A stretch of 64,000 nt of DNA. Source: an uncultured Aquimarina sp. (lineage in GTDB: Bacteria > Bacteroidota > Bacteroidia > Flavobacteriales > Flavobacteriaceae). The stretch's first letter is position 1. Every line of letters starts with the position of its first letter. The notes under the pieces are model-generated. The model searched no databases and was not told the origin of the DNA. It saw only the letters and a program-made list of their open reading frames with translations. The stretch spans positions 1 to 64,000 of the forward strand of contig CANMLG010000028.1 of the NCBI GenBank assembly GCA_947498765.1, written 5' to 3'. Shown here piece after piece: positions 1-64,000 of the stretch. Made by a program: the position numbers and the translations under genes.

Positions 1-26
1 CCAGCCACATCACCGCTTTATTTATT

Positions 27-47
27 CAAATGTCTACTAGACATTTG
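27..47. repeat. 21-bp perfect palindrome (10-bp arms)
   Basis: CAAATGTCTA and TAGACATTTG flank a single C. It lies in noncoding sequence left of the cassette-like region. No T-run follows, so a simple terminator is not obvious; it could be a protein-binding site or a remnant of a mobile element end. Confidence 0.5.
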
Positions 48-174
48 GTTTTATTTCATAAAACCTCATAAAAAAGTGTTCCTCAGAACCGACCACGCAG
101 TCTGGCTTACTTCCTCGTATCAGGGACTCACAGCCTTTGGGACATTCTTTAAATGAACTATATTTACCACTCAA
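48..174. other. noncoding stretch of unknown origin
   Basis: No open frame of note. On the minus strand it contains a short hairpin (AGCC..GAC..GTC..GGTT) followed by GGTTCTGAGG. This faintly resembles a shrunken group II intron domain V, like the better remnants at 2.2 and 3.05 kb, but the match is too weak to call. Confidence 0.25.
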
Positions 175-178
175 AGTA

Positions 179-380
179 CACACAATGGCTATAATTAATA
201 AGGGTTTTTAGTGTTCAATCCAAAGTTTGGTGTATTTTTATAATGTCCGCCAAATCTTTTTGATTTGGCTTTTTAAAAGAGAAAAATTAAAAACAAAATA
301 TAAAAATTCGGCTCTGTGTTAACCCGAAAAGTTTGTGTCTTTTTATACGCTACGTTTCATACACAAGTCCGTTGTGTGTC
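179..380. repeat. cassette-boundary element, copy 1
   Basis: A noncoding element of about 200 bp in front of the LOG gene. Its ends are imperfect inverted repeats (ACACACAATGG on the left, CCGTTGTGTGT on the right). The core (about 245-372) recurs at 1024-1149 with roughly 85% identity by eye. It holds a hairpin GCCAAATC-ttttt-GATTTGGC at 249-269, then the conserved stretches GAAAAATTAAAAACAAAATATAAAAATT and TACGCTACGTTT. The right end abuts the first possible ATG of the downstream gene. It does not show classical integron attC core sites (RYYYAAC/GTTRRRY), so its class is unknown. Confidence 0.6.
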
Positions 381-401
381 ATGAAAAATAATAATCAAAA
401 A

Positions 402-947
402 ATGAAGAAAATAGCAGTTTACTGTGGCTCTAACTTTGGAACCGACAAAGCATTTAAAACACAGGCTTATCTACTTGGAAAAACATTAGCAAAAGAAAAA
501 ATAGAACTTATATACGGAGGAGCTGAAATTGGTCTTATGGGGGTACTGGCAAATGGTGCTTTAGATGAAAATGGTAGAGTAATTGGAATTTTACCGAAAT
601 TTTTAAAATCACAGGAAAGTGCCCACGAAATGTTGTCTGAATTAATTTTAGTTGATACCATGCATGAAAGAAAACACATGATGAATGAATTATGTGATGG
701 AATAATTGCTCTTCCAGGTGGTATGGGAACATTGGAAGAACTTATTGAAATGTTAACTTGGAGACAAATAGGACTTCATCAAAAACCAATAGGAATTCTA
801 AATATTAATGATTTTTATAAATCACTAATTTCTCTATTTCAAACTATGGTGGATAACGATTTAATGAAGAAAGAAAACTTAGATAAGATTATTATAAGTC
901 ATGATATTGACGAATTATTAGATTTAATGAAGAATTATAGCGAATAA
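402..947 (+). CDS. LOG family protein (putative nucleotide 5'-monophosphate phosphoribohydrolase)
   Basis: A 181-residue Rossmann-fold protein of the LOG family (the 'lysine decarboxylase-like' TIGR00730 group). Family members hydrolyse (cytokinin) nucleoside monophosphates to free base and ribose 5-phosphate. The hallmark LPGGMGTLEELIEMLTW, a PGGxGTxxE motif, is near residue 110, and YGGAEIGLMG is in the N-terminal third. The ORF track begins at 333, but MKKIAVYCGS at 402 (or MKNNNQK at 381) is the natural start because the extra 5' codons fall inside the repeated boundary element. The gene is bracketed by inverted repeats CCGTTGTGTGT and ACACACAACACGG, which suggests cargo of a mobile or cassette-like unit. 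The substrate cannot be told from sequence. Confidence 0.8.
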   Translation: MKKIAVYCGSNFGTDKAFKTQAYLLGKTLAKEKIELIYGGAEIGLMGVLANGALDENGRVIGILPKFLKSQESAHEMLSELILVDTMHERKHMMNELCDGIIALPGGMGTLEELIEMLTWRQIGLHQKPIGILNINDFYKSLISLFQTMVDNDLMKKENLDKIIISHDIDELLDLMKNYSE

Positions 948-951
948 AAAC

Positions 952-1160
952 GAACACACAACACGGTGCCCTATAAAACATAGCTAATAAGTACTTAACT
1001 GAAAGGTTTTCTATATTTAGAAAGTCCGCCAAATTTTTAATTTGACTTTTAAAATAGAAAAATTAAAAACAAAATATAAAAATTTGGCTCAGTGTTAATC
1101 CGAAAAATTAGTGTCTTTTTGCACGCTACGTTTTATACACAAGTACGTTCTACAATATTA
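952..1160. repeat. cassette-boundary element, copy 2
   Basis: Second copy of the element at 179-380. The left end (ACACACAACACGG) mirrors the right end of copy 1 across the LOG gene. The core hairpin is kept with a compensatory change (CAAATT/AATTTG instead of AAATC/GATTT). The right end, ACGTTCTACAAT, differs from copy 1 and instead resembles the reverse complement of ACATTGTACAG found after the next two genes. Ends therefore appear cargo-specific while the core is shared. Confidence 0.55.
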
Positions 1161-1185
1161 CATATTTTTAAATACCGATTAAAAA

Positions 1186-1659
1186 ATGAAAGGAAACACA
1201 TACGCTCCTAAAGAAACTATTGTAGGTCCTTCTAAACTAAAACCTTGGATTGAGAACTTTATTTGGATGGGACTTATGATTTTTTTCATTTTTAAATTGT
1301 TTACAGTTCAATCTGAAATAAGATACCTTTCAGTTATTTTAATTTTTGTAATGATCTATGGTATTTATAGCAACATCAAAAAGACTAATAAATCTCCAAA
1401 AATCTTATTAAAACTATCAGAAAAGGGAATAACTCCTCAAAATAGTCGCTTGATTAAATGGTCTAACATAGAAAAAGCAGAGATAATTGTGAAACCAAAT
1501 TATTCTAATTCAGTAATTCAAAAGGAGTACTTAATTATTAGCTCTAAACAAGGTAAAAGAGAAGTATTTATAAATGATTTAGACATAACAGCATTGAGAC
1601 TGGAGTATTTGATTAAAATTTACCGCAATAGATTTAACAAAAAATCGGAAAAACAATAA
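1186..1659 (+). CDS. hypothetical membrane protein
   Basis: 157 residues, not assigned to a named family. Two hydrophobic segments near the N-terminus (about residues 25-43 and 46-63) look like a membrane hairpin. They are followed by a soluble basic domain with alternating beta-like segments (KGITPQNSRLIKWSNIEKAEI, EYLIISSKQGKREVFINDLD), an arrangement reminiscent of small bacterial PH-domain membrane proteins. It lies one nucleotide upstream of the next gene, so the two are probably cotranscribed cargo of the cassette-like unit bounded by the repeats at 952-1160 and about 2153. No function is inferred. Confidence 0.6.
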   Translation: MKGNTYAPKETIVGPSKLKPWIENFIWMGLMIFFIFKLFTVQSEIRYLSVILIFVMIYGIYSNIKKTNKSPKILLKLSEKGITPQNSRLIKWSNIEKAEIIVKPNYSNSVIQKEYLIISSKQGKREVFINDLDITALRLEYLIKIYRNRFNKKSEKQ

Positions 1660-1660
1660 C

Positions 1661-2152
1661 ATGATAGACTTAAAGGAAAAGTTTAGAAGTACTACATTTA
1701 GATATGGAGTATTATTCATATTAACTGGTTTTTTAATACTTCTATACTCCAAAATGATTTTTTTAAATGTCCCAAATGTCAATCTGGGAAAAAGATTTAG
1801 TACAGGTGAATTTTATGAATCCGACTTTTTCAACCTGATAGCTATGCTACAAATAATAGTAGGAATTATATATCTCGTTATTGAATTCAAAGCTATCTTT
1901 TACTTAATCGACAGAAAAACTATCCTTAATTATTGGTTTGTAAATTCTTTTATTTTAGTAATTCTTTCAGTTCCAATTCTTAACAAATATTACCCTACTG
2001 ACGGATATGGAGGAACCAAAATTAGCCAATTAATAATGGTTTATATATTTGTTTCTCTAATTCTGTTTTTTGTAGGTATCTATCATTATTTAACAAATGT
2101 TATAAAATCTGTGTACTCCTACTTTGTCATTAAAAAAGGATGGAAAAACTAA
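1661..2152 (+). CDS. hypothetical four-pass membrane protein
   Basis: 163 residues with four hydrophobic segments at about residues 15-35, 56-76, 88-107 and 124-144, joined by short charged loops. No catalytic motif is recognised. The ATG lies one nucleotide after the upstream stop codon, so translation of the pair is probably coupled. It ends immediately before ACATTGTACAG and the first group II intron remnant, which marks the right edge of this cargo unit. It may act with the upstream two-pass protein; this is inference from adjacency only. Confidence 0.6.
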   Translation: MIDLKEKFRSTTFRYGVLFILTGFLILLYSKMIFLNVPNVNLGKRFSTGEFYESDFFNLIAMLQIIVGIIYLVIEFKAIFYLIDRKTILNYWFVNSFILVILSVPILNKYYPTDGYGGTKISQLIMVYIFVSLILFFVGIYHYLTNVIKSVYSYFVIKKGWKN

Positions 2153-2160
2153 CATTGTAC

Positions 2161-2232
2161 AGTCGAGTAGGTAAAAATTAATTTCTCCCCTAAACCTCTT
2201 ACAGAACCATACGTGATAGCTTGCCGTAAGTG
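2161..2232 (-). mobile_element. group II intron 3'-end remnant, copy 1
   Basis: On the minus strand this reads as the 3' half of domain V (TATCACGTATGGTTC), then a domain VI-like stem (AGGGGAGAAATTAATTTTTACCTACTCGAC) ending at a CTACTCGAC-type intron terminus. The 5' half of domain V, including the AGC triad, is replaced, so it cannot be active. A better-preserved copy is at 3013-3140 and the toxin-antitoxin pair lies between them. No reverse transcriptase gene is present. Confidence 0.5.
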
Positions 2233-2267
2233 CAACTGCAAGAAAATTAGCTGTTTTTATATGGAAT

Positions 2268-2435
2268 ATGATTACTAAAAAAATGCAATCTCAACCGCCT
2301 AAAAAATACGTATTCCTAAACCAAAAAAGAAAACTCGGAATGATAAAAAAAATTAAAAAAAAAATTGATAAATTTGATTTAAAACCTGAAGATTTCGGAT
2401 TTAATAAAAAACTGATAATCAACAAACAAAATTGA
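2268..2435 (+). CDS. small basic protein, hypothetical
   Basis: A 55-codon frame (or 50 codons from ATG 2283), below the ORF-track cutoff. It has a Lys-rich stretch MIKKIKKKIDKFDLKPEDFGF. The 'I..I...I..F.L.PEDLGF' pattern loosely resembles the N-terminal helix region of H-NS-like proteins in Bacteroidota, but the DNA-binding signature (TWSGRGR..W) is absent. It may therefore be a truncated relic. It sits between the intron remnant and the antitoxin promoter. Low certainty that it is expressed. Confidence 0.3.
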   Translation: MITKKMQSQPPKKYVFLNQKRKLGMIKKIKKKIDKFDLKPEDFGFNKKLIINKQN

Positions 2436-2447
2436 CGTTAATCAGAA

Positions 2448-2479
2448 TTTGCGCAACTAACGAAAATAAATTAATTTTG
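2448..2479 (+). promoter_or_regulatory. Bacteroidota-type promoter of the toxin-antitoxin pair
   Basis: TTTG at 2448-2451 and TAATTTTG at 2472-2479 with 20 nt between them fit the -33/-7 consensus. The -7 box ends four nucleotides before the antitoxin ATG, so transcription would start at or near the start codon and the mRNA may be leaderless. Confidence 0.5.
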
Positions 2480-2483
2480 GTTT

Positions 2484-2717
2484 ATGGAAATTAATATTCA
2501 AAGTGCTAAAATAGAGCTTATCCAATGGTTAACGACTTTAGAAGATAGTTCCGTGATTCAAAAAATAATGGACTTGAGAAAAAATGAAACCAAGGATTCG
2601 TGGAATGAAATATCAGAAGCTGAAAAAAAATCTATTGAACTGGGTTTAATGGATGCTGAAAAAGGAAAACTAAACCCAAATTCAGAAGCTGAAAAGATTT
2701 ATGGAAGGTGGTTATAG
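2484..2717 (+). CDS. antitoxin of a ParE/RelE-type toxin-antitoxin module
   Basis: 77 residues, acidic and helical. The first half would be the DNA-binding/dimer part, and the tail SEAEKKSIELGLMDAEKGKLNPNSEAEKIYGRWL resembles the toxin-wrapping C-terminus common in antitoxins paired with ParE-like toxins in Bacteroidota. The reading frame overlaps the toxin gene by 17 nt, the usual arrangement for coupled synthesis. The pair is flanked by two group II intron remnants, consistent with mobile cargo. The fold class (Phd/YefM or other) is not certain. Autoregulation is expected for the family but no operator was identified. Confidence 0.7.
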   Translation: MEINIQSAKIELIQWLTTLEDSSVIQKIMDLRKNETKDSWNEISEAEKKSIELGLMDAEKGKLNPNSEAEKIYGRWL

Positions 2718-3000
2718 AATTCTTTGGACTGACCACGCTCTGAAGGAATTGGCTGAAACCTATAATTATCTTGAAACACATTTTACAGAACGTGAAATGA
2801 GAAAGTTATCAACTGAAATTGACAAAACGCTTAAATTAATTTCTATAAACCCAAGCTTATTTCCAAAATCAGAATTAAAAGAAATTAGAAGAATTGTAAT
2901 TAAAAAGTTCAACACAATGTATTATCGAGAAAAGGAAAATACTATTGAAATACTATCTTTTTTCTCAAACAGACAAAATCCTGATAAAGGAAAAATATAA
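2701..3000 (+). CDS. RelE/ParE-family toxin
   Basis: 99 residues with the ParE/RelE layout. The N-terminal strand YRILWTDHALKELAE leads into two helices, followed by ELKEIRRIVIKKFNTMYYREKENTIEILSFFSNRQNPDKGKI. The basic strand with Arg residues and the closing 'I.IL.FF..RQNP' motif are typical of ParE-type toxins from Bacteroidota. The family includes gyrase inhibitors (ParE) and ribosome-dependent mRNases (RelE); the sequence alone does not decide which. A second module of the same general type is at 49.06-49.64 kb. Confidence 0.8.
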   Translation: MEGGYRILWTDHALKELAETYNYLETHFTEREMRKLSTEIDKTLKLISINPSLFPKSELKEIRRIVIKKFNTMYYREKENTIEILSFFSNRQNPDKGKI

Positions 3001-3012
3001 AAAACTATGCAC

Positions 3013-3140
3013 AGTCGAATAGGTAAAAGGGAATTTTACCCCTAAACCTCTCACAGAATCCTACCTGATAGTTTCCCATCATACGGCTCTTATTAGGCAG
3101 CCAATTCAACTAAGTTAAATGATAACCTAGTGACCAATGG
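3013..3140 (-). mobile_element. group II intron 3'-end remnant, copy 2 (domains V and VI)
   Basis: On the minus strand, 3089-3056 is a 34-nt domain V: GAGCCGTAT, upper stem GATGG-GAAA-CTATC with a GNRA tetraloop, a two-nucleotide bulge, then GTAGGATTC. The AGC triad is present, but the lower stem has a C.A and a G.G mismatch, so it is decayed. Domain VI follows (TAGGGGTAAAATTCCCTTTTACCTATTCGAC) and ends the intron. The sequence just 5' (TTGGCTGCCTAATAA) also looks like intron, and no RT ORF remains. Confidence 0.6.
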
Positions 3141-3168
3141 TAAAATAGATTTGGAAAAACTTGATTGA

Positions 3169-3681
3169 CTATTTCTGCTGATCATATTCCACAAAAGCCA
3201 CAGATGATTTTTTCACATAAGCTGGAGACTCCTCAAACAATTGTTTCAACTTATTATCCCAATCATTAGCTATACTAAAATAATCCGAATTTACCACTGA
3301 CATTATATGGCCACAATCATCACAAACATGAGTTGAATACTCTAAAAAATAATGTGCAAATTCATGAAAAGCAACTACTTTTAAAATTTCTTTATCCAAT
3401 TGAGCTACCCAATTAATATCAATTGATACCACTTTTCCTTCTTCATTTCTACGAAGCATTCCTAAAGTAGAAGCCTGTTCAGATACTGTTAATGTGTTTA
3501 CTATATCAATTGACTTTAGTTTGAATAGTTTATCATAGTATGTTATATCGTATTTTTTACACATTGTAAAAAAATCATTCAATAAAGGTTGTAATCTACC
3601 ATCTATACTCACATCTTGTGCATTGATTGATGTAATTTTAACAAAAGCCAACACCAGTACTATCAAAATTTTCTTCAGCAT
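3169..3681 (-). CDS. secreted putative metallopeptidase (HEFAH motif)
   Basis: 170 residues with a clear signal peptide (MLKKILIVLVLAFVKITSINA). It carries VAFHEFAHYFLEYSTHVCDDCGH, an HExxH zincin motif with further His and a CxxC pair downstream that could bind metal or form a disulfide. The short length and lack of a recognisable propeptide make it unlike the large M12/M43 peptidases. A minimal zinc peptidase, or an inactive relative, is possible. It is transcribed opposite to the cassette region and followed by the intron remnant. Family assignment is uncertain; secretion and the motif are directly visible. Confidence 0.6.
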   Translation of the reverse strand: MLKKILIVLVLAFVKITSINAQDVSIDGRLQPLLNDFFTMCKKYDITYYDKLFKLKSIDIVNTLTVSEQASTLGMLRRNEEGKVVSIDINWVAQLDKEILKVVAFHEFAHYFLEYSTHVCDDCGHIMSVVNSDYFSIANDWDNKLKQLFEESPAYVKKSSVAFVEYDQQK

Positions 3682-4036
3682 TATTTTGTCATTTATCGAT
3701 TAAATACATTTTTAATCGTTTAAGTGCAAATATAATAATATAAAACTCTAATTTACAAGCAAGTAAATGTTAAAGTTTTGTATCTATAAGAAAAAGGGAA
3801 TTGCGAGTATTTCACAAAAAAAAACATAAACAACTAATAAACAACAAAATACAAACAAATATCACTTCTATACACGCCTAAGGAAGTCACTATTAATTAA
3901 AAGAAACACCAATAATTTAACTTTTACTTCATAAAAAATAAGATGACATACACATGAAAATAAAAAAAGCTCCCTATTTCTAGGCAGCTTTTTCTCTTCA
4001 GTTTGAATTAATCCTTATAAAATGTGGATAAGAATA
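3682..4036. other. intergenic region between the HEFAH gene and lon
   Basis: 355 bp, very AT-rich. It holds the lon terminator at its right end and presumably the promoter of the minus-strand HEFAH gene at its left. Nothing else is recognised. Confidence 0.5.
3963..3993 (-). terminator. rho-independent terminator of lon
   Basis: On the minus strand, AAAAAGCTgCCTA-gaaa-TAGGgAGCTTTTTTT, a stem followed by a T-run, located about 45 nt after the lon stop codon. Confidence 0.75.
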
Positions 4037-6511
4037 CTATTTATTTGTTGCTTTTGGTAACGCTAATTTTTTAGCATTCTTTACTTTTTGATCTGTTACA
4101 GCAATTTCTAAGACTTGACTCATTTCGGAAACATAATGAAATGTTAATCCTTTTAAATAATCTTCTTTAATTTCAAGAATATCTCTTCGATTATCCTCAC
4201 ATAGGATTAATTCTTTGATTTTTGCACGTTTGGCAGCTAAAATCTTTTCCTTAATTCCTCCAACTGGCAATACCTTACCTCTAAGTGTAATTTCTCCAGT
4301 CATAGCAATACTTTTCTTAACTTTTTTCTGTGTAAGCAAAGAAACTAAGGAAGTTAACATAGTTATACCTGCACTTGGACCATCCTTAGGTGTGGCTCCT
4401 TCAGGTACATGGATATGAATATTATAACTAGAAATTATCTCAGGATCTATACCCAGTGATTCTGCATTAGCCTTAATATATTCTAAGGCAATGGTAGCCG
4501 ACTCCTTCATTACCTTTCCTAAATTCCCTGTAATATTCAACAAGCCTTTTCCTTTTGAAAGAATAGATTCTATAAATAAAATATCACCTCCTACTCTAGT
4601 CCAAGCCAATCCAGTTACCACACCTGCTACATCATTATTTTCATATTTGTCTCGCTCTAGTCTTGGCGGCCCTAATATTTCAATAACATCTTTAGCAGAA
4701 ATTTTAGCATCGTGTTCTAGCTCCATAGCAATATTTTTTGCTGTGTTTCTTACCACCTTAGCTATTTGTTTTTCCAAACCTCTAACTCCAGACTCACGAG
4801 TATAACCTTCTACTATTTTTTCCAAAACAGGTTTAGGCACTTTTAAATGTTCGTTTGAAAGTCCATGCTCTTTTAATTGCTTTGGTAGTAAATGCTTTTT
4901 ACCTATTTCAACTTTTTCTTCAATAGTATAACCAGATACATTGATAACTTCCATACGGTCACGTAATGCAGGTTGAATGCTCCCCATATTATTAGAAGTA
5001 GCAATAAACATTACTTTTGATAAATCGAATCCTAATTCAAGAAAATTATCATAAAACTCACTATTCTGCTCTGGGTCTAACACTTCTAACAAAGCTGAAG
5101 AAGGGTCTCCTTGATTACCTGCCGCTAATTTATCTATTTCATCTAATACAAATACAGGGTTACTTGTACCTGCTTTTTTCAAACTCTGAATAATGCGTCC
5201 TGGCATAGCTCCTATATAAGTTTTTCTATGCCCTCTAATTTCTGCTTCATCACGTAAACCTCCCAATGAAACACGCACATATTCCCTTCCTAAAGCTTCG
5301 GCTATTGATTTTCCTAATGATGTTTTTCCGACTCCTGGAGGTCCAAATAAACATAAAATAGGCGATTTCATATCATTACGTAACTTTAAAACAGCTAAAT
5401 ATTCAATAATACGCTCTTTTACATCTTCTAAACCATAATGATGTTTATCTAGTATTTTTTGGGCACGCTTTAGATCAAAATTATCGGTGCTGTACTCATT
5501 CCACGGTAATTCTAAAAATAATTCTAGATAATTACGTTGAATTCCATATTCTGCAACCTGAGGATTCATCCGTTGCATTTTACCTAATTCCTTTTCGAAA
5601 TGTTCCTTTACCTCTTTACTCCATTTTTTCTTTTTCCCTTTTTGACGCATTTGATCCAGTTCGTCATCATGAGAAACACCACCTAATTCTTCTTGTATTG
5701 TTTTTATTTGCTGATGTAAGAAGTATTCGCGCTGTTGCTTATTCATATCATGCTGCACCTTACTTTGAATATCATTTTTAAGCTCCAGCTTTTGATATTC
5801 TAAGTTCATAAATTTTAAGGTTGCTAAAGCACGATCTTGCAAACTATTTATTTCTAATAACTCTTGTTTTTCAACAAGAGATAAATTCATATTTGAAGAT
5901 ACAAAGTTGATTAAAAAAGAATTACTTTCTATATTTTTTATAGCGAACGAAGCCTCGCTAGGAATATTCGGACTCTCTTTTATTATTTTTAATGATAAAT
6001 CCTTTATAGAATCAATAATTGCGCCAAATTCTTTATCATCTTTATCTGGGCGGTGCTCTTCAACCTCGCTTACTTTTGCCATCATAAAAGGCTCATCTGC
6101 AATCATTTCATCAATTGCAAAACGTTTTTTTCCTTGAATAATCACTGTAGTATTTCCATCAGGCATTTTTAATACCTTCAAAATACGAGCTACAACTCCA
6201 ATAGTATTAATATCATTAACAGTAGGTTTTTCAACCGTTTCATCTTTTTGAGAAACAACTCCAATTACTTTATCGCCTTTATTAGCGGCATTAATCAATT
6301 TAATTGATTTATCTCGACCTGCTGTTATTGGAATTACAACTCCAGGAAAAAGCACAGTATTTCGTAATGGTAAAATAGGTAGGGCTTCGGGTAGACTTTC
6401 TTGTCTTATTTCTTCTTCATCTTCTGGAGTCATTAAAGGAATTAATTCTGCATCTTCATTCATATCCTGTAATGACAAATTGTCCAGACTTAATATTTTA
6501 GATTTGGCCAT
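4037..6511 (-). CDS. lon: ATP-dependent protease Lon
   Basis: 824 residues, the normal Lon length. The N-terminal substrate-binding (LAN) domain spans about 45-250 ([19 protein letters not shown]) and is followed by a coiled region. The AAA+ module has Walker [10 protein letters not shown] near residue 390 and Walker [11 protein letters not shown]. The C-terminal protease domain has the Ser-Lys dyad context (DGPSAGITM and a downstream Lys). Lon degrades misfolded and regulatory proteins in the cytoplasm. The gene is monocistronic, with its own terminator downstream and a TGCCA-ttt-TGGCA palindrome just upstream of the ATG. Confidence 0.97.
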
Positions 6512-6522
6512 ATATATTTGTT

Positions 6523-6535
6523 TGCCAAAATGGCA
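6523..6535 (-). promoter_or_regulatory. 13-bp palindrome in front of lon (possible operator)
   Basis: TGCCATTTTGGCA, 12 nt upstream of the lon ATG. The architecture (5-bp arms, 3-nt spacer, TGnCA ends) matches TGACACTTTGTCA upstream of htpG at 53427. The shared shape in front of two stress genes suggests a common regulator. Inference only. Confidence 0.4.
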
Positions 6536-6666
6536 CTAATAAAAGTGTATTTTGGGTATTCAATTAATAATAAATTAGTATAATTTCTGTTTTTCAAGCT
6601 ATTACAAAGATAGCTGAACTTTACGTATTAATAAAAATCAATAGTTGTGCCAGCTTAAATTAAAAT

Positions 6667-6699
6667 AAAAAAAGTCTACTATACTTAGTAAACTTTTTT
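6667..6699 (-). terminator. terminator downstream of the repeat lipoprotein gene
   Basis: AAAAAGTtTACTA-agta-TAGTAgACTTTTTTT on the minus strand, about 40 nt past the stop codon. Confidence 0.7.
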
Positions 6700-6735
6700 A
6701 GTTCTTATTTTAGTATTAGATATTCGAATATCTAA

Positions 6736-7407
6736 CTATAATTCAACAACCTGTATATTATCAAAGTTACCTCCTGTAATTTCAGAAGATTCACTTCCTG
6801 TCTCTGTAAAAGCTTTAAATGTAAAAGATCCAGAAACAGTATTACCATCGTAAATTAGTTGCAAAAAACCAGTAGCACTGCTTGAAAACCCTGTGCTAAA
6901 TATTGCTCCCGCTTTATTAATATTACCTACAAAATCTTGTGCTGCTCCGACTGCAAATGGTTGGGTCATAGGATTATTAACTGACATAATAATTGAATTT
7001 CCTCCTATATCTATTAAGTTTATTGTTAATAAAGCTCCATCAAGTGTTGCAGAAAACGATCTAACTATAAACTCTTCATCATCTATAAGTCCTATAAAAT
7101 CACCTGCTTCTGCAAATATTTTATCTGGTGACGGTGTTCCTCCTCCGCTAGGATCAATAACTACACCGGTAACTGGATCTATTTCTAAACCTGTTGCTGG
7201 ATCTGTAATTACTCCTGTAGTTGGGTTAATTATCCCACCTGTTATTGGGTCAGTAAGTTCCCCTGTTACAGGATCTTTAATTCCTCGGGATATTATTTTT
7301 AGTTTCTCTATTTGATTTCCATCTAAAAAATCACTAGCAGTGGCATCTTTTTCACAAGAAACCATTAGTAAACTTAATATAGAGATTATAAAAGCTATCT
7401 TTTTCAT
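6736..7407 (-). CDS. lipoprotein with tandem D-P-x-T-G repeats
   Basis: 223 residues from the preferred start MKKIAFIIS (the track adds MLC). A lipobox LLMVSC at the end of the signal sequence predicts lipidation at Cys. Residues about 45-95 form five or six imperfect 8-residue repeats of the type DPVTGELT/DPITGGII/NPTTGVIT/DPATGLEI, a probable stalk or Ca-binding-like linker. The remaining ~130 residues form a beta-rich domain (FIVRSFSATLDGALLTINLIDIGGNSI...) that looks like the small calycin-like (DUF6252-type) lipoproteins of Bacteroidota. Probably outer-membrane anchored; function unknown. Confidence 0.7.
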   Translation of the reverse strand: MKKIAFIISILSLLMVSCEKDATASDFLDGNQIEKLKIISRGIKDPVTGELTDPITGGIINPTTGVITDPATGLEIDPVTGVVIDPSGGGTPSPDKIFAEAGDFIGLIDDEEFIVRSFSATLDGALLTINLIDIGGNSIIMSVNNPMTQPFAVGAAQDFVGNINKAGAIFSTGFSSSATGFLQLIYDGNTVSGSFTFKAFTETGSESSEITGGNFDNIQVVEL

Positions 7408-7459
7408 ACACAACATTAATTACTATTATAATGAAACAAAGTTACAGTTTATTGCATTA

Positions 7460-8770
7460 TCACACTATTTTTTTAGGAATCCTAAATAACAGCAATGCTC
7501 CGATAAAGAAAAACAGCGCAAAAAATAGAATTGAAAATCGTGGACTACCTGTGTAATCCCCTAAAATACCATACAATAACATTCCTATAACAATTCCTAT
7601 TTTTTCGGAAACATCATAAAAACTAAAATACGAGGTAGTATCCTTTGAATTAATCGGTAATAATTTAGAATAGGTAGAACGTGATAATGATTGGATTGCC
7701 CCCATTACCAAACCTACAAAAGCTGCCGTAATATAAAATTCCATAGGAGAATGTATGGTATAAGCGTATAAACAGATTAATAACCAGATAATATTTATAC
7801 CAATTAATGTATAGATATTTCCTACTTTTTTTGCTATTCGCGAAGTTATAAGCGCTCCCAAAATGGCGACTAATTGTATTAATAAAATACTAATTATTAA
7901 CCCCATGGTTGATCCTCCTTTTCCCCAATCTATTTCTTCAACCCCAAAATACGTAGCTACTAACATTACTGTTTGCACAGCCATGCTATATACAAAAAAA
8001 GCTCCTAAATAACGCTTTAAAGCCATATTCTGCTTTATTTGTAACCAAATAAATTTTAACTCTTTAAAACCTTTAAAAATAATATCACTAGTTATTTTAT
8101 TTTCATTTTTAAAACTAGGTAAAAAAGCGTAAGTATATTGACTAAAACCGATCCACCAAACTCCTACTAATCCAATTGATATACGTGTTGGTAAGGCTTT
8201 ACTTTCAAACTCAAAAAAACTATAGCCTTCTATTAAAAATAAACATATAACTAAGAGTATAACACTTCCAAAATATCCTAGTGAAAATCCTTTTGCACTT
8301 AACCTATCTTGATCTTCTGTACTCGCTATGTCGGGCAAGTAGGAATTATAAAACACTAAACTTGCCCAAAAACCGATAAGTGCTAAAAAATAACTGAGTA
8401 ATCCAAAAAATAAATTTTCGAGATTTATAAAACTTAAACCAATGCATGCTAATGCCCCCAAATAACAAAAAAGTTTCATAAAAAGCTTTTTATTACCAGC
8501 ATAATCTGCTATTCCTGATAAAATTGGACTAATAAAAGCCACCACCATAAAAGCTATTGCCGTTATATAACTTATTAAAGAATCATTGTTAAAATCAAAG
8601 CCTAAAAACTGAACCCTATCATTACCATACTCATCAGTGGTTAATCCACTCCAAAAAATAGGAAAAATAGCAGATACAATTACTAAAGCATATACAGAAT
8701 TTGCCCAATCATAAAATGCCCAAGCATTCATCACTTTTTTATTTCCTTTTTTAAAAACTTTTGCTGTCAT
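7460..8770 (-). CDS. MFS transporter of the UMF1/Atg22-like family
   Basis: 436 residues with about 12 hydrophobic segments. The N-terminal NAWAFYDWANSVYALVIVSAIFPIFW is the signature of the UMF1 (Atg22-like) branch of the major facilitator superfamily, whose eukaryotic members export amino acids from vacuoles. Further conserved features are GIADYAGNKK in the loop after segment 2 and GAIQSLSRSTYSKLLP in the second half. An inner-membrane exporter or permease of unknown substrate. The ~50-nt gap to the downstream lipoprotein gene allows cotranscription. Confidence 0.85.
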   Translation of the reverse strand: MTAKVFKKGNKKVMNAWAFYDWANSVYALVIVSAIFPIFWSGLTTDEYGNDRVQFLGFDFNNDSLISYITAIAFMVVAFISPILSGIADYAGNKKLFMKLFCYLGALACIGLSFINLENLFFGLLSYFLALIGFWASLVFYNSYLPDIASTEDQDRLSAKGFSLGYFGSVILLVICLFLIEGYSFFEFESKALPTRISIGLVGVWWIGFSQYTYAFLPSFKNENKITSDIIFKGFKELKFIWLQIKQNMALKRYLGAFFVYSMAVQTVMLVATYFGVEEIDWGKGGSTMGLIISILLIQLVAILGALITSRIAKKVGNIYTLIGINIIWLLICLYAYTIHSPMEFYITAAFVGLVMGAIQSLSRSTYSKLLPINSKDTTSYFSFYDVSEKIGIVIGMLLYGILGDYTGSPRFSILFFALFFFIGALLLFRIPKKIV

Positions 8771-8803
8771 AAATCAATACTACAATTTTAGACAACATAA
8801 TGC

Positions 8804-8839
8804 AAAAAAAAGACTGTCTTTTTAAACAGCCTTTCTTTC
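8804..8839 (-). terminator. terminator downstream of the T9SS cargo gene
   Basis: AAAGGCTGT-ttaaaaag-ACAGTCTTT followed by a T-run on the minus strand, just past the 8901 stop. Confidence 0.65.
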
Positions 8840-8900
8840 TCTTTTTCAATATTTGTCAGCAATTTTAATCCCATCGCTACGGGCGTTTTTTTACTTGTGG

Positions 8901-9836
8901 TTATTTTTTTATTATTCTTTTAAAAAATTCATTTTGTCCAGATTTTATTTTCACTAAATAACATCCAGTATTTAATTTACTAATGTCAAAATCCTTTGAT
9001 GCAGTCTTAGTGCTAAAAACATTATTTCCTGATATATCAAAAACATTAATTTCTCTTTCTCTCCTATTTATGTTGTTTCTTAAAGTTAAAATTCCAGTTG
9101 TAGGATTAGGATATAATTTTATTTCTTCAGCATCATCAATGTTTATTTGATTAACACTTAACACCGATTGATCTTCCTTTTCTTCACATTCATTTATTGA
9201 AAAAATTTGTTCAACATTACATGATAACCTTTCCGCCACTAGTAAATAAGGTACATTAGGCTTTATAAAATTTTTCACAATTACCCCTGATACTACATTA
9301 GTATTATTTATTAATTCTCTCGATCCATCATTTAAAACTTCATACAATGTCAATGTTCCTGGGACACTGCTTGGATTTGCAAAATTATAGACCAGCTCTC
9401 TTTTGTCTCTAGAGTTACATGTTGCTAAATCATTCGTGATTTTCAAACTTAAAAATGAAGAAATCACATTAACTTCTTCCAAAACTTCACATCCATTAGA
9501 TGCTGTAACCTTAACATTATATTGACCTGGAGAAAAAATATCAAATCCTTTATTATTTAACTCTAGATTCTCTCTATCAATTAAAATTTCACCTGTAACT
9601 TTATTTGAAATCACAACATCAAACGGACCAATACCTGAATCAATATTAAAGGCTATAACTCCATTAGTAATATTACAATCTGGTTTAGTTATATTTTTTA
9701 CTCTATATGATAAAGGATTAATCTCACAAGTACTCTCAACTTGAGCATGCGCAAAAAAAGAATTCAAGAAAAAGACCGATGTAACTATTAATTTAACAAT
9801 ACACTCGCTTTTTAAATATTGTAGCTTTTTAATCAT
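8901..9836 (-). CDS. secreted protein with T9SS C-terminal sorting domain
   Basis: 311 residues. The N-terminal signal peptide ends near SFFAHAQ. Residues ~40-125 (YRVKNITKPDCNITNGVIAFNI...GPFDVVISN...PGQYNVKVTASNGC) resemble the SprB-type/Ig-like repeats common in flavobacterial adhesins. The last ~75 residues are a type A T9SS sorting domain (IKLYPNPTTGILTL...INVFDISGNNVFS...LNTGCYLVKI...FFKRIIKK). The protein should cross the outer membrane through the type IX system and be released or anchored at the surface. No catalytic motif is seen, so an adhesive or structural role is most likely. Confidence 0.85.
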   Translation of the reverse strand: MIKKLQYLKSECIVKLIVTSVFFLNSFFAHAQVESTCEINPLSYRVKNITKPDCNITNGVIAFNIDSGIGPFDVVISNKVTGEILIDRENLELNNKGFDIFSPGQYNVKVTASNGCEVLEEVNVISSFLSLKITNDLATCNSRDKRELVYNFANPSSVPGTLTLYEVLNDGSRELINNTNVVSGVIVKNFIKPNVPYLLVAERLSCNVEQIFSINECEEKEDQSVLSVNQINIDDAEEIKLYPNPTTGILTLRNNINRREREINVFDISGNNVFSTKTASKDFDISKLNTGCYLVKIKSGQNEFFKRIIKK

Positions 9837-10080
9837 TAATCAGTTAATTTTATATTTGGTACTTATAAAACGATTAACTCTCAATATACCCTACCCATAA
9901 TTCTTAAAAAAAAACCATAAATAGACAAAAAGCATATAAACACCATCAAACACCTATTTTTATGCTAAAAAAATAGTTTCTTTTAATTTAATAATGATAA
10001 TTGCAACTAAAAATGCATATCAATTATACAGCATTATTCAATTATAAAAATGATCCTATATAGTATTATACATAAACCCC

Positions 10081-10088
10081 TACTTTTG
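10081..10088 (+). promoter_or_regulatory. -7 box upstream of the phnA-like gene
   Basis: TACTTTTG matches TAnnTTTG and lies 23 nt before the ATG at 10111. No convincing -33 box was seen. Confidence 0.35.
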
Positions 10089-10110
10089 TATTACATTTAA
10101 AATAATATAA

Positions 10111-10692
10111 ATGAGCATTGAAAGAGAACTAAAAAAGCGCAGTAATAATAGTTGCGAATTTTGTAGCAGCGCTGAAGAATTAACTATATACCAAGTCCCT
10201 CCAAAACAAAAAAAAACAACTAGCAACCAAAGTGTGTACGCTTGTCGTACATGTACAGGACAAATTGAAGACCCTAAAAAAACAAATGCTAACCACTGGC
10301 GTTGTTTAAATGATAGCATGTGGAGTGAATACAAAGCTGTTCAAATAGTAGCATGGAGAATGTTAAATCGTTTACGTAATGAAGGATGGCCACAAGATTT
10401 ACTTGATATGATGTATTTAGAAGAAAAGGATTTAAAATGGGCACAAGCCACCGGTGAAGGTGAAGACCCTGAAGAAAAAATAATTCATAAAGATAGTAAC
10501 GGTGTAGTTATAGAAGCTGGTGATAGCGTAGTACTTATAAAAGACTTACCTGTTAAAGGCTCTAGTATGATTGCTAAACGTGGTACTGCTGTTAGACGTG
10601 TATCACTAGACCATGAAAATGCTGAATATATTGAAGGCAAAGTTGATGGACAACAAATTGTGATTATCACTAAATACGTTAAAAAAATATAA
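10111..10692 (+). CDS. PhnA/YjdM-like zinc-ribbon protein
   Basis: 193 residues. The N-terminal zinc ribbon has two Cys pairs (NSCEFCSS and ACRTCTG). A middle helical region follows (NHWRCLNDSMWSEYKAVQIVAWRMLNRL), then the PhnA C-terminal SH3-like domain (VIEAGDSVVLIKDLPVKGSSMIAKRGTAVRRVSL...IEGKVDGQQIVIITKYVKK). The E. coli homologue was once linked to phosphonate use, but its role is unsettled. The longer middle region is normal for Bacteroidota versions. It starts a probable three-gene run with the 58-residue basic protein and the YchJ-like gene, spaced 7 and 2 nt apart. Confidence 0.9.
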   Translation: MSIERELKKRSNNSCEFCSSAEELTIYQVPPKQKKTTSNQSVYACRTCTGQIEDPKKTNANHWRCLNDSMWSEYKAVQIVAWRMLNRLRNEGWPQDLLDMMYLEEKDLKWAQATGEGEDPEEKIIHKDSNGVVIEAGDSVVLIKDLPVKGSSMIAKRGTAVRRVSLDHENAEYIEGKVDGQQIVIITKYVKKI

Positions 10693-10699
10693 CTTTGAA

Positions 10700-10876
10700 A
10701 TGGCTAAATCAGGTAGTGCAAAAAACACTAAAAATAAAGCGCTACATTCAAAATTAATGGAGCGTAAAAAAAATAAAGCTCGAAAAGAAAAAGACAAAAA
10801 TAAAGAGCGTAAAAAAGAAATGGTTCGTAAATTTCAAGAGCAAATTAAAACTCAACAAAATATAGAAAAAAGCTAA
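10700..10876 (+). CDS. 58-residue highly basic protein
   Basis: Below the ORF-track cutoff. It starts MAKSGSAKNTKNKALHSKL, followed by an almost uninterrupted Lys/Arg/Glu helix (MERKKNKARKEKDKNKERKKEM). It begins 7 nt after the phnA-like stop and its stop is 2 nt before the next ATG, so it is well embedded in an operon. That spacing is the main evidence that it is real. The composition suggests nucleic-acid binding, perhaps ribosome-associated. No family recognised. Confidence 0.6.
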   Translation: MAKSGSAKNTKNKALHSKLMERKKNKARKEKDKNKERKKEMVRKFQEQIKTQQNIEKS

Positions 10877-10878
10877 AA

Positions 10879-11271
10879 ATGATTATTACTAATTGCCCTT
10901 GTGGTAGAAATAAGTACTTTAAAGATTGTTGTGAAATAATTCATAATAATATCAATTTAGCTAAAACTCCCGAAGATTTAATGCGTTCTCGCTATAGTGC
11001 TTTTGTAACAAATAATATTGATTACTTAATGCTTAGTTGGTATTCAAAGACAAGGGACTCTTCTACAAAATCTAAAAAGGATCTACTTTCATGGTCTAAA
11101 GCAATGACATGGGTAAAACTCGATGTTCTTAATGCTACATCTAAATCTCCTGAAACAGGTGAAGTGGAATTTAAAGCCTTTTTTTATGAGAATGGTATAT
11201 TAAATTGTATTCATGAAAATTCTCTTTTTATTATTGAAAATGCTCATTGGGTTTATGTGGATAAAACCTAA
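10879..11271 (+). CDS. YchJ-family (UPF0225) SEC-C zinc protein
   Basis: 130 residues. The N-terminal SEC-C type motif CPCGRNKYFKDCC binds zinc in relatives. It is followed by the NTF2-like YchJ domain (TPEDLMRSRYSAFVTNNIDYLMLSWYSKTRD...WVKLDVLNATSKSPETGEVEFKAFFYENG). The function of YchJ is not established. Third gene of the run beginning with the phnA-like gene. A long bidirectional hairpin follows and separates it from the convergent menB. Confidence 0.88.
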   Translation: MIITNCPCGRNKYFKDCCEIIHNNINLAKTPEDLMRSRYSAFVTNNIDYLMLSWYSKTRDSSTKSKKDLLSWSKAMTWVKLDVLNATSKSPETGEVEFKAFFYENGILNCIHENSLFIIENAHWVYVDKT

Positions 11272-11315
11272 AAGTATTTACAAATGATATATCTATTTTC
11301 CTATATCTCCAGTTT

Positions 11316-11358
11316 ATAAAATCTAACAATAATTACTATAATTATTGTTAGATTTTAT
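11316..11358. terminator. bidirectional terminator, 20-bp perfect stem
   Basis: ATAAAATCTAACAATAATTA and its exact reverse complement flank CTA. It sits between the convergent YchJ-like gene and menB and probably ends both transcripts, although the T-runs are short. Confidence 0.65.
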
Positions 11359-11424
11359 ACTATTACATAATCCTAAATAATTCAAACTCTTAAAACAAAT
11401 TTCTTATTTATTACCTATTAATGT

Positions 11425-12264
11425 TTATGGTAACCATTTCTTCTCAAAATTTGGCTTTCGTTTTTCTAAAAAAGCATTACGCCCTTCTTTTGCTTCATCT
11501 GTCATATAGGCTAAACGTGTTGCTTCACCGGCAAATACTTGTTGACCAACCATACCATCATCAGTCAAATTCATAGCAAATTTCAACATTTTTATAGATG
11601 TTGGTGATTTCGCTAGCACTTCTTGAGCCCACTCATAAGCGGTATCTTCAAGCTCAGCATGTGGAATTACTGCATTTACCATTCCCATTTCAAAAGCCTC
11701 TTGAGCTGAATAATTCCTTCCTAAAAAGAAAATTTCTCTAGCTTTCTTTTGTCCTACCATTTTTGCCAAATAAGCTGATCCGTAACCTCCATCAAAACTA
11801 GTTACATCGGCATCTGTTTGTTTAAAAATAGCATGTTCTTTACTCGCTAAAGTCATGTCGCAAACAACATGTAAACTATGACCTCCTCCAACAGCCCAAC
11901 CGGGCACAACACAAATAACAGCTTTTGGCATAAAACGAATTAAACGTTGTACATCAAGTATATTAAGCCTATGATAACCATCATCCCCTACATAGCCTTG
12001 GTGTCCTCTAGCTTTTTGATCACCTCCGCTACAAAAACTATATATGCCATCTTTTGATGATGGGCCTTCGGCACTAAGCAAAACTACACCAATACTCGTA
12101 TCTTCCTGCGCATCATGAAAAGCTTCCAATAACTCACTAGTTGTTTTTGGTCTAAAGGCATTTCTAACCTCGGGTCTATTAAATGCAATACGAGCAACTC
12201 CATTGCTTTTCTTATAGGTAATATCTTCAAACTCTTTTACTGTTTTCCATTCAATTAAACTCAT
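11425..12264 (-). CDS. menB: 1,4-dihydroxy-2-naphthoyl-CoA synthase
   Basis: 279 residues, crotonase fold. MenB closes the naphthoate ring from O-succinylbenzoyl-CoA in menaquinone synthesis, the usual quinone of Bacteroidota. Visible features are the start region VARIAFNRPEVRNAFRPKT, the oxyanion-hole motif YSFCSGGDQKARG, VVPGWAVGGGHSLHVVCDMTLASKEHAIFKQTDADVTSFDGGYGSAYLAK (characteristic of MenB) and a C-terminal FLEKRKPNFEKKWLP. No other men genes lie in the window. The start chosen is the track ATG. Confidence 0.97.
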   Translation of the reverse strand: MSLIEWKTVKEFEDITYKKSNGVARIAFNRPEVRNAFRPKTTSELLEAFHDAQEDTSIGVVLLSAEGPSSKDGIYSFCSGGDQKARGHQGYVGDDGYHRLNILDVQRLIRFMPKAVICVVPGWAVGGGHSLHVVCDMTLASKEHAIFKQTDADVTSFDGGYGSAYLAKMVGQKKAREIFFLGRNYSAQEAFEMGMVNAVIPHAELEDTAYEWAQEVLAKSPTSIKMLKFAMNLTDDGMVGQQVFAGEATRLAYMTDEAKEGRNAFLEKRKPNFEKKWLP

Positions 12265-12490
12265 ACACTTTATTTTTTCTCCACACTGTGGTATTTAATT
12301 TTTTTGAGAGTTAACTCTATACAAAAATAATTAGTAGTCACCTAGGTAATATCAACTAGACAACTAGTTCAAAAATAACTCAAATAATAGCATTGCCCAT
12401 ACCAATAGTAGGTTTAATTATATTATAGCCCAAACAAAAATATGTTAATTAAATTTTCGTAAAACAAACTAGTAAAATTTTTGAATGCAT

Positions 12491-12498
12491 TACCTTTG
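12491..12498 (+). promoter_or_regulatory. -7 box for the gene at 12562
   Basis: TACCTTTG matches TAnnTTTG about 64 nt upstream of the TTG start. The upstream TTTTTG lies too close to be a good -33 element. Confidence 0.35.
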
Positions 12499-12561
12499 CT
12501 TTTGTAAGCAGTATGCTTTTATAATCACAAACAAAATATTAACTAATTAACTCTATAAATT

Positions 12562-12945
12562 TTGGAAAGTAAAAAAGCCCAAAAACTTATTACTAAGATT
12601 TTATCGGAATTGGATCACGCTGGGATTATCATTAACACTGTTACCGATGATTTAAAGGAACTACGACCTTATGCGCTAGAGGAAAAAAATCCATTACTTG
12701 TTAAAGTAATAAGACTTACATATGAACATATTGAGGCACATCAAACTTTTGCAATAGCCATTCCAGATGATGAACCTATTGAGATTGAAGAAGGTGAAGA
12801 GGTAATGGTTTCTGATTTAGATGAGAATCACGATCCTAAAGAAAGTTTAGCTTACTTAGTTTCCCTTTTTAAAGATTTAAATAATAAAATGAATATACTT
12901 GATCTTAAAGCTTATAGAAATGCTTTAAATGAATACAACAGTTAA
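12562..12945 (+). CDS. conserved-looking acidic protein, TTG start
   Basis: 127 residues, no named family recognised. The ORF opens with TTG, since no in-frame ATG lies near the expected N-terminus. The sequence is helical, with an acidic middle (PDDEPIEIEEGEEVMVSDLDENHDPKESL) that reads like a disordered or charged linker between two helical halves. Codon use matches the neighbouring core genes. It is followed by a strong bidirectional terminator. Function unknown; the cytosolic location is inferred from the lack of a signal or membrane segments. Confidence 0.65.
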   Translation: MESKKAQKLITKILSELDHAGIIINTVTDDLKELRPYALEEKNPLLVKVIRLTYEHIEAHQTFAIAIPDDEPIEIEEGEEVMVSDLDENHDPKESLAYLVSLFKDLNNKMNILDLKAYRNALNEYNS

Positions 12946-12966
12946 CTATTTAAAATAAGTAACTAT

Positions 12967-13007
12967 AACAAAAAAACCGATATGCATTACATATCGGTTT
13001 TTTTGTT
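12967..13007. terminator. bidirectional terminator, 18-bp stem
   Basis: AACAAAAAAACCGATATG-cattA-CATATCGGTTTTTTTGTT has T-runs on both strands and lies between convergent genes. Confidence 0.85.
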
Positions 13008-13009
13008 AT

Positions 13010-13207
13010 TTAAAATGTTGTTTGAATAGAAAAAGAAGCTAATTGAGGCTTTTTTTCTATTAATCTATTAATAAAAATTTTTAATTCCTCAATTTCATGA
13101 GGTAGTAAACGTTTGAATGCTTTTTCAACTTCTTTGGAAAATAAATTTACATCAAAGCTGACTTTTTCCAATACCGTTTTGGTATAGTCAAACATAGCTC
13201 TTGCCAT
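13010..13207 (-). CDS. small hypothetical protein (65 residues)
   Basis: The preferred start is MARAMFDYTKTVLEKVSFD; the track start adds 20 residues that do not look coding. The pattern 'MFDYTKTVLEKVSFDVNLFSKEVEKAFKRLLPHEIEELKIFINRLI' is a compact two- or three-helix protein. It is small but has a good Bacteroidota-like composition and a terminator at its 3' end. Similar short proteins are common in Flavobacteriaceae, with unknown function. Confidence 0.6.
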   Translation of the reverse strand: MARAMFDYTKTVLEKVSFDVNLFSKEVEKAFKRLLPHEIEELKIFINRLIEKKPQLASFSIQTTF

Positions 13208-13323
13208 ATATATTTTTTTATTGTAGTTTATAATACTCGACCGTACAATGCCTACATTACTAAACAATTATAGTTAAAAAAACGATATTTAGCAATTAGT
13301 TGTTGCAAAATATAATCATAAAA

Positions 13324-13779
13324 TTATTTTTTTAACCTCACAGTCCATTCAAATTTAAAATCTGAAACTACTACCCCTTTTTCATTAACACCTTGAGAAT
13401 CAAGCCAAAAAGTCTGCCCTTCACCAGTAGCTATGGTATGTTTGATTGCTTTTGAAATTTTTTCTTCTTCAGTACATAAAAAAGTGATTTTACCTGTAGC
13501 TTTTTTACTAAAACTGGCTTTATTTTGAGCCACAAGCATCGAAATTTTTTCTTCACTTTCTTTAATTCCCTTCATTACTAAAGCCCCTGTACTTAATTCT
13601 GCTGCCATAGCTTGTACCGCAAAATACATAGATTTAAAAGGATTTTGATTAATCCATTTATGTGTAACGGTTACTTCACAAATTGAAGCTGTAATTTTTT
13701 GAACTCTTACACCACACCACCATGCTGCTGGTAATTTAAAAAACAAAAAACGATTTAAATTCTTTTGAGTTATTTCCAT
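13324..13779 (-). CDS. DUF4442/hot-dog-fold thioesterase-like protein
   Basis: 151 residues. KLPAAWWCGVRVQKITASICEVTVTHKWINQNPFKSMYFAVQAMAAELSTGALVMKGI matches the DUF4442 (YiiD C-terminal) hot-dog fold. The pattern 'KWxNQNPFxSMYFAVQAMAAELSTG' contains the helix that usually carries the active-site region in this superfamily. Acyl-CoA thioesterase activity is plausible but unproven for this subgroup. No operon partners. Confidence 0.75.
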   Translation of the reverse strand: MEITQKNLNRFLFFKLPAAWWCGVRVQKITASICEVTVTHKWINQNPFKSMYFAVQAMAAELSTGALVMKGIKESEEKISMLVAQNKASFSKKATGKITFLCTEEEKISKAIKHTIATGEGQTFWLDSQGVNEKGVVVSDFKFEWTVRLKK

Positions 13780-13910
13780 AAAATAATTTTTACCCTTTGA
13801 AAGATATAAATAAAAATTCCCTAAACCTAGACTAAAAAATTGTTCAGCATTAATTAAATCTTACAAAACAACATTAAATACAAATCTAAAATCAATTGTA
13901 TTAGATTTTG

Positions 13911-13918
13911 TATGTTTG
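13911..13918 (+). promoter_or_regulatory. candidate -7 box for the gene at 14065
   Basis: TATGTTTG matches TAnnTTTG about 147 nt upstream of the TTG start. No well-spaced -33 element. Confidence 0.25.
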
Positions 13919-14064
13919 TCCCTAATATTTAATTGTAACATATTTGTAAAAATTAAGTTTTTAAACTTAATGCTTCACTTTTTAAAATCGCTTTTTTTAA
14001 ATAATAATAAAAAAAAAGCCTTATAAAATGTAAAAGTGTTAGATAAATTCGTAAAAATTGAGTT

Positions 14065-14925
14065 TTGAAAAAAATATTTATACTTGCTTTTTTATTACTA
14101 AATACTATTTGTAATGCTCAAAGTGTTACAAAAATAAAAGGAAATAAAATCCTAGAAACCAAAAGCATTGATATTCCCGAATTTAGAATATTAGAAATTG
14201 GTGAAAAGTTTGAAGTTGTTTTAGTTCCAACTACTCAACCTAGTATTTACATAGAAGCTGATAGTAATCTACTTGAATTTATTGAAGTTAAAGTAGAAGC
14301 GGAAAAACTAAATATTAAGAGTACTCGTACTATTACTCGATTCAAAAAATTAGCTATTGAGATTGGCTATACACCTAATTTATCAAAAATAATTTCTAGC
14401 GGTCGTACTTCCATACTATCTGAAGGAGATATAAAAGTAGAGCGTTTAGCTATTGAAGCCTATGAAAATGCCAATCTAACCATAAATACCAAAGCAGATC
14501 GGGTCGATATTTTAGGAAAAGATAATAGTCGTATTACATGTATTATAGCTGCTCCTTCTATTGGTATTCATAGTAATGATTCATCTAAAATAAGTGCAAA
14601 TATTGTTTCTGAAAATCTAAATATTGCTCAAAATCAACAGAGTAAAATTGAAATACAAGGTACCACAACTAAAAACACACTATTCTTATTAGACTCTTGT
14701 AATTTTTATGGTATTGACCTTATAACAACCAACGCCTCATTATCCATTGAAGGTAAAAGTTATGCCTACTTAAATGTAACCGATAAATTAGAGCTTAAAG
14801 TTACTGGCGAAAGTGAAGTTTCTTTACTTTCAAATCCTATGATTGACTTACAAAAATTTCAGGATGAGGCTGTATTTAAAAAAATAAAAAAAGCTCCAAG
14901 TACTTTTAAGCGCCTGTTTGATTAA
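14065..14925 (+). CDS. secreted DUF2807 (GIN-domain) protein, TTG start
   Basis: 286 residues. The signal peptide is MKKIFILAFLLLNTICNAQ, where the first residue is encoded by TTG. The rest is a repetitive beta-structure typical of the DUF2807 'putative auto-transporter adhesin, head GIN domain' family (FRILEIGEKFEVVLVPTTQPSIYIEADSNLLEFIEVKVEAEKLNIKS). These periplasmic or surface beta-solenoid proteins are abundant in Bacteroidota and their function is not defined. The TTG start is supported because the signal peptide begins exactly there. Confidence 0.8.
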   Translation: MKKIFILAFLLLNTICNAQSVTKIKGNKILETKSIDIPEFRILEIGEKFEVVLVPTTQPSIYIEADSNLLEFIEVKVEAEKLNIKSTRTITRFKKLAIEIGYTPNLSKIISSGRTSILSEGDIKVERLAIEAYENANLTINTKADRVDILGKDNSRITCIIAAPSIGIHSNDSSKISANIVSENLNIAQNQQSKIEIQGTTTKNTLFLLDSCNFYGIDLITTNASLSIEGKSYAYLNVTDKLELKVTGESEVSLLSNPMIDLQKFQDEAVFKKIKKAPSTFKRLFD

Positions 14926-14961
14926 TAATTATTTTAGCTACATGTAAAATCGTATATCTAT

Positions 14962-15630
14962 TTAAGACACATAAGTAATAATAAAAATACTATCCTTATT
15001 ACTTACTATTTTATTCATATTAGCTTCAAATAACACCCCCTCTTTGATCAATTCCCCTTCCACTTCAATAGCTCCCGAAACTACGTAAATTAAACTTTCT
15101 ACTGGTGCTATATACGATTGTTGATTTGTTAAATGACCTACTTCTATTTGAGTTGAATTATCATCTTCTACACCACCATACACTTTTGTTATTTTTCCTT
15201 TCTCTGCAATTCGAACTCTAAAACTTGCTTTCTCATCTTCCTTTTCTGGAACTAACCATAACTGAAGCATTCTGGTTGTATCCGTTCCTTTATTTATCTC
15301 ATTATGTATAAAACCTTCTTTTCCTGACTTTTGTACCTGAAAATCTAAAGATTTTAAATTTACGCCATGCTCAAGTGAACCCTCGTGACTCAACTCACCT
15401 TCTACTACAAAAGTTAATACATCAATAAACTTATGAGGATGCATACCTGTGGAAATTCCTTTTTTAAACCATGAATCTGCCAAGTAAATTAAATTTCCTA
15501 TACCTGGCCAAGTTCCTTGTCTTACTCCCATTCCTGGTCCATATTTAGGGTGAACAATTAATCTTTTTTGCACTATTCCATGAAAACCTCCTGTTTCTAT
15601 ACTATTTCTATCTAGTTTTATAAGTGACAT
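14962..15630 (-). CDS. pirin family bicupin protein
   Basis: 222 residues, shorter than the ~290-residue pirins. The N-terminal cupin has HPKYGPGMGVRQGTWPGIGNLIYLAD and the metal-binding HPHKFIDVLTFVVEGELSHEGSLEHG. The C-terminal part (SYIAPVESLIYVVSGAIEVEGELIKEGVLFEA) is a second, degenerate cupin. Family members bind iron and some show quercetinase-like dioxygenase activity. Convergent to the DUF2807 gene and divergent from pyrF. Confidence 0.85.
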   Translation of the reverse strand: MSLIKLDRNSIETGGFHGIVQKRLIVHPKYGPGMGVRQGTWPGIGNLIYLADSWFKKGISTGMHPHKFIDVLTFVVEGELSHEGSLEHGVNLKSLDFQVQKSGKEGFIHNEINKGTDTTRMLQLWLVPEKEDEKASFRVRIAEKGKITKVYGGVEDDNSTQIEVGHLTNQQSYIAPVESLIYVVSGAIEVEGELIKEGVLFEANMNKIVSNKDSIFIITYVS

Positions 15631-15724
15631 ATTATATATAATTATTAACTTTAGTAATATAGTCTAATTATCAAATAACAAATTACACCATTTAAAAGGA
15701 TTTTAAGCAACGCTTAAAAGAACT

Positions 15725-15732
15725 TATCTTTG
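15725..15732 (+). promoter_or_regulatory. -7 box of pyrF
   Basis: TATCTTTG matches TAnnTTTG and lies 20 nt upstream of the pyrF ATG. Confidence 0.45.
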
Positions 15733-15752
15733 CCATAAACTAAAAACTAACA

Positions 15753-16562
15753 ATGACAACAGAATCGCTAATTGCAGAAATTAAAAGAAAAAAATCATTT
15801 TTATGTATAGGACTAGATGTCGATCTAGACAAAATTCCGCCACATTTATTAAAAGACCCTGATCCAATTTTTGCATTTAATAAGGCGATTATTGATGCTA
15901 CGCATCACCTTGCTGTTAGTTATAAACCCAATACTGCTTTTTATGAAGCTTATGGCATGAAAGGATGGAAATCTCTTCAAAAAACAATTGAATACCTAAA
16001 TGCCGTACATCCCGAAATTTTCACTATTGCCGACGCCAAACGTGGTGATATTGGCAATACCTCAACCATGTATGCCAAAGCTTTTTTTAATGACTTATCA
16101 TTTGACTCTGTTACTGTAGCTCCTTATATGGGTAAAGATTCTGTCGAGCCCTTTTTGGCTTTTGAAAACAAACATACCATTATACTAGCCCTCACATCAA
16201 ATAAAGGTGCTTTTGACTTTCAAACCCAAAAAATTAATGATGTAGAAATCTATAAGCATGTATTAAAAACTTCGAAAACTTGGGAAAATGCTCAAAATTT
16301 AATGTATGTAGTAGGCGCTACCAAGGCCGAATATTTTGCTGAAATTAGAAAAATAGTTCCTAATAACTTTTTATTAGTACCAGGTGTGGGAGCTCAAGGC
16401 GGAAGTTTAGCTGATGTATGTAAATATGGATTAAACGATCAAGTGGGTTTACTTGTAAATTCATCACGTGGCATTATATATGCTTCTAATGAAACTGACT
16501 TTGCTTTACAGGCGGCTAAAGCAGCAGAAAAATTACAACAAGAAATGGCAATCTATCTTTAA
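15753..16562 (+). CDS. pyrF: orotidine 5'-phosphate decarboxylase
   Basis: 269 residues of the longer (type 2) PyrF group. It converts OMP to UMP, the last step of de novo pyrimidine synthesis. The catalytic Asp/Lys cluster is visible as [21 protein letters not shown]. The phosphate-binding loop region is [21 protein letters not shown], followed by [13 protein letters not shown]. The 3' end overlaps the convergent 65-residue ORF by 4 nt, with no terminator between them. Confidence 0.96.
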
Positions 16563-16756
16563 TCCAACAAATCCAAAGTAGATCTTTTAAAACGTAAACG
16601 ATATTGGAGTTCCAAACACCTCCTAATTTTTATAGCTTCAAAATAATCATAATCACTAAGGGCCGCATCTGTCTGCATAAGATTATAGGCTTCTTCCATG
16701 AGTGCTTTATAACGACTCATTAATTGTTTTCTATTTTTGAAATTATAAATTTGCAT
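16559..16756 (-). CDS. small Lacal_2735-like protein
   Basis: 65 residues: [45 protein letters not shown]. The 'YKxLMEEAYxLxxTxxxxSDxxxxEAxxIxxxL' pattern resembles the small helical Lacal_2735 family found widely in Flavobacteriaceae. Function unknown. It is convergent with and overlaps pyrF by 4 nt. The ORF stops at the overlap and has good helical periodicity, so it is likely real. Confidence 0.6.
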
Positions 16757-17388
16757 ACTTAAAAATAACTAATAAATTGATTATCAAGTGTTAAAACATC
16801 CATTAATCGACAAAAAGTAGTGTTAAAGTTTTTATAATATTAAATTAAGAATATATAATAGAATTTAGTTATGATTGTTGCATTATCAATAAAATGATTT
16901 GTTAATTTTAACATAGACTTCATTATTATTAATTAAAAAGCTCAAAGAAACCTTTGATTTTACATAAATTTTGATACTGAATAGATTTTTATTCCATATT
17001 CTAGGTTATACAATTTTCGGATAATTATTTTGTATAAATATGTTGAATTATTTTTTGTTAGTCTAAGACAAAAAAAATAATAAATAGCCTTATAGTTATT
17101 GTTTCATTTTTTAACGCGTGAATTATAAAAAAGAAACGAAATATATGCCAAGTATATTTTCGTTAATCGCATAAAATAGCACTAGCTTAATCACATAAGA
17201 GTGCCATGTATTTTATACCATACATGGCTCTTATTCCTACTATTTCAGAAATCATTAAAACAAGTTATTTACTGTAGCTTGATTGTACTCTTATAATTAA
17301 ATAAATGTTTTAAGATAAAAAGAGCTTATTAATGAGCTCTTTTTATGCTTATAATACTCTTATGAATGTAATCTAATATTATTTTCAG
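16757..17388. other. 632-bp intergenic region
   Basis: No convincing gene. It contains an imperfect hairpin at about 17204-17240 (AAGAGtGCCATGTA ... TACATGGCtCTT) with no adjacent T-run, and the terminator of the glycoside hydrolase gene at 17315-17346. The promoter of the 65-residue gene should lie at the left end. The hairpin could be a small RNA or an old terminator. Confidence 0.4.
17315..17346 (-). terminator. terminator of the GH42-like gene
   Basis: ATAAAAAGAGCT-cattaata-AGCTCTTTTTAT on the minus strand, 43 nt after the stop codon. Confidence 0.8.
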
Positions 17389-20268
17389 TTACAATTTTAC
17401 AATTTTAACTACTTTTTCAAGTGACGTCTCTTTTTGTTTTAACGCTACAAAATAAACCCCAGAAGCTAAGTTTTCCAGATTCACTTTTGTTTGTTTTTCA
17501 TTTAATACTCCTTCATCAAAACCTTGACCTTTCAAATCAAAAATTTGATATGTTAATTTTTTTTCAGGCACATCAATACTTAACACATCTATAAAAGGGT
17601 TTGGATAAATGTTAACTTTTCCAATAACTAATTCAAAATCGTTAGTGCTCAATGTATTTTCACAATCTGATTCTACAGTAACTCTTATTCCATTTTTAAT
17701 ATCAGCGACTGTCGATGCAAAACCTTTCCCCTCTTCTGTCATATATATATTTAATCGGTACTCCTCACCTACACGTAAAATTTCTTTAGCATCAAAATTA
17801 ATTACTATACTATCCTCTCCATTTACTGTTTGTTTAGCCTTACCAACAATTTTAAAATCCGATAAATCTTGAATATCAATATTGATATCTCTCATTGTAT
17901 TAGTTTTATAGTCTAACTTTACACTTCCCTCTCCCGAAGGTTTAATACATTTTGTAGCAACATTTAATTCAAGACTTTCAGGGTTGGAATTACTTACCTC
18001 TAAAAAAAGAACATTTTCTGGCTCTAATTCGAAACCATTTTTAATCGTTATTCCTTTTAATAAATCATAAATAACTAAATCATCACCTTCAATTCCGTTC
18101 ATTGCTAAATTTAATGTAGCTGTTGTTACACCTAAATTAACTAATGATATCACATTTTTACCAGTTGTTGTTCGCACGGAATGTTGTGCTACTCCTTTAA
18201 AATTTACTGCTTGCTTATTTATTTCTGTAACTTTTATTAAAGGCTTAAAGCCTTTTGATTCTGCTTGTGTTAATATTAACTGTTTTACATTTGCCGAACT
18301 TGTAGGAATAATAGTTCCAGCTCCTGCTCTAAGTGATTTAGAATGATTTTGTCCATATTCATTTTTTTTAAGACTCACATTATCTAGTAAAATAGTCCCC
18401 CCATTATTCAAATAATCTTGTAAAGCATCTAATTCACTTTCTAGCACAAATTCGGAATCCTTTACTACAATAAACTCCCAGTTCTTTTGGTTTTGTTTTT
18501 CAATAATATTTTTAGTCACAAACCCCAATCGATGTCCTTCAAAATAAAGACTTTCATAAAAACCTTTCAAATTAGTCATATGATTGGGCTTGTTTATAGC
18601 CGATGTTTCCGAATAAAAAATACGTATTGGACTTTCTACTTCCTGTAAATCAGTAATTTCCTGTCCGTAACTATTTATATCCATCATAGTCGAATGTAAC
18701 TCAAATAACACTCTTGGTTGCTGCCCCACCGTAGATGCATTTCTTGTTCCGTTCCTGTACGAACCATCTTCTCTCCTTGTCCATACCCAATTTGTTGTCA
18801 TATCTAGCCCATGCATCGTAGCTAACCATTGGGAAGCTCTTGCATATTCTGGCCTTAGGAAAGCTTCGCGAAAACGTACATTATATAACATGTGGGCTTC
18901 CGAATTATAATTTATGGCATTAGGCTTTATTGAATGAAAAAAATCATAAGCCATGGTTAAATGTACCCAATCAAGCTTATATAGTTTTTGCCATGGTTTT
19001 TCTCCAAATCTTCGTGAACCATCCATATGAGCATCATGTCCTATCACGTCAGACATTTCCATTAATGATTCAAAATCTAAACCACTACTCCTATCATCAT
19101 TACTCCATTGAAATGGTATTAATTTAATATGTGTTTTAGCTTCATTATCTAGCCGTTTAATCTCATCATTCATAAACTTAAAATACTCGTTCACTCTTTC
19201 TTGATTAAAGCGCATAAAATCATACCACTTTGGATCCCCTTGAATGTTTGATGGTACAGGTGTTGAAATACTATTGGAAGCATCATTAAAATTAACAAAT
19301 GATGAATTCCATAAATTATTTAAAGTTGCAATATTCCCATGTTTTTTTTGCAACCAGGTTACAAATTTAGCATGTGTATATTTTGTTATTTCAACAAGAT
19401 CCCAACTTCCTGCAGTATTCCAATGAGGTTCATTTGCCAATAAATATCCTAATTTACTCATATTTTTCCCTTTAAATTCAGACACATAGCCTTTAAATAA
19501 AGCTTTCAATAAGGGTTTTGTTTGGGGGTGATCAATATCATAACCTGTAAATGCAGCATGTCCGTCTGTAATATCGGGGTATTTTTGCGTAATAAAAGGA
19601 GCTAGTCTATTCCCGCCTAAAAAAGGAGAACCAAAATTACCCGTATTTAAATTTTTTATGGCATTTTTTTGAGCTGTATTGATTTCAATGCTTCCATTTG
19701 GCTTTTCTTCTAAAAAATGTAGATCATAATAATAGCCTCCTAAATTACCAAAGTATGTTGTTAAATCTAGGTTATCAGCTTTTTTAGGTTTAAAAGTCCA
19801 ATCATTCCCAAAAACTGGTTTTCCATTTTGAACAATACGGTTTCCACTAATATCTAATTGATCCCATATAATAGTTGTAGTCTCAGCCCTTTTACCTTTA
19901 TTATTAATTAAATCTTCTAGCACTGCTATTCGTTCATCTAACATAATTATGACTTCATTACGTTCATAATCTGGTAATTCCTTTGCAAATTGGTTAGCTG
20001 TTTTATTTAAAGGAATTATAGGCAATTGTGCTTCAAAATCTGCTTCAACTTCGTTAACGTTTTTTTCATCCCAATTAGCATAAAATAAGTATACTTCAGC
20101 TACACGAATACACATTTTTTCTTTTCGAGTATCAATTCCTTGAGAATCTGCTTGATTTATTAATGTATTAAGTTCCTTAATCTTATTTTTAGCAGTTGCT
20201 TCTAAATCTTGTGAAAAAGAAGAAAAGTAAGAGTGTAAAACTACTACTATTAAGAGTAATTTTTTCAT
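17389..20268 (-). CDS. secreted GH-A clan (GH42-like) glycoside hydrolase with T9SS tail
   Basis: 959 residues from MKKLLLIVVV (the track adds 10). Signal peptide ends near SSFSQ. A helical N-terminal segment (~25-110) leads into a TIM barrel. LLANEPHW is the NEP acid/base motif. LQKKHGNIATLNNLWNSSF followed by WYDFMRF is very like GH42 beta-galactosidases, and YNSEAHM is the candidate nucleophile. Residues ~560-680 look like a GH42-type trimerisation domain (LQDYLNNGGTILLDNV). The C-terminus is a T9SS sorting domain (VNIYPNPFIDVLSI...YFVALKQKE). Likely acts on red-algal galactans, given the GH86/GH117 neighbours. GH50 or another GH-A family remains possible. Confidence 0.75.
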   Translation of the reverse strand: MKKLLLIVVVLHSYFSSFSQDLEATAKNKIKELNTLINQADSQGIDTRKEKMCIRVAEVYLFYANWDEKNVNEVEADFEAQLPIIPLNKTANQFAKELPDYERNEVIIMLDERIAVLEDLINNKGKRAETTTIIWDQLDISGNRIVQNGKPVFGNDWTFKPKKADNLDLTTYFGNLGGYYYDLHFLEEKPNGSIEINTAQKNAIKNLNTGNFGSPFLGGNRLAPFITQKYPDITDGHAAFTGYDIDHPQTKPLLKALFKGYVSEFKGKNMSKLGYLLANEPHWNTAGSWDLVEITKYTHAKFVTWLQKKHGNIATLNNLWNSSFVNFNDASNSISTPVPSNIQGDPKWYDFMRFNQERVNEYFKFMNDEIKRLDNEAKTHIKLIPFQWSNDDRSSGLDFESLMEMSDVIGHDAHMDGSRRFGEKPWQKLYKLDWVHLTMAYDFFHSIKPNAINYNSEAHMLYNVRFREAFLRPEYARASQWLATMHGLDMTTNWVWTRREDGSYRNGTRNASTVGQQPRVLFELHSTMMDINSYGQEITDLQEVESPIRIFYSETSAINKPNHMTNLKGFYESLYFEGHRLGFVTKNIIEKQNQKNWEFIVVKDSEFVLESELDALQDYLNNGGTILLDNVSLKKNEYGQNHSKSLRAGAGTIIPTSSANVKQLILTQAESKGFKPLIKVTEINKQAVNFKGVAQHSVRTTTGKNVISLVNLGVTTATLNLAMNGIEGDDLVIYDLLKGITIKNGFELEPENVLFLEVSNSNPESLELNVATKCIKPSGEGSVKLDYKTNTMRDINIDIQDLSDFKIVGKAKQTVNGEDSIVINFDAKEILRVGEEYRLNIYMTEEGKGFASTVADIKNGIRVTVESDCENTLSTNDFELVIGKVNIYPNPFIDVLSIDVPEKKLTYQIFDLKGQGFDEGVLNEKQTKVNLENLASGVYFVALKQKETSLEKVVKIVKL

Positions 20269-20298
20269 AATTTTAATGTTATTAGAATTTGTGTTCAA

Positions 20299-20592
20299 AA
20301 AAGCCCCTAAATAAATACCAAAACAAAATTTATATATCTATTAAAAATTTAAGAAAATGACATATTCCTTGTCTACATTCTAAATATCCCAACACATAAT
20401 TATTTCGACATTTATTAGAAAACAAAACGCAAATCTGATATAGTAAATTGCTTACTACACCTTTATTTAGATAGAAATACAATATTTTAGACAAAAGAAT
20501 ATCTAATCTTTTTTTTCTTACAGAATCGTACAAAAAAAGGCCATTCAGAAAATTTCCAAATGGCCTTTAATACAAATAAGTTAACTACTAAG
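20299..20592. other. spacer between the GH42-like gene and the aromatic operon
   Basis: Holds the terminator of the aromatic operon and presumably the promoter of the minus-strand hydrolase gene. The 67-codon frame annotated here in the ORF track has no gene-like features. Confidence 0.4.
20532..20570 (-). terminator. terminator of the aromatic amino acid operon
   Basis: AAAGGCCATT-tggaaattttctg-AATGGCCTTTTTTTG on the minus strand, 23 nt after the DAHP synthase stop. Confidence 0.8.
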
Positions 20593-21669
20593 TTACTTAG
20601 CTATATTGTGTTGGTGACTAATTGATTCTTGGTGAATTGCCGAATATACTTTTTCAATAAATTCTTCACTTAAACCTACTTGACTACCGTCGTTAATCAT
20701 TTTATTTTTAATAGCATTCCAACGATCATTTTGTAAAATTTGAACGTTATTTGCTGCTTTTACTTTTCCAATTTCATCAGAAATTGACATTCGCTTTGCC
20801 AGTTGCTGTACAATACTTTCATCAGCAATGTCAATACGTGCTCTCAATTCATTTAAAGCACTTTCGTATGCTGCTGTACCACCTTCACTACGTACTTTCA
20901 AATCTTTCATGATTTGAATAAGTGTGTCCGGTGTAATTTGTTGCTTAGCATCACTCCATGCATTATCTGGATCGTAATGAGATTCAATAATCATCCCATC
21001 AAAATTTAAGTCTAAACCTGTTTGACATAAATCTTGAATAATATCTCTACGCCCTGCAATATGCGAAGGATCTAATATAATTGGTAAATCTGGAAACTTA
21101 GCTTGTAAGTCAATTGGAATTTGCCATTCTGGAATATTTCTGTACTTCGTTTTTTCGTAAGTTGAAAACCCTCTGTGAATAACTCCTAAGTTTTTAACAT
21201 CACAAGTATAAAAACGCTCGACCGCTCCTAGCCATAAAGCTAAATCTGGGTTAATTGGATTTTTTACTAATACTGGATTTTTAATACCTCGACAAGCCTC
21301 TGCAATATCTTGAACAATAAAAGGAGAAACCGTGCTACGCGCACCAATCCATAAAATATCAATATCATGCTCTAATGCCAATTCTACATGATGAGGATTT
21401 GCTACTTCTGTAGCCGTTAGCATTCCAGTTTCTTTTTTTGCGGTTTGTAGCCATTTTAATCCTAAAGCACCAACACCTTCAAAGTTTCCGGGGCGTGTTC
21501 TCGGTTTCCAAATTCCAGCACGTAATACCGATGCATCTGAATCCTTTAATTGATGTGCAATTTTAACTACCTGATCCTCTGTTTCTGCACTACAAGGTCC
21601 CGCAATTACTAAAGGGTGATCTAACTTGTAGGCATCTAACCAATTTCTAAGTTCCTTTTTGTTTTCCAT
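20593..21669 (-). CDS. bifunctional DAHP synthase / chorismate mutase (type II)
   Basis: 358 residues. The N-terminal ~260 are a KDO8P-synthase-like (type I beta) DAHP synthase (VIAGPCSAETEDQV, RAGIWKPRTRPGNFEGVG, IILDPSHIAGRRD), the first shikimate step. The C-terminal ~90 residues (LNELRARIDIADESIVQQLAKRMSISDEIGKVKAANNVQILQNDRW) are an AroQ chorismate mutase. The fusion is common in Bacteroidota, where the mutase part often also serves in feedback control. Last gene of the pheA-aminotransferase-tyrA run; the 187-bp gap from tyrA may hold an internal promoter. Confidence 0.95.
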   Translation of the reverse strand: MENKKELRNWLDAYKLDHPLVIAGPCSAETEDQVVKIAHQLKDSDASVLRAGIWKPRTRPGNFEGVGALGLKWLQTAKKETGMLTATEVANPHHVELALEHDIDILWIGARSTVSPFIVQDIAEACRGIKNPVLVKNPINPDLALWLGAVERFYTCDVKNLGVIHRGFSTYEKTKYRNIPEWQIPIDLQAKFPDLPIILDPSHIAGRRDIIQDLCQTGLDLNFDGMIIESHYDPDNAWSDAKQQITPDTLIQIMKDLKVRSEGGTAAYESALNELRARIDIADESIVQQLAKRMSISDEIGKVKAANNVQILQNDRWNAIKNKMINDGSQVGLSEEFIEKVYSAIHQESISHQHNIAK

Positions 21670-21856
21670 TGTAAATGAGTTGTGTGTCGCTAGACACTTT
21701 TTATTCTTATTTGTATTTAATTATGTAAGAAAAAAGAAATTCGAATATAGATAATAGACTTACTATATATTTCAATAAAACTCATAAACTAACCCGTCTA
21801 TAATCTTTCTTCTTTTATCTTATGCTTTATGCTTCTTTTTTATCTATTCATTAAAA

Positions 21857-22705
21857 TCATTCAATACCCTGTAAAATTGTTTTAATTCTGTTGGTATCTT
21901 TCATTTCATTAAAAATATCCTCATCATTACCAGCTTCCATTAAGGCTTTAAACTCTGTTAAATTATCAATATATTCCTGTAATGCTCCTATTACATTTTC
22001 CTTATTTTGTTTAAAAATAGGTGTCCACATTGTTGGTGAACTTTTAGCTAAACGAACAGTAGATGCAAATCCACTACCTGCCATATCAAAAATATCACGT
22101 TCGTTTTTCTCTTTTTCAATAACCGTTTTACCTAACATAAATGAACTTACATGCGATAAATGCGATACATATGCTATATGTTTATCATGTGATGCCGCAT
22201 CCATATATCTAATACGCATTCCTAAACGATCAAAAATATCCAACGCAAATGCTACTTGTTTTTGCCCTGTTTTTTCAACTTCACAAATAATATTAGCTTT
22301 TCCTCTAAACAAATTAGTTAAAGCTGCTTTTGGACCCGAAAATTCTGTCCCTGCAATAGGGTGCGCCGCTAAAAAACAAGCTCTTTTTGAATGTTTCGAA
22401 ACTCGATTACACAGTTTTTCTTTAGTTGAACCTACATCAAAAACTAAGCAATCATCAGTCACTTTATCTAATACTTGCGGAAGTACAATTTGAGCAATAT
22501 CCACTGGAATAGCTAAAATTACTACATCTGCCTCATACAAGTTTGCAAAGGTAGCACTTTTATCCACAAAGCCCAATGAAATTGCTGTAGCCAAGTTGCT
22601 TTCATTAGCATCAATTCCATATATAATTGCATCTTTATATGCTATTTTTATATCAGTTACTAATGAACCTCCTATTAACCCTACCCCTATTACAAAAACT
22701 TTCAT
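21857..22705 (-). CDS. tyrA: prephenate dehydrogenase
   Basis: 282 residues from the preferred start MKVFVIGVGLIGGSL; the track start adds MAIRVKRIRS and would push the Rossmann motif inward. GxGxxGGS nucleotide-binding motif at the N-terminus; substrate region HPIAGTEFSGPKAAL; HIAYVSHLSHVSSFML and FASTVRLAKSSPTMW are hallmark TyrA segments. Converts prephenate to 4-hydroxyphenylpyruvate. No ACT domain is evident. It sits between the aminotransferase and DAHP synthase genes, so the operon covers both Phe and Tyr branches. Confidence 0.93.
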   Translation of the reverse strand: MKVFVIGVGLIGGSLVTDIKIAYKDAIIYGIDANESNLATAISLGFVDKSATFANLYEADVVILAIPVDIAQIVLPQVLDKVTDDCLVFDVGSTKEKLCNRVSKHSKRACFLAAHPIAGTEFSGPKAALTNLFRGKANIICEVEKTGQKQVAFALDIFDRLGMRIRYMDAASHDKHIAYVSHLSHVSSFMLGKTVIEKEKNERDIFDMAGSGFASTVRLAKSSPTMWTPIFKQNKENVIGALQEYIDNLTEFKALMEAGNDEDIFNEMKDTNRIKTILQGIE

Positions 22706-22806
22706 TGATCTGATTCGCTTGACACGAATTGCCATTAGCTTTAAATGCTAAGCAATTAGCTTACTTTAATACTTACTTAATTTTTACTATTTTAAACCTT
22801 TATTGT

Positions 22807-23967
22807 CTAAACAAATCCATTTAAACGCTCAATGGCTTCTTCTATTGCTTTTTCATCAATACACAGCGAAAAACGTATGTATCCTTTTCCTTGACTTCCA
22901 AAAATGGTTCCTGGTGTTATAAATATGGATTTCTCATACAAAATACGATCAATAAACGCTTCGGCATCCGTAATATGTTTTGGTAACTTAGACCATACAA
23001 ACATCCCTGTAGCATTTTCATCGTAAGTACAACCTAACAGTGTTGCTAATTTCCAAATTAACTTTCTGCGTTTGGCATATACAGCATTCATATTTGCAAA
23101 CCATTCTGTACCACATTCTAATGCAGCTATAGCTCCTTTTTGTAATCCCTGAAACATGCCGCTATCCATATTACTCTTTACTTTTAGAATAGCTTCAATT
23201 TTTTCTTTATCACCTAACACCATACCAACACGCCAACCAGCCATGTTAAAGGTTTTACTTAATGAGTTCAACTCTATAGCTATCTCTTTAGCTCCTTGTA
23301 TACTCAAAATACTCATTGGTTCTGGATTCAATACAAAACTGTATGGATTATCATTGACCAATAGTATATTGTGTTTCTTAGCGAAAGTGATCAAACTTTT
23401 AAACATTTCTTTTGATCCAGCAGCTCCAGTCGGCATATGTGGATAATTAATCCACATGATTTTTACTTTACTTAAATCTTGCTTTGATAAAGCTTCTAGA
23501 TTAGGATGCCAGTTATTCTCTGCTGATAAATCATAAAAAACAGGTTCTGCTCCTAATAATTTAGTTACCGATGTATAAGTCGGATAACCTGGATTCGGAA
23601 TAAGCACCTGATCTCCTTCATTTAAATACGCCATGGAAATATGCATAATACCTTCCTTTGATCCCATTAACGGAAGTACTTCAGTATCTTCATTCAAATC
23701 AACTCCATAATGTAACTCATAAAAATTTACAATAGCCTTACGCAACTCTGGTAAACCTTGATAACTTTGATATTTATGTGCTCCATTAACCAAAACAGCT
23801 TCAGTTATTGCTTTAATTACTGTTGTTGGAGGTTCCAAATCGGGGCTCCCAATTGCCATATTAATTACTGGTTTTCCTTGCAAAACTAAAGAGCGTACCT
23901 CTCTTAATTTTTTAGAAAAGTAATATTCCTCGACCGTTTCCAAGCGCTTTGCTGTTACTATGCTCAT
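22807..23967 (-). CDS. class I/II PLP aminotransferase (probable aromatic/prephenate branch)
   Basis: 386 residues, fold-type I. The substrate segment is NMAIGSPDLEPP, followed by SLSKTFNMAGWRVGM with the Schiff-base Lys and IRFSLCIDEKAIEEAIERL at the end. Its start overlaps the pheA stop by 4 nt (ATGA), so the two are translationally coupled. Given its position between pheA and tyrA, it probably transaminates phenylpyruvate and 4-hydroxyphenylpyruvate. By sequence alone it could also be an aspartate- or LL-DAP-type aminotransferase. Confidence 0.85.
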   Translation of the reverse strand: MSIVTAKRLETVEEYYFSKKLREVRSLVLQGKPVINMAIGSPDLEPPTTVIKAITEAVLVNGAHKYQSYQGLPELRKAIVNFYELHYGVDLNEDTEVLPLMGSKEGIMHISMAYLNEGDQVLIPNPGYPTYTSVTKLLGAEPVFYDLSAENNWHPNLEALSKQDLSKVKIMWINYPHMPTGAAGSKEMFKSLITFAKKHNILLVNDNPYSFVLNPEPMSILSIQGAKEIAIELNSLSKTFNMAGWRVGMVLGDKEKIEAILKVKSNMDSGMFQGLQKGAIAALECGTEWFANMNAVYAKRRKLIWKLATLLGCTYDENATGMFVWSKLPKHITDAEAFIDRILYEKSIFITPGTIFGSQGKGYIRFSLCIDEKAIEEAIERLNGFV

Positions 23968-24794
23968 CCTTTTTGGTTTTTATATTCACCAAGTATTTTA
24001 AATTCCGTTGCCATAATTTCTAATATCGATGTGGCCTTTTCATAATTGATACTACTATCAAAAGTTACATCGACAAAAAAAGCATATTTCCAAGGTTTAT
24101 CAATTACAGGTAATGATTGTATTTTGGTTAAATTCATTCGACAATCGCTCAATACATTCAATACCGCGGCTAAACTGCCTCGCTTATGATCTAATACAAA
24201 TTTTAACGAAGCTTTATCTATCTCCTCCTTTTTAACACCTGAATCGTTCCTTGTATTTAAAATAAAAAAGCGCGTACTATTCGTTTTTATTGTTTGAATA
24301 TCTTCGGCTAAAACATTCAAACTGTATATATCTGCAGCTGTTTTTCCCGCAATAGCGGCAACACCTAATAATTTTTCATCTGTAATACGTTTAGCTACCT
24401 CAGCTGTATCCGCATCTTCAATCAACTTTATATGTGAATGTGCTCTAAAAAATTCTTTACATTGCAACAATGCCATTGGATGGGAATATACTTCCTTGAT
24501 ATCCGAAATAGCTTGTCCATCTAAAGCCATTAAACAATGATGTATAGGTAAATAAAACTCGCCACTTATAGTTAAATCATGCTCATCAATATAAGCGTAA
24601 TTAGGAATAATAGACCCTGCTATCGAATTTTCAATGGCCATTACAGCATCCGTACATATTCCTTTTTCTAAGTTATATACCAATTCTTGAAAAGACATAC
24701 ATTCATTTACCTCAATATCATTTCCAAAATAAGTTAAAGCCACACCATGATGATATGATCCTTTAACCCCCTGTATTCCTATTATTTGTTTCAT
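23964..24794 (-). CDS. pheA: prephenate dehydratase
   Basis: 276 residues, monofunctional. The dehydratase domain (~1-185) has GVKGSYHHGVAL, VMAIENSIAGSI and the catalytic NSTRFFIL (TRF) motif. A C-terminal ACT domain (~193-270) carries RGSLAAVLNVLSDCRMNLTKIQSLPV, the equivalent of the GALV and ESRP motifs that bind Phe for feedback inhibition. The ESRP equivalent is altered to IQSLP. First gene of the aromatic operon and the direct target of the attenuator in its 5' leader. Confidence 0.95.
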   Translation of the reverse strand: MKQIIGIQGVKGSYHHGVALTYFGNDIEVNECMSFQELVYNLEKGICTDAVMAIENSIAGSIIPNYAYIDEHDLTISGEFYLPIHHCLMALDGQAISDIKEVYSHPMALLQCKEFFRAHSHIKLIEDADTAEVAKRITDEKLLGVAAIAGKTAADIYSLNVLAEDIQTIKTNSTRFFILNTRNDSGVKKEEIDKASLKFVLDHKRGSLAAVLNVLSDCRMNLTKIQSLPVIDKPWKYAFFVDVTFDSSINYEKATSILEIMATEFKILGEYKNQKG

Positions 24795-24828
24795 TTACTA
24801 TACTAGTTACTTTCAATAACCACACAAA

Positions 24829-24862
24829 AAAATCCCGACTCTATTTCAGAATCGGGATTTTA
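24829..24862 (-). terminator. attenuator terminator upstream of pheA
   Basis: Minus-strand AAATCCCGATTC-tgaaata-GAGTCGGGATTTTTTT: a stem with one internal mismatch and a 7-T run, only about 35 nt before the pheA ATG. Its 5' arm is also complementary to the segment at 24891-24904, allowing a mutually exclusive antiterminator. Confidence 0.85.
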
Positions 24863-24890
24863 TATATTTAGCATTTTACTTTTTACATAC

Positions 24891-24904
24891 CAAAATCCCG
24901 CTTC
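24891..24904 (-). promoter_or_regulatory. antiterminator segment of the pheA attenuator
   Basis: Minus-strand GAAGCGGGATTTTG starts with the last base of the leader-peptide stop codon. It pairs with TAAAATCCCGATTC, the 5' arm of the terminator: 12 Watson-Crick pairs, one G.U and one mismatch. A ribosome stalled in the leader Phe codons would leave this segment free to block terminator formation. Confidence 0.8.
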
Positions 24905-24957
24905 TATCTAAAAAAGAAGAAGAAATAAAATCGGTTATAAAAAAATAAATTGTTCAT
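24904..24957 (-). CDS. pheA leader peptide (8 Phe and 2 Tyr in 17 residues)
   Basis: The minus-strand ORF MNNLFFYNRFYFFFFFR-stop begins 18 nt after the -7 box. Five consecutive Phe codons (TTC TTC TTC TTT TTT) lie directly before Arg-stop, and the antiterminator segment begins at the stop codon. This is the classic layout of an amino-acid attenuator. Expression of the peptide is inferred. The composition is extreme and the frame is intact from a well-placed ATG. Confidence 0.8.
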   Translation of the reverse strand: MNNLFFYNRFYFFFFFR

Positions 24958-24975
24958 TGACTTATTAATATGATA

Positions 24976-25005
24976 CAAATGTATTTAAACTTTTGATATT
25001 GCAAA
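24976..25005 (-). promoter_or_regulatory. promoter of the pheA operon
   Basis: Minus-strand TTTG (25005-25002), 18 nt, then TACATTTG (24983-24976): an exact match to the Bacteroidota -33/-7 pattern. Predicted transcription start is near 24970, giving a leader of about 175 nt. Confidence 0.75.
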
Positions 25006-25068
25006 ATTTTTTTTAATATTTTTTTTAGAAAAGAAAAAATTAATAGCGTTATTCCTAATGATAAAAAT

Positions 25069-25076
25069 TATTTTTG
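25069..25076 (+). promoter_or_regulatory. candidate -7 box of gldA
   Basis: TATTTTTG matches TAnnTTTG 20 nt before the gldA ATG. No clear -33 element. Confidence 0.3.
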
Positions 25077-25095
25077 TCCATACAAAAAGTTCATA

Positions 25096-25983
25096 ATGTC
25101 AATAAAAGTATCTAACCTTTCCAAACATTACGGTAATCAAAAGGCCCTAAATAATATATCTTTTGATATCCCTAGTGGACAAATAGTAGGTTTTTTAGGA
25201 CCAAATGGTGCCGGAAAATCAACATTAATGAAATTGTTAACCACTTACCTAGCTCCTACCTCTGGTGAAGCTTTTGTGAATAACTTTAACATTAACACAC
25301 AAACAAAACAAGTACAGCAAAGTATAGGGTACTTACCAGAGCATAATCCCCTTTATTTAAATCAATACCCTAAAGAATATTTAAGTTTTAATGCTAATTT
25401 ATATAATGTTCCCAAGTCTAGCATTGAAGAAGTTATAGAATTAACAGGACTTCAAAATGAAACATCAAAAAAAATTGGAGCCTTGTCAAAAGGGTATCGA
25501 CAGCGAGTTGGACTAGCTTGCTCACTATTACATGACCCAAAAGTTTTATTACTAGATGAACCTACCACTGGATTAGACCCTAATCAATTGGTAGAAATTA
25601 GAGGTTTAATTAAAAGCTTAGGCAAGAACAAAACGGTTTTATTATCAACACATATTATGCAAGAGGTTGAAGCTATGTGCGATCGAGTACTTGTTATTAA
25701 CAAAGGAACTTTGGTTGCCGATCAACTTATCGATCTATCGAAAAAACAACAAAACTTACTGGTTACTTTTGATCAATCACCACATTTAGAATCTCTTAAA
25801 AAGCTACCTAATCTTACCCAAATAAAACAACTAAAAGATACTCAATTTTTAGTCTCTTTTGCAGATCAGCAAAACTGTGCTACACTCCTATTTGATTTTG
25901 CTGTTGCCAATAATTTGAAATTAACTCAATTACAACCACAGGAAATAAATATTGAAAATTTATTTAAAGAAGCCACCAATTAA
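25096..25983 (+). CDS. gldA: gliding motility ABC transporter ATPase GldA
   Basis: 295 residues. ABC ATPase with Walker A FLGPNGAGKSTLM, signature LSKGYRQRVGLA and Walker B VLLLDEPTTGLD; the C-terminal ~80 residues match the GldA-type extension. GldA forms an inner-membrane ABC complex with GldF and GldG, needed for gliding in some Flavobacteria. gldF and gldG are not adjacent here, as is common. Divergently transcribed from pheA across a 301-bp region. Confidence 0.9.
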   Translation: MSIKVSNLSKHYGNQKALNNISFDIPSGQIVGFLGPNGAGKSTLMKLLTTYLAPTSGEAFVNNFNINTQTKQVQQSIGYLPEHNPLYLNQYPKEYLSFNANLYNVPKSSIEEVIELTGLQNETSKKIGALSKGYRQRVGLACSLLHDPKVLLLDEPTTGLDPNQLVEIRGLIKSLGKNKTVLLSTHIMQEVEAMCDRVLVINKGTLVADQLIDLSKKQQNLLVTFDQSPHLESLKKLPNLTQIKQLKDTQFLVSFADQQNCATLLFDFAVANNLKLTQLQPQEINIENLFKEATN

Positions 25984-26089
25984 ACTTATTTTAATAGCTA
26001 CATAAACAATCAAAACAAGAAAAAGCTTAGTTTTTTTACAATAGCTTAATAATTTCTTATATTTCATGTCATATAACTAACTTATTACC

Positions 26090-28375
26090 ATGAAATTAAA
26101 AACTTTTGCAATTACAGTATTCTCTGTAAGTACTGTAATTACTACTGCTGCCACTAAAACGATGGTAGTAAATGGACCTCCTGTCCCTGTATTTTCTCAA
26201 TCATCACTCAATAAGGCTAAAAAATTACTTTCTTCACTTACGCTAGAAGAAAAAATTGGTCAAATGAATCAATTAACTATTACTTCATTTGAATCAAGTC
26301 CTGGTATACTCGATGAAGCTAAACTAGAAGAAGCTATTCTAAAATACAATATAGGTTCCATATTAAATGTTCCGGGTACAGGTGCCGTAACTCCAGAAGT
26401 TTGGGGAAAACTAATGGCTAAAATTGAAGCTATTTCAAATAAAACTGACAAAAAAATTCCTATCCTTTATGGTATCGATGCCATTCACGGATCTAGCTAT
26501 ACTGCTGGTGCTACGTTATTTCCTCAACAAATAGGAATGGCCGCTACATGGAATACTGATTTAGTAGAACAAGGTACTCGTGTTTCTGCATACGAAACCA
26601 GAGCCTCTTCAATTCCGTGGGTATTTTCACCAGATTTAGATTTACCCCGCTCCCCTGTATGGTCTCGTTTATGGGAATCTTTTGGTGAGGACACCTACCT
26701 TTCGAAATCTATGGGTGTTGCCATGGTTAAGGGTTTTGAAGGAGATAATGTAGGTGACAAATATAATGTAGCTACTTGCATAAAACATTTTGTTGGGTAT
26801 GGAAGCACCGTAACTGGACGTGATCGTACTCCTAGTATTATCCCAGACAGGATATTACAACAATTTGATTTACCTATTTTTAAAGCAGCAATTGATGCTA
26901 AAGCAAAAAGTATTATGATAAGCTCTGGTGAAATTAATGGTACACCAGTACATGCCAGTAAAAAATTATTGACTACTATTTTAAAGGAACAACTTGGTTT
27001 TCAAGGCATGGTATTAACCGATTGGCAGGATATTATTTATCTATATACACGTCACAAAGTAGCCAAAGACAACCGAGAAGCAGTAAAAATGGCTATAAAC
27101 GCAGGTATTGATATGAGTATGGTACCTGATAATTACACTTTTTATAATGATTTGCTTTCATTAGCTAAAAGCGGTGAAGTCGCTATGACTAGAATTGACG
27201 ATGCCGTACTAAAAATTTTAGCACTTAAATACGAATTAGGTTTGTTTGATCAATCTTTTGTGGCTAAAGCTAAAGACTACAAAAAATTTGGTTCTACTGA
27301 ATATGAAACTTTAGCTTATAACGCTGCTGCAGAATCCATCACGTTACTTAAAAATAATGCCGCCATTTTACCATTAAGTAAAAACAAAAAAATATTGGTT
27401 ACAGGACCAACAGCAAATAGTATGAAGTTTTTAAATGGAGGCTGGACATTTACGTGGCAAGGTGAAAAAGCAGATGAATTTGAAAAAGATGAGTTCACTA
27501 TTCTAGAAGCTTTTGAAAATAAAGTAGGTAAAGAAAACGTAATTTATGCGAAAGGAGTAGAAATTTTTAAAGAAGTCAATATTGCCGAGGCTGTTAAAAA
27601 AGCACAATCGGTCGATGTTATCATTTTATGTGTTGGCGAACATAATTATACCGAAACTCCAGGTGATATTATGGGCTTAGCTATTACTAAACCTCAGCAA
27701 AAATTAGCCGAAGCTTTACTAGCTACTGGAAAACCTGTTGTATTAGTTTTAAACGAAGGTAGACCAAGAACAATCACTAATTTTGAACCTAAATCAAAAG
27801 CAACCATTCAGTGCTATTTACCTGGTAGCGAAGGTTCACGAGCTTTAGTAGATATTATTTATGGAGACGTAAACCCAAGTGGTAAATTACCTTATAACTA
27901 CCCTCGTTTTACCAATTCATTACAAAAATACAATCGTAAATACACCGAAAGTTTAGGTGACGAAGAACAAAATGATGATGCCGATTACCAAAAAAGCTAC
28001 AATCCTTTATATGAATTTGGAACAGGCTTATCTTATACCACATTCGAATACAGCAATTTGATAGTAAATAAAAATACATTCAACTCATCTGATACTATTG
28101 AAGTTTCTGTAACTGTAAAAAATACTGGAAAAGTAACTGGAAAAGAAGTGGTTCAATTGTATCTAAGGGATGAAATTGCTAGTATTACTCCCGAAGTAAA
28201 ATCATTACGCGGATTTCAAAAAATCAATCTTAACCCTAGCGAAAGTAAATCAGTAAAATTTATCCTAAAACCTGCAGACTTTAAATTTGTTAATGAGGCA
28301 GAAAAATGGGTTTCCGAACCCGGTGAGTTCACTATAAAAATTGGTGATTTAACTAAATCAATTGAGTTAAAATAA
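26090..28375 (+). CDS. glycoside hydrolase family 3 beta-glycosidase
   Basis: 761 residues. N-terminal signal-like segment. The GH3 N-terminal barrel runs from LSSLTLEEKIGQMNQLTI, with the nucleophile Asp in GMVLTDWQDI. The GH3 C-terminal domain (LLKNNAAILPLSKNKKILVTGPTANS...VILCVGEHNYTETPGD) is followed by an Fn3-like domain (SDTIEVSVTVKNTGKVTGKEVVQLYLRD). Probably periplasmic, cleaving beta-linked oligosaccharides. GH3 is broad in specificity, so the link to agar-type sugars rests only on the GH86/GH117 neighbours. A strong terminator follows. Confidence 0.92.
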   Translation: MKLKTFAITVFSVSTVITTAATKTMVVNGPPVPVFSQSSLNKAKKLLSSLTLEEKIGQMNQLTITSFESSPGILDEAKLEEAILKYNIGSILNVPGTGAVTPEVWGKLMAKIEAISNKTDKKIPILYGIDAIHGSSYTAGATLFPQQIGMAATWNTDLVEQGTRVSAYETRASSIPWVFSPDLDLPRSPVWSRLWESFGEDTYLSKSMGVAMVKGFEGDNVGDKYNVATCIKHFVGYGSTVTGRDRTPSIIPDRILQQFDLPIFKAAIDAKAKSIMISSGEINGTPVHASKKLLTTILKEQLGFQGMVLTDWQDIIYLYTRHKVAKDNREAVKMAINAGIDMSMVPDNYTFYNDLLSLAKSGEVAMTRIDDAVLKILALKYELGLFDQSFVAKAKDYKKFGSTEYETLAYNAAAESITLLKNNAAILPLSKNKKILVTGPTANSMKFLNGGWTFTWQGEKADEFEKDEFTILEAFENKVGKENVIYAKGVEIFKEVNIAEAVKKAQSVDVIILCVGEHNYTETPGDIMGLAITKPQQKLAEALLATGKPVVLVLNEGRPRTITNFEPKSKATIQCYLPGSEGSRALVDIIYGDVNPSGKLPYNYPRFTNSLQKYNRKYTESLGDEEQNDDADYQKSYNPLYEFGTGLSYTTFEYSNLIVNKNTFNSSDTIEVSVTVKNTGKVTGKEVVQLYLRDEIASITPEVKSLRGFQKINLNPSESKSVKFILKPADFKFVNEAEKWVSEPGEFTIKIGDLTKSIELK

Positions 28376-28456
28376 ATTATCAATAATAGTTTTCAACAAG
28401 TGTGATTTAATTAAATAAAATTTTAATATCACGCTTAAATTTTTAATTAAGACTAT

Positions 28457-28490
28457 AAAAATACCCTAGCTACTTAGCTAGGGTATTTTT
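28457..28490. terminator. bidirectional terminator between the GH3 and GH86-like genes
   Basis: AAAAATACCCTAGCTA-ct-TAGCTAGGGTATTTTT, a perfect 16-bp stem with A/T runs at both ends. Confidence 0.85.
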
Positions 28491-28596
28491 CTTGGTAATA
28501 TTTATTACCTGACTTTATTGATATCTCCAAATAAATTTATTCAAGAAACATCAAAAAGCCATACTTTTAATTTTGAAAACCAAGACGAAGATTAAA

Positions 28597-30537
28597 CTAG
28601 TCTGCCCTTATTAAACGTGGAATAGGCATTGAAAAATTGAATACCTGTAAACTAACACTTGAAATCATTCCTCCTTCGTCTGGAAAAGTTATACTAATTT
28701 TATTTGATTTCTTTAGGTATTCATATGGTATAGGTATTTCAAAAACTCCAAAAAATTGATCTCTGTTCTTTTGGTCATAGCCTTTCCAATCCTTAACCAT
28801 TATTATTTGCTTTCCATTTATCTCTATTGATGGCGTTAACGCTAAGTTATGTGCCCTTCCCACACCAAGTCGCAATATAGCTTCTCCTTGAACACCTAGT
28901 GATACTCCCTTTACTGTAAATTCATTCTTTTTATTAGCTATTATTGTCTTAAGATAGCTTTCTGCATATACCTTTTGTTCTTCGGATGTATTTGTTAGCT
29001 TTATTTCGTTATTCAAATTATATTCTAATAGTACAGTAGCTTCTTTATCTAAAGTAATTTGTTTTGGATTAATTTGCTCACTGGCGTCAAGCACAGGCTC
29101 TCCTTTACTATCCGCATATAAATGCTTCACTAGAACAGTTCCGTTTAATGAATTTACTTTTAGCTCGGGAATATTTAATTTTACAGTGACTGAACTATGT
29201 TCTAAATTACTCAAAATAATGTATGTCTTTTTCCCTTTCACATAGGCATCAATTAATAAGTCTGGATCATTAGCATAGGTATCCACTCGTGTACCTTCCA
29301 CATTAGCCCAAAGCTCAAAAAACTTTAAAAAATCGGTATATACCCATTCCTCTCCTGTCTCTCCTTCTATTTCTTTATTTTGACGTAGTAATCGGTAACT
29401 GTATTTATAATTATCAGGATTTTGCCACCACTTTGCCTTTAAAATCATAAATGGAATAGCACTTATAATTTGATCTTGTCGTTCCATAAATTGCATCATC
29501 ATAGATGAAAATGTTCTTATATTAAACCAATCCCGAGGCTTATTATATGGGCCATTTAACGATCGACCTAACCAACCATACTCTGATATACTAAAGGGTT
29601 TTATCTTTCCTAATTTTATATAACTATACTGTTCTACCATATCTAAAATAGCTTCCGTATTACTCCCTTTTCGTTGTAATTCCTGACCATTATCTGCTAA
29701 AAAATCGTATAAGTGCAATGAAAAGAAATCCATATCATTACCAGCTTCATCAATAAAAAGCCTCCAATTATTTTTCCAATGATTAAAATTATTATCCTCA
29801 TACGCTGGGTGTGCCGCTGAATATCCTCCTACTTTTACATCTGGATTAAGCGCTTTTATTCTTTTTGCCACAACCTTATGCATTTGCGTTATCTTGGCAT
29901 TAGTTGTTCCTAACTTTCTTGATTTCACAAAAGGTTCATTTAATACCTCTACATATTTAGGCCTAGGTTTTCCTGTTTCCTTACCCGAACCAAAAAACTC
30001 TTTTAAATAAGTTGCGTAGTATTCAGCAACTGCTTCATAACTTTTATATGCCCATGGCTCAGAGGTTGAACAACATTTATTAGGTCTTGTAAGTTGACCC
30101 GAAGGGTACATTGGAGTAGGTTGTCCTCCAAAAACCATATTACTATAACGATCTTCAAAATTATGTGTACTTTTCTGTTTAGCATAACTACTTTTTGATG
30201 CTATTCCTTTTTCTTTTAGTATTTCAACATTAGGCCATCCCTTTTTATTTGGGTCTTCGGAAGATTGATCAAACTCCCAAACCATACTCCCATTATTCCT
30301 GCCTAAATACACATCATAAGTTTCCAAAAAATGTTTACGTTTTGCATCACTATCCCATTCATTATCGTCAATATCCCCATGGAGTATCATAAATTTACTT
30401 CTATCAAATTCAGCTATTCCATGTACAGCATGTTTTGTACTTAAATTTACCTCTGCTTGTATTATATTTTGAGCTTTGGTCTGAGTTCCACATAAAAAAA
30501 CGCCTAAAACTCCTAGTAGTAACATATGATGTTTCAT
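28597..30537 (-). CDS. GH86-like agarase/porphyranase
   Basis: 646 residues with signal peptide (…GVFLCGTQTKA). The catalytic (beta/alpha)8 domain starts at VHGIAEFDRSKFMILHGD and has KYVEVLNEPF (acid/base Glu) and KPFSISEYGWLG (nucleophile Glu). It is followed by beta-sandwich domains (TYIILSNLEHSSVTVKLNIPEL; C-terminal ~120 residues). The order and motifs match GH86 endo-beta-agarases and beta-porphyranases; which of the two cannot be read from sequence. It lacks a T9SS tail, unlike its GH117 neighbour, so it is probably periplasmic or lost from the surface by another route. Transcribed after the GH117-like gene, but a terminator lies between them. Confidence 0.85.
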   Translation of the reverse strand: MKHHMLLLGVLGVFLCGTQTKAQNIIQAEVNLSTKHAVHGIAEFDRSKFMILHGDIDDNEWDSDAKRKHFLETYDVYLGRNNGSMVWEFDQSSEDPNKKGWPNVEILKEKGIASKSSYAKQKSTHNFEDRYSNMVFGGQPTPMYPSGQLTRPNKCCSTSEPWAYKSYEAVAEYYATYLKEFFGSGKETGKPRPKYVEVLNEPFVKSRKLGTTNAKITQMHKVVAKRIKALNPDVKVGGYSAAHPAYEDNNFNHWKNNWRLFIDEAGNDMDFFSLHLYDFLADNGQELQRKGSNTEAILDMVEQYSYIKLGKIKPFSISEYGWLGRSLNGPYNKPRDWFNIRTFSSMMMQFMERQDQIISAIPFMILKAKWWQNPDNYKYSYRLLRQNKEIEGETGEEWVYTDFLKFFELWANVEGTRVDTYANDPDLLIDAYVKGKKTYIILSNLEHSSVTVKLNIPELKVNSLNGTVLVKHLYADSKGEPVLDASEQINPKQITLDKEATVLLEYNLNNEIKLTNTSEEQKVYAESYLKTIIANKKNEFTVKGVSLGVQGEAILRLGVGRAHNLALTPSIEINGKQIIMVKDWKGYDQKNRDQFFGVFEIPIPYEYLKKSNKISITFPDEGGMISSVSLQVFNFSMPIPRLIRAD

Positions 30538-30651
30538 AATTGATATAGTTATCTTTATTAGAATAGCCCAATATATTTAGACTTATTAAATTACGATACA
30601 ACAAACAAGCATATTCCTGGTACAAATCGCTTTAACATAAAATTGGTATCT

Positions 30652-30688
30652 AAAAAAGCCACTCCTAAAAAATCAGGAGTGGCTTTGT
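30652..30688 (-). terminator. terminator of the GH117-like gene
   Basis: AAAGCCACTCCT-gatttttt-AGGAGTGGCTTTTTTAG on the minus strand, about 24 nt past the stop. Confidence 0.8.
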
Positions 30689-30711
30689 TATTTTTTAAAT
30701 TTAACCCTTAC

Positions 30712-32859
30712 TTATTCCTTTATAAACAAACTTGATTTAACACTATTACTAAAATTTTTAAGTATCAATAAATAAGCATTTGCTGGCAATTCCTTTACAT
30801 CTATTGAACTACCAGATTCTACTATTCCTTCTTTTAAAATAGCCCCCTTTAAATCAACAACAGTGTATTCAACGGCTTTATCAATTCCCTGAATAGTAAT
30901 TTGTTCACTTGCTGGATTAGGATATATTACCACTTTTGTGTCAATATCAAATTGATTATCGGTTACAGAAAGTGAAGACTCTTTTTTCAATGTAAATTTA
31001 TCTAAATTCCACTGCCAAGTATCTGAACCACTAGCCACAACAGTTAAAGTATGAACGCCCACACTAAGTTCTACAACACTAGTACTCGATACAGCTTCAT
31101 AATTATCAAAACTTCCATTATTAGGCACTTGATCATCGGCTACCACTGTACCATTTAATAACAACTGAACTGCTGCATTATCCCCGGGAGCACTAATTAA
31201 ATACGAAAGAGAGTAAGAACCTGCTTCAGTTACTTCAATTTCATACTCGGCACTATCAGCTGCATTAACATAATTAATCCCTATATTACTTTCATTTACT
31301 CCTAATGGTACTTTTTCATCATCAAAATCACCATCGGTATTATTAAACTTTTCAGCTTCTATAACTAGTTCATCACCGGATTGAACAAATACAGTTTTTT
31401 GTCGATTTTTATTAATTAAATCAAAACGTCTTAAATACATCCATCCACCTCTAGCACCATTTGCTGCAGTAGAAAAATCTAAATGATGAGATAACCCCCA
31501 ACTTACTCCGAATTTTGGATCTGTCGTTGAAATGGTTTCTGGTCTAAAAATACCTAAAGCATCTGGCACTTCATTTTTTTCTCTACCTGATGTTCCTGAA
31601 GCTGTACCCATCATTTCAAAATTAACTCCATCAGGTGCAAATTGAATCGAACCTATTTCAGGACCATCTAATTTTTGTATAATAGCTATTCCATCATTGT
31701 AATTCCAAACACTAACCTCATGACCAGTATTGGTTATAGGATTATACTCTGATTTCACATAAGGGCCTTCAATATTATCTGCTATAGCCACTCCCCATCG
31801 AATCTCTCTTTCTCCACAAATAATTTCTTCGCCCATACGCTCCCCTTTGTAATATAAATAAAACTTGTCTTTATAAAACATTAAACAAGGATCATGTACT
31901 TTATGACTATCAAAATCACCTTTAACTTTTTTTCCATTTCTAGTTAAAACATCTTGTCTTCTTTTTGTATTTGGATCCCAAATACCATTATGAGACGGTC
32001 TCAAAATAGGTTCCGCTAACTTTCTCCATGGACCATTTGGCGAATCAGCTACAGCCATTGCTACATTATTTTTAACTCTTTCTATATAAGGTGATTTTAC
32101 TACTTGATATACCAAATAAAATTTATCATTATGAGCAAAAACTTCAGGAGTAAAAACAGACCGGTCATCAAATGAGCCTGCTGGCCCTCTTTCTACCGCT
32201 GGTCCTTCTTCTTTCCAATCAAAACCATCAGTGGATGTTGCATAATACACATCACTATAATCCCATGGAAATACATTAGCATCTGTATCTCCCAAATCAG
32301 TAGGCTTCTTAGGGTCTCCTGTATTAAAATAATTAGATGTTTGGGTTAATTTGCGAGTATACCAAACATAGTATTTGTCATTGTACTTGATTACCGAACT
32401 TGGGTCTCTCCTAGTAATTAATGAGTTTGCAGCTAAATCTCCTGTTAAAGGTGTTTCATCAAATCTTACATTCCAAAGTTCATTATCTGGAATTTGAGGA
32501 TTATTGTAACTATTGCAATTATCAGTAGGATCAGTATACCTATTCCAACGCACCGTAGCCGCACTAATTTTTTTTGCTCTTAATACAACCTCAATTGTTG
32601 TGGACGGAGTTTGATTGTAAATATCTTCAAAAACATAACCTTCTTTATTAAAATAAAGGGTTTTATTTCCTGCTATTGAACTATTAAAAGAAAACTGACC
32701 GTTTGAAGTAGTGCTTATATTAAGGTTGTCTTCAAGCAATGTAACTTCTACGTCGCTTAATGGATTTCCTGTTTCACTATCGGTAATTGTACCACTAAAG
32801 TTTTGAGCAAACAGTGCAGCTCCAACAAATAGGTGTACTAAAAATAATAAATTTTTCAT
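30712..32859 (-). CDS. GH117-like 3,6-anhydro-L-galactosidase with CBM6 and T9SS tail
   Basis: 715 residues. After the signal peptide comes a carboxypeptidase-regulatory-like beta domain (~20-95, GTITDSETGNPLSDVEVTLLEDN). A five-bladed propeller follows (RRDPSSVIKYNDKYYVWYTRK, FTPEVFAHNDKFYLVYQVV, VHDPCLMFYKDKFYLYYKGE, TGHEVSVW) with the catalytic-region motifs of GH117, whose members release 3,6-anhydro-L-galactose from agar oligosaccharides. Then come a CBM6-type lectin domain (VIEAEKFNNTDGDFDDEKV...WQWNLDKFTL) and a T9SS sorting domain (VVIYPNPASEQITI). GH117 enzymes are often periplasmic, so a surface-exported version with regulatory-like, CBM6 and T9SS domains is unusual. Confidence 0.85.
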   Translation of the reverse strand: MKNLLFLVHLFVGAALFAQNFSGTITDSETGNPLSDVEVTLLEDNLNISTTSNGQFSFNSSIAGNKTLYFNKEGYVFEDIYNQTPSTTIEVVLRAKKISAATVRWNRYTDPTDNCNSYNNPQIPDNELWNVRFDETPLTGDLAANSLITRRDPSSVIKYNDKYYVWYTRKLTQTSNYFNTGDPKKPTDLGDTDANVFPWDYSDVYYATSTDGFDWKEEGPAVERGPAGSFDDRSVFTPEVFAHNDKFYLVYQVVKSPYIERVKNNVAMAVADSPNGPWRKLAEPILRPSHNGIWDPNTKRRQDVLTRNGKKVKGDFDSHKVHDPCLMFYKDKFYLYYKGERMGEEIICGEREIRWGVAIADNIEGPYVKSEYNPITNTGHEVSVWNYNDGIAIIQKLDGPEIGSIQFAPDGVNFEMMGTASGTSGREKNEVPDALGIFRPETISTTDPKFGVSWGLSHHLDFSTAANGARGGWMYLRRFDLINKNRQKTVFVQSGDELVIEAEKFNNTDGDFDDEKVPLGVNESNIGINYVNAADSAEYEIEVTEAGSYSLSYLISAPGDNAAVQLLLNGTVVADDQVPNNGSFDNYEAVSSTSVVELSVGVHTLTVVASGSDTWQWNLDKFTLKKESSLSVTDNQFDIDTKVVIYPNPASEQITIQGIDKAVEYTVVDLKGAILKEGIVESGSSIDVKELPANAYLLILKNFSNSVKSSLFIKE

Positions 32860-32950
32860 ATTTTTTTTGTGATTTTGTCAATAGTAAATATAACTTAGCT
32901 AGGTATACCTACATCTAATTCAAAAAAATAAAAAGTAAGTAAAAAGCTAC

Positions 32951-35755
32951 TTAAAGATTTAGTTTTTCTTTTAAATATTTACCTGTATGCGATTCATTAA
33001 TTTTAGCGACTTCTTCTGGGGTACCTGATGCGACTAAACCACCTCCATTTTTGCCACCTTCGGGACCTAGGTCAATAACGTAATCGGCACACTTTATTAA
33101 ATCCAAATTATGCTCAATAACCAAAATCGAATGCCCACGATCCAATAACGCATTGAATGAATTAATTAATTTTTTAATATCATGAAAATGCAAGCCTGTC
33201 GTAGGTTCATCAAAAATAAACAACACCTTATCCTTAGTAGTGCCTTTTACTAAAAATGAAGCTAATTTTATACGTTGTGCCTCCCCACCAGAAAGTGTTG
33301 CCGAACTTTGACCTAATTGAACATAACCTAAACCAACATCTTGTAATGGCTTTAATTTACGCACAATCTTTTTTTGATTGTGATCTTCAAAAAATGAAAT
33401 CGCATTATCAATAGTCATACATAAAACATCATCAATGGACTTTTTATGAAATTGCACTTCTAAAACTTCTTTTTTAAAGCGTTTCCCTTTGCACTGATCA
33501 CATTCCAAATGCACATCTGCCATAAATTGCATTTCAATGGTTACCTCTCCTTCACCTTTACAATTATCACATCGCCCACCATCAACATTAAATGAAAAGT
33601 GTTTTGTTTGGTAGTTTCTCAACTGAGCCAAGCGTTGAGCTGCAAACAAACTACGTATATCATCATAGGCCTTTATATAGGTCACTGGATTTGATCGCGA
33701 AGATCGACCTATTGGGTTTTGATCAATAAACTCAACAGATTTTACACTTGAGTATTTTCCAGATATGCCAGTAAATTCACCAGCTTTATCTCCATGAATT
33801 CCTAGCTCTTTTCTTAGCGCAGGGTACAAAATCTCTTTAACCAATGTACTTTTTCCACTTCCTGAAACTCCTGTAATGGCTGTCATTATACCAAGAGGTA
33901 TTCTTACATCAATATTTTTTAAATTATTAGCTCGTGCTCCTTTAATATTTATGTATTCAACTCCTTTGTTTCTTTTTTTTGGTATTTCTATAACTTCCTT
34001 CCCCGATAAATATCCTGCTGTTAATGTTTTCGCTTTTACTATTTCTTTAAAAGTACCTTGAGCCACTAATTCTCCACCAAAAGTTCCTGCTTCGGGACCA
34101 ATATCTATAATTTGATCAGCTGCCTTCATAATTTCTTCATCATGCTCTACAACTATTACAGTATTTCCTAAATCTCGTAATGATAAAAGAACTTTAATTA
34201 ACTTTTCATTATCTTTAGAATGCAAACCAATACTTGGCTCATCTAAAATATACATAGAGCCCACCAGACTACTACCTAACGAAGTGGCTAAATTTATACG
34301 TTGCGATTCTCCACCTGACAGTGTATTAGATTTTCTATTTAAAGTTAAATACTGCAAGCCTACCAAATCTAAAAACTGCAGTCGGCTGTTAATTTCTTTT
34401 AATAACCTTTCAGCTATAGTTTTATCATGAGTAGATAATTTTAGGTTATTAAAAAATGGAATCAATTCAGAAATAGGCAATTCTACTAAATCATTTAAAC
34501 TCACTCCATCGATTTTAACATAATTAGCTTCAACTCTTAATCTTTTCCCTTTACAGGAAGCACATTTGGTTTTCCCGCGATAACGAGATAGCATTACTCT
34601 ATTTTGTATTTTGTAGGCTTTGGCTTCTAAAAATTGAAAAAAACTATGAATTCCTTCAAAAAAACCATTTCCTTGCCATACCAAATTTTGTTGTTCTTCA
34701 GTTAATTCAAAATAAGGTTTATGTATTGGAAAATCAAATTTATAAGCATTATTAACTAATTGATCTTTATAAGATCCCATGGTTTCTCCTTTCCAAGGAA
34801 GTATAGCACCTTCATATATACTTTTTGAAGTATCGGGAATTACTAAATCCTCATCAATACCAATGACATCTCCATAACCTTCACATTTTGGACAGGCTCC
34901 ATATGGATTATTAAAACTAAACAAATGTACATTAGGTTCTAAAAACTCTTTATCATCTAATTCAAACTTATTACTAAACTCATAAATTTTATTAGTCGCC
35001 AGTTCTTCAATAAAACACCTCCCCTTTCCTTCATAAAAAGCAGTACCAATGGCATCTGCCAAACGATTAAAAAAGTCTTCATTATTTTTTATTACTATTC
35101 TATCAATTACAACAAAACAAGGTATATTTTCATCTAATACAATTTCTGTGCTTAAACGCTCAATTTTGTCGTTTTGTTTAACGCGAACAAATCCTTGCTG
35201 CAGTAATACTTGTAATTTTTCATTTAGCGTTCTTCCATTTTCAACATGAACTGGTGCCAATAAAAGTAATTTTGTTTTTACATCATATCCTTTAATATGG
35301 CTTACAACATCTGAAACACTATGCTTTTTTACTTCATTACCCGAAATAGGTGAAAAAGTTTTTCCAATACGAGCAAATAATAATTTTAAATAATCATAAA
35401 TTTCTGTAGTAGTCCCTACGGTTGATCTTGGATTTGTTGAATTCACCTTTTGCTCAATAGCAATTGCTGGAGCAATTCCTTTTATATAATCTACTTTAGG
35501 TTTATTTAAACGTCCCAAAAACTGTCGAGCGTATGATGATAAACTTTCTACATACCTACGTTGCCCTTCTGCATAAAGTGTATCAAAGGCTAAACTTGAT
35601 TTCCCTGACCCAGAAAGCCCCGTAATAACCACCAATTTATTCCGAGGAATAACAACATCAATATTTTTTAAATTATGAAGCTTTGCCCCTTTTATTATTA
35701 TATTTTTTTTAGGATCTAAAGATCCTAACTCTTTTTTGCTGCTTGCTTTAACCAT
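32951..35755 (-). CDS. uvrA: excinuclease ABC subunit A
   Basis: 934 residues from [11 protein letters not shown] (the track adds 9). Two ABC ATPase modules ([12 protein letters not shown] and [10 protein letters not shown]), two LSGGE signatures ([24 protein letters not shown]) and two Cys4 zinc modules (CPKCEGYG...[16 protein letters not shown]...CDQCKGKR). UvrA recognises bulky DNA damage with UvrB in nucleotide excision repair. Full length. Confidence 0.97.
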
Positions 35756-35944
35756 AAGCTCCAAATATAAATATAAGTACACAAAAAGTGAAGAGTATCC
35801 TGAACTGCTTTTTTGTTAAAATTTTAAGAAAATTAGCTATTTCTAAATTTATTTATATATTTACATCATTCTTAATCAAAATTATAAGGCCTATAGCATA
35901 ATATTACTTAATACATTTTATACTCTTTTAAGAAAGTAATATTT

Positions 35945-36529
35945 ATGATTTTAAGAAAACAGCAAGATTCAGTTTTGGTTTCTGAATATATTAAAGGAAA
36001 CGAACACGCATTAGGTATTCTAATAGATAGACATAACCAACGTATTTTTAGTTTTATTTTTTCTAAGGTACTTGATAAAGATGTTGCTAATGATGTTTTT
36101 CAAGATACTTTTGTCAAAGTAATTAACACCCTTAAAAGAGGGCGTTATAATGAAGAAGGTAAATTTTTACCATGGGTTATGCGTATTGCTCATAATTTAG
36201 TAATTGATCATTTTAGAAAAGGAAATCGCTTGCCCAAATTTGATGATAACGGCGAATTTAGTATTTTTTCGATATTAAGTGATAATACCCTTAACGCAGA
36301 AAAACAGCTTATAAAAAATCAAGTAGAAAATGATGTTCGCAACTTAATACACGAACTTCCTGATGACCAAAAAGAGGTATTGATGTTGCGTATATATAAC
36401 GAAATGAGCTTTAAAGAGATTTCTGATAAAACTGGAGTTAGCATTAATACTGCTTTAGGTAGAATGCGTTACGCCTTGATTAATCTTAGAAAATTAATTG
36501 ACAAGCATCAAATAGTTTTAGTTAATTAA
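35945..36529 (+). CDS. sigma-70 family RNA polymerase sigma factor, paralogue 1
   Basis: 194 residues. Region 2 (LGILIDRHNQRIFSFIFSKVLDKDVANDVFQDTFVKVINTL...FLPWVMRIAHNLVIDHFRK) and region 4 (LIHELPDDQKEVLMLRIYNEMSFKEISDKTGVSINTALGRMRYALINLRKLI) mark an ECF-type sigma factor. No anti-sigma gene is adjacent; instead a 48-residue protein gene follows 59 nt later across an inverted repeat. The whole arrangement is repeated at 37180. The upstream AAATTTATTTATATATTTAC is shared with paralogue 2. Confidence 0.92.
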   Translation: MILRKQQDSVLVSEYIKGNEHALGILIDRHNQRIFSFIFSKVLDKDVANDVFQDTFVKVINTLKRGRYNEEGKFLPWVMRIAHNLVIDHFRKGNRLPKFDDNGEFSIFSILSDNTLNAEKQLIKNQVENDVRNLIHELPDDQKEVLMLRIYNEMSFKEISDKTGVSINTALGRMRYALINLRKLIDKHQIVLVN

Positions 36530-36548
36530 TGCAATAAAGGCTTTTTTT

Positions 36549-36580
36549 TATCGTTAAAAAGTAAATGTAAACGATAAAAG
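36549..36580. promoter_or_regulatory. inverted repeat before small gene, copy 1
   Basis: TTTTATCGTT-aaaaagtaaatgt-AAACGATAAAA, between the sigma gene and the 48-residue ORF. The same sequence, with longer perfect arms, is at 37856-37890. It could be a hairpin controlling readthrough or translation, or a protein-binding site. Confidence 0.55.
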
Positions 36581-36588
36581 ATATATTC

Positions 36589-36735
36589 ATGGCTAAAATT
36601 TACTCAAGAGCAACTTCTAATAATTTCCAAAAATTGAAGCCAAAAGCTGAAACCATTAGTTTTATATTAAATTATTCAAAAGCTATAAATATTATTGCTA
36701 CGGATAAATTTATTATTCAAATTCACAAAAACTAA
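36589..36735 (+). CDS. 48-residue protein paired with sigma factor, paralogue 1
   Basis: MAKIYSRATSNNFQKLKPKAETISFILNYSKAINIIATDKFIIQIHKN, read in overlapping halves, is too short for the ORF track. The paralogue at 37899 keeps the MAKIYS start, KPKAETI-FILNYS core and a basic end, with silent and conservative changes typical of a real coding sequence. A role linked to the upstream sigma factor is inferred from the conserved pairing. Confidence 0.7.
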   Translation: MAKIYSRATSNNFQKLKPKAETISFILNYSKAINIIATDKFIIQIHKN

Positions 36736-37179
36736 AAACTTTCGTATGTATAGTTCTTTTTAATAACTCTTTCCAAATAGGATAATTATTACTTAAAACT
36801 TACAGCTTATTACTATACGATAAGTTACTACAAGTAAATTCATTTCACAAAAAAAATCATAACAGACTATATTTCAATTAAATACAATAAATATCATTAA
36901 TCCTAAACAAAAATTATAGTTTTATATGCTTATTTTTTAGCTAAAGCAGTCCTTTTGTAAGATTAAACCTACTCATTTTTATGCTTTTACATTTAATTCC
37001 ACAAAAATAAAAGTCAAGCCGATATTTTGACACAGTACACCCTTTTTTGTTTTTTTCTCTCACACAAAACCAGCAAACTACTCTTAAATTTATTTATATA
37101 TTTACCATGTAGTCAATGAAATAATTAGAACCACAGTAATATTCATCTCATTTCATACTCTTTATAAAAATTTATATTT
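36736..37179. other. intergenic region between the duplicated sigma units
   Basis: 444 bp. The right end repeats the upstream region of the first unit (AAATTTATTTATATATTTAC at about 37087-37106 versus 35846-35865), so it should contain the second unit's promoter. The rest has no evident feature. Confidence 0.45.
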
Positions 37180-37764
37180 ATGGTTTTAAAAAAACAGGAT
37201 GATTCGGTTTTAGTTTCTGAATATATTAAAGGAAACGAACAAGCTTTAGGTGTTTTAATCAACAGACACAATCAACGTATTTTTAGTTTTATTTTTTCTA
37301 AAGTACTTGATAAAGACATTGCAAATGATGTTTTTCAGGACACTTTTATTAAAGTAATTAATACTTTAAAAAAAGGACGCTATAATGAAGAAGGTAAATT
37401 TCTCCCTTGGGTTATGCGTATAGCTCATAATTTAGTAATTGATCATTTTAGAAAGAGCAATCGTTTACCCAAATATGATGATAATGGTGAGTTTAGTATT
37501 TTTTCTATATTAAGCGACAATTCTCTTAACGCCGAAAAACAACTTATAAAAAATCAAGTTGAAGATGATGTACGTAATTTAGTTTATGAGCTTCCTGATG
37601 ACCAAAGAGAGGTATTAACTTTACGTATCTACAACGAAATGAGCTTTAAAGAAATTTCAGATAAAACTGGTGTAAGCATAAATACAGCTTTAGGAAGAAT
37701 GAGATATGCTTTAATAAATTTGAGAAAATTAATTGACAAACATCAAATTGTTCTAGTTAATTAA
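37180..37764 (+). CDS. sigma-70 family RNA polymerase sigma factor, paralogue 2
   Basis: 194 residues, same length as paralogue 1 and about 90% identical by eye, with differences mostly in surface positions (e.g. HALGILIDRHN versus QALGVLINRHN; RKGNRLPKFDD versus RKSNRLPKYDD). Regions 2 and 4 are intact, so both copies look functional. Tandem duplication included the small downstream gene and the promoter region. The copies may have diverged in regulation rather than in DNA recognition. Confidence 0.92.
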   Translation: MVLKKQDDSVLVSEYIKGNEQALGVLINRHNQRIFSFIFSKVLDKDIANDVFQDTFIKVINTLKKGRYNEEGKFLPWVMRIAHNLVIDHFRKSNRLPKYDDNGEFSIFSILSDNSLNAEKQLIKNQVEDDVRNLVYELPDDQREVLTLRIYNEMSFKEISDKTGVSINTALGRMRYALINLRKLIDKHQIVLVN

Positions 37765-37855
37765 AGTTGATATATTTCTTTTAATATTTTTACCTATACA
37801 TCACACAACTGTTAATTACTTTTTTTTAATTGATGGTTATACAATAAATATATAT

Positions 37856-37890
37856 TTTTATCGTTTAAAAGTAAATGTAAACGATAAAAA
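37856..37890. promoter_or_regulatory. inverted repeat before small gene, copy 2
   Basis: TTTTTATCGTTTA-aaagtaaatg-TAAACGATAAAAA, perfect 13-bp arms. This is the counterpart of the element at 36549-36580, where one arm position is mismatched. Confidence 0.6.
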
Positions 37891-37898
37891 TATATTAA

Positions 37899-38045
37899 AT
37901 GGCAAAAATTTACTCTAAAAATATTTCAAAAGAAAACCAAACAGTGAAGCCAAAAGCTGAAACTATAGACTTTATATTAAACTATTCCAGATCATTAAGT
38001 ATTTTAAAAACGGATAATTTTGTTATTGAAGTAAACAAAAATTAA
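37899..38045 (+). CDS. 48-residue protein paired with sigma factor, paralogue 2
   Basis: Starts MAKIYSKNISKENQ and has the conserved VKPKAETIDFILNYSRSL core; 48 residues, like the paralogue at 36589. It sits 134 nt after the sigma stop, with the inverted repeat between. No hydrophobic segment long enough for a membrane anchor, so it is not a classical anti-sigma factor. Confidence 0.7.
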   Translation: MAKIYSKNISKENQTVKPKAETIDFILNYSRSLSILKTDNFVIEVNKN

Positions 38046-38087
38046 CACAAAACTAGCTTTACGTAAATACCTACAAAAAATTTATAA

Positions 38088-38738
38088 TTATTTTTTATAA
38101 TAATCATTTATCACAGTTTTACGTCCAATTTGATTAGTTATAATATCCTTTTCTAAATCCCATGCTCTTGCTGGTGAATATTCGCGTCCGTACCATATAA
38201 TTTGCAAATGCAAATCATTCCAAAGCTCCTTGGGAAACAAACGTTTTGCATCTTTTTCAGTTTGCATTACATTTTTCCCATTGGTAAATCCCCATCTATA
38301 CATTAATCTATGTATATGTGTATCTACAGGAAATGCCGGTATGCCAAAAGCTTGAGAAATAACCACGCTTGCTGTTTTATGCCCTACAGCTGGTAATCTT
38401 TCTAAAGCCTCTAAATCCATAGGTACTTTACCATTGTGCTCTTCAATTAAAATTTTGGATAAGCCATGTATTCCTTTTGATTTCATAGGAGACAAACCAA
38501 CAGGCCTTATAATATCCTTTATTTCTTCAACTGTTAATTTTACCATATCATATGGGTTATCTGCTTTTTCAAATAATAATGGAGTTATTTTATTAACACG
38601 CACATCCGTACTTTGCGCACTTAACAAAACAGCCACTAATAAAGTATAAGGATCTTTATGGTCTAAAGGTATTGGTATTTCAGGGTATAAGTCTTGTAAT
38701 GTTTTTATAACAAAGGTTACTTTCTCCTTCTTGTTCAT
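38088..38738 (-). CDS. nth: endonuclease III, lacking the Fe-S cluster loop
   Basis: 216 residues. The HhH-GPD DNA glycosylase fold has the helix-hairpin-helix LERLPAVGHKTASVV containing the catalytic Lys, and the catalytic Asp in FPVDTHIHRLMYRWG. It removes oxidised pyrimidines in base excision repair. The C-terminus (IIWYGREYSPARAWDLEKDIITNQIGRKTVINDYYKK) has no Cys, so the usual C-x6-C-x2-C-x5-C cluster is absent. The fold is otherwise complete. Divergent from bcp. Confidence 0.92.
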   Translation of the reverse strand: MNKKEKVTFVIKTLQDLYPEIPIPLDHKDPYTLLVAVLLSAQSTDVRVNKITPLLFEKADNPYDMVKLTVEEIKDIIRPVGLSPMKSKGIHGLSKILIEEHNGKVPMDLEALERLPAVGHKTASVVISQAFGIPAFPVDTHIHRLMYRWGFTNGKNVMQTEKDAKRLFPKELWNDLHLQIIWYGREYSPARAWDLEKDIITNQIGRKTVINDYYKK

Positions 38739-38770
38739 TTTTTTGTAGTTTTATGGTAAAAATAAGAATT

Positions 38771-39226
38771 ATGACAACATTAAAGGTTGGAGACAGTGCT
38801 CCAAATTTTTCAGCAATAGATGAGAGTGGAAATAATCATAGTCTTTCGGACTTTAAAGGCAAAAAATTAATCCTTTTCTTTTACCCCAAGGCAAGTACCC
38901 CTGGTTGTACTAATGAGGCTTGTAATTTAAGAGACAACTACAAAGAATTACAAGAAAAAGGATATGAAATTTTAGGCGTGAGTGCTGATAGCGCTAAAAG
39001 GCAATCTAATTTTAAAAATAAATATGAATTTCCTTTTCCATTATTGGCCGATGAAGAGAAAGAAGTTATAAATGCCTTTGGTATTTGGGGGCCTAAAAAA
39101 TTTATGGGAAAAGAATACGATGGCATACACAGAACTACTTTTGTTATAAATGAGAATGGCATATTAGATCAGGTGATTACCAAAGTTAAAACCAAAGATC
39201 ATGCCGCCCAAATATTAAACAACTAA
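38771..39226 (+). CDS. bcp: thiol peroxidase, Bcp-type peroxiredoxin
   Basis: 151 residues from MTTLKVGDSAPNF (the track adds MVKIRI). The peroxidatic Cys is in YPKASTPGCTNEACNLRD, with a second Cys five residues later as in atypical 2-Cys BCPs. GVSADSAKRQSNFKNKYEFPFPLLADEEKEV is the typical downstream block. Reduces organic peroxides and H2O2 in the cytoplasm. Confidence 0.95.
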   Translation: MTTLKVGDSAPNFSAIDESGNNHSLSDFKGKKLILFFYPKASTPGCTNEACNLRDNYKELQEKGYEILGVSADSAKRQSNFKNKYEFPFPLLADEEKEVINAFGIWGPKKFMGKEYDGIHRTTFVINENGILDQVITKVKTKDHAAQILNN

Positions 39227-39237
39227 CTATATAATGC

Positions 39238-39268
39238 AAAAAATCCCTTGAAGTTCAAGGGATTTTTA
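39238..39268. terminator. bidirectional terminator between bcp and the T9SS-like gene
   Basis: AAAAATCCCTTGAA-g-TTCAAGGGATTTTT. Confidence 0.8.
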
Positions 39269-39290
39269 TTTTGAAATATTTTATTACTTC

Positions 39291-39920
39291 CTAAAAGGCA
39301 ACTTTTGTTAAACCTGCATCTGTAGCTAAAATATATACACCGCTAGATAAACCAGAAACATTAATTGATCCATCAGCCTTTTGATCAATCACTTTAGTTC
39401 CACTTAAATCATATAATTCATAAGTTTCCGTTACTATATCACTACCAATAGTAATAACACCTTCAGACTGACTTATTGATGCTGAAATATTGTCTTTATT
39501 AATTTCATTTGTAGATAATGTAGAATCAATTGTTACAGCTGTATTTGCATTTGCCGGGAAAGTAGTCCCTGCTGCTGTATTAACTTGGAAAATTAATTCT
39601 AAAAAAGTATCTCCATCAGCTACTCCAACTGGAATTGTATACGTATATACTTCATTAGCCGTACCAGACGGCCCTGAGTTTGCATCCGAATCTTGATCAT
39701 AAAATAAAGGCGACTGACCTGTTATTCCTGTCTGGATAGTTCTAAATGTATCTGGAGCTACAACACCCGCCCAAGTAACATCAATAGTTATTACATCTCC
39801 AGGCAAAAAAGTAGTTGTCTCATCTCCATCAGAGTTTTTTAAGCTATTTAGTGTTAAAGTTTGCGAAAATGCAAATGATGCTAAAAATAATGCTAATACT
39901 AATAAGGTAATTTTTTTCAT
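39291..39920 (-). CDS. small secreted protein with T9SS-like C-terminal region
   Basis: 209 residues. Signal peptide MKKITLLVLALFLASFAFSQ. An Ig-like beta domain follows (TLNSLKNSDGDETTTFLPGDVITIDVTW...YTYTIPVGVADGDTFLELIFQVNT). The last ~50 residues (VTETYELYDLSGTKVIDQKADGSINVSGLSSGVYILATDAGLTKVAF) match the core of T9SS sorting domains, although the usual 'YPNP' entry strand is missing, so it may be a shortened variant. No enzymatic motif. Possibly a surface structural protein. Confidence 0.75.
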   Translation of the reverse strand: MKKITLLVLALFLASFAFSQTLTLNSLKNSDGDETTTFLPGDVITIDVTWAGVVAPDTFRTIQTGITGQSPLFYDQDSDANSGPSGTANEVYTYTIPVGVADGDTFLELIFQVNTAAGTTFPANANTAVTIDSTLSTNEINKDNISASISQSEGVITIGSDIVTETYELYDLSGTKVIDQKADGSINVSGLSSGVYILATDAGLTKVAF

Positions 39921-40352
39921 GATAAATGTTTTAATTTTTAATTTTAACTAAATGTAAGTAAAATACTTCTACATGTAAAATATCTAACAAAATTTTAATA
40001 TTAATTGCATATTAAAAAAACACTCAAACCACTAATAATCAATTATTTAAAATGTTAATAAATATATCAAATTTTATTTAATCGATTAAAACAAACACTA
40101 CGTCGTTAAACCAAAAGTGAAATCAACATTTTACATGTTAAATAAGTAAGAATAAAAAAACTAAGACTATTTCTTAAAACTATCACAAGCTAACAATAAA
40201 AATTATCAAATTAGTTAGCATTTAATTTAAAACTACACAAGGCACTCTTACACATGTAAAAAACTAGTAAACAATTATTTACAATAAAAAAAAAGCATTG
40301 TCATTTTGTAAATAACAACTATCAACTCACAAATAAAAGTTAAACCACTTTT
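39921..40352. other. 432-bp AT-rich upstream region of tetR
   Basis: No gene. It contains several ACATGTAAAA/TACATGTTAAA-type repeats (about 39971, 40132 and 40253) of unknown meaning. It borders the tetR operator/promoter at its right end and the promoter of the T9SS-like gene at its left. Confidence 0.4.
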
Positions 40353-40375
40353 ATTTAATAGTAATACTATTAAAT
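40353..40375 (+). promoter_or_regulatory. 23-bp palindromic operator over the tetR promoter
   Basis: ATTTAATAGTA-a-TACTATTAAAT, perfect 11-bp arms. It overlaps the -7 box TAAATTTG (40371-40378), which lies 19 nt before the tetR ATG. The layout is expected of an autorepressing TetR protein. Confidence 0.65.
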
Positions 40376-40396
40376 TTGTTAGCATAACATATTAAT

Positions 40397-41071
40397 ATGG
40401 ATAGATTACTAACAAATATTAAAATCAGTGTAAACGAAAAAATTTACATCAAAGACCCTGAAAGTTCCGATCTAGGAAAACGCATTTTAAAACACAGTAT
40501 AGAATTAATCCACTCCATAGGTTTTGAAAGTTTCAATTTTAAAAAATTAGGTTTAGAAATTGGATCAAATGAGAGCTCACTTTATAGGTATTTTGAAAAT
40601 AAACACAAACTACTCTTATATCTTACTTCGTGGTATTGGGGTTGGTTGGAATATAAATTGGTTTTTTCCACCAATGGAATTTCCAATTCCAATGACAAAT
40701 TAATAAAAGCTATTGAAATTATTTGCGATGTGATACGAGAAGATTCAAGATTTTCTCATATAAACGAAGTTAAATTAAGTAAAATCCTTATTGCCGAATA
40801 CAGTAAGTCCTATTTAACCAAAGAAGTAGATACAGAAAATAAAGAAGGTTATTTTTCCATTTATAAACGACTTATTATTCGTGTAAAAGAAATGATCGAG
40901 CAGGTCAATACTGAATATCAATATCCAGCATCATTAGCTAGCTCAATTGTTGAAGGTGCATTACATCAACATTTTTTAAGGGAACATTTCCCTTCAATAA
41001 CGGATTGTTCTGATACTAAATCAACTACTTCATTTTATAGTGACTTAGTTTTAAAAACTATTCAAAATTAA
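40397..41071 (+). CDS. TetR/AcrR family transcriptional regulator
   Basis: 224 residues. The N-terminal HTH (RILKHSIELIHSIGFESFNFKKLGLEIGSNESSLYRYFENKHKLLLYL) is canonical TetR. The ligand-binding half has no recognisable signature. First gene of a tight four-gene operon (5-nt gap to the ABC gene), so it probably controls the exporter through the 23-bp palindrome upstream. Confidence 0.88.
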   Translation: MDRLLTNIKISVNEKIYIKDPESSDLGKRILKHSIELIHSIGFESFNFKKLGLEIGSNESSLYRYFENKHKLLLYLTSWYWGWLEYKLVFSTNGISNSNDKLIKAIEIICDVIREDSRFSHINEVKLSKILIAEYSKSYLTKEVDTENKEGYFSIYKRLIIRVKEMIEQVNTEYQYPASLASSIVEGALHQHFLREHFPSITDCSDTKSTTSFYSDLVLKTIQN

Positions 41072-41076
41072 ATTAT

Positions 41077-42756
41077 ATGGCTGTAGAAACCAAAACCCCA
41101 TGGCAACGTTTTACTGGTTTACTGGAATTAGATCGTAAAGATATTCGTCAAATTTTTTACTATGCTATTTTTGCTGGCTTAGTTGCATTAACGCTTCCTT
41201 TAGGAATTCAAGCAATTATAAATTTAATACAAGGCGCACAAGTAAGTAGTTCTTGGATAATACTTGTTATACTAGTTACTGTAGGTGTTGCTTTTCAAGG
41301 CATATTGCAACTTATGCAAATGCGTATTCTTGAAAATATGCAACAAAAAATATTTGCTCGAGCTTCTTTTGAATTTACATACCGATTTCCCAAAATTAAA
41401 TTAGATGAGCTAAGGGATCATTATCCTCCAGAATTAGCCAATCGTTTTTTTGATATACTTACGGTACAAAAAGGCTTATCAAAAATTTTAATTGATTTTC
41501 CTGCTGCAGGTTTACAAATAATATTTGGGTTAATTTTATTATCATTTTATCACCCCTTTTTTATTTTATATGGTTTTCTTTTAATTGGCTTAATTTATAT
41601 CGTATTTAAGCTTACTGCAAAAAAAGGTATGGATACTAGTTTAAAAGAATCTAAAGGAAAGTATAAAGTAGCCCATTGGATTCAAGAAGTAGCTCGTTCC
41701 TTAATTAGTTTTAAAATTTCAAGTAAAACAAGCCTAGTATTAGAACGTAATGATAAATTAACACTGGATTATATTAATGCCCGAGAAAGTCATTTTAAAA
41801 TACTTATGCTTCAATTTGCTCAAATGATTGGCTTCAAAGTACTCGTAACAGCGGGGCTTTTAGTTATTGGTGGCTTGTTAGTTTTAAATCAAAAAATGAA
41901 TATCGGACAATTTGTTGCTGCAGAAATTATTATTTTATTGGTTATTGGATCAGTAGAAAAATTAATCAAAGGGCTAGAATCTTTTTATGATGTACTTACA
42001 TCTCTAGAAAAAATAGGACAAGTTGTTGATAAAGATTTAGATATAGATTCTGGTGTGAATCCTTTTATAACTGGTAATGAAAAATTAAATATCGAACTAG
42101 ATGAGATAAAGTATACAACTCTTGATAAAAAAAATATTATACGCTCTGCTAATTTAACGATTACCGAATCGGACCGTATATTACTCCTGGGCGCTACTGG
42201 TTCCGGAAAAGCTACATTATTTAAAATTATTTCGGGACTTATACCTCCTACAAATGGTGCTTTGTATGTCAATGACACTTCTATTAGAGCTATTTCATTA
42301 GACGATTACCGTACAGAAATTGGTGTTGTGCTTCCTGAGCAACTTCCCTTTGAAGGTACTATTCTTGAAAATATTACTTTAGGAAACGAAAATATTTCTC
42401 AAGAACGTATACACTGGGCTTTAAAAAATACAGGCTTACTTAATTTTATAAAAGAGCAACCCAAAGGAATACATAGTCAAATCCAATCAGATGGCTTGCA
42501 TATTCCTTACAAAATTGCAAAACGACTTGTTCTTGCTCGTGCAATTGTAACTAAACCTAAACTTTTATTATTAAAAGATGCATTAGAGGATTTTGAAACT
42601 AATGAAGCTAGAGAAATTATTGCATTCTTAATTGATCCTAAACGACCATGGGCACTATTTGTTTCCAGTCGAAGCTCGCTATGGAATAATAAATGTAATA
42701 AAACAGTTGAACTAAAAGATGGGGTTTTAACATACAAAACAGATTCAAATGCTTAA
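41077..42756 (+). CDS. ABC exporter-like protein with degenerate ATPase domain
   Basis: 559 residues. The N-terminal ~310 are a six-helix ABC exporter membrane domain without a C39 peptidase domain. The C-terminal nucleotide-binding domain has lost its chemistry. Walker A is GATGSGKAT (Ala for Ser/Thr), and the LSGGQ signature is replaced by DGLHIPYKIAKR. Walker B is LLLLKDALED instead of LLLLDEATS, and the H-loop reads VSSRSSLW without His. The frame is intact and in an operon with HlyD- and TolC-type genes, so it is not a decaying pseudogene. It may be an inactive or non-hydrolysing type I secretion component. Confidence 0.85.
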   Translation: MAVETKTPWQRFTGLLELDRKDIRQIFYYAIFAGLVALTLPLGIQAIINLIQGAQVSSSWIILVILVTVGVAFQGILQLMQMRILENMQQKIFARASFEFTYRFPKIKLDELRDHYPPELANRFFDILTVQKGLSKILIDFPAAGLQIIFGLILLSFYHPFFILYGFLLIGLIYIVFKLTAKKGMDTSLKESKGKYKVAHWIQEVARSLISFKISSKTSLVLERNDKLTLDYINARESHFKILMLQFAQMIGFKVLVTAGLLVIGGLLVLNQKMNIGQFVAAEIIILLVIGSVEKLIKGLESFYDVLTSLEKIGQVVDKDLDIDSGVNPFITGNEKLNIELDEIKYTTLDKKNIIRSANLTITESDRILLLGATGSGKATLFKIISGLIPPTNGALYVNDTSIRAISLDDYRTEIGVVLPEQLPFEGTILENITLGNENISQERIHWALKNTGLLNFIKEQPKGIHSQIQSDGLHIPYKIAKRLVLARAIVTKPKLLLLKDALEDFETNEAREIIAFLIDPKRPWALFVSSRSSLWNNKCNKTVELKDGVLTYKTDSNA

Positions 42757-44116
42757 TATTTCTAACAATAAACTTGGAAAAAAAATTCCTTTAGATGGTT
42801 TTGATGCCTATCAAGCAGCTCACAAAACTAGACATTTTAAATACTTTAATCGTTTTTTAGGTTTAACTGCTATTGTAGGTTTTATTTGTTTATTTCTACC
42901 TTGGACACAAAATGTTTCGGGTAAAGGCTATGTAACTACACTAACCCCCGATCAACGCCCGCAAACCATCCAATCTCCTATTCCTGGTAAAATAGAAAAA
43001 TGGTTTATACGCGAGGGAGATTTTGTAAAAAAAGGGGATACTATTCTTTTTATTTCTGAAATAAAAAATGAGTACATGGATCCCCAATTAGTAGAACGTA
43101 CCAATACACAGCGAGAGGCTAAAAGCAAATCGGTACTTTCATACATTGAAAAAACAAAAGCGCTTGACAATCAAGTAAACGCTCTTCAAAATGAATTGAG
43201 GTTAAAATTAAATCAAGCTAAAAATAAATTACAACAAGCAAAATTAAAAGTAATTAGCGATAGTACTGATTTTATAGCGGTAAAAAATAATTATGATATT
43301 GCCAAAAAGCAATATGACCGTACATTAACACTACAATCCGAAGGCTTAAAATCAGTTACAGCTGTTGAACAAAAGCGCTTAAAATTGCAAGAAATGCAAG
43401 CTAAACTGATTTCGCAAGAGAATAAATTACTAGTAAGCAAAAACAACATTTATAATGCTCAAATTGAAATTAGTCGAATTTCGAACGAATATGCCAATAA
43501 AATATCAAAATCAAGAAGCGACAAATTTTCTGCTGAATCAAATCAATACGAAGCTGAAGCGCAGGTTTCAAAACTTGAAACACAATCCACAAATTATAGT
43601 TTACGAAACAAGCTCTATTATATTACCGCTCCACAAGATGGTTTTATAAACAAAGCCATTCGCAGCGGTATTGGTGAAACTTTTAAAGAAGGTGAAAAAT
43701 TAGTAAATATTATGCCTTCTAAATACGATTTAGCTGTTGAAACTTTTGTGAATCCTATTGATTTACCACTCATCCACCTAGGAGAAAAAATTCGTGTCCA
43801 ATTTGATGGATGGCCTGCTATCTTTTTTAGCGGATGGCCAAACGTTTCATATGGTACCTATGGAGGTAAAGTTGTTGCTGTGGAAACTTTTATAAGTGAC
43901 AATGGCAAATTTAGAATATTAATTGCTCCAGATTCTAACGACCATAAATGGCCCAATAAGTTGCGCCCCGGCTCTGGTGCTTATACCATTGCATTGCTAG
44001 AAAATGTTCCTTTATGGTATGAATTATGGAGACAGTTAAATGGATTTCCTCCCAACTATTATACTCCTGAAAAAAATAAAAATAAGCTTGATAAAAATGA
44101 TAAAATAAAAAAGTAA
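42749..44116 (+). CDS. HlyD-family membrane fusion protein
   Basis: 455 residues. One N-terminal transmembrane segment (YFNRFLGLTAIVGFICLFLPW), a biotinyl-lipoyl half-motif (TIQSPIPGKIEKWFIREGDFVKKGDTILFI), a long coiled coil (~120-290) forming the periplasmic hairpin, the second lipoyl half (YYITAPQDGFINKAIRSGIGETFKEGEKLVNI) and beta-barrel region. It bridges the inner-membrane ABC protein and the outer-membrane channel. Overlaps the ABC gene by 8 nt and shares one base with the TolC gene. Confidence 0.93.
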   Translation: MLNISNNKLGKKIPLDGFDAYQAAHKTRHFKYFNRFLGLTAIVGFICLFLPWTQNVSGKGYVTTLTPDQRPQTIQSPIPGKIEKWFIREGDFVKKGDTILFISEIKNEYMDPQLVERTNTQREAKSKSVLSYIEKTKALDNQVNALQNELRLKLNQAKNKLQQAKLKVISDSTDFIAVKNNYDIAKKQYDRTLTLQSEGLKSVTAVEQKRLKLQEMQAKLISQENKLLVSKNNIYNAQIEISRISNEYANKISKSRSDKFSAESNQYEAEAQVSKLETQSTNYSLRNKLYYITAPQDGFINKAIRSGIGETFKEGEKLVNIMPSKYDLAVETFVNPIDLPLIHLGEKIRVQFDGWPAIFFSGWPNVSYGTYGGKVVAVETFISDNGKFRILIAPDSNDHKWPNKLRPGSGAYTIALLENVPLWYELWRQLNGFPPNYYTPEKNKNKLDKNDKIKK

Positions 44117-45534
44117 TGAACAAATTTACACCCCATTATATATTTATTAGTGCTTTATTATTCGTTTCATTTAGTTTTGCTCAAAACAAATTTACTCCAA
44201 ACAAAGCTACTTTTAGCTATCAAGAATTTTTGGGTTTTGTAAAAAAACATCACCCAATACTAAAACAAGCCAATTTAAACTTAAGCATTGGTGAAGCCAA
44301 TTTATTAAAATCACGAGGCGGTTTTGACCCTAAAATTGAAGTTGATTATAAAACTAAAGAGTTCAAAAAACTAGAGTACTTCGATATTTTAAATGCTACA
44401 TTTAAAATCCCTACATGGTATGGGATTGAGTTTAAAGCTAATTTTGAAGAAAACACTGGAGTTTTTTTAAACCCGCAAAACAATGTGCCCAAAAATGGCT
44501 TATATAGTGCTGGTGTTAGTGTTTCTGCTTTAGAAGGCTTTTTAATTAATGACCGCATGGCTACATTAAAAAAAGCGAAATTTTATTTAGAACAAACAAA
44601 AGCAGATCGTACATTACTTGTAAATGAACTTATTTACCAAGCCACCATAGCTTATTTTAACTGGATAAAAGCCACTACTGAAGAAAGTATTTTTAAAAAT
44701 TCATTAAAAAATGCCGAAACACGTTTTAAAGCTACTAAAAGAAGTGTAGAAACTGGCGATAAAGCTGCTATTGACTCTATTGAAGCAAAAATAACTCTTC
44801 AAAATAGAACTTTAGGTTTGGAAGCTGCACGTTTAAAAAGAATAAAAAGCACATTTAAAGTAAGTAATTTTTTATGGTTAAATGATATTCCTTTGGAGCT
44901 ACAACCCAACGTAAAACCTAATACACCTGATATTAATGCACTAACATCAATACTTGCTATTGACCAAGCTAACGTAGATAATTTACAATTAGATTTCCAC
45001 CCAAAAATTCAATTTTTAAGCTATAAAATTAAAAGTTTAAATGTAGACAAAAGACTCAAATTAAATAAATTACTACCTAAACTAGATTTAAATTATAACT
45101 TTATAAGTAGTTCTCCTGAACGCATAGACACATTTAATCAAAGAGAATTTAAAGCAGGCATAAAATTTAGTACGCCTTTATTTTTACGTAAAGAAAGAGG
45201 CGATTTAAAGTTAGCAAAATTCAAATTACAAGATGCTAATTTTGAACGTAGCTCGCAAACACTTCAAATTCGAAATAAAATTAATATTGCTTATGCAGAA
45301 ATTAATTCTTTAGACAAACAATTTAATCTTATTAAAGATATAATAGTTAATTATAAAGTAATGTTAGCTGCCGAGGAACGTAAATTTTTTTTAGGTGAAA
45401 GTTCATTGTTTTTAGTAAACTCACGTGAACAAAAACTGATTAACACACAAATAAAACAAAATGAAATACAAGTCAAATTATTAAATACCAGAGCAAAATT
45501 ATTCAATAGTTTAGGGATATCACTACCGGAATAA
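44116..45534 (+). CDS. TolC-family outer membrane efflux protein
   Basis: 472 residues. Signal peptide (…LLFVSFSFAQ) followed by two OEP repeats with long helices (AIDSIEAKITLQNRTLGLEAARLKRIKSTF; ...INIAYAEINSLDKQFNLI). TolC-type trimers form the outer-membrane channel of tripartite exporters. Third structural gene of the tetR operon. Its 3' end runs into the Rhs pseudogene region with no terminator seen. Confidence 0.92.
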   Translation: MNKFTPHYIFISALLFVSFSFAQNKFTPNKATFSYQEFLGFVKKHHPILKQANLNLSIGEANLLKSRGGFDPKIEVDYKTKEFKKLEYFDILNATFKIPTWYGIEFKANFEENTGVFLNPQNNVPKNGLYSAGVSVSALEGFLINDRMATLKKAKFYLEQTKADRTLLVNELIYQATIAYFNWIKATTEESIFKNSLKNAETRFKATKRSVETGDKAAIDSIEAKITLQNRTLGLEAARLKRIKSTFKVSNFLWLNDIPLELQPNVKPNTPDINALTSILAIDQANVDNLQLDFHPKIQFLSYKIKSLNVDKRLKLNKLLPKLDLNYNFISSSPERIDTFNQREFKAGIKFSTPLFLRKERGDLKLAKFKLQDANFERSSQTLQIRNKINIAYAEINSLDKQFNLIKDIIVNYKVMLAAEERKFFLGESSLFLVNSREQKLINTQIKQNEIQVKLLNTRAKLFNSLGISLPE

Positions 45535-45626
45535 GATTTAGTACTACAACATAACAGAATACATCATATTCAAACATTCTATTGTATTGAAAATGATTGT
45601 CAATTGTTATGTATTGATTACCAGTT

Positions 45627-45935
45627 TCAGGGTCTTTTTCTTGTCGTTGGTACGCATACCTGTAATCACTTAAGCTGTTACGCAGTGGCATTGGCATACC
45701 AAATGGATAGTAGTCCGTTCCGGTTTTGGTTATTTCACTTTCACTCCATGAAACTACCGCAAGTACATTACCTAAATGATCCGTAAGCTCATAATTGGTT
45801 TTTCCTCTTTGGCGTTTGGTTTTGGGTAAGTGGCATATCTGTAGCCACAACCCCTGTTTCCTGTAATCCTAATCGGCTGCTACCATAAATATGGTGTTCC
45901 TTAAGTACTACGCCTTCAACTGTCTGTGATGTAAA
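45627..45935 (-). pseudogene. Rhs core fragment with frameshift
   Basis: On the minus strand it begins VVLKEHHIYGSSRLGLQETG, shifts frame by one base near 45800-45815, then continues RQRGKTNYELTDHLGNVLAVVSWSESEITKTGTDYYPFGMPMPLRNSLSDYRYAYQRQEKDPETGN. These are Rhs repeat-associated core motifs. The match to the better-preserved Rhs tip at 48737-48925 is about 88% by eye. It ends abruptly before the toxin domain, so it is a relic. The track ORF 45503-45850 covers only the second frame. Confidence 0.75.
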
Positions 45936-46122
45936 CGGATTATTTTATCAATATCTTCAAGTGATGCCGAATTTATTTGTCAAGCAGCATTTCTAAATGC
46001 TTATTTATATGAATGTATAATTATATTCAAATATATTATTTTTGGTATAAGTATTGTTTAACATTTATCAATTTTCTTTATTTAATCAATAAGGCGTATA
46101 TTTGCACCATCAAGTGTTTTTT
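45936..46122. other. intergenic region before the small two-gene operon
   Basis: Contains a stretch (TCTAAATGCTTATTTATATGAA) resembling sequence left of the other Rhs tip (CTAAAATGCTTATGTATATGAA near 49000), so the Rhs-linked repeat extends here. A promoter box is at 46097. Confidence 0.4.
46097..46104 (+). promoter_or_regulatory. -7 box of the small two-gene operon
   Basis: TATATTTG matches TAnnTTTG, 19 nt before the ATG of the 44-residue ORF. Confidence 0.5.
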
Positions 46123-46257
46123 ATGAAAAACTCAACTTTACATATTAAAAGCCCTTCTAAAGAATTACTTTCTTTGGTTAGAAAACTTGGTAACGATAAA
46201 GACGTTAAGAAAAAAATTGCTCAAAAAAATATAAGCAAATACTTTAAAAAATCTTAA
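46123..46257 (+). CDS. 44-residue basic protein
   Basis: Below the ORF-track cutoff. It starts MKNSTLHIKSPSKELLSLVRKL and ends in a Lys-rich helix (KKKIAQKNISKYFKKS). A consensus -7 box lies 19 nt upstream and the 155-residue gene begins 13 nt downstream, so the two form a small operon. An antitoxin-like partner role is possible but not demonstrated. Confidence 0.6.
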   Translation: MKNSTLHIKSPSKELLSLVRKLGNDKDVKKKIAQKNISKYFKKS

Positions 46258-46270
46258 ACGTATTTAGTTT

Positions 46271-46738
46271 ATGAATTACTACAGGGAATATCCCTTTACT
46301 ACCTCTATATCAGGTGTTCGCTATGTTTTAATATTTAGTGAATTTGATAATCAAGATTATAACACCCCCGTAATTGATATTACTCTTGTTTGTGAAGATA
46401 ATTTGGAACAAGCTAACGACGTAGACGTTCTAATCAATATAAATAACTTTATAAAAGATTACTTATCTCAATTCAAAAATGTTATTATCTATTATTATTG
46501 TGATAAAGCTCCTATTGTTAAAAGTAAGAAAAATCAAAACCTTTCAAATCAAGAATATAGGCACATCTTATTTAATAGAATGTTTGAGTTTTCAAAATTT
46601 AATTCCGTTATAAAAAAGAGTATTATAATCAACGACCCTGAAGAAGGAAACCATTACATCAATTTAATCGGCAATACTTCTCTTTATGATACTATCGAAA
46701 AAATTGCTCTTGATATTAATAAGATTAACAATAAATAG
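46271..46738 (+). CDS. putative DUF6169 family protein
   Basis: 155 residues, no signal peptide. The central YYYCDKAPIVKSKKNQNLSNQEYRHILFNRMFEF pattern resembles the DUF6169 family of Bacteroidota, of unknown function. Family assignment is from memory of the motif, not a search. It shares a promoter with the 44-residue protein and lies between an Rhs relic and a recombinase relic, a setting common for accessory or defence-like genes. Confidence 0.5.
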   Translation: MNYYREYPFTTSISGVRYVLIFSEFDNQDYNTPVIDITLVCEDNLEQANDVDVLININNFIKDYLSQFKNVIIYYYCDKAPIVKSKKNQNLSNQEYRHILFNRMFEFSKFNSVIKKSIIINDPEEGNHYINLIGNTSLYDTIEKIALDINKINNK

Positions 46739-46743
46739 ATAGC

Positions 46744-47039
46744 CTACAAAAGCGGATGAAAATTATTTACAATACTATGTAAATCCTCTAAATCATTTGC
46801 CTTGTAAGCTTCCGTAGAAGATATAAACCGATGACCTGCTAGTACTTGTGTTTTCTAAGTCCGTACTGTTTCAACCAATTGGTAATAACTGAAGTTCGTA
46901 TCTGCTTTGTAGAAGTTATATAAGTGTTTAGTCCTTTTAAATGTCTAATAATCATAGCCAAAATATTTCCTATAGATCCGACAATTAATACTTCTTTATC
47001 ATTATTATTAAGCAAGTTACTTAATGCTGTACAATACAT
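46744..47039 (-). pseudogene. tyrosine recombinase C-terminal fragment, copy 1 (frameshifted)
   Basis: Minus-strand …STKQIRTSVITNWLKQYGLRKHKY, then after a one-base frameshift AGHRFISSTEAYKANDLEDLHSIVNNFHPLL. The GHR box and the STEAY nucleophile Tyr are those of Xer/integrase-type recombinases. The N-terminal half is missing. An almost identical copy with the same frameshift is at 49687-49982. Confidence 0.7.
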
Positions 47040-47248
47040 ATCTGGTCACAAACACATCAGCTCCACCGAAAACTACCTTACTACAAACATTGAATAGTTA
47101 AAAAGTAGTGTTGTTAAGTTACATCCGTTTTAGAACAACAAAAGCTACTCTTTTTGTAGAATAGCTTTGTTTTACACTCCTTGTTGGCACAGAAAACATT
47201 TCTGCGCTATCACTTTTGTTTTTTATTCTTTAAATCCGAGCGGTCGGG
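46745..47248. repeat. ~500-bp direct repeat, left copy
   Basis: It carries the recombinase tail and about 200 bp upstream of it. That stretch includes a hairpin AAAGCTA…TAGCTTT and CCTTGTTGGCACAGAAAACATTTCTGCGC, and it ends in TTTAAATCCGAGCGGTCGGG. The right copy is at 49688-50189, same orientation, roughly 93% identical by eye. Confidence 0.8.
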
Positions 47249-47292
47249 AGCTATCACTTTTGTTTCTTATTCTTTAAATCCGAGCGGTCGGG
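47205..47292. repeat. 44-bp tandem duplication
   Basis: CTATCACTTTTGTTT..TTATTCTTTAAATCCGAGCGGTCGGG occurs twice in tandem at the end of the left direct repeat; the right copy of the repeat has it once. It is followed by CGCTCGCGCCAGCCTGG (47293-47309), which recurs at 50293-50309. Confidence 0.75.
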
Positions 47293-47322
47293 CGCTCGCG
47301 CCAGCCTGGGAAAAGGTTAAAT

Positions 47323-47826
47323 TTATAAAATATTGATTTTAGTTTTCTTAGTGTTTTCAATACTATCAAAATCAAAACAAATAATACATATATTTTCAAG
47401 GACTTCTTCATTTTTTAAATAATAAAGAAAAGAATAAAATTTATTTATACTTACTATAGCCATAGCGTCATTCGTATTTATTATAAACTCATAGTCTTTT
47501 TTTAAATTTATTAAGAAATCAAGGCATTTAATCTCAAAATAAGAAAAGCTTTTTATTTTTCTGTTTATATCAATATTATAATACTTAATAAAATAAATTA
47601 ATTCAAATTTATAAATGCCTATTAATTCCTTGATTGATAACTCCCCTATTTTTTCATAATATGAATTTATATGAACAATATCTATAACTAATATTTTTTT
47701 AAATTTTTTTTTAAAAAAAATATTAAACTCATGTATTTCATAATATTTTTTGAATATTATTTTATAAATATTTTTTTTTTCAAAAATTTGATTACTTAGA
47801 ATTTCGTTATCTTCTTTATCTAACAT
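47323..47826 (-). CDS. putative immunity protein for the Rhs tip
   Basis: 167 residues, extremely Lys/Ile/Phe-rich and even more AT-rich in codon use than its neighbours, suggesting recent acquisition. No family recognised. It starts 45 nt downstream of the Rhs-tip stop codon on the same strand, exactly where immunity genes of polymorphic toxins lie. Cytosolic (no signal peptide). The immunity role is inferred from position only. Confidence 0.55.
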   Translation of the reverse strand: MLDKEDNEILSNQIFEKKNIYKIIFKKYYEIHEFNIFFKKKFKKILVIDIVHINSYYEKIGELSIKELIGIYKFELIYFIKYYNIDINRKIKSFSYFEIKCLDFLINLKKDYEFIINTNDAMAIVSINKFYSFLYYLKNEEVLENICIICFDFDSIENTKKTKINIL

Positions 47827-47871
47827 AGCGGCTATACATTCAATCGTTCTGTTTTTGTATTCTTTAAAAAT

Positions 47872-48975
47872 TTACAACCCTGAATTAAAATCAAAAGTTC
47901 TCGCTCCACTATTAGTTCTTGTTCTAATTTTATTAGGCGAAGCTTTCAATATACTATTAATAAATGTATCATCTCCTGTTTCTATGAAAAATTTTATTGC
48001 TGCAGTTGTAGCGTGATTTCCTTCATTGATTACTATTTTTCCATCAAATCTAAATGCTCCTATCTTATCAAGGAACCCTTTCTTACTTAATCCATTATGC
48101 ATTTGATCTACAATAAAATCAACAGTTTCATGACTCCTTAATCCATTTTGAATAGATAAAATTCCTTTTTCTCGAGCAATTGTATTAATTTGATCTATAA
48201 CAGCATCATCAATAGTCTGACCTTGTTGCATTTCTATCAAAGGTCCAGTTTGAATTTTTCCTCTCCTAAATACTTTACTTAGACCTCTTCCTATAATTGG
48301 ACCTAAACCGGCTGTAACACCTCCTAATGTACCTTGAAAAAGTGCTTTATTAGTGTTAATCTTACCTCCATTTTGTATACGTTGATAAACTCCACTTCCA
48401 ATAAATCCTCCTGCTATACCTCCTAATACTGCTGCTGAAGCTCCTCCTGTTTCTATGGCAAGACCGACAAATGCTCCATCAACAGCCCCCGAAGCTACAC
48501 TTGCCCAAAAATCATCCCCACCAGTTGCTAAAGATACTGCCCCTCCAACTACTGCTCCTACAAGAGTAGAACCTAAAGTAATCGCTCCAAAAAAACCTCC
48601 ATCAGGATCAATACCATTAATAGGGTTATTACCCATCCCTAGATATGGTGAGTGATACTGCCCATACGGATCCGTAGTCAACCACCTTCCAATACGTGCA
48701 TCCCATAATCTAAGTTCAAAAGCTTCTTTACCCGTTTCAGGATCTTTTTCTTGTCCTTGGTAGGCGTAGCGGTAATCACTTAGTGAGTTACGTAATGGCA
48801 TTGGCATACCAAAGGGATAGTAGTCCGTTCCGGTTTTGGTAATTTCACTTTCACTCCATGAAACTACCGCACGTACATTACCTAAATGATCCGTAAGCTC
48901 GTAATTAGTTTTAGCGTTTGCTCGTTTGTATACGCCTAATCGGCTTGCGCCGTATATGATGTGCTCTTTTAAGGC
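47872..48975 (-). CDS. orphan Rhs C-terminal tip with putative ParB-like toxin domain
   Basis: The open frame runs from a stop at 48976 to 47872 (about 367 codons); the first in-frame ATG of the track is 48807. The 5' part is Rhs core (EHIIYGASRLGVYKRANAKTNYELTDHLGNVRAVVSWS...FELRLWDARIGRWLTTDPYGQYHSPYLGMGNNPINGIDPDGG). A Gly/Ala-rich hydrophobic pretoxin region follows (TLVGAVVGGAVSLATGG...). The ~110-residue variable tip has AFRFDGKIVINEGNHATTAAIKF, similar to the ParB/sulfiredoxin-like 'xxxGNHR..AA' motif. The large Rhs N-terminus is absent, so this is a silent donor tip or relic unless recombined onto a full Rhs gene. Confidence 0.7.
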   Translation of the reverse strand, partial: ALKEHIIYGASRLGVYKRANAKTNYELTDHLGNVRAVVSWSESEITKTGTDYYPFGMPMPLRNSLSDYRYAYQGQEKDPETGKEAFELRLWDARIGRWLTTDPYGQYHSPYLGMGNNPINGIDPDGGFFGAITLGSTLVGAVVGGAVSLATGGDDFWASVASGAVDGAFVGLAIETGGASAAVLGGIAGGFIGSGVYQRIQNGGKINTNKALFQGTLGGVTAGLGPIIGRGLSKVFRRGKIQTGPLIEMQQGQTIDDAVIDQINTIAREKGILSIQNGLRSHETVDFIVDQMHNGLSKKGFLDKIGAFRFDGKIVINEGNHATTAAIKFFIETGDDTFINSILKASPNKIRTRTNSGARTFDFNSGL

Positions 48976-49062
48976 TTAATCAATCAGTATCTAAAATGCT
49001 TATGTATATGAACTTAAATTGAACAAGCGATGACTATAAAATCACTGCTTGTTTCAAATTAA

Positions 49063-49371
49063 TTATAAATTTTGTAATACTTTTTTTAATTCTTTAGGGT
49101 CTCTCTTATTATTCCAAAAAAGTAATAATTCAATTCTGTTTTCTTTTTTATTTATATCAAAAAATAAAGTTGTTTGTTTTGATACAACTACACTTCTTAT
49201 TTGACTTCTTTTTGAAATTCTACCTTCTAATTTACCAGTCTTTAACACTTCAAGTTTACTATTAACTAGCAATGTGAATTTCTTAACTTCTTTTAAGTTC
49301 CATTTTACTAAAATAAATTCAAGTTCTTCGGTATAGCTAACTTTAGCTTTTTTACCCCAAATAATATCCAT
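49063..49371 (-). CDS. RelE/ParE-family toxin
   Basis: 102 residues. MDIIWGKKAKVSYTEELEFILVKWNLKEVKKF leads the two-helix N-terminus, followed by SKRSQIRSVVVSKQTTLFFDINKKENRIELLLFWNNKRDPKEL, the beta-sheet and the C-terminal 'IELL.FWNNKRDP' typical of ParE-like toxins in Bacteroidota. Starts 6 nt after the upstream antitoxin stop. Similar in layout to the toxin at 2701 but clearly diverged. Confidence 0.78.
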   Translation of the reverse strand: MDIIWGKKAKVSYTEELEFILVKWNLKEVKKFTLLVNSKLEVLKTGKLEGRISKRSQIRSVVVSKQTTLFFDINKKENRIELLLFWNNKRDPKELKKVLQNL

Positions 49372-49377
49372 TTTTGT

Positions 49378-49638
49378 CTAGTCAGTGATATTAAATTTCT
49401 GATTTATTTCAGACATCACTTGTTTATGTGAAAAGAAATCTCCTTTACTAATATCTTTTCTACTTTCAAATAATAAATCTTGTATATCTACAGGAAGTTC
49501 ATCATAAAAATCAACATCTTTATTTTCTTCTCTGTAACTTTCAAAAACAGCCTTCACTATTCTCAATACTTTTTCGTCAGCATCAATCATATACTGGCTT
49601 ATCATATTTCTTAATTCTGCTGCTCCCATAATACTCAT
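49378..49638 (-). CDS. antitoxin of the second ParE-like module
   Basis: About 86 residues from MSIMGAAELRNM (49638); the track start adds a hydrophobic stretch that is unlikely to be translated. MGAAELRNMISQYMIDADEKVLRIVKAVFESYR is helical. The end, DFFSHKQVMSEINQKFNITD, matches the pattern of antitoxins that precede ParE toxins in this phylum. Operon with the toxin, same strand. Confidence 0.7.
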   Translation of the reverse strand: MSIMGAAELRNMISQYMIDADEKVLRIVKAVFESYREENKDVDFYDELPVDIQDLLFESRKDISKGDFFSHKQVMSEINQKFNITD

Positions 49639-49686
49639 ATTATAAACTATTACAAATATAATCAATTCAAAACCCATTCCATAATA

Positions 49687-49982
49687 TTACAAAAGCGGAT
49701 GAAAATTATTCACAATATCGTGCAAATCCTCTAAATCATTTGCCTTGTAAGCTTCCGTAGAAGATATAAACCGATGACCTACTAGTACTTGTGTTTTCTA
49801 AGTCCGTACTGTTTCAACCAATTGGTAATAACTGAAGTTCGTATCTGCTTTGTAGAAGTTATATAAGTGTTTAGTCCTTTTAAATGTCTAATAATCGTAG
49901 CCAAAATATTTCCTATAGATCCGACAATTAATACTTCTTTATCATTATTATTAAGCAAGTTACTTAATGCTGTATAATACAT
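49687..49982 (-). pseudogene. tyrosine recombinase C-terminal fragment, copy 2 (frameshifted)
   Basis: Same sequence as copy 1 (46744-47039), with a few substitutions (e.g. YYTALSNLL, NILATII). The same one-base frameshift follows LRKHKY, before GHRFISSTEAY. Shared damage shows that the copies descend from an already broken sequence, or that the unit is copied as a repeat. Confidence 0.7.
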
Positions 49983-50189
49983 ATCTGGTCACAAATACAT
50001 CAGCGCTACCGAAAACTACCTTACTACAAACATGGAACAGTTAAAAACTACTATTGTTAAGTTGCATCCGTTGTAAACAACAAAAGCTACTCTTTTTATA
50101 GAATAGCTTTGTTTTACGCTCCTTGTTGGCACAGAAAACATTTCTGCGCTATCACTTTTGTCTTTATTCTTTAAATCCGAACGGTCGGG
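49688..50189. repeat. ~500-bp direct repeat, right copy
   Basis: Counterpart of 46745-47248 in the same orientation, with one copy of the 44-bp unit. The two copies bracket the Rhs tip, its putative immunity gene and the toxin-antitoxin pair, giving a segment of about 2.9 kb that homologous recombination could delete or exchange. Confidence 0.8.
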
Positions 50190-50469
50190 TTCCTGTAATC
50201 TATTATACACACAAAAAGCTACCTAATTTTCATTAGATAGCTTTCTTTTACTTTATATTATTTATTCTCTTTGTTTTGGTTCACGAGCGGGACGCTCGCG
50301 CCAGCCTGGTTTATACCAAATTTACTAGGTAGTCCAATCTACGAACTGCAATTACAGGATTATGATTGAAAACGGATATTCATATTTTTTTGTTAAAATA
50401 TTATTAAAATCAACAACATAACTAATTAATCGCTTGAATTGTTAATTAAATGTTAAATATATATTTACT
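50190..50469. other. intergenic region right of the repeat
   Basis: Includes a hairpin AAAAGCTAcCTAATttttcATTAGaTAGCTTT (about 50214-50247). A GC-richer stretch GAGCGGGACGCTCGCGCCAGCCTGG (50285-50309) matches the motif at 47293-47309. No gene. Confidence 0.5.
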
Positions 50470-51777
50470 CTATTGATACTGCTCATAACTATCCACAACG
50501 ATCTCTGCTTTTAAATCGTGTAATAAGTTATACAGTCCGAAAAAAGTACGATTGATATACAAAAAATGTCTACTTCCTCTACTTCCGTTCATTTTTCTGA
50601 GTTCTTTATCATTAGAATATTTTTCACTCAATTCTGTAATGCTATTCCAAAACGATTCATCTGAAAAATCAAAGGTTTTGTTATGAAATGGTGAGGTAAA
50701 CAACGACAACATTTCATGAAATAATGCTGAAAAATATTTTGACTCTTTTGGTGTATCGGTTGGAAGTAAAATTTCCAATTCAAACATTTTTTGTTTGAAA
50801 ATTTCAGGATTATTAATGTTTTCAATTTTAGCCAATTCAAAATAAGGTGTATAAAACTCTATAGGTACTTTTTTGATACACCCAAAATCAATAGCAATTA
50901 AATTGACCTCTTTATCTACTAAAAAATTACCCGGATGTGGATCCGCATGTACTGCCTTTAACACATGCATTTGATACATATAAAAATCCCAAAGTGCTTG
51001 CCCTAATTTATTCCCTTCTGCTTGCGTAAAACTTTTAGCGGTAAACTCACTCAAGTGCTCCCCTTCCATCCAATCCATGGTAATAATTCGCTCGCTTGAA
51101 TATTCTTTGTAATACTTAGGAAACTTTAAATTCGGTATTTTACTACAAGCATTAGTAATTTCTTTACTTTGTTCCACTTCCAGTATATAATCGGTTTCCT
51201 CTAAAAGCTTCCCCTCTATTTCCTTAAAGTACTTTTCGGTTTCTTTACCTTTTAAATTGAACATTCGAATAGCAATTGGCTTTACCATAGCCAGATCCGA
51301 TCCAATACTATCGGCCACTCCTGGGTATTGAATTTTTACGGCCAATTGGTTACCATCTTTTTCTGCCTTATGTACTTGACCAATACTAGCTGCATTAACG
51401 GAATTTGCTGTAAATACATCAAAAATGTCTTCAGGATATTGACCAAAATAGGTTTTAAAAGTTTTTCGAACCAATGGTGCCGATAAAGGAGGTACACTAA
51501 ATTGTGCCAATGAAAAACGCTCTACATAAGCTTTGGGCAGTAAGCTTTTTTCCATGGAAAGCATTTGCGCTACTTTTAAAGCACTTCCTTTCAAACTTTT
51601 TAAACCATCATAAATATCAGTGGCATTATCCTCATTCAACTCGTCTTTTGATATTTCTGGATTTAAGGCTTTTTTACCATAATATTTTAAATAATTACCT
51701 CCAACTTTTACTCCTGTTTTTACTAACTCCGTAGTACGCCCCAACTTTGAGGTGGGTATGCTATCAATTGTCTTCAT
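50470..51777 (-). CDS. ABC1/AarF/UbiB family atypical kinase
   Basis: 435 residues. Conserved ABC1 features: KGSALKVAQMLSM (the KxGQ motif, here KxAQ), the Ala-rich loop VNAASIGQVHKA, VKIQYPG with the ATP-binding Lys, VHADPHPGNFLV and AIDFGCIKK (DFG). Family members support quinone biosynthesis or lipid homeostasis; Bacteroidota make menaquinone, so a role in ubiquinone synthesis is not expected. Probably cotranscribed with the upstream TetR gene (59-nt gap). Confidence 0.88.
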   Translation of the reverse strand: MKTIDSIPTSKLGRTTELVKTGVKVGGNYLKYYGKKALNPEISKDELNEDNATDIYDGLKSLKGSALKVAQMLSMEKSLLPKAYVERFSLAQFSVPPLSAPLVRKTFKTYFGQYPEDIFDVFTANSVNAASIGQVHKAEKDGNQLAVKIQYPGVADSIGSDLAMVKPIAIRMFNLKGKETEKYFKEIEGKLLEETDYILEVEQSKEITNACSKIPNLKFPKYYKEYSSERIITMDWMEGEHLSEFTAKSFTQAEGNKLGQALWDFYMYQMHVLKAVHADPHPGNFLVDKEVNLIAIDFGCIKKVPIEFYTPYFELAKIENINNPEIFKQKMFELEILLPTDTPKESKYFSALFHEMLSLFTSPFHNKTFDFSDESFWNSITELSEKYSNDKELRKMNGSRGSRHFLYINRTFFGLYNLLHDLKAEIVVDSYEQYQ

Positions 51778-51836
51778 TCATTTGTAGGTTTATTCTGTTT
51801 TGTTGTAATACAACATCACTCTAAATTTGAGTACTA

Positions 51837-52496
51837 TTATGCCATCCGCTCTTTCCATAAAAACTTTCCTAAGTCTAAAATATTATCCAATGGTGTATTA
51901 TCAAATATATCAAAAACAGTATTCACAGATTTTTCAATGGCTACATCTGTTTTTTCGAAACCTGCCGATTCATCATCCTTCCAAAATTTCAATAAAAACA
52001 AAAACTGAACCCAAGTTGCTTCACTCACAATTAAAACAGGCTTTTTGGTAATTTTTAATTTTTTATCTTCATTATCTAACTCCACTAGCTCTTTTCCGTA
52101 AGCAACTACTTTTTTACGTAAACCTGATAATTGCTTTAAATTTTCTAATTTATTTTCCGTTTGGCTTAATGCCCACAATACATAACTTCTATTAGCGGTT
52201 AACATTTCAAAAAAAGTAAAGTAAAATGTAAGTAATTTTTCTCTGCTCGAATAGTTTTCATAATCTGCATTTTTACCCAATAAATCTTCAACATATACAT
52301 AAAAATCTATCCATATGCTTTTTTTTAATCCTTCAAGACTTCCAAAATATTGATAAAAAACAGCTTCTTCTATTTCATTTTCCTTGCAGAAAGAAAAAAC
52401 ACTTTTAGGAACTCCCTCCATCAATACATATTCCATGTATAATGAAACAATATCCGATTTAGTTATTTTTTTTGTTGCTTTTGCTTTGGTTGCCAT
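51837..52496 (-). CDS. TetR family transcriptional regulator
   Basis: 219 residues. The N-terminal HTH region (KSDIVSLYMEYVLMEGVPKSVFSFCKENEIEEAVFYQYFGSLEGLKKSIW) is a TetR-type variant. The C-terminal half is all helical, consistent with a ligand domain. Upstream of and on the same strand as the ABC1-kinase gene, so it may regulate it. An imperfect TGTTTA-n12-TAAACA repeat in the upstream region could be the operator. Confidence 0.8.
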   Translation of the reverse strand: MATKAKATKKITKSDIVSLYMEYVLMEGVPKSVFSFCKENEIEEAVFYQYFGSLEGLKKSIWIDFYVYVEDLLGKNADYENYSSREKLLTFYFTFFEMLTANRSYVLWALSQTENKLENLKQLSGLRKKVVAYGKELVELDNEDKKLKITKKPVLIVSEATWVQFLFLLKFWKDDESAGFEKTDVAIEKSVNTVFDIFDNTPLDNILDLGKFLWKERMA

Positions 52497-52859
52497 AAAT
52501 TAATGATTTGTGGTAAAGATAGTAAGTGTTTAACATTATACACGTAAACATAAACAAAATGATTTGTTAAAATTATACGAAATCAAACCAAAAGTGAATC
52601 CCCTACTAAAGTAAGGTTGTGATAAATATGTAAGATTAAACTTTCATTAAATAAAAATTAAAGCCATTATCTTAGATAAAAAGCACATTGTAACACATAA
52701 AAATTAAAAACAATTTATAAAATGGCCTTAAATTTGATTAAATTTTATTAAATTGACAGAAATAAGCTATACAAATAAAATTTACTAAATAGCTTATAAT
52801 AAAATCAGTACCATTTATCTACCCCAAATTGATAAAGGGTACTATTAAAATCTTAGCCT
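52497..52859. other. divergent promoter region (tetR / TlpA-like)
   Basis: 363 bp. Contains the inverted repeat TGTTTA-n12-TAAACA at about 52529-52552 near the tetR start and AGTACC…GGGTACT (about 52808-52844) near the TlpA-like gene. No consensus -7 box was seen. Confidence 0.4.
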
Positions 52860-53402
52860 ATGAAAATAAAATTTTTACCCTACGTTTTATTTTTGGTTAC
52901 TTTTTTAAGTAACGCTCAAAGCAATAACACAGCACTCAGAGTTGGTGATGAATTTCCCTACTTTGAACTTGAAACCATTGATGGTGAAACAATAACATCT
53001 GATGATATTAGAGGTAAATTAGTGTTTTTTAATTTATGGTTTATTCACTGTAAACCTTGTATTGATGAGCTACCTGAATTAAATACATTAAAAGATTTTT
53101 ATGAAGATGATGTGGTGTTTATATCTGCTACATTTGAAAATAAAAATGATGTAAAACAATTTTTATTACATACTAAATTCAATTTTGAACATATCATAAC
53201 TGATGCAGGTCCTTTTCTTAAAAACAAAATAGGCAATATAAGTTATCCTAAAAACTTTATTATTGATTATGACGGCACCATAAAAGCCATAAAAGGCGGA
53301 TTACCTGTAAAAACAGTAACTACACTGGATAATAAAATAGTAAAAAAGAAAAGTGATTACACTCATTTTTCCAGATACTTAGATGATTTAATTAATTATT
53401 AA
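52860..53402 (+). CDS. TlpA-like thiol-disulfide oxidoreductase
   Basis: 180 residues. Signal peptide MKIKFLPYVLFLVTFLSNAQ. Thioredoxin fold of the AhpC/TSA-TlpA type with the CxxC active site in FFNLWFIHCKPCIDELPELNTLK. cis-Pro region ISYPKNFIIDYDG. Periplasmic; probably keeps exported proteins or cytochrome haem sites reduced. Upstream of htpG but with a separate regulatory region between them. Confidence 0.88.
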   Translation: MKIKFLPYVLFLVTFLSNAQSNNTALRVGDEFPYFELETIDGETITSDDIRGKLVFFNLWFIHCKPCIDELPELNTLKDFYEDDVVFISATFENKNDVKQFLLHTKFNFEHIITDAGPFLKNKIGNISYPKNFIIDYDGTIKAIKGGLPVKTVTTLDNKIVKKKSDYTHFSRYLDDLINY

Positions 53403-53426
53403 AACAAACAAACCTATATTCTTTTT

Positions 53427-53466
53427 TGACACTTTGTCAGCATGCACACATTGGTATTTTTTTTGA
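53427..53466 (+). promoter_or_regulatory. stress-type regulatory region of htpG
   Basis: TGACACTTTGTCA (53427-53439) is a 5-bp-arm palindrome. It is followed by TTGGTATTTTTTTTGAA, in which GG (53453-53454) and GA (53465-53466) are 10 nt apart, the -24/-12 geometry of sigma-54 promoters (GG-N10-GC) with a weak -12. The htpG ATG is at 53514. The combination resembles an activator site plus sigma-54-like promoter; inference only. Confidence 0.4.
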
Positions 53467-53513
53467 AACACACTAGTTACATTAATTAGTTTAACATTTA
53501 AAAAATATACCTT

Positions 53514-55397
53514 ATGGCTACTGGAAATATTAATGTTTCGGTTGAAAATATTTTTCCACTTATAAAAAAGTTTTTATACTCAGATCACGAAATTTTTCTT
53601 CGTGAACTAATTTCGAATGCTACTGATGCTACTTTAAAATTAAAGCATTTAACCAGTATCGGTGAGTCTAAAACCGAATACGGAAATCCTTTTATTGAAG
53701 TAAAAGTTGATAAAGAAGGAAAGAAAATTCACATCATTGACCAAGGTTTAGGAATGACTGCTGACGAGGTTGAAAAATACATCAACCAAGTTGCCTTTTC
53801 TGGAGCCGAAGAGTTTTTAGATAAATATAAGGACAGTGCTAAAGATGCTGGAATTATCGGACATTTTGGTCTTGGTTTTTATTCGGCCTTTATGGTTGCT
53901 GACAAGGTTGAAATTATTACCAAGTCACATACCGATGCTCCTGCAGCCTACTGGGTTTGTGATGGATCGCCAACTTTTATTTTAGAAGAATCGGATAAAA
54001 AAGAGCGCGGTACCGAAATTATTCTACACGTTAGTGAAGAAGAAACGGAATTTTTAGAAGATTCAAAAATTAGCGAGTTACTTGTAAAATATAACAAGTT
54101 TATGCCTGTACCAATCAAATTTGGTACTAAAACAGAAACTCTTCCAAAGCCCGAAGATGCAAAAGAAGAAGATCCTGCACCTACTCAAGAAGTAGACAAC
54201 TTTATCAACAACCCTACTCCAGCTTGGACAAAACAACCTGCTGATTTAGAAGATAAAGATTATAAGGATTTTTACCGCGAGTTGTATCCAATGCAATTTG
54301 AAGAACCTTTGTTTAACATTCACTTAAACGTAGACTATCCTTTTAATTTAACAGGTATTTTATACTTCCCTAAATTAGATCCAAGTGTTGGAATACAAAA
54401 GGATAAAATTCAATTATATCAAAATCAGGTATTTGTAACGGATAATGTTGAGGGTATTGTACCTGAGTTTTTAACCATGTTACGTGGTGTAATTGACTCA
54501 CCAGACATTCCATTAAACGTATCACGTTCATACTTACAGGCTGATGGAGCTGTTAAAAAAATATCAAGCTACATTACACGTAAAGTGGCAGATAAACTGA
54601 ACTCGTTATTTAAAAATAACCGCGAGGATTTTGAAGCTAAATGGAATGATATCAAAATTGTTATCGAATACGGAATGCTTTCTGAGGATAAGTTTTTTGA
54701 TAAAGCTAAAAACTTTGCCCTTATTCCAACGGTTGACAATGCCTATTTTACTTTTGATGAATTAAAAGAAAAAATTGAAGCTACTCAAACCGATAAGGAT
54801 GGAAAACTTGTGGTATTATATGCTTCTGACAAAGATGCACAACACAGTTACATTCAATCTGCCAAAGAAAAAGGTTACGAAATAGTATTATTAGACTCGC
54901 CAATTGTTTCTCACTTAATCCAAAAATTAGAAACTACCTACGAAAACACCACTTTTGTACGTGTGGATGGAGATCATATTGACAACTTAATCAAAAAGGA
55001 AGACACTGCCGTTTCTAAACTTAATGATGAAGAAAAAGAAGCTTTAAAAACCACTATTGAAGGAGTGGTTCCTAAAGAAACCTATACCGTTCAGGTAGAA
55101 GCTATGGACAGCCAAGCATCACCTTTTATTATAACGCAACCTGAGTTTATGCGTCGTATGAAAGAAATGCAACAAACTGGTGGTGGCGGAATGGCTATGT
55201 TTGGAAACATGCCCGAGACTTACAATTTGGTAGTTAATTCCAACCACAGCTTGGTTGAAAAAATTAATAGTGCCGAAAATGACGAATCAAAAGCTGCCTT
55301 AATCAAACAAGCATTGGATTTAGCAAAGCTGTCACAAAACTTACTTAAAGGTGAGGATTTAACCAACTTTGTGAAACGTAGTTTTGATCTTATTTAA
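53514..55397 (+). CDS. htpG: molecular chaperone HtpG (Hsp90)
   Basis: 627 residues, full length. The GHKL ATPase N-domain includes HEIFLRELISNATDATLKLKHL, IIDQGLGMTADEVEKYI and GIIGHFGLGFYSAFMV. The middle domain includes FNIHLNVDYPFNLTGILYFP and PLNVSRSYLQADGAVKKI. The C-terminal dimer domain is present. A Glu/Pro-rich linker (PKPEDAKEEDPAPTQEV) separates the N and middle domains. A cytosolic chaperone; a stress-type palindrome is upstream and a strong terminator follows. Confidence 0.97.
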   Translation: MATGNINVSVENIFPLIKKFLYSDHEIFLRELISNATDATLKLKHLTSIGESKTEYGNPFIEVKVDKEGKKIHIIDQGLGMTADEVEKYINQVAFSGAEEFLDKYKDSAKDAGIIGHFGLGFYSAFMVADKVEIITKSHTDAPAAYWVCDGSPTFILEESDKKERGTEIILHVSEEETEFLEDSKISELLVKYNKFMPVPIKFGTKTETLPKPEDAKEEDPAPTQEVDNFINNPTPAWTKQPADLEDKDYKDFYRELYPMQFEEPLFNIHLNVDYPFNLTGILYFPKLDPSVGIQKDKIQLYQNQVFVTDNVEGIVPEFLTMLRGVIDSPDIPLNVSRSYLQADGAVKKISSYITRKVADKLNSLFKNNREDFEAKWNDIKIVIEYGMLSEDKFFDKAKNFALIPTVDNAYFTFDELKEKIEATQTDKDGKLVVLYASDKDAQHSYIQSAKEKGYEIVLLDSPIVSHLIQKLETTYENTTFVRVDGDHIDNLIKKEDTAVSKLNDEEKEALKTTIEGVVPKETYTVQVEAMDSQASPFIITQPEFMRRMKEMQQTGGGGMAMFGNMPETYNLVVNSNHSLVEKINSAENDESKAALIKQALDLAKLSQNLLKGEDLTNFVKRSFDLI

Positions 55398-55432
55398 AAC
55401 ATGTTAAGGAATTAATTTTTCTTTTTTATAAT

Positions 55433-55480
55433 AAAAAATAACCTGAGTTTGATTTGTAAAATTAAGCTCAGGTTATTTTT
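55433..55480 (+). terminator. terminator of htpG
   Basis: AAAAAATAACCTGAG-n18-CTCAGGTTATTTTTT. Confidence 0.85.
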
Positions 55481-55679
55481 TGCACTTTATTAAACCCTAA
55501 TTATGTATTGAAACTTTGTCATGAGGCTGTGATATACAATAAATACTAGTGTTTTCTTGATTTCAGCATAGCACCCGTTATGGTTAAATTAAAAAATACA
55601 GTTTACAATAGTATTTGAAGTAGATCGCAGACGTAATAGATTTTTTAATGCATAATTCGGGTTAAACAAACAATAAAAT

Positions 55680-55787
55680 TTTGGGCGTGCCCTAAAGGTA
55701 GGGCTTTCCGTTACAATTCCTCGCTCTTCCTAACGTCAGGCTGTGGGATTTCCACTGCAATCCCTCACGTAAAAAAATCATAGCCAC
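55680..55787. repeat. REP-like intergenic element
   Basis: A GC-richer block in AT-rich DNA: TTGGGCGTGCCCTAAAGGTAGGGCTTTCCG … GTGGGATTTCCACTGCAATCCCTCACG. It contains short palindromic parts (GGGCGTGCCC, GTGGGATTTCCAC). Sequences of this kind recur between genes in many Flavobacteriaceae. Only one copy lies in this window. Confidence 0.55.
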
Positions 55788-55948
55788 AAATGTTATAAAT
55801 TAGTATTTCATATCGAACATCATCTTTTTCATATCAAAATTTCTCTTCTCGATACAATTTTCTATTGAAAATTACTCGAATCTACAATTTTGACACTTGA
55901 ATATAATTATGACTAATAAATTCAAAATACACACCTCAAATATCAATT

Positions 55949-57535
55949 ATGAAACAAATTACATTACTAGTTACTATTCTCTGTTTCACTTCTTGCGTAA
56001 GCACTAAACGTTTTAATACACAAATAGCAAAAGAACACAACCTAATTGAACTTCATAAAGATATTGATAAAGCCTACCATGAATTAAAAAAGCTACACCC
56101 AAAACTTTACCAATACATTTCAAAAAAAGACTTAGACTATAAATTCGATAGTTTAAAACAACATATTAATCAGCCTTTAAAAAGTCATGAATTTTACAAA
56201 AAATTAGCTCCAGTTATTGCTTCCATTAAACAAGGTCATATCTCAGTCTCCCCTCCTTTTAAAAAACGTACTACAAAAGAAAAAAAACACCGTAAAAAAA
56301 CATCTTTTGATTTTAATAAACTTGATTTTGAATATGTAAACAGTGCTTTTTTAATTAGTGCTAATTACAACAAAACTGATAAAGAAATTGTGGGTAGCGA
56401 GGTGATTAGTGTAAATAATGAACCTATTCAACAGATTATTCAGCAATCAAAAAAACGCTTTGCCTCCGATGGTTATAACACTACTTTCCATAACCGAATT
56501 ATAGCACATCATTTTTCGGGTATGTATCTAAAGTATAAAGGTGTGGTTATGGATAGTATTTGCTTGCAACTTAAAAACAAGGATTCTATTTATTACAAAA
56601 CCTTTACGCGTATTTTAAAAGAAAAATACCGAAAAAAGGACAGTACGATCACGCCTATCAAAAAAGTAAAATTAACTCCAGAACAAAGATTAGCGCATCG
56701 CAAAAAAAAGCGTTTCCAAAAAAAATATAACAAACAGCATGGTTTTATAAAATCGAAAAAATTATACCAACGCAATTTTAACTTTATAGGCAAAGATAGT
56801 TCCATTGCTTATTTAAAAATAAGAGGTTTCCATAATGGCAACTATAAAAAGTTTTATGAAAATAGTTTTAAAAAAATAGAGGCTGCCAAAACCAACACTT
56901 TAATTATTGATTTGCGTAATAACACTGGTGGTAGATTAAACGAAATTTACAAGCTTTACTCCTATTTAACCGATCAAGAGTTTCAGTTTGTAAATAAAGC
57001 CGAAAGCCGAACTCGGATTCCTGTTTTTAAAGCTGCTGCAACTGGAAATATCCCTTTATCTGTCAAATTTTTTAGCTATTTATTTAGCCCTATTTTAATT
57101 ACGCACGATCTATTAAAAACTTCTAAAAAAGGAAACAACATTTACTATAAACTCTCTAGTTCCAAAAGCAATAGTAAACCAAACCCCTTAAATTTTAAAG
57201 GAAAAATTTATGTGTTAATCAATGGCAATTCCTTTTCTGCGTCATCCATATTAGCCACAAATTTACATGCTACCAACAGAGCTACTTTTGTTGGCGAAGA
57301 AACTGGCGGCGGATATAATGGAACCGTTGCTGGTATTTATAAGTCGGTCTTACTTCCAAATTCGAAAATAAAATTTAATTTTGGATTAATGCAAATTGAG
57401 TCGCCTTATAAAAGTCAGCAAATTGGTCGAGGTATTATTCCAGATATTAAAATTACGCCTACCAAAAATGATAGATTACAAAAAATTGACCCTGAGCTAG
57501 AATGGATACTTACAAAGGAAAAACATAATTACTAA
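55949..57535 (+). CDS. S41 family peptidase, lipoprotein
   Basis: 528 residues. Lipobox in MKQITLLVTILCFTSC predicts a lipid anchor. A helical N-terminal region (~25-120) is followed by a PDZ-like part and the C-terminal protease domain: TLIIDLRNNTGGRLNEIYKLYSYL and KIYVLINGNSFSASSILATNLHA with the Ser nucleophile, then FVGEETGGGYNGT. A Lys/Arg-rich insertion (~235-260, KKRFQKKYNKQHGF) is unusual. Tail-specific-protease-like; probably periplasm-facing. 25 nt upstream of selO, so the two may be cotranscribed. Confidence 0.85.
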   Translation: MKQITLLVTILCFTSCVSTKRFNTQIAKEHNLIELHKDIDKAYHELKKLHPKLYQYISKKDLDYKFDSLKQHINQPLKSHEFYKKLAPVIASIKQGHISVSPPFKKRTTKEKKHRKKTSFDFNKLDFEYVNSAFLISANYNKTDKEIVGSEVISVNNEPIQQIIQQSKKRFASDGYNTTFHNRIIAHHFSGMYLKYKGVVMDSICLQLKNKDSIYYKTFTRILKEKYRKKDSTITPIKKVKLTPEQRLAHRKKKRFQKKYNKQHGFIKSKKLYQRNFNFIGKDSSIAYLKIRGFHNGNYKKFYENSFKKIEAAKTNTLIIDLRNNTGGRLNEIYKLYSYLTDQEFQFVNKAESRTRIPVFKAAATGNIPLSVKFFSYLFSPILITHDLLKTSKKGNNIYYKLSSSKSNSKPNPLNFKGKIYVLINGNSFSASSILATNLHATNRATFVGEETGGGYNGTVAGIYKSVLLPNSKIKFNFGLMQIESPYKSQQIGRGIIPDIKITPTKNDRLQKIDPELEWILTKEKHNY

Positions 57536-57560
57536 ATACGAACACCCATAAGGAATACCT

Positions 57561-59129
57561 ATGAAATTGAATGTGAATAGTATTGACCGATTTACGAAAG
57601 AGCTTCCAGCTGACAAGGATGTAGATAATAGCAGAAGACAAGTGGAAAAAGCTTGTTTTTCATATGTTACTCCCAAGTCTCCCAAAGCCCCTTCTTTAAT
57701 TCATGTTTCGACAGAAATGTTAACAAATTTAGGGCTTAAAGAAGAAGATGGAAAGCATTCCGAATTTCTTGATGTCGTTTCGGGAAAAACAGTGCTGCCC
57801 AATACAAAACCTTATGCGATGTGTTATGGAGGACATCAATTTGGTAATTGGGCAGGTCAGTTAGGAGATGGTAGAGCTATTAACCTCACTGAGATCAAAC
57901 ATAATAGTAAAATATGGGCATTACAATTAAAAGGAGCAGGAGAAACTCCCTATTCTAGAACTGCAGATGGATTAGCCGTATTGCGATCCTCAATCCGTGA
58001 GTATTTGTGTAGTGAGGCCATGTATTATTTGGGTGTACCGACTACCAGAGCTTTGTCTATAGTTTTATCCGGGAACAAGGTACTGCGCGATGTTTTATAC
58101 AATGGGAATCCTGCTTACGAAAAAGGGGCTATTGTATCGAGAGTTGCTCCATCATTTCTTCGTTTTGGTAATTACGAAATTTTTGCTTCAAGGGGTGATA
58201 AAACTACTTTGAAAACACTGGTAGATTATACCATAAAAAATCATTTTCCCCATTTAGGAATACCTTCCAAAAAAACTTATTTGGATTTCTTTCAAGAAGT
58301 AACAACGAAAAGTATGGATATGGTGATCCATTGGCAACGAGTAGGTTTTGTGCATGGAGTTATGAATACAGATAATATGTCCATTTTAGGACTTACTATT
58401 GATTATGGTCCTTACGGATGGTTAGAAGGCTATGATCATAATTGGACCCCTAACACTACAGATAGTAGACACAAAAGGTACCGTTACGGAACTCAACCTC
58501 AAATTGTATTGTGGAATTTATTACAATTGGCAAAAGCTCTTTATGTATTAATTGAAGATGCCACTGCCTTGGAAACAATTTTAGACACCTATCGCATTGA
58601 CGTTAAAGTGGGTCAATTAGCTATGATGAGAAGTAAACTTGGTTTACACAACACAGAGAATTTTGATGATCAGCTTATTGAGGATTTAGAAAAAGTATTG
58701 CAGCTAACAGAAACTGACATGACTATTTTTTTTAGAAACTTAGCAAACCTAAAAAAAGAACAATCAAATAATTGGTTTAATACCATTGAAGATGCTTTTT
58801 ATAAACCACAAGAAGTTGTTGGTGCTATAAAAGAAAACTGGACAAATTGGTTTAAAAACTATGAGAAGCGTTTATCCGTAGAAATATGGACAAATGAAGA
58901 ACGGAAAAATGCTATGAATAAAGTAAACCCCAAATATGTACTACGGAATTATATGGCACAATTAGCGATTGACGCCGCTGATAATGGAGATTATAAGGTA
59001 TTAGATGAGCTTTTCGTACTTTTAAAAAAACCTTATGACGAACAGCCAAAATCCTTAAAATGGTTTGCTAAACGCCCTGAATGGGCCCGACATAAAGTAG
59101 GCTGTTCTATGCTTTCTTGTAGTTCGTAG
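57561..59129 (+). CDS. selO: protein adenylyltransferase SelO (YdiU/UPF0061)
   Basis: 522 residues, full length. YGGHQFGNWAGQLGDGRAI and LKGAGETPYSRTADGLAVLRSSIREYLCSEAMYYLGVPTTRAL are the glycine-rich and Lys/Glu regions of this inverted pseudokinase fold. GVMNTDNMSILGLTIDYGPYGWLEGYD is the metal-binding loop. The C-terminus CSMLSCSS keeps the conserved Cys that is selenocysteine in some eukaryotic homologues. SelO AMPylates proteins on Ser/Thr/Tyr and is tied to redox stress. Confidence 0.95.
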   Translation: MKLNVNSIDRFTKELPADKDVDNSRRQVEKACFSYVTPKSPKAPSLIHVSTEMLTNLGLKEEDGKHSEFLDVVSGKTVLPNTKPYAMCYGGHQFGNWAGQLGDGRAINLTEIKHNSKIWALQLKGAGETPYSRTADGLAVLRSSIREYLCSEAMYYLGVPTTRALSIVLSGNKVLRDVLYNGNPAYEKGAIVSRVAPSFLRFGNYEIFASRGDKTTLKTLVDYTIKNHFPHLGIPSKKTYLDFFQEVTTKSMDMVIHWQRVGFVHGVMNTDNMSILGLTIDYGPYGWLEGYDHNWTPNTTDSRHKRYRYGTQPQIVLWNLLQLAKALYVLIEDATALETILDTYRIDVKVGQLAMMRSKLGLHNTENFDDQLIEDLEKVLQLTETDMTIFFRNLANLKKEQSNNWFNTIEDAFYKPQEVVGAIKENWTNWFKNYEKRLSVEIWTNEERKNAMNKVNPKYVLRNYMAQLAIDAADNGDYKVLDELFVLLKKPYDEQPKSLKWFAKRPEWARHKVGCSMLSCSS

Positions 59130-59219
59130 TAAACTACCACGGAGCATTATAAGCTTTTGAGGTGCCAATAAAAAAAGACGTGTTTTTTTTAAATTAAAGC
59201 GATGTTGCTAAGCATTTTA

Positions 59220-59471
59220 ATGAATTTTCAAGAAGGCTATACTGAAGGTATTTATAATAATAAAAAGTATGGCTTAACAAAAACAACATTCAATAAAGGA
59301 AAATCTATAAAATTTTATGCTAAAGAATTAGGCGGAAAAGATTTTATAAGTCTTAATTATTATATTACAAAAAGCAAAGAATTGTTAAAACCATGCGAAA
59401 TGCCCGAAAAAAAAGTAATTCACTTTTTAAATAATGTGAAGCTTATAGCCATTGAGAAAAATAACACTTAA
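59220..59471 (+). CDS. small hypothetical protein between selO and msrA
   Basis: 83 residues from MNFQEGYTEGIYNNKKYGLTKT (the track adds MLLSIL). GIYNNKKYGLTKTTFNKGKSIKFYAKELGGKDFISLNYYITKSKELLKPCEMPEKKVIHFLNNV reads as a small alpha/beta protein with good coding character. No named family recognised. The genes on either side (selO, msrA) both deal with redox-stress repair; a link is only positional. Confidence 0.65.
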   Translation: MNFQEGYTEGIYNNKKYGLTKTTFNKGKSIKFYAKELGGKDFISLNYYITKSKELLKPCEMPEKKVIHFLNNVKLIAIEKNNT

Positions 59472-59561
59472 AAAAGGGTTAATGTATAAATGAAAAAGAG
59501 GTGTTTTAGCATAGTTTTACATTATAAATAAAATTAAGTAACTCATATTAAAATTCACATT

Positions 59562-60062
59562 ATGGAAGATTTGAAGAGAGCCTATATCGCAGGGGGATGC
59601 TTTTGGGGAATGGAAGATTTATTTAGATCAAGACCTGGTATTAAAGATACAGAAGTCGGTTACCAAGGAGGAAAAAATGATAATCCAACCTACAAGAATC
59701 ATCCAGGGCATGCCGAGAGTATCGAATTAACTTATGCTCCAAGTGAGACATCATTTAAAGAAATTTTAGATTTCTTCTTTAGAATTCATAATCCTACCAC
59801 CATTGATCAACAAGGTAATGATCTAGGTTCAAGTTACCGATCTGTCATTTTTTATCAGAACGAAGAAGAGAAATCTATTGCCTCTGATATGATTTCACTA
59901 GTCAATACTTCGGGCAAATGGGAAGCTGATGTAGTTACTACGTTGGAACCTTATTCTACATTTTGGAAAGCTGAAGAAAGTCATCAAGATTATTTAGTTA
60001 AACACCCTAATGGCTATACTTGTCATTTTTTAAGATTTGAAGAAAGTTTTATTTCAGAATAA
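59562..60062 (+). CDS. msrA: peptide-methionine (S)-S-oxide reductase
   Basis: 166 residues. The catalytic motif AGGCFWGMEDLF is at the N-terminus. GYQGGKNDNPTYKNHPGHAESIELTYAP and HNPTTIDQQGNDLGSSYRSVIFY are diagnostic of MsrA. No further Cys for a CxxC resolving pair except one near the C-terminus (NGYTCHFLRF). Reduces S-methionine sulfoxide in the cytoplasm. Confidence 0.95.
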   Translation: MEDLKRAYIAGGCFWGMEDLFRSRPGIKDTEVGYQGGKNDNPTYKNHPGHAESIELTYAPSETSFKEILDFFFRIHNPTTIDQQGNDLGSSYRSVIFYQNEEEKSIASDMISLVNTSGKWEADVVTTLEPYSTFWKAEESHQDYLVKHPNGYTCHFLRFEESFISE

Positions 60063-60170
60063 AAGAAAACATTACAAGTAATCGATTATGCATTTTATTG
60101 AACTTACACAAAAAAATTATAGGACTTCATTTCATTAAATTTCGGAAATTCCAAACATTTACTTTTACCT

Positions 60171-60211
60171 AAAAAACCCAAGATTTAAAAAATTTAAATC
60201 TTGGGTTTTTT
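60171..60211. terminator. bidirectional terminator after msrA
   Basis: AAAAAACCCAAGATTTAAA-aaa-TTTAAATCTTGGGTTTTTT, a 19-bp perfect stem between convergent genes. Confidence 0.85.
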
Positions 60212-60289
60212 AATGAACTAACTAATGCTACTCTACAAATGTATTTCTTTTGGCCATTTGCTTATGCATTCTTTATAAAAATTTTTCAT

Positions 60290-63200
60290 TTATCTAATTA
60301 AACTAAAATGCCCTGTTTCTTGCTTACCATCAATCAATTTTGATACAAACCAATAATCATCGGCTGGCATATCTGTATTATTATAAATTCCATTCCATCG
60401 ATCCGTTGGTCTAAAACTTGCTAATAATTTTCCGTACCTATCATATATCTCAATATATTCAATAAGTGACATTGCTTTTGTACTTACTTGCCAAAAATCA
60501 TTCTCTGTATCTCCATTAGGAGTAAAAAACAAAGGATAATCCCTCTCTTTAGGAGGATTAACTCTAACTGTGAGTGTCGAATTTAATGTTGGACAACTGG
60601 TAATTGTTTCTATAATTTCATATACTATTTCCTGAACTTGATCTGAACTGTTGGTCAATACATCTGATATAATAATTGAGTTATTTCCAATAGTATTTTC
60701 ACCTTCAATAAAAATCCCATCACTTGTTGCTAGCCACGTAATATTATTGGGTAAAATGCTCATATTAGAAACTATATCATAATTTACCGATGTTCCACTT
60801 TCAATAGTAATTGTATCAAATTGAGGGACCTTTTCGGGAGTTACCGTAATAGTTAATGAAACTCTTTCACTTTCACAATCTGTAACATCTTTTTGAGATA
60901 CAAAATAGATATTTTCCGAAGCTACAGAAGTATCTATAATTGGTTTCGCAATTGGAGTGATTGAAAGCGCACTTGAATACCATACTACAGTTTCTGTAGC
61001 CGATATAAAAGTATCAATATCTAAAGGAGTATCTCCAAAACAAAATGATGGATCAGTAACAAAAGGAGCTTTAACGCTTGTACATGCCACAGGAACATCA
61101 TTATCCAAAATAGTTCCAATGGCTGTTTGCGCTATTGGATTGACAATTCCATCAACATTCACTATCGCTAATTCTAAAGTTTCCGTGTCTTCTTCAATAA
61201 AATCGTCTATTGTTTCTAACTCAAAATTTCCTGAACTCAAGCCTGCAGGAATTATAAGACTTAGTGGTTTTCTGATATAATCTCTAGGTAATGCCGTAAT
61301 ATTAGTAATTGAAAAGGTTACTTCAATATCTTTTGTAGGCACTTCTGTTAAGGTTATGGGAAATACCAAATTGCCTCCTTCAACAACACTATCTCCATTA
61401 TTAATAATTGCTGTTAACACACTTGATGTTGGCAAAACTGTAACTTCTAACTCTGAAGTTTGAGGAACACAACCCACTGATGGTATAGAAGCTATCCTAT
61501 AAGTAACCACTTCGGGTATATTTGATGTATTAGTCAATATATCTGAGATTACATCTAAGCTACTATTAATCAATGTTTCTCCAACAACATTATTGTTATT
61601 AGTCACTACACTCCAACTCAATGTACCGGACTCTAAGCCCATTTCAGCAACAATATCAAAACTGACATTAGCACCATTTATAATTGTTTTTGCATCAAAT
61701 TTCCCTGCATCTCCCTCTTTTATATTCACAACAACTTGTACCCTATCACTTTCACAATTAGTTGCAGTTCTTTGGGCAACATAATAAAAAGTAGTTGCCG
61801 CTACTGAAGTATCTATAATTGGTGCACTAATTGATGTACTACTCAACGCTGTATCATACCAAACAATAGTTTCTGTTGCAGTAACAAAAGTATTTATATC
61901 TGCTACTGTTTCTCCAATACAAAACTCTATATTTGCTACATTTGGTTTATCAATTGTTGGACAAGCCATATCATTATCTTCAATGGCTCCAATAGCTGTC
62001 GAAGTTATTGAATTGGGTACTCCATTTACATTTACAATAGCAACCTCTAGTTCCTCCACTAATTCTACTTCAACATCATCAATTGTAGAAATTACAAAAA
62101 CACCTTTATTAGTACCTGTTGTAATAGTTAGACTTGTTTCTAAAACTCCATAATCAGCTGGTAATGTTGAAATATCTGCAATAGCAAAAGTAATTTCAAC
62201 ATCGGTGGCGGCTAATTCGGTTAAGGTAACTTCAAATTCAAGATCATTTCCTTCAATAGTTGAAGTATCTGTTATAAATGCTGATAATACCGTGACTGGA
62301 GGCAAAATTGTAACCACCAATTCTGATGATTCTGGCGGACAACCTGTACTTGGAATTGATGTTATTTTATAAGTAACTGTCTCATTTAAATCAGTTGTAT
62401 TCACTAATATATCAGAAATAGTATCTGAGGTAACCGAAGTTATTGACTCACCAGTAATATTTGTGTTATCTACTGTTTCCCAACTAATAGTTCCTGCTTC
62501 TAATCCCATTTCGGCTACAATATCAAAATCAATATTACCACCACTTTGAATTGTTTTAGTTTCTGATTGAGAAACTCCACCTGCTTTCACCTCTACAACT
62601 ACCTCAACTCGATCACTTTCACAATCATCGGCGGTCTTTTGAGCTACATAATAAATTGTACTAGATGCCAAAGAAGTATCAATTATCGGTTTTGCTATCG
62701 CTGAAGTACTCAGCTCATCCACATACCAAACTATAGTTTCTGTTGCAGTAATATAAGTATCAATATCACTTACTGCATCTCCTATACAAAATTCAGGTAC
62801 ATTTTGTGTTGGTTCATCAACATCTATCAAAGCACAAAGATCCACTCCACTACAATCCAGAATAGCCTGAGCACTCACAAAATCCTTAGGTAAGCCTAAG
62901 GCATTGGTAAAAGCTAAGTTTACAATTTTAGAAGTGGCAGATGGACACGACGCTATTTCTCCCTTCCATGAATAGGTTATTTCTGTATCAGCTAAAACTG
63001 GTCCTGTTATTTTAGGATAGGTCACCACTCCTGAAGTGTTTACTCCTGAGCCATCAGCAGATATAAATGTAATCTCTGTAGGAATTGGATCTGTAATTTG
63101 TAAATCAAAAGCAGAATCTAAACTAGACTTATAAGCTATCAATTGATGTACCCCTGATGTTGAAGAACCATCTGGGCTTCCATTAATCACACCAGCATAA

Positions 63201-64000
63201 CCTGCTCTTATCGGCAAACCTGTCACTGTCCAAGTAGGTGTTGGACTAGCTGTATTTCCCATCCATACTTGTAATTGATCATCTGCCAATTGTAATTTAA
63301 TTTTTGCAGGATTCCCCGAAGGTGTTATCCCAGTTGCTTTTACCGATGTAGTTCCATCAAATACTTCAGTCTCTATATTACCTCCACCAAAATTAGGTTT
63401 AAAAAGAATATAAATTCCATTATCAATAGCTCCTCCTGTATGTCGTAAGGCAAATCCATAAGCTTGACTATCTGCAAAATTAACTTCGGCTTCAATAGTT
63501 CCATTTGTTCCATGGGAATAATCATGTGTAGAAACGGCTAAACTATTAGATGCATTAGAAACACCAACATTAGGAGTCACTGTCATTGCCGGACCACTTT
63601 GAGCTGTCCATGACCTTGTGAAATCAGCCTCAAATGGTGATCCATCGGTATTTTTATAACTTAAGGTATAAGTTACCTCATCACCCACTACAGCCGATTT
63701 TGGAACTACCGTTTTTGTCATTGACGAAGGCGGCGGAGGTAATATTACTGGAGTACAGGTTATGGTAACTTCGGCCGTATCAATTACTGGCGACTCATTT
63801 TTAGCTTCTATTGAAGCCGTATTGATTTGAATTTCATCGGCTCTCGGACAAGTCCCTGAAGAAAAATTAGCAGTAGCCAAATAACTAAATGAACCTTTTT
63901 CTTTTACTTGTAAAGCTTTTTTCTTCCAAGTAATTGTTCTGGTGGCTTTGTCATAGGTCGCTTTTTCTCCTAGAATCTCTACAGAGTCTCCTAAGTTTTT
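60290..64000 (-). CDS. giant surface protein with gliding-associated (CHU_C, T9SS type B) C-terminus, partial
   Basis: The frame is open through the right window edge, so the N-terminus is missing; the visible part is ~1236 residues. Order (N to C): a DUF11-like beta domain split by an inserted lectin/LamG-like domain (NGTIEAEVNFADSQAYGFALRHTGG…). Two ~290-residue modules follow, each made of an Ig-like part (FCIG…TETIVWY…PIIDTSxAS..YYVAQ) and a Calx-beta domain (EGNDLEFEVTLTELAATDVEITFAI). A third, shortened module lacks Calx-beta. The end is the CHU_C domain (YPLFFTPNGDTENDFWQV...IYDRYGKLLASFRPTDRWNG). Likely a secreted adhesin. Confidence 0.9.
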   Translation of the reverse strand, partial: KNLGDSVEILGEKATYDKATRTITWKKKALQVKEKGSFSYLATANFSSGTCPRADEIQINTASIEAKNESPVIDTAEVTITCTPVILPPPPSSMTKTVVPKSAVVGDEVTYTLSYKNTDGSPFEADFTRSWTAQSGPAMTVTPNVGVSNASNSLAVSTHDYSHGTNGTIEAEVNFADSQAYGFALRHTGGAIDNGIYILFKPNFGGGNIETEVFDGTTSVKATGITPSGNPAKIKLQLADDQLQVWMGNTASPTPTWTVTGLPIRAGYAGVINGSPDGSSTSGVHQLIAYKSSLDSAFDLQITDPIPTEITFISADGSGVNTSGVVTYPKITGPVLADTEITYSWKGEIASCPSATSKIVNLAFTNALGLPKDFVSAQAILDCSGVDLCALIDVDEPTQNVPEFCIGDAVSDIDTYITATETIVWYVDELSTSAIAKPIIDTSLASSTIYYVAQKTADDCESDRVEVVVEVKAGGVSQSETKTIQSGGNIDFDIVAEMGLEAGTISWETVDNTNITGESITSVTSDTISDILVNTTDLNETVTYKITSIPSTGCPPESSELVVTILPPVTVLSAFITDTSTIEGNDLEFEVTLTELAATDVEITFAIADISTLPADYGVLETSLTITTGTNKGVFVISTIDDVEVELVEELEVAIVNVNGVPNSITSTAIGAIEDNDMACPTIDKPNVANIEFCIGETVADINTFVTATETIVWYDTALSSTSISAPIIDTSVAATTFYYVAQRTATNCESDRVQVVVNIKEGDAGKFDAKTIINGANVSFDIVAEMGLESGTLSWSVVTNNNNVVGETLINSSLDVISDILTNTSNIPEVVTYRIASIPSVGCVPQTSELEVTVLPTSSVLTAIINNGDSVVEGGNLVFPITLTEVPTKDIEVTFSITNITALPRDYIRKPLSLIIPAGLSSGNFELETIDDFIEEDTETLELAIVNVDGIVNPIAQTAIGTILDNDVPVACTSVKAPFVTDPSFCFGDTPLDIDTFISATETVVWYSSALSITPIAKPIIDTSVASENIYFVSQKDVTDCESERVSLTITVTPEKVPQFDTITIESGTSVNYDIVSNMSILPNNITWLATSDGIFIEGENTIGNNSIIISDVLTNSSDQVQEIVYEIIETITSCPTLNSTLTVRVNPPKERDYPLFFTPNGDTENDFWQVSTKAMSLIEYIEIYDRYGKLLASFRPTDRWNGIYNNTDMPADDYWFVSKLIDGKQETGHFSLIR

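Follow-up and report, generated by a model that had tools for sequence, protein, structure and literature searches.

Organization of the cassette region

The window is a 64,000-nucleotide stretch of contig CANMLG010000028.1 (positions 1 to 64,000, forward strand) from an uncultured Aquimarina sp. (GCA_947498765.1). Its left end carries a group II intron at the contig start, a hairpin site, a first cassette, a second site and a second cassette, followed by an intron fragment, a toxin-antitoxin unit and another intron fragment. Beyond these lies ordinary chromosome, encoding a small secreted protein (3169-3681) and a Lon protease (4037-6511). No recombinase is visible in this array because the contig ends inside the intron at position 1.

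The first intron (1..181, minus strand) is a 5' part truncated by the contig start and sits in an attC-like site; the same sequence stands at the head of the intron copies at loci L017 and L020. Its bottom-strand 5' exon, GCCATTGT, fits the group IIC-attC target TTGT/T, the boundary being placed by reading of the sequence. The interrupted site (site 0, 182..370, no strand assigned) has lost its R'' arm to the intron. Its left arm is of the GGCTAT type (GGCTATAATTAATAAGG) and its right arm of the GTGTAT type (GCTACGTTTCATACAC), and the stem pairs poorly because the arms come from different site families. Site 0 is likely a natural hybrid made by exchange within similar centres.

Cassette 1 (GTTGTGTGT...ACACACAAC, 371..962, plus strand) was recognized by its end repeats, detected automatically by the cassette-chain script described below, and encodes a LOG-type protein (381..947, plus strand; TIGR00730, lysine_decarbox fold). 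The attC-like site between cassettes 1 and 2 (site 1, 963..1146, no strand assigned) folds from the bottom strand, with 3 nt inserted into its L arm (GTGCCCTAT), and has near copies on contigs C71 (91%) and C54 (89%) of genome G000. Cassette 2 (GTTCTACAATATT...AACATTGTACA, 1147..2161, plus strand) encodes two small membrane proteins (1186..1659 and 1661..2152, both plus strand), neither with a family match. Its R'' is cut by a group II intron 3' fragment (2162..2226, minus strand) which repeats 3003-3077 and is missing from an intact copy of cassette 2 in another species, G036. Unit 3 (2371..3013, plus strand) is probably a cassette whose 5' end has been lost; it encodes an antitoxin-like small protein (2484..2717, plus strand, no family match) and a ParE-type toxin (2701..3000, plus strand; PF05016, E 6e-8). 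Its R'', AACTATGCACA, is cut at 3013/3014 by a group II intron 3' domain fragment (3014..3091, minus strand; Rfam RF00029, 46.5 bits), and the RF00029 match starts at 3014, the exact predicted exon end. In the window the LOG gene and the toxin-antitoxin pair are separate units, unlike at a locus in another family (L205, G087:C3:587156-588191), where a LOG gene adjoins a relative of the pair.

Group IIC-attC introns insert antisense into the R'' of attC sites at TTGT/T (PMC7923331). The fragments described here are likewise antisense in R'', with three 5' exons ending in TTGT (window 182, L017 near 2000 and L020 near 9330) and three 3' exons starting with T (window 2161 and 3013, and L020 near 8325). 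They obey the IIC-attC insertion rule, although the class is inferred from insertion position without a reverse transcriptase phylogeny, and they are passengers of the array rather than its engine. An intact group II intron reverse transcriptase is present in the same genome's cassette region (L017 63-1337), and this intron is a possible source of the fragments.

Each unit carries its own pair of matched arms

The initial annotation proposed that inverted repeats specific to each cargo bracket the LOG gene and the membrane-protein pair, matching across the cargo and not across the junction, and that the element core is shared. All of this held. The four quoted repeats are present in the window, with GTTGTGTGT (371-379) pairing with ACACACAAC (954-962) around the LOG gene, and GTTCTACAATATT (1147-1159) with AACATTGTAC(A) (2151-2161) around the membrane-protein pair; only the unit ends required slight correction, to 371-962 and 1147-2161. 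For both units the match is across the unit's own cargo, and the cores (258-373 and 1034-1149) match at 87%. The 3' repeat of the membrane-protein pair is truncated in the window by the intron fragment from 2162, and the intact cassette in G036 reads GTTGTACAATATT...AACATTGTACAAC.

The units have the general form GTT-N7-A-NTT ... AAN-C-N7'-AAC, followed by a hairpin site of 54-190 bp. Since a single 11-13 nt repeat pair could have arisen by chance, the rule was tested on sites located by their internal stem only, without use of the cargo match. In 123 neighbouring site pairs, positions 4-9 of the arms pair within a cassette in 87, 85, 79, 76, 76 and 80% of cases, compared with 46, 43, 36, 31, 32 and 37% across the junction, which approximates random re-pairing. 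At least six of the first seven positions match in 84 of the 123 cassettes (2.3% for random pairs), and 97/123 units carry A in the 5' arm and C in the 3' arm at R-arm position 11. The arm-match figures are lower bounds, as missed sites produce false neighbours, so true matching is at least this frequent; the search underlying the arm-pairing and folding counts does demand some stem complementarity.

A cassette-chain script, which links units matching GTT-w ... rc(w)-AAC, finds as many as 11 consecutive units immediately behind a recombinase gene, with scores far above those of shuffled sequence. A unit reads identically on both strands and the chain score is therefore blind to strand, so that array orientation was taken from stem asymmetry together with the genes. 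By stem asymmetry, 80 sites lie on the array strand and 13 on the opposite strand.

The hairpin sites fold preferentially from the bottom strand

The 161 sites compared share attC-type features: they are imperfect palindromes with R and L arms and bottom-strand folding. A is opposed to C at stem positions 7 and 12 in 112/161 and 118/161 sites, respectively, and the bottom strand folds better because every such top-strand opposition becomes a G.T wobble on the bottom strand. When sites are composed in the form predicted for a circle, the bottom strand is the better folder in 124/129, by a mean of 4.1 kcal/mol (48/124 for control windows). The circle form folds better than the array form at 127/129 sites, and joining a cassette's own ends gives a bottom-strand fold stronger by 7.1 kcal/mol on average than the arm pair found in the array. 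In a set of 25 diverse sites 98% of stem cells are paired, and 11 of the 16 stem pairs are altered on both sides, as compensatory changes; the second fixed G.U pair in this set was forced by site selection, whereas the 161- and 123-site counts are unselected. The integron R box consensus (RYYYAAC / GTTRRRY) is not met, as just 17/163 R' boxes fit GTTRRRY, with GTT/AAC itself fixed by the search. The R and L arms are separated by spacers of unequal length (mostly 3 versus 5 or 6 nt), and it is possible that these set bases outside the helix, although there is no structure.

Recombinase genes head the arrays

Used as a query against the window's own genome, the shared element returned 16 matches; most of the strongest lie at the ends of contigs or on small ones. 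On one of these contigs (C56) cassettes lie behind a tyrosine recombinase gene, and every one of them has its own pair of ends: GTTACCCAAT/ATTGGGTAAC, GTTAGCAAC/GTTGCTAAC, GTTAGCGCA/TGCGCTAAC, GTTGTGAACT/AGTTCACAAC and GTTATCTAC/GTAGATAAC. The array survey was built on 40 recombinase loci. The recombinase gene is co-directional with the array. In many genomes a dyad ending in (C)ATT|GTT lies about 45-55 bp past the recombinase stop codon and before the first GTT, and breaks between related arrays fall at this GTT. We infer from sequence alone that it is an attI-type site; its activity has not been demonstrated. The dyads vary in sequence between genomes (L019, L058, L063, L067 and L097 among many) with the palindrome kept, so that pairing, rather than sequence, may be what is conserved.

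The recombinase is a 380-residue tyrosine recombinase (Pfam PF00589 plus SAM-like N-terminal domains) that scores above cut-off for NCBIfam NF040815. Against the integron integrase model TIGR02249 it scores 204 bits, below the cut-off of 265, with the match split in two, and its alignment to the solved IntI 2A3V skips IntI residues 186-244. This interval includes K209, Y210, W219, P232, H240 and H241, which contact extrahelical bases in IntI (PMC3053210). With no counterpart of 186-244, the recombinase lacks patch III, the additional IntI-specific domain by which integron integrases are defined (PMC9668308). The KDR-LRHS segment is 60-61 residues in 22 of 23 array-associated recombinases, the remaining one being unmeasured. 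In a phylogenetic tree the IntIs form a separate clade (100/100) apart from all array-associated recombinases, although deeper branching is weakly supported. No canonical IntI above the TIGR02249 cut-off was found in the 143 relatives searched; the same search phylum-wide, as a positive control, gave 93/346 above cut-off (one in the same class), showing that it works. The best solved structures for the catalytic domain are XerA (5hxy) and a dimeric archaeal Xer (4a8e), and the scores for XerC (191, cut-off 335) and XerD (196, cut-off 330) are low.

Ahead of the catalytic part lies an additional conserved N-terminal domain, some 80 residues long, with a predicted b-b-a-b-b-a-b fold (residues 11-77, L019:4702-5844); it could possibly substitute for the IntI domain in reading the hairpin. 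Among viral contigs only relatives of the catalytic part were found, and none of the 80 retained matches covers the N-terminal domain. The domain is also faintly similar to the SMARCAL1 HARP domain, which binds strand junctions, but the match (4o66, E 0.65) is too weak for a resemblance to be claimed.

Units are exchanged between arrays and species

Cassette 2 of the window is present in G036 (contig C4), in an array with a recombinase gene on the same contig, and is 94% identical over 1,017 bp with the homology confined to 1145-2161. The homology begins at ACGTT and ends at TGTACA, where the window continues into the intron and G036 into an intact R''. Genomes G014 and G027 are 89.5% identical through the recombinase gene, attI, a 4-kb first cassette and its site, and are unrelated from the GTT that follows; for G034 and G014, 91% identity reaches as far as the attI GTT, beyond which the two differ. 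Within the Aquimarina genome itself, two copies with 97% identical recombinases and a common attI stretch have 95.9% identity that ends at the attI GTT, and their first cassettes differ. The L090 array has three copies of a 440-bp cassette, each flanked by different neighbours. At the same chromosomal locus as the window in G007 (contig C4), where a flanking gene is 87% identical, the toxin-antitoxin unit (2371-2998) is 95% identical with different neighbours, and neither the LOG cassette nor the membrane cassette is matched in G007. Units with precise ends are therefore exchanged between arrays and species, and co-directional cassette arrays with precise mobile boundaries, as integrons are required to have, are present.

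The initial annotation stated that its proposal of mobile cassettes, integron-like but with another site type, would be refuted by vertical stability of the region or by repeats that are not cargo-matched in other copies. Neither was the case: another species also carries cassette 2, the homology extending no further than the unit; GTT junctions are the exact points at which arrays diverge; and the repeats are cargo-matched elsewhere. Other arrays with new cargo, which it had suggested seeking, were found, headed by recombinase genes and with an attI-like site. Mobility is thus supported; the circle itself, and rebuilding of the site at each junction after movement as a circle, are inferred and not demonstrated.

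Distribution and cargo

Relatives of the recombinase are present in 77 of 143 related genomes and in named genera of several Bacteroidota orders, and its arrangement with an array in dozens of flavobacterial genomes and in other Bacteroidota. Public array loci include those of Winogradskyella ursingii, Arcticiflavibacter luteus, Seonamhaeicola aphaedonensis, Arundinibacter roseus and Algibacter onchidii, and of uncultured Lutibacter and Carboxylicivirga. A covariance model of one site class has matches in 94/143 relatives, comprising 72/77 recombinase-positive and 22/66 recombinase-negative genomes; outside the family the corresponding numbers are 8/10 and 9/49. The difference is not significant when only the genus is considered, and the co-occurrence derives in part from kinship. 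The sites in 22 recombinase-negative genomes indicate that sites can persist without the recombinase. Several genomes (G002, G004, G011, G012, G024, G059 and others) have many hairpin sites and no recombinase match at E 1e-40, a counterpart of attC clusters without an integrase.

The main cassette open reading frames follow the array direction in 176 of 194 cases. The median unit is 704 bp, with the start codon 28 bp past the GTT and the stop 16 bp ahead of the unit end. Among 70 sampled frames, 36 Pfam families were matched, nearly all by one frame each, and include GNAT acetyltransferases, a beta-lactamase fold, superoxide dismutase, an AraC regulator, RNA ligase, SUKH and PLD. The cargo is accessory, as in integrons.

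Discussion

We regard it as very likely that this region of the window belongs to a cassette array on the chromosome, within an integron-like system headed by a recombinase that is not an IntI. In the mechanism we propose, the mobile unit would be a gene plus its downstream hairpin site. In a circle the unit ends would meet, and base pairing of the R'' and R' arms, each cargo-specific and about 14 nt long, would complete the hairpin; the recombinase would recognise this folded structure rather than a sequence and cut within or beside GTT, and the unit would be inserted at attI or another site. Because the arms at an array junction come from different cassettes and are unpaired, capture should be favoured over excision. 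The circles, excision, enzyme activity and this polarity are all inferred, and none has been observed.

Could the region instead be an ordinary integron, with a canonical IntI and unrecognised attC sites? The cassettes, the attI-like and attC-like sites, the bottom-strand folding, the IIC-attC introns in R'' at TTGT/T and the 204-bit match to the integrase model speak for this. We nevertheless consider it very unlikely, since the match is split and below the cut-off of 265, IntI 186-244 is skipped, the KDR-LRHS spacing is 60-61 in 22/23 recombinases, canonical IntI is found in 0/143 relatives against 93/346 phylum-wide with the IntIs in a separate clade, and GTTRRRY fits just 17/163 R' boxes. 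It is similarly very improbable that the elements are mere repeats between genes, either terminators or REP-like hairpins, whose copies homologous recombination has shuffled with no site-specific recombination involved. They are multicopy AT-rich hairpins, and homologous exchange between copies likely does occur, as in the hybrid site at 182-370, but this leaves unexplained the cargo-specific arms, the exact GTT/AAC boundaries, the attI beside the recombinase gene, and breaks at the attI GTT without homology in the sequences that follow.

Movement by group II introns or insertion sequences, or as Xer/dif-type modules, is all but ruled out. Introns and insertion sequence ends do occur in the arrays of this genome, and gene modules of the pdif type are a known system: in Acinetobacter plasmids, genes lie as modules between dif-like 28-bp sites that the host XerCD recombines. 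However, the introns interrupt sites rather than carry units, the sites are not 28-bp dif cores but long, imperfect hairpins whose arms vary, and the recombinase is far under the XerC (191 vs 335) and XerD (196 vs 330) cut-offs. Membership of the pdif class itself, with 28-bp XerC/XerD core sites and host XerCD, was considered and rejected, the sites being hairpins of 54-190 bp; pdif modules share the modular arrangement but lack folded hairpins and cargo-matched arms.

The integron-like system headed by a non-IntI recombinase resembles chromosomal integrons in having arrays of mostly single, co-directional genes with short UTRs, an insertion site beside the recombinase gene, folded and imperfectly paired sites with R and L arms and bottom-strand bias, toxin-antitoxin and GNAT cargo, and group IIC-attC introns in R'' at TTGT/T. 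It differs in that the recombinase has an extra N-terminal domain and no IntI-specific domain, the R arms are about 14 nt, variable yet cassette-matched, and not GTTRRRY, and the sites (54 to about 190 bp) have fixed G.T wobbles in the stem. We place it outside the accepted definition of an integron, since tests for the IntI domain and for the R-box consensus both failed. Archaeal integrons (PMC9668308) are likewise cassette arrays in unexpected lineages, but they retain the IntI-specific domain. XerA/XerH-type tyrosine recombinases act on chromosome-dimer sites; they are similar in catalytic domain (5hxy, 4a8e) and in the NF040815 match, whereas the recombinase described here is encoded at the front of cassette arrays.

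In Bacteroidetes proper, IntegronFinder 2.0 reported a single complete integron, that of Salinibacter ruber (PMC9024848), and its integrase search requires the IntI-specific domain (PMC9024848, PMC9668308). As this domain is missing here, the arrays should be invisible to standard surveys. The suggestion in the initial annotation that the system is undescribed stands to the extent that no prior description was found in the open-access literature searched, and we limit any claim of novelty to that. If the system works as inferred, a major phylum holds a large unrecognised gene-capture system, folded sites may be recognised without the IntI domain, and the R''-R' rule can be tested by simple mutation. 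The arrays also offer a means of finding cassette genes across many existing genomes.

A bolder reading, which we would as readily doubt as accept, is that a second integron-type platform has evolved separately and is widespread in Bacteroidota, with arms private to each cassette and a recombinase that recognises a wobble-marked single-strand hairpin. If it were true, the arm sequence would be free to vary provided that both cassette ends match, and capture would be intrinsically favoured over loss, as the arms of neighbouring cassettes cannot pair.

Three loci (L019 reverse strand 7365-7452, L055 2695-2779, and L085) share an almost identical stretch, CCCCACATCAGAATCCGATTAATTCC..., which starts some 13 nt past GTT, behind R' arms that differ (GTTACCCAAC, GTTGGCAAT and GTTGCCAACC). 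It is possibly an insertion sequence or a leader that targets cassette starts.
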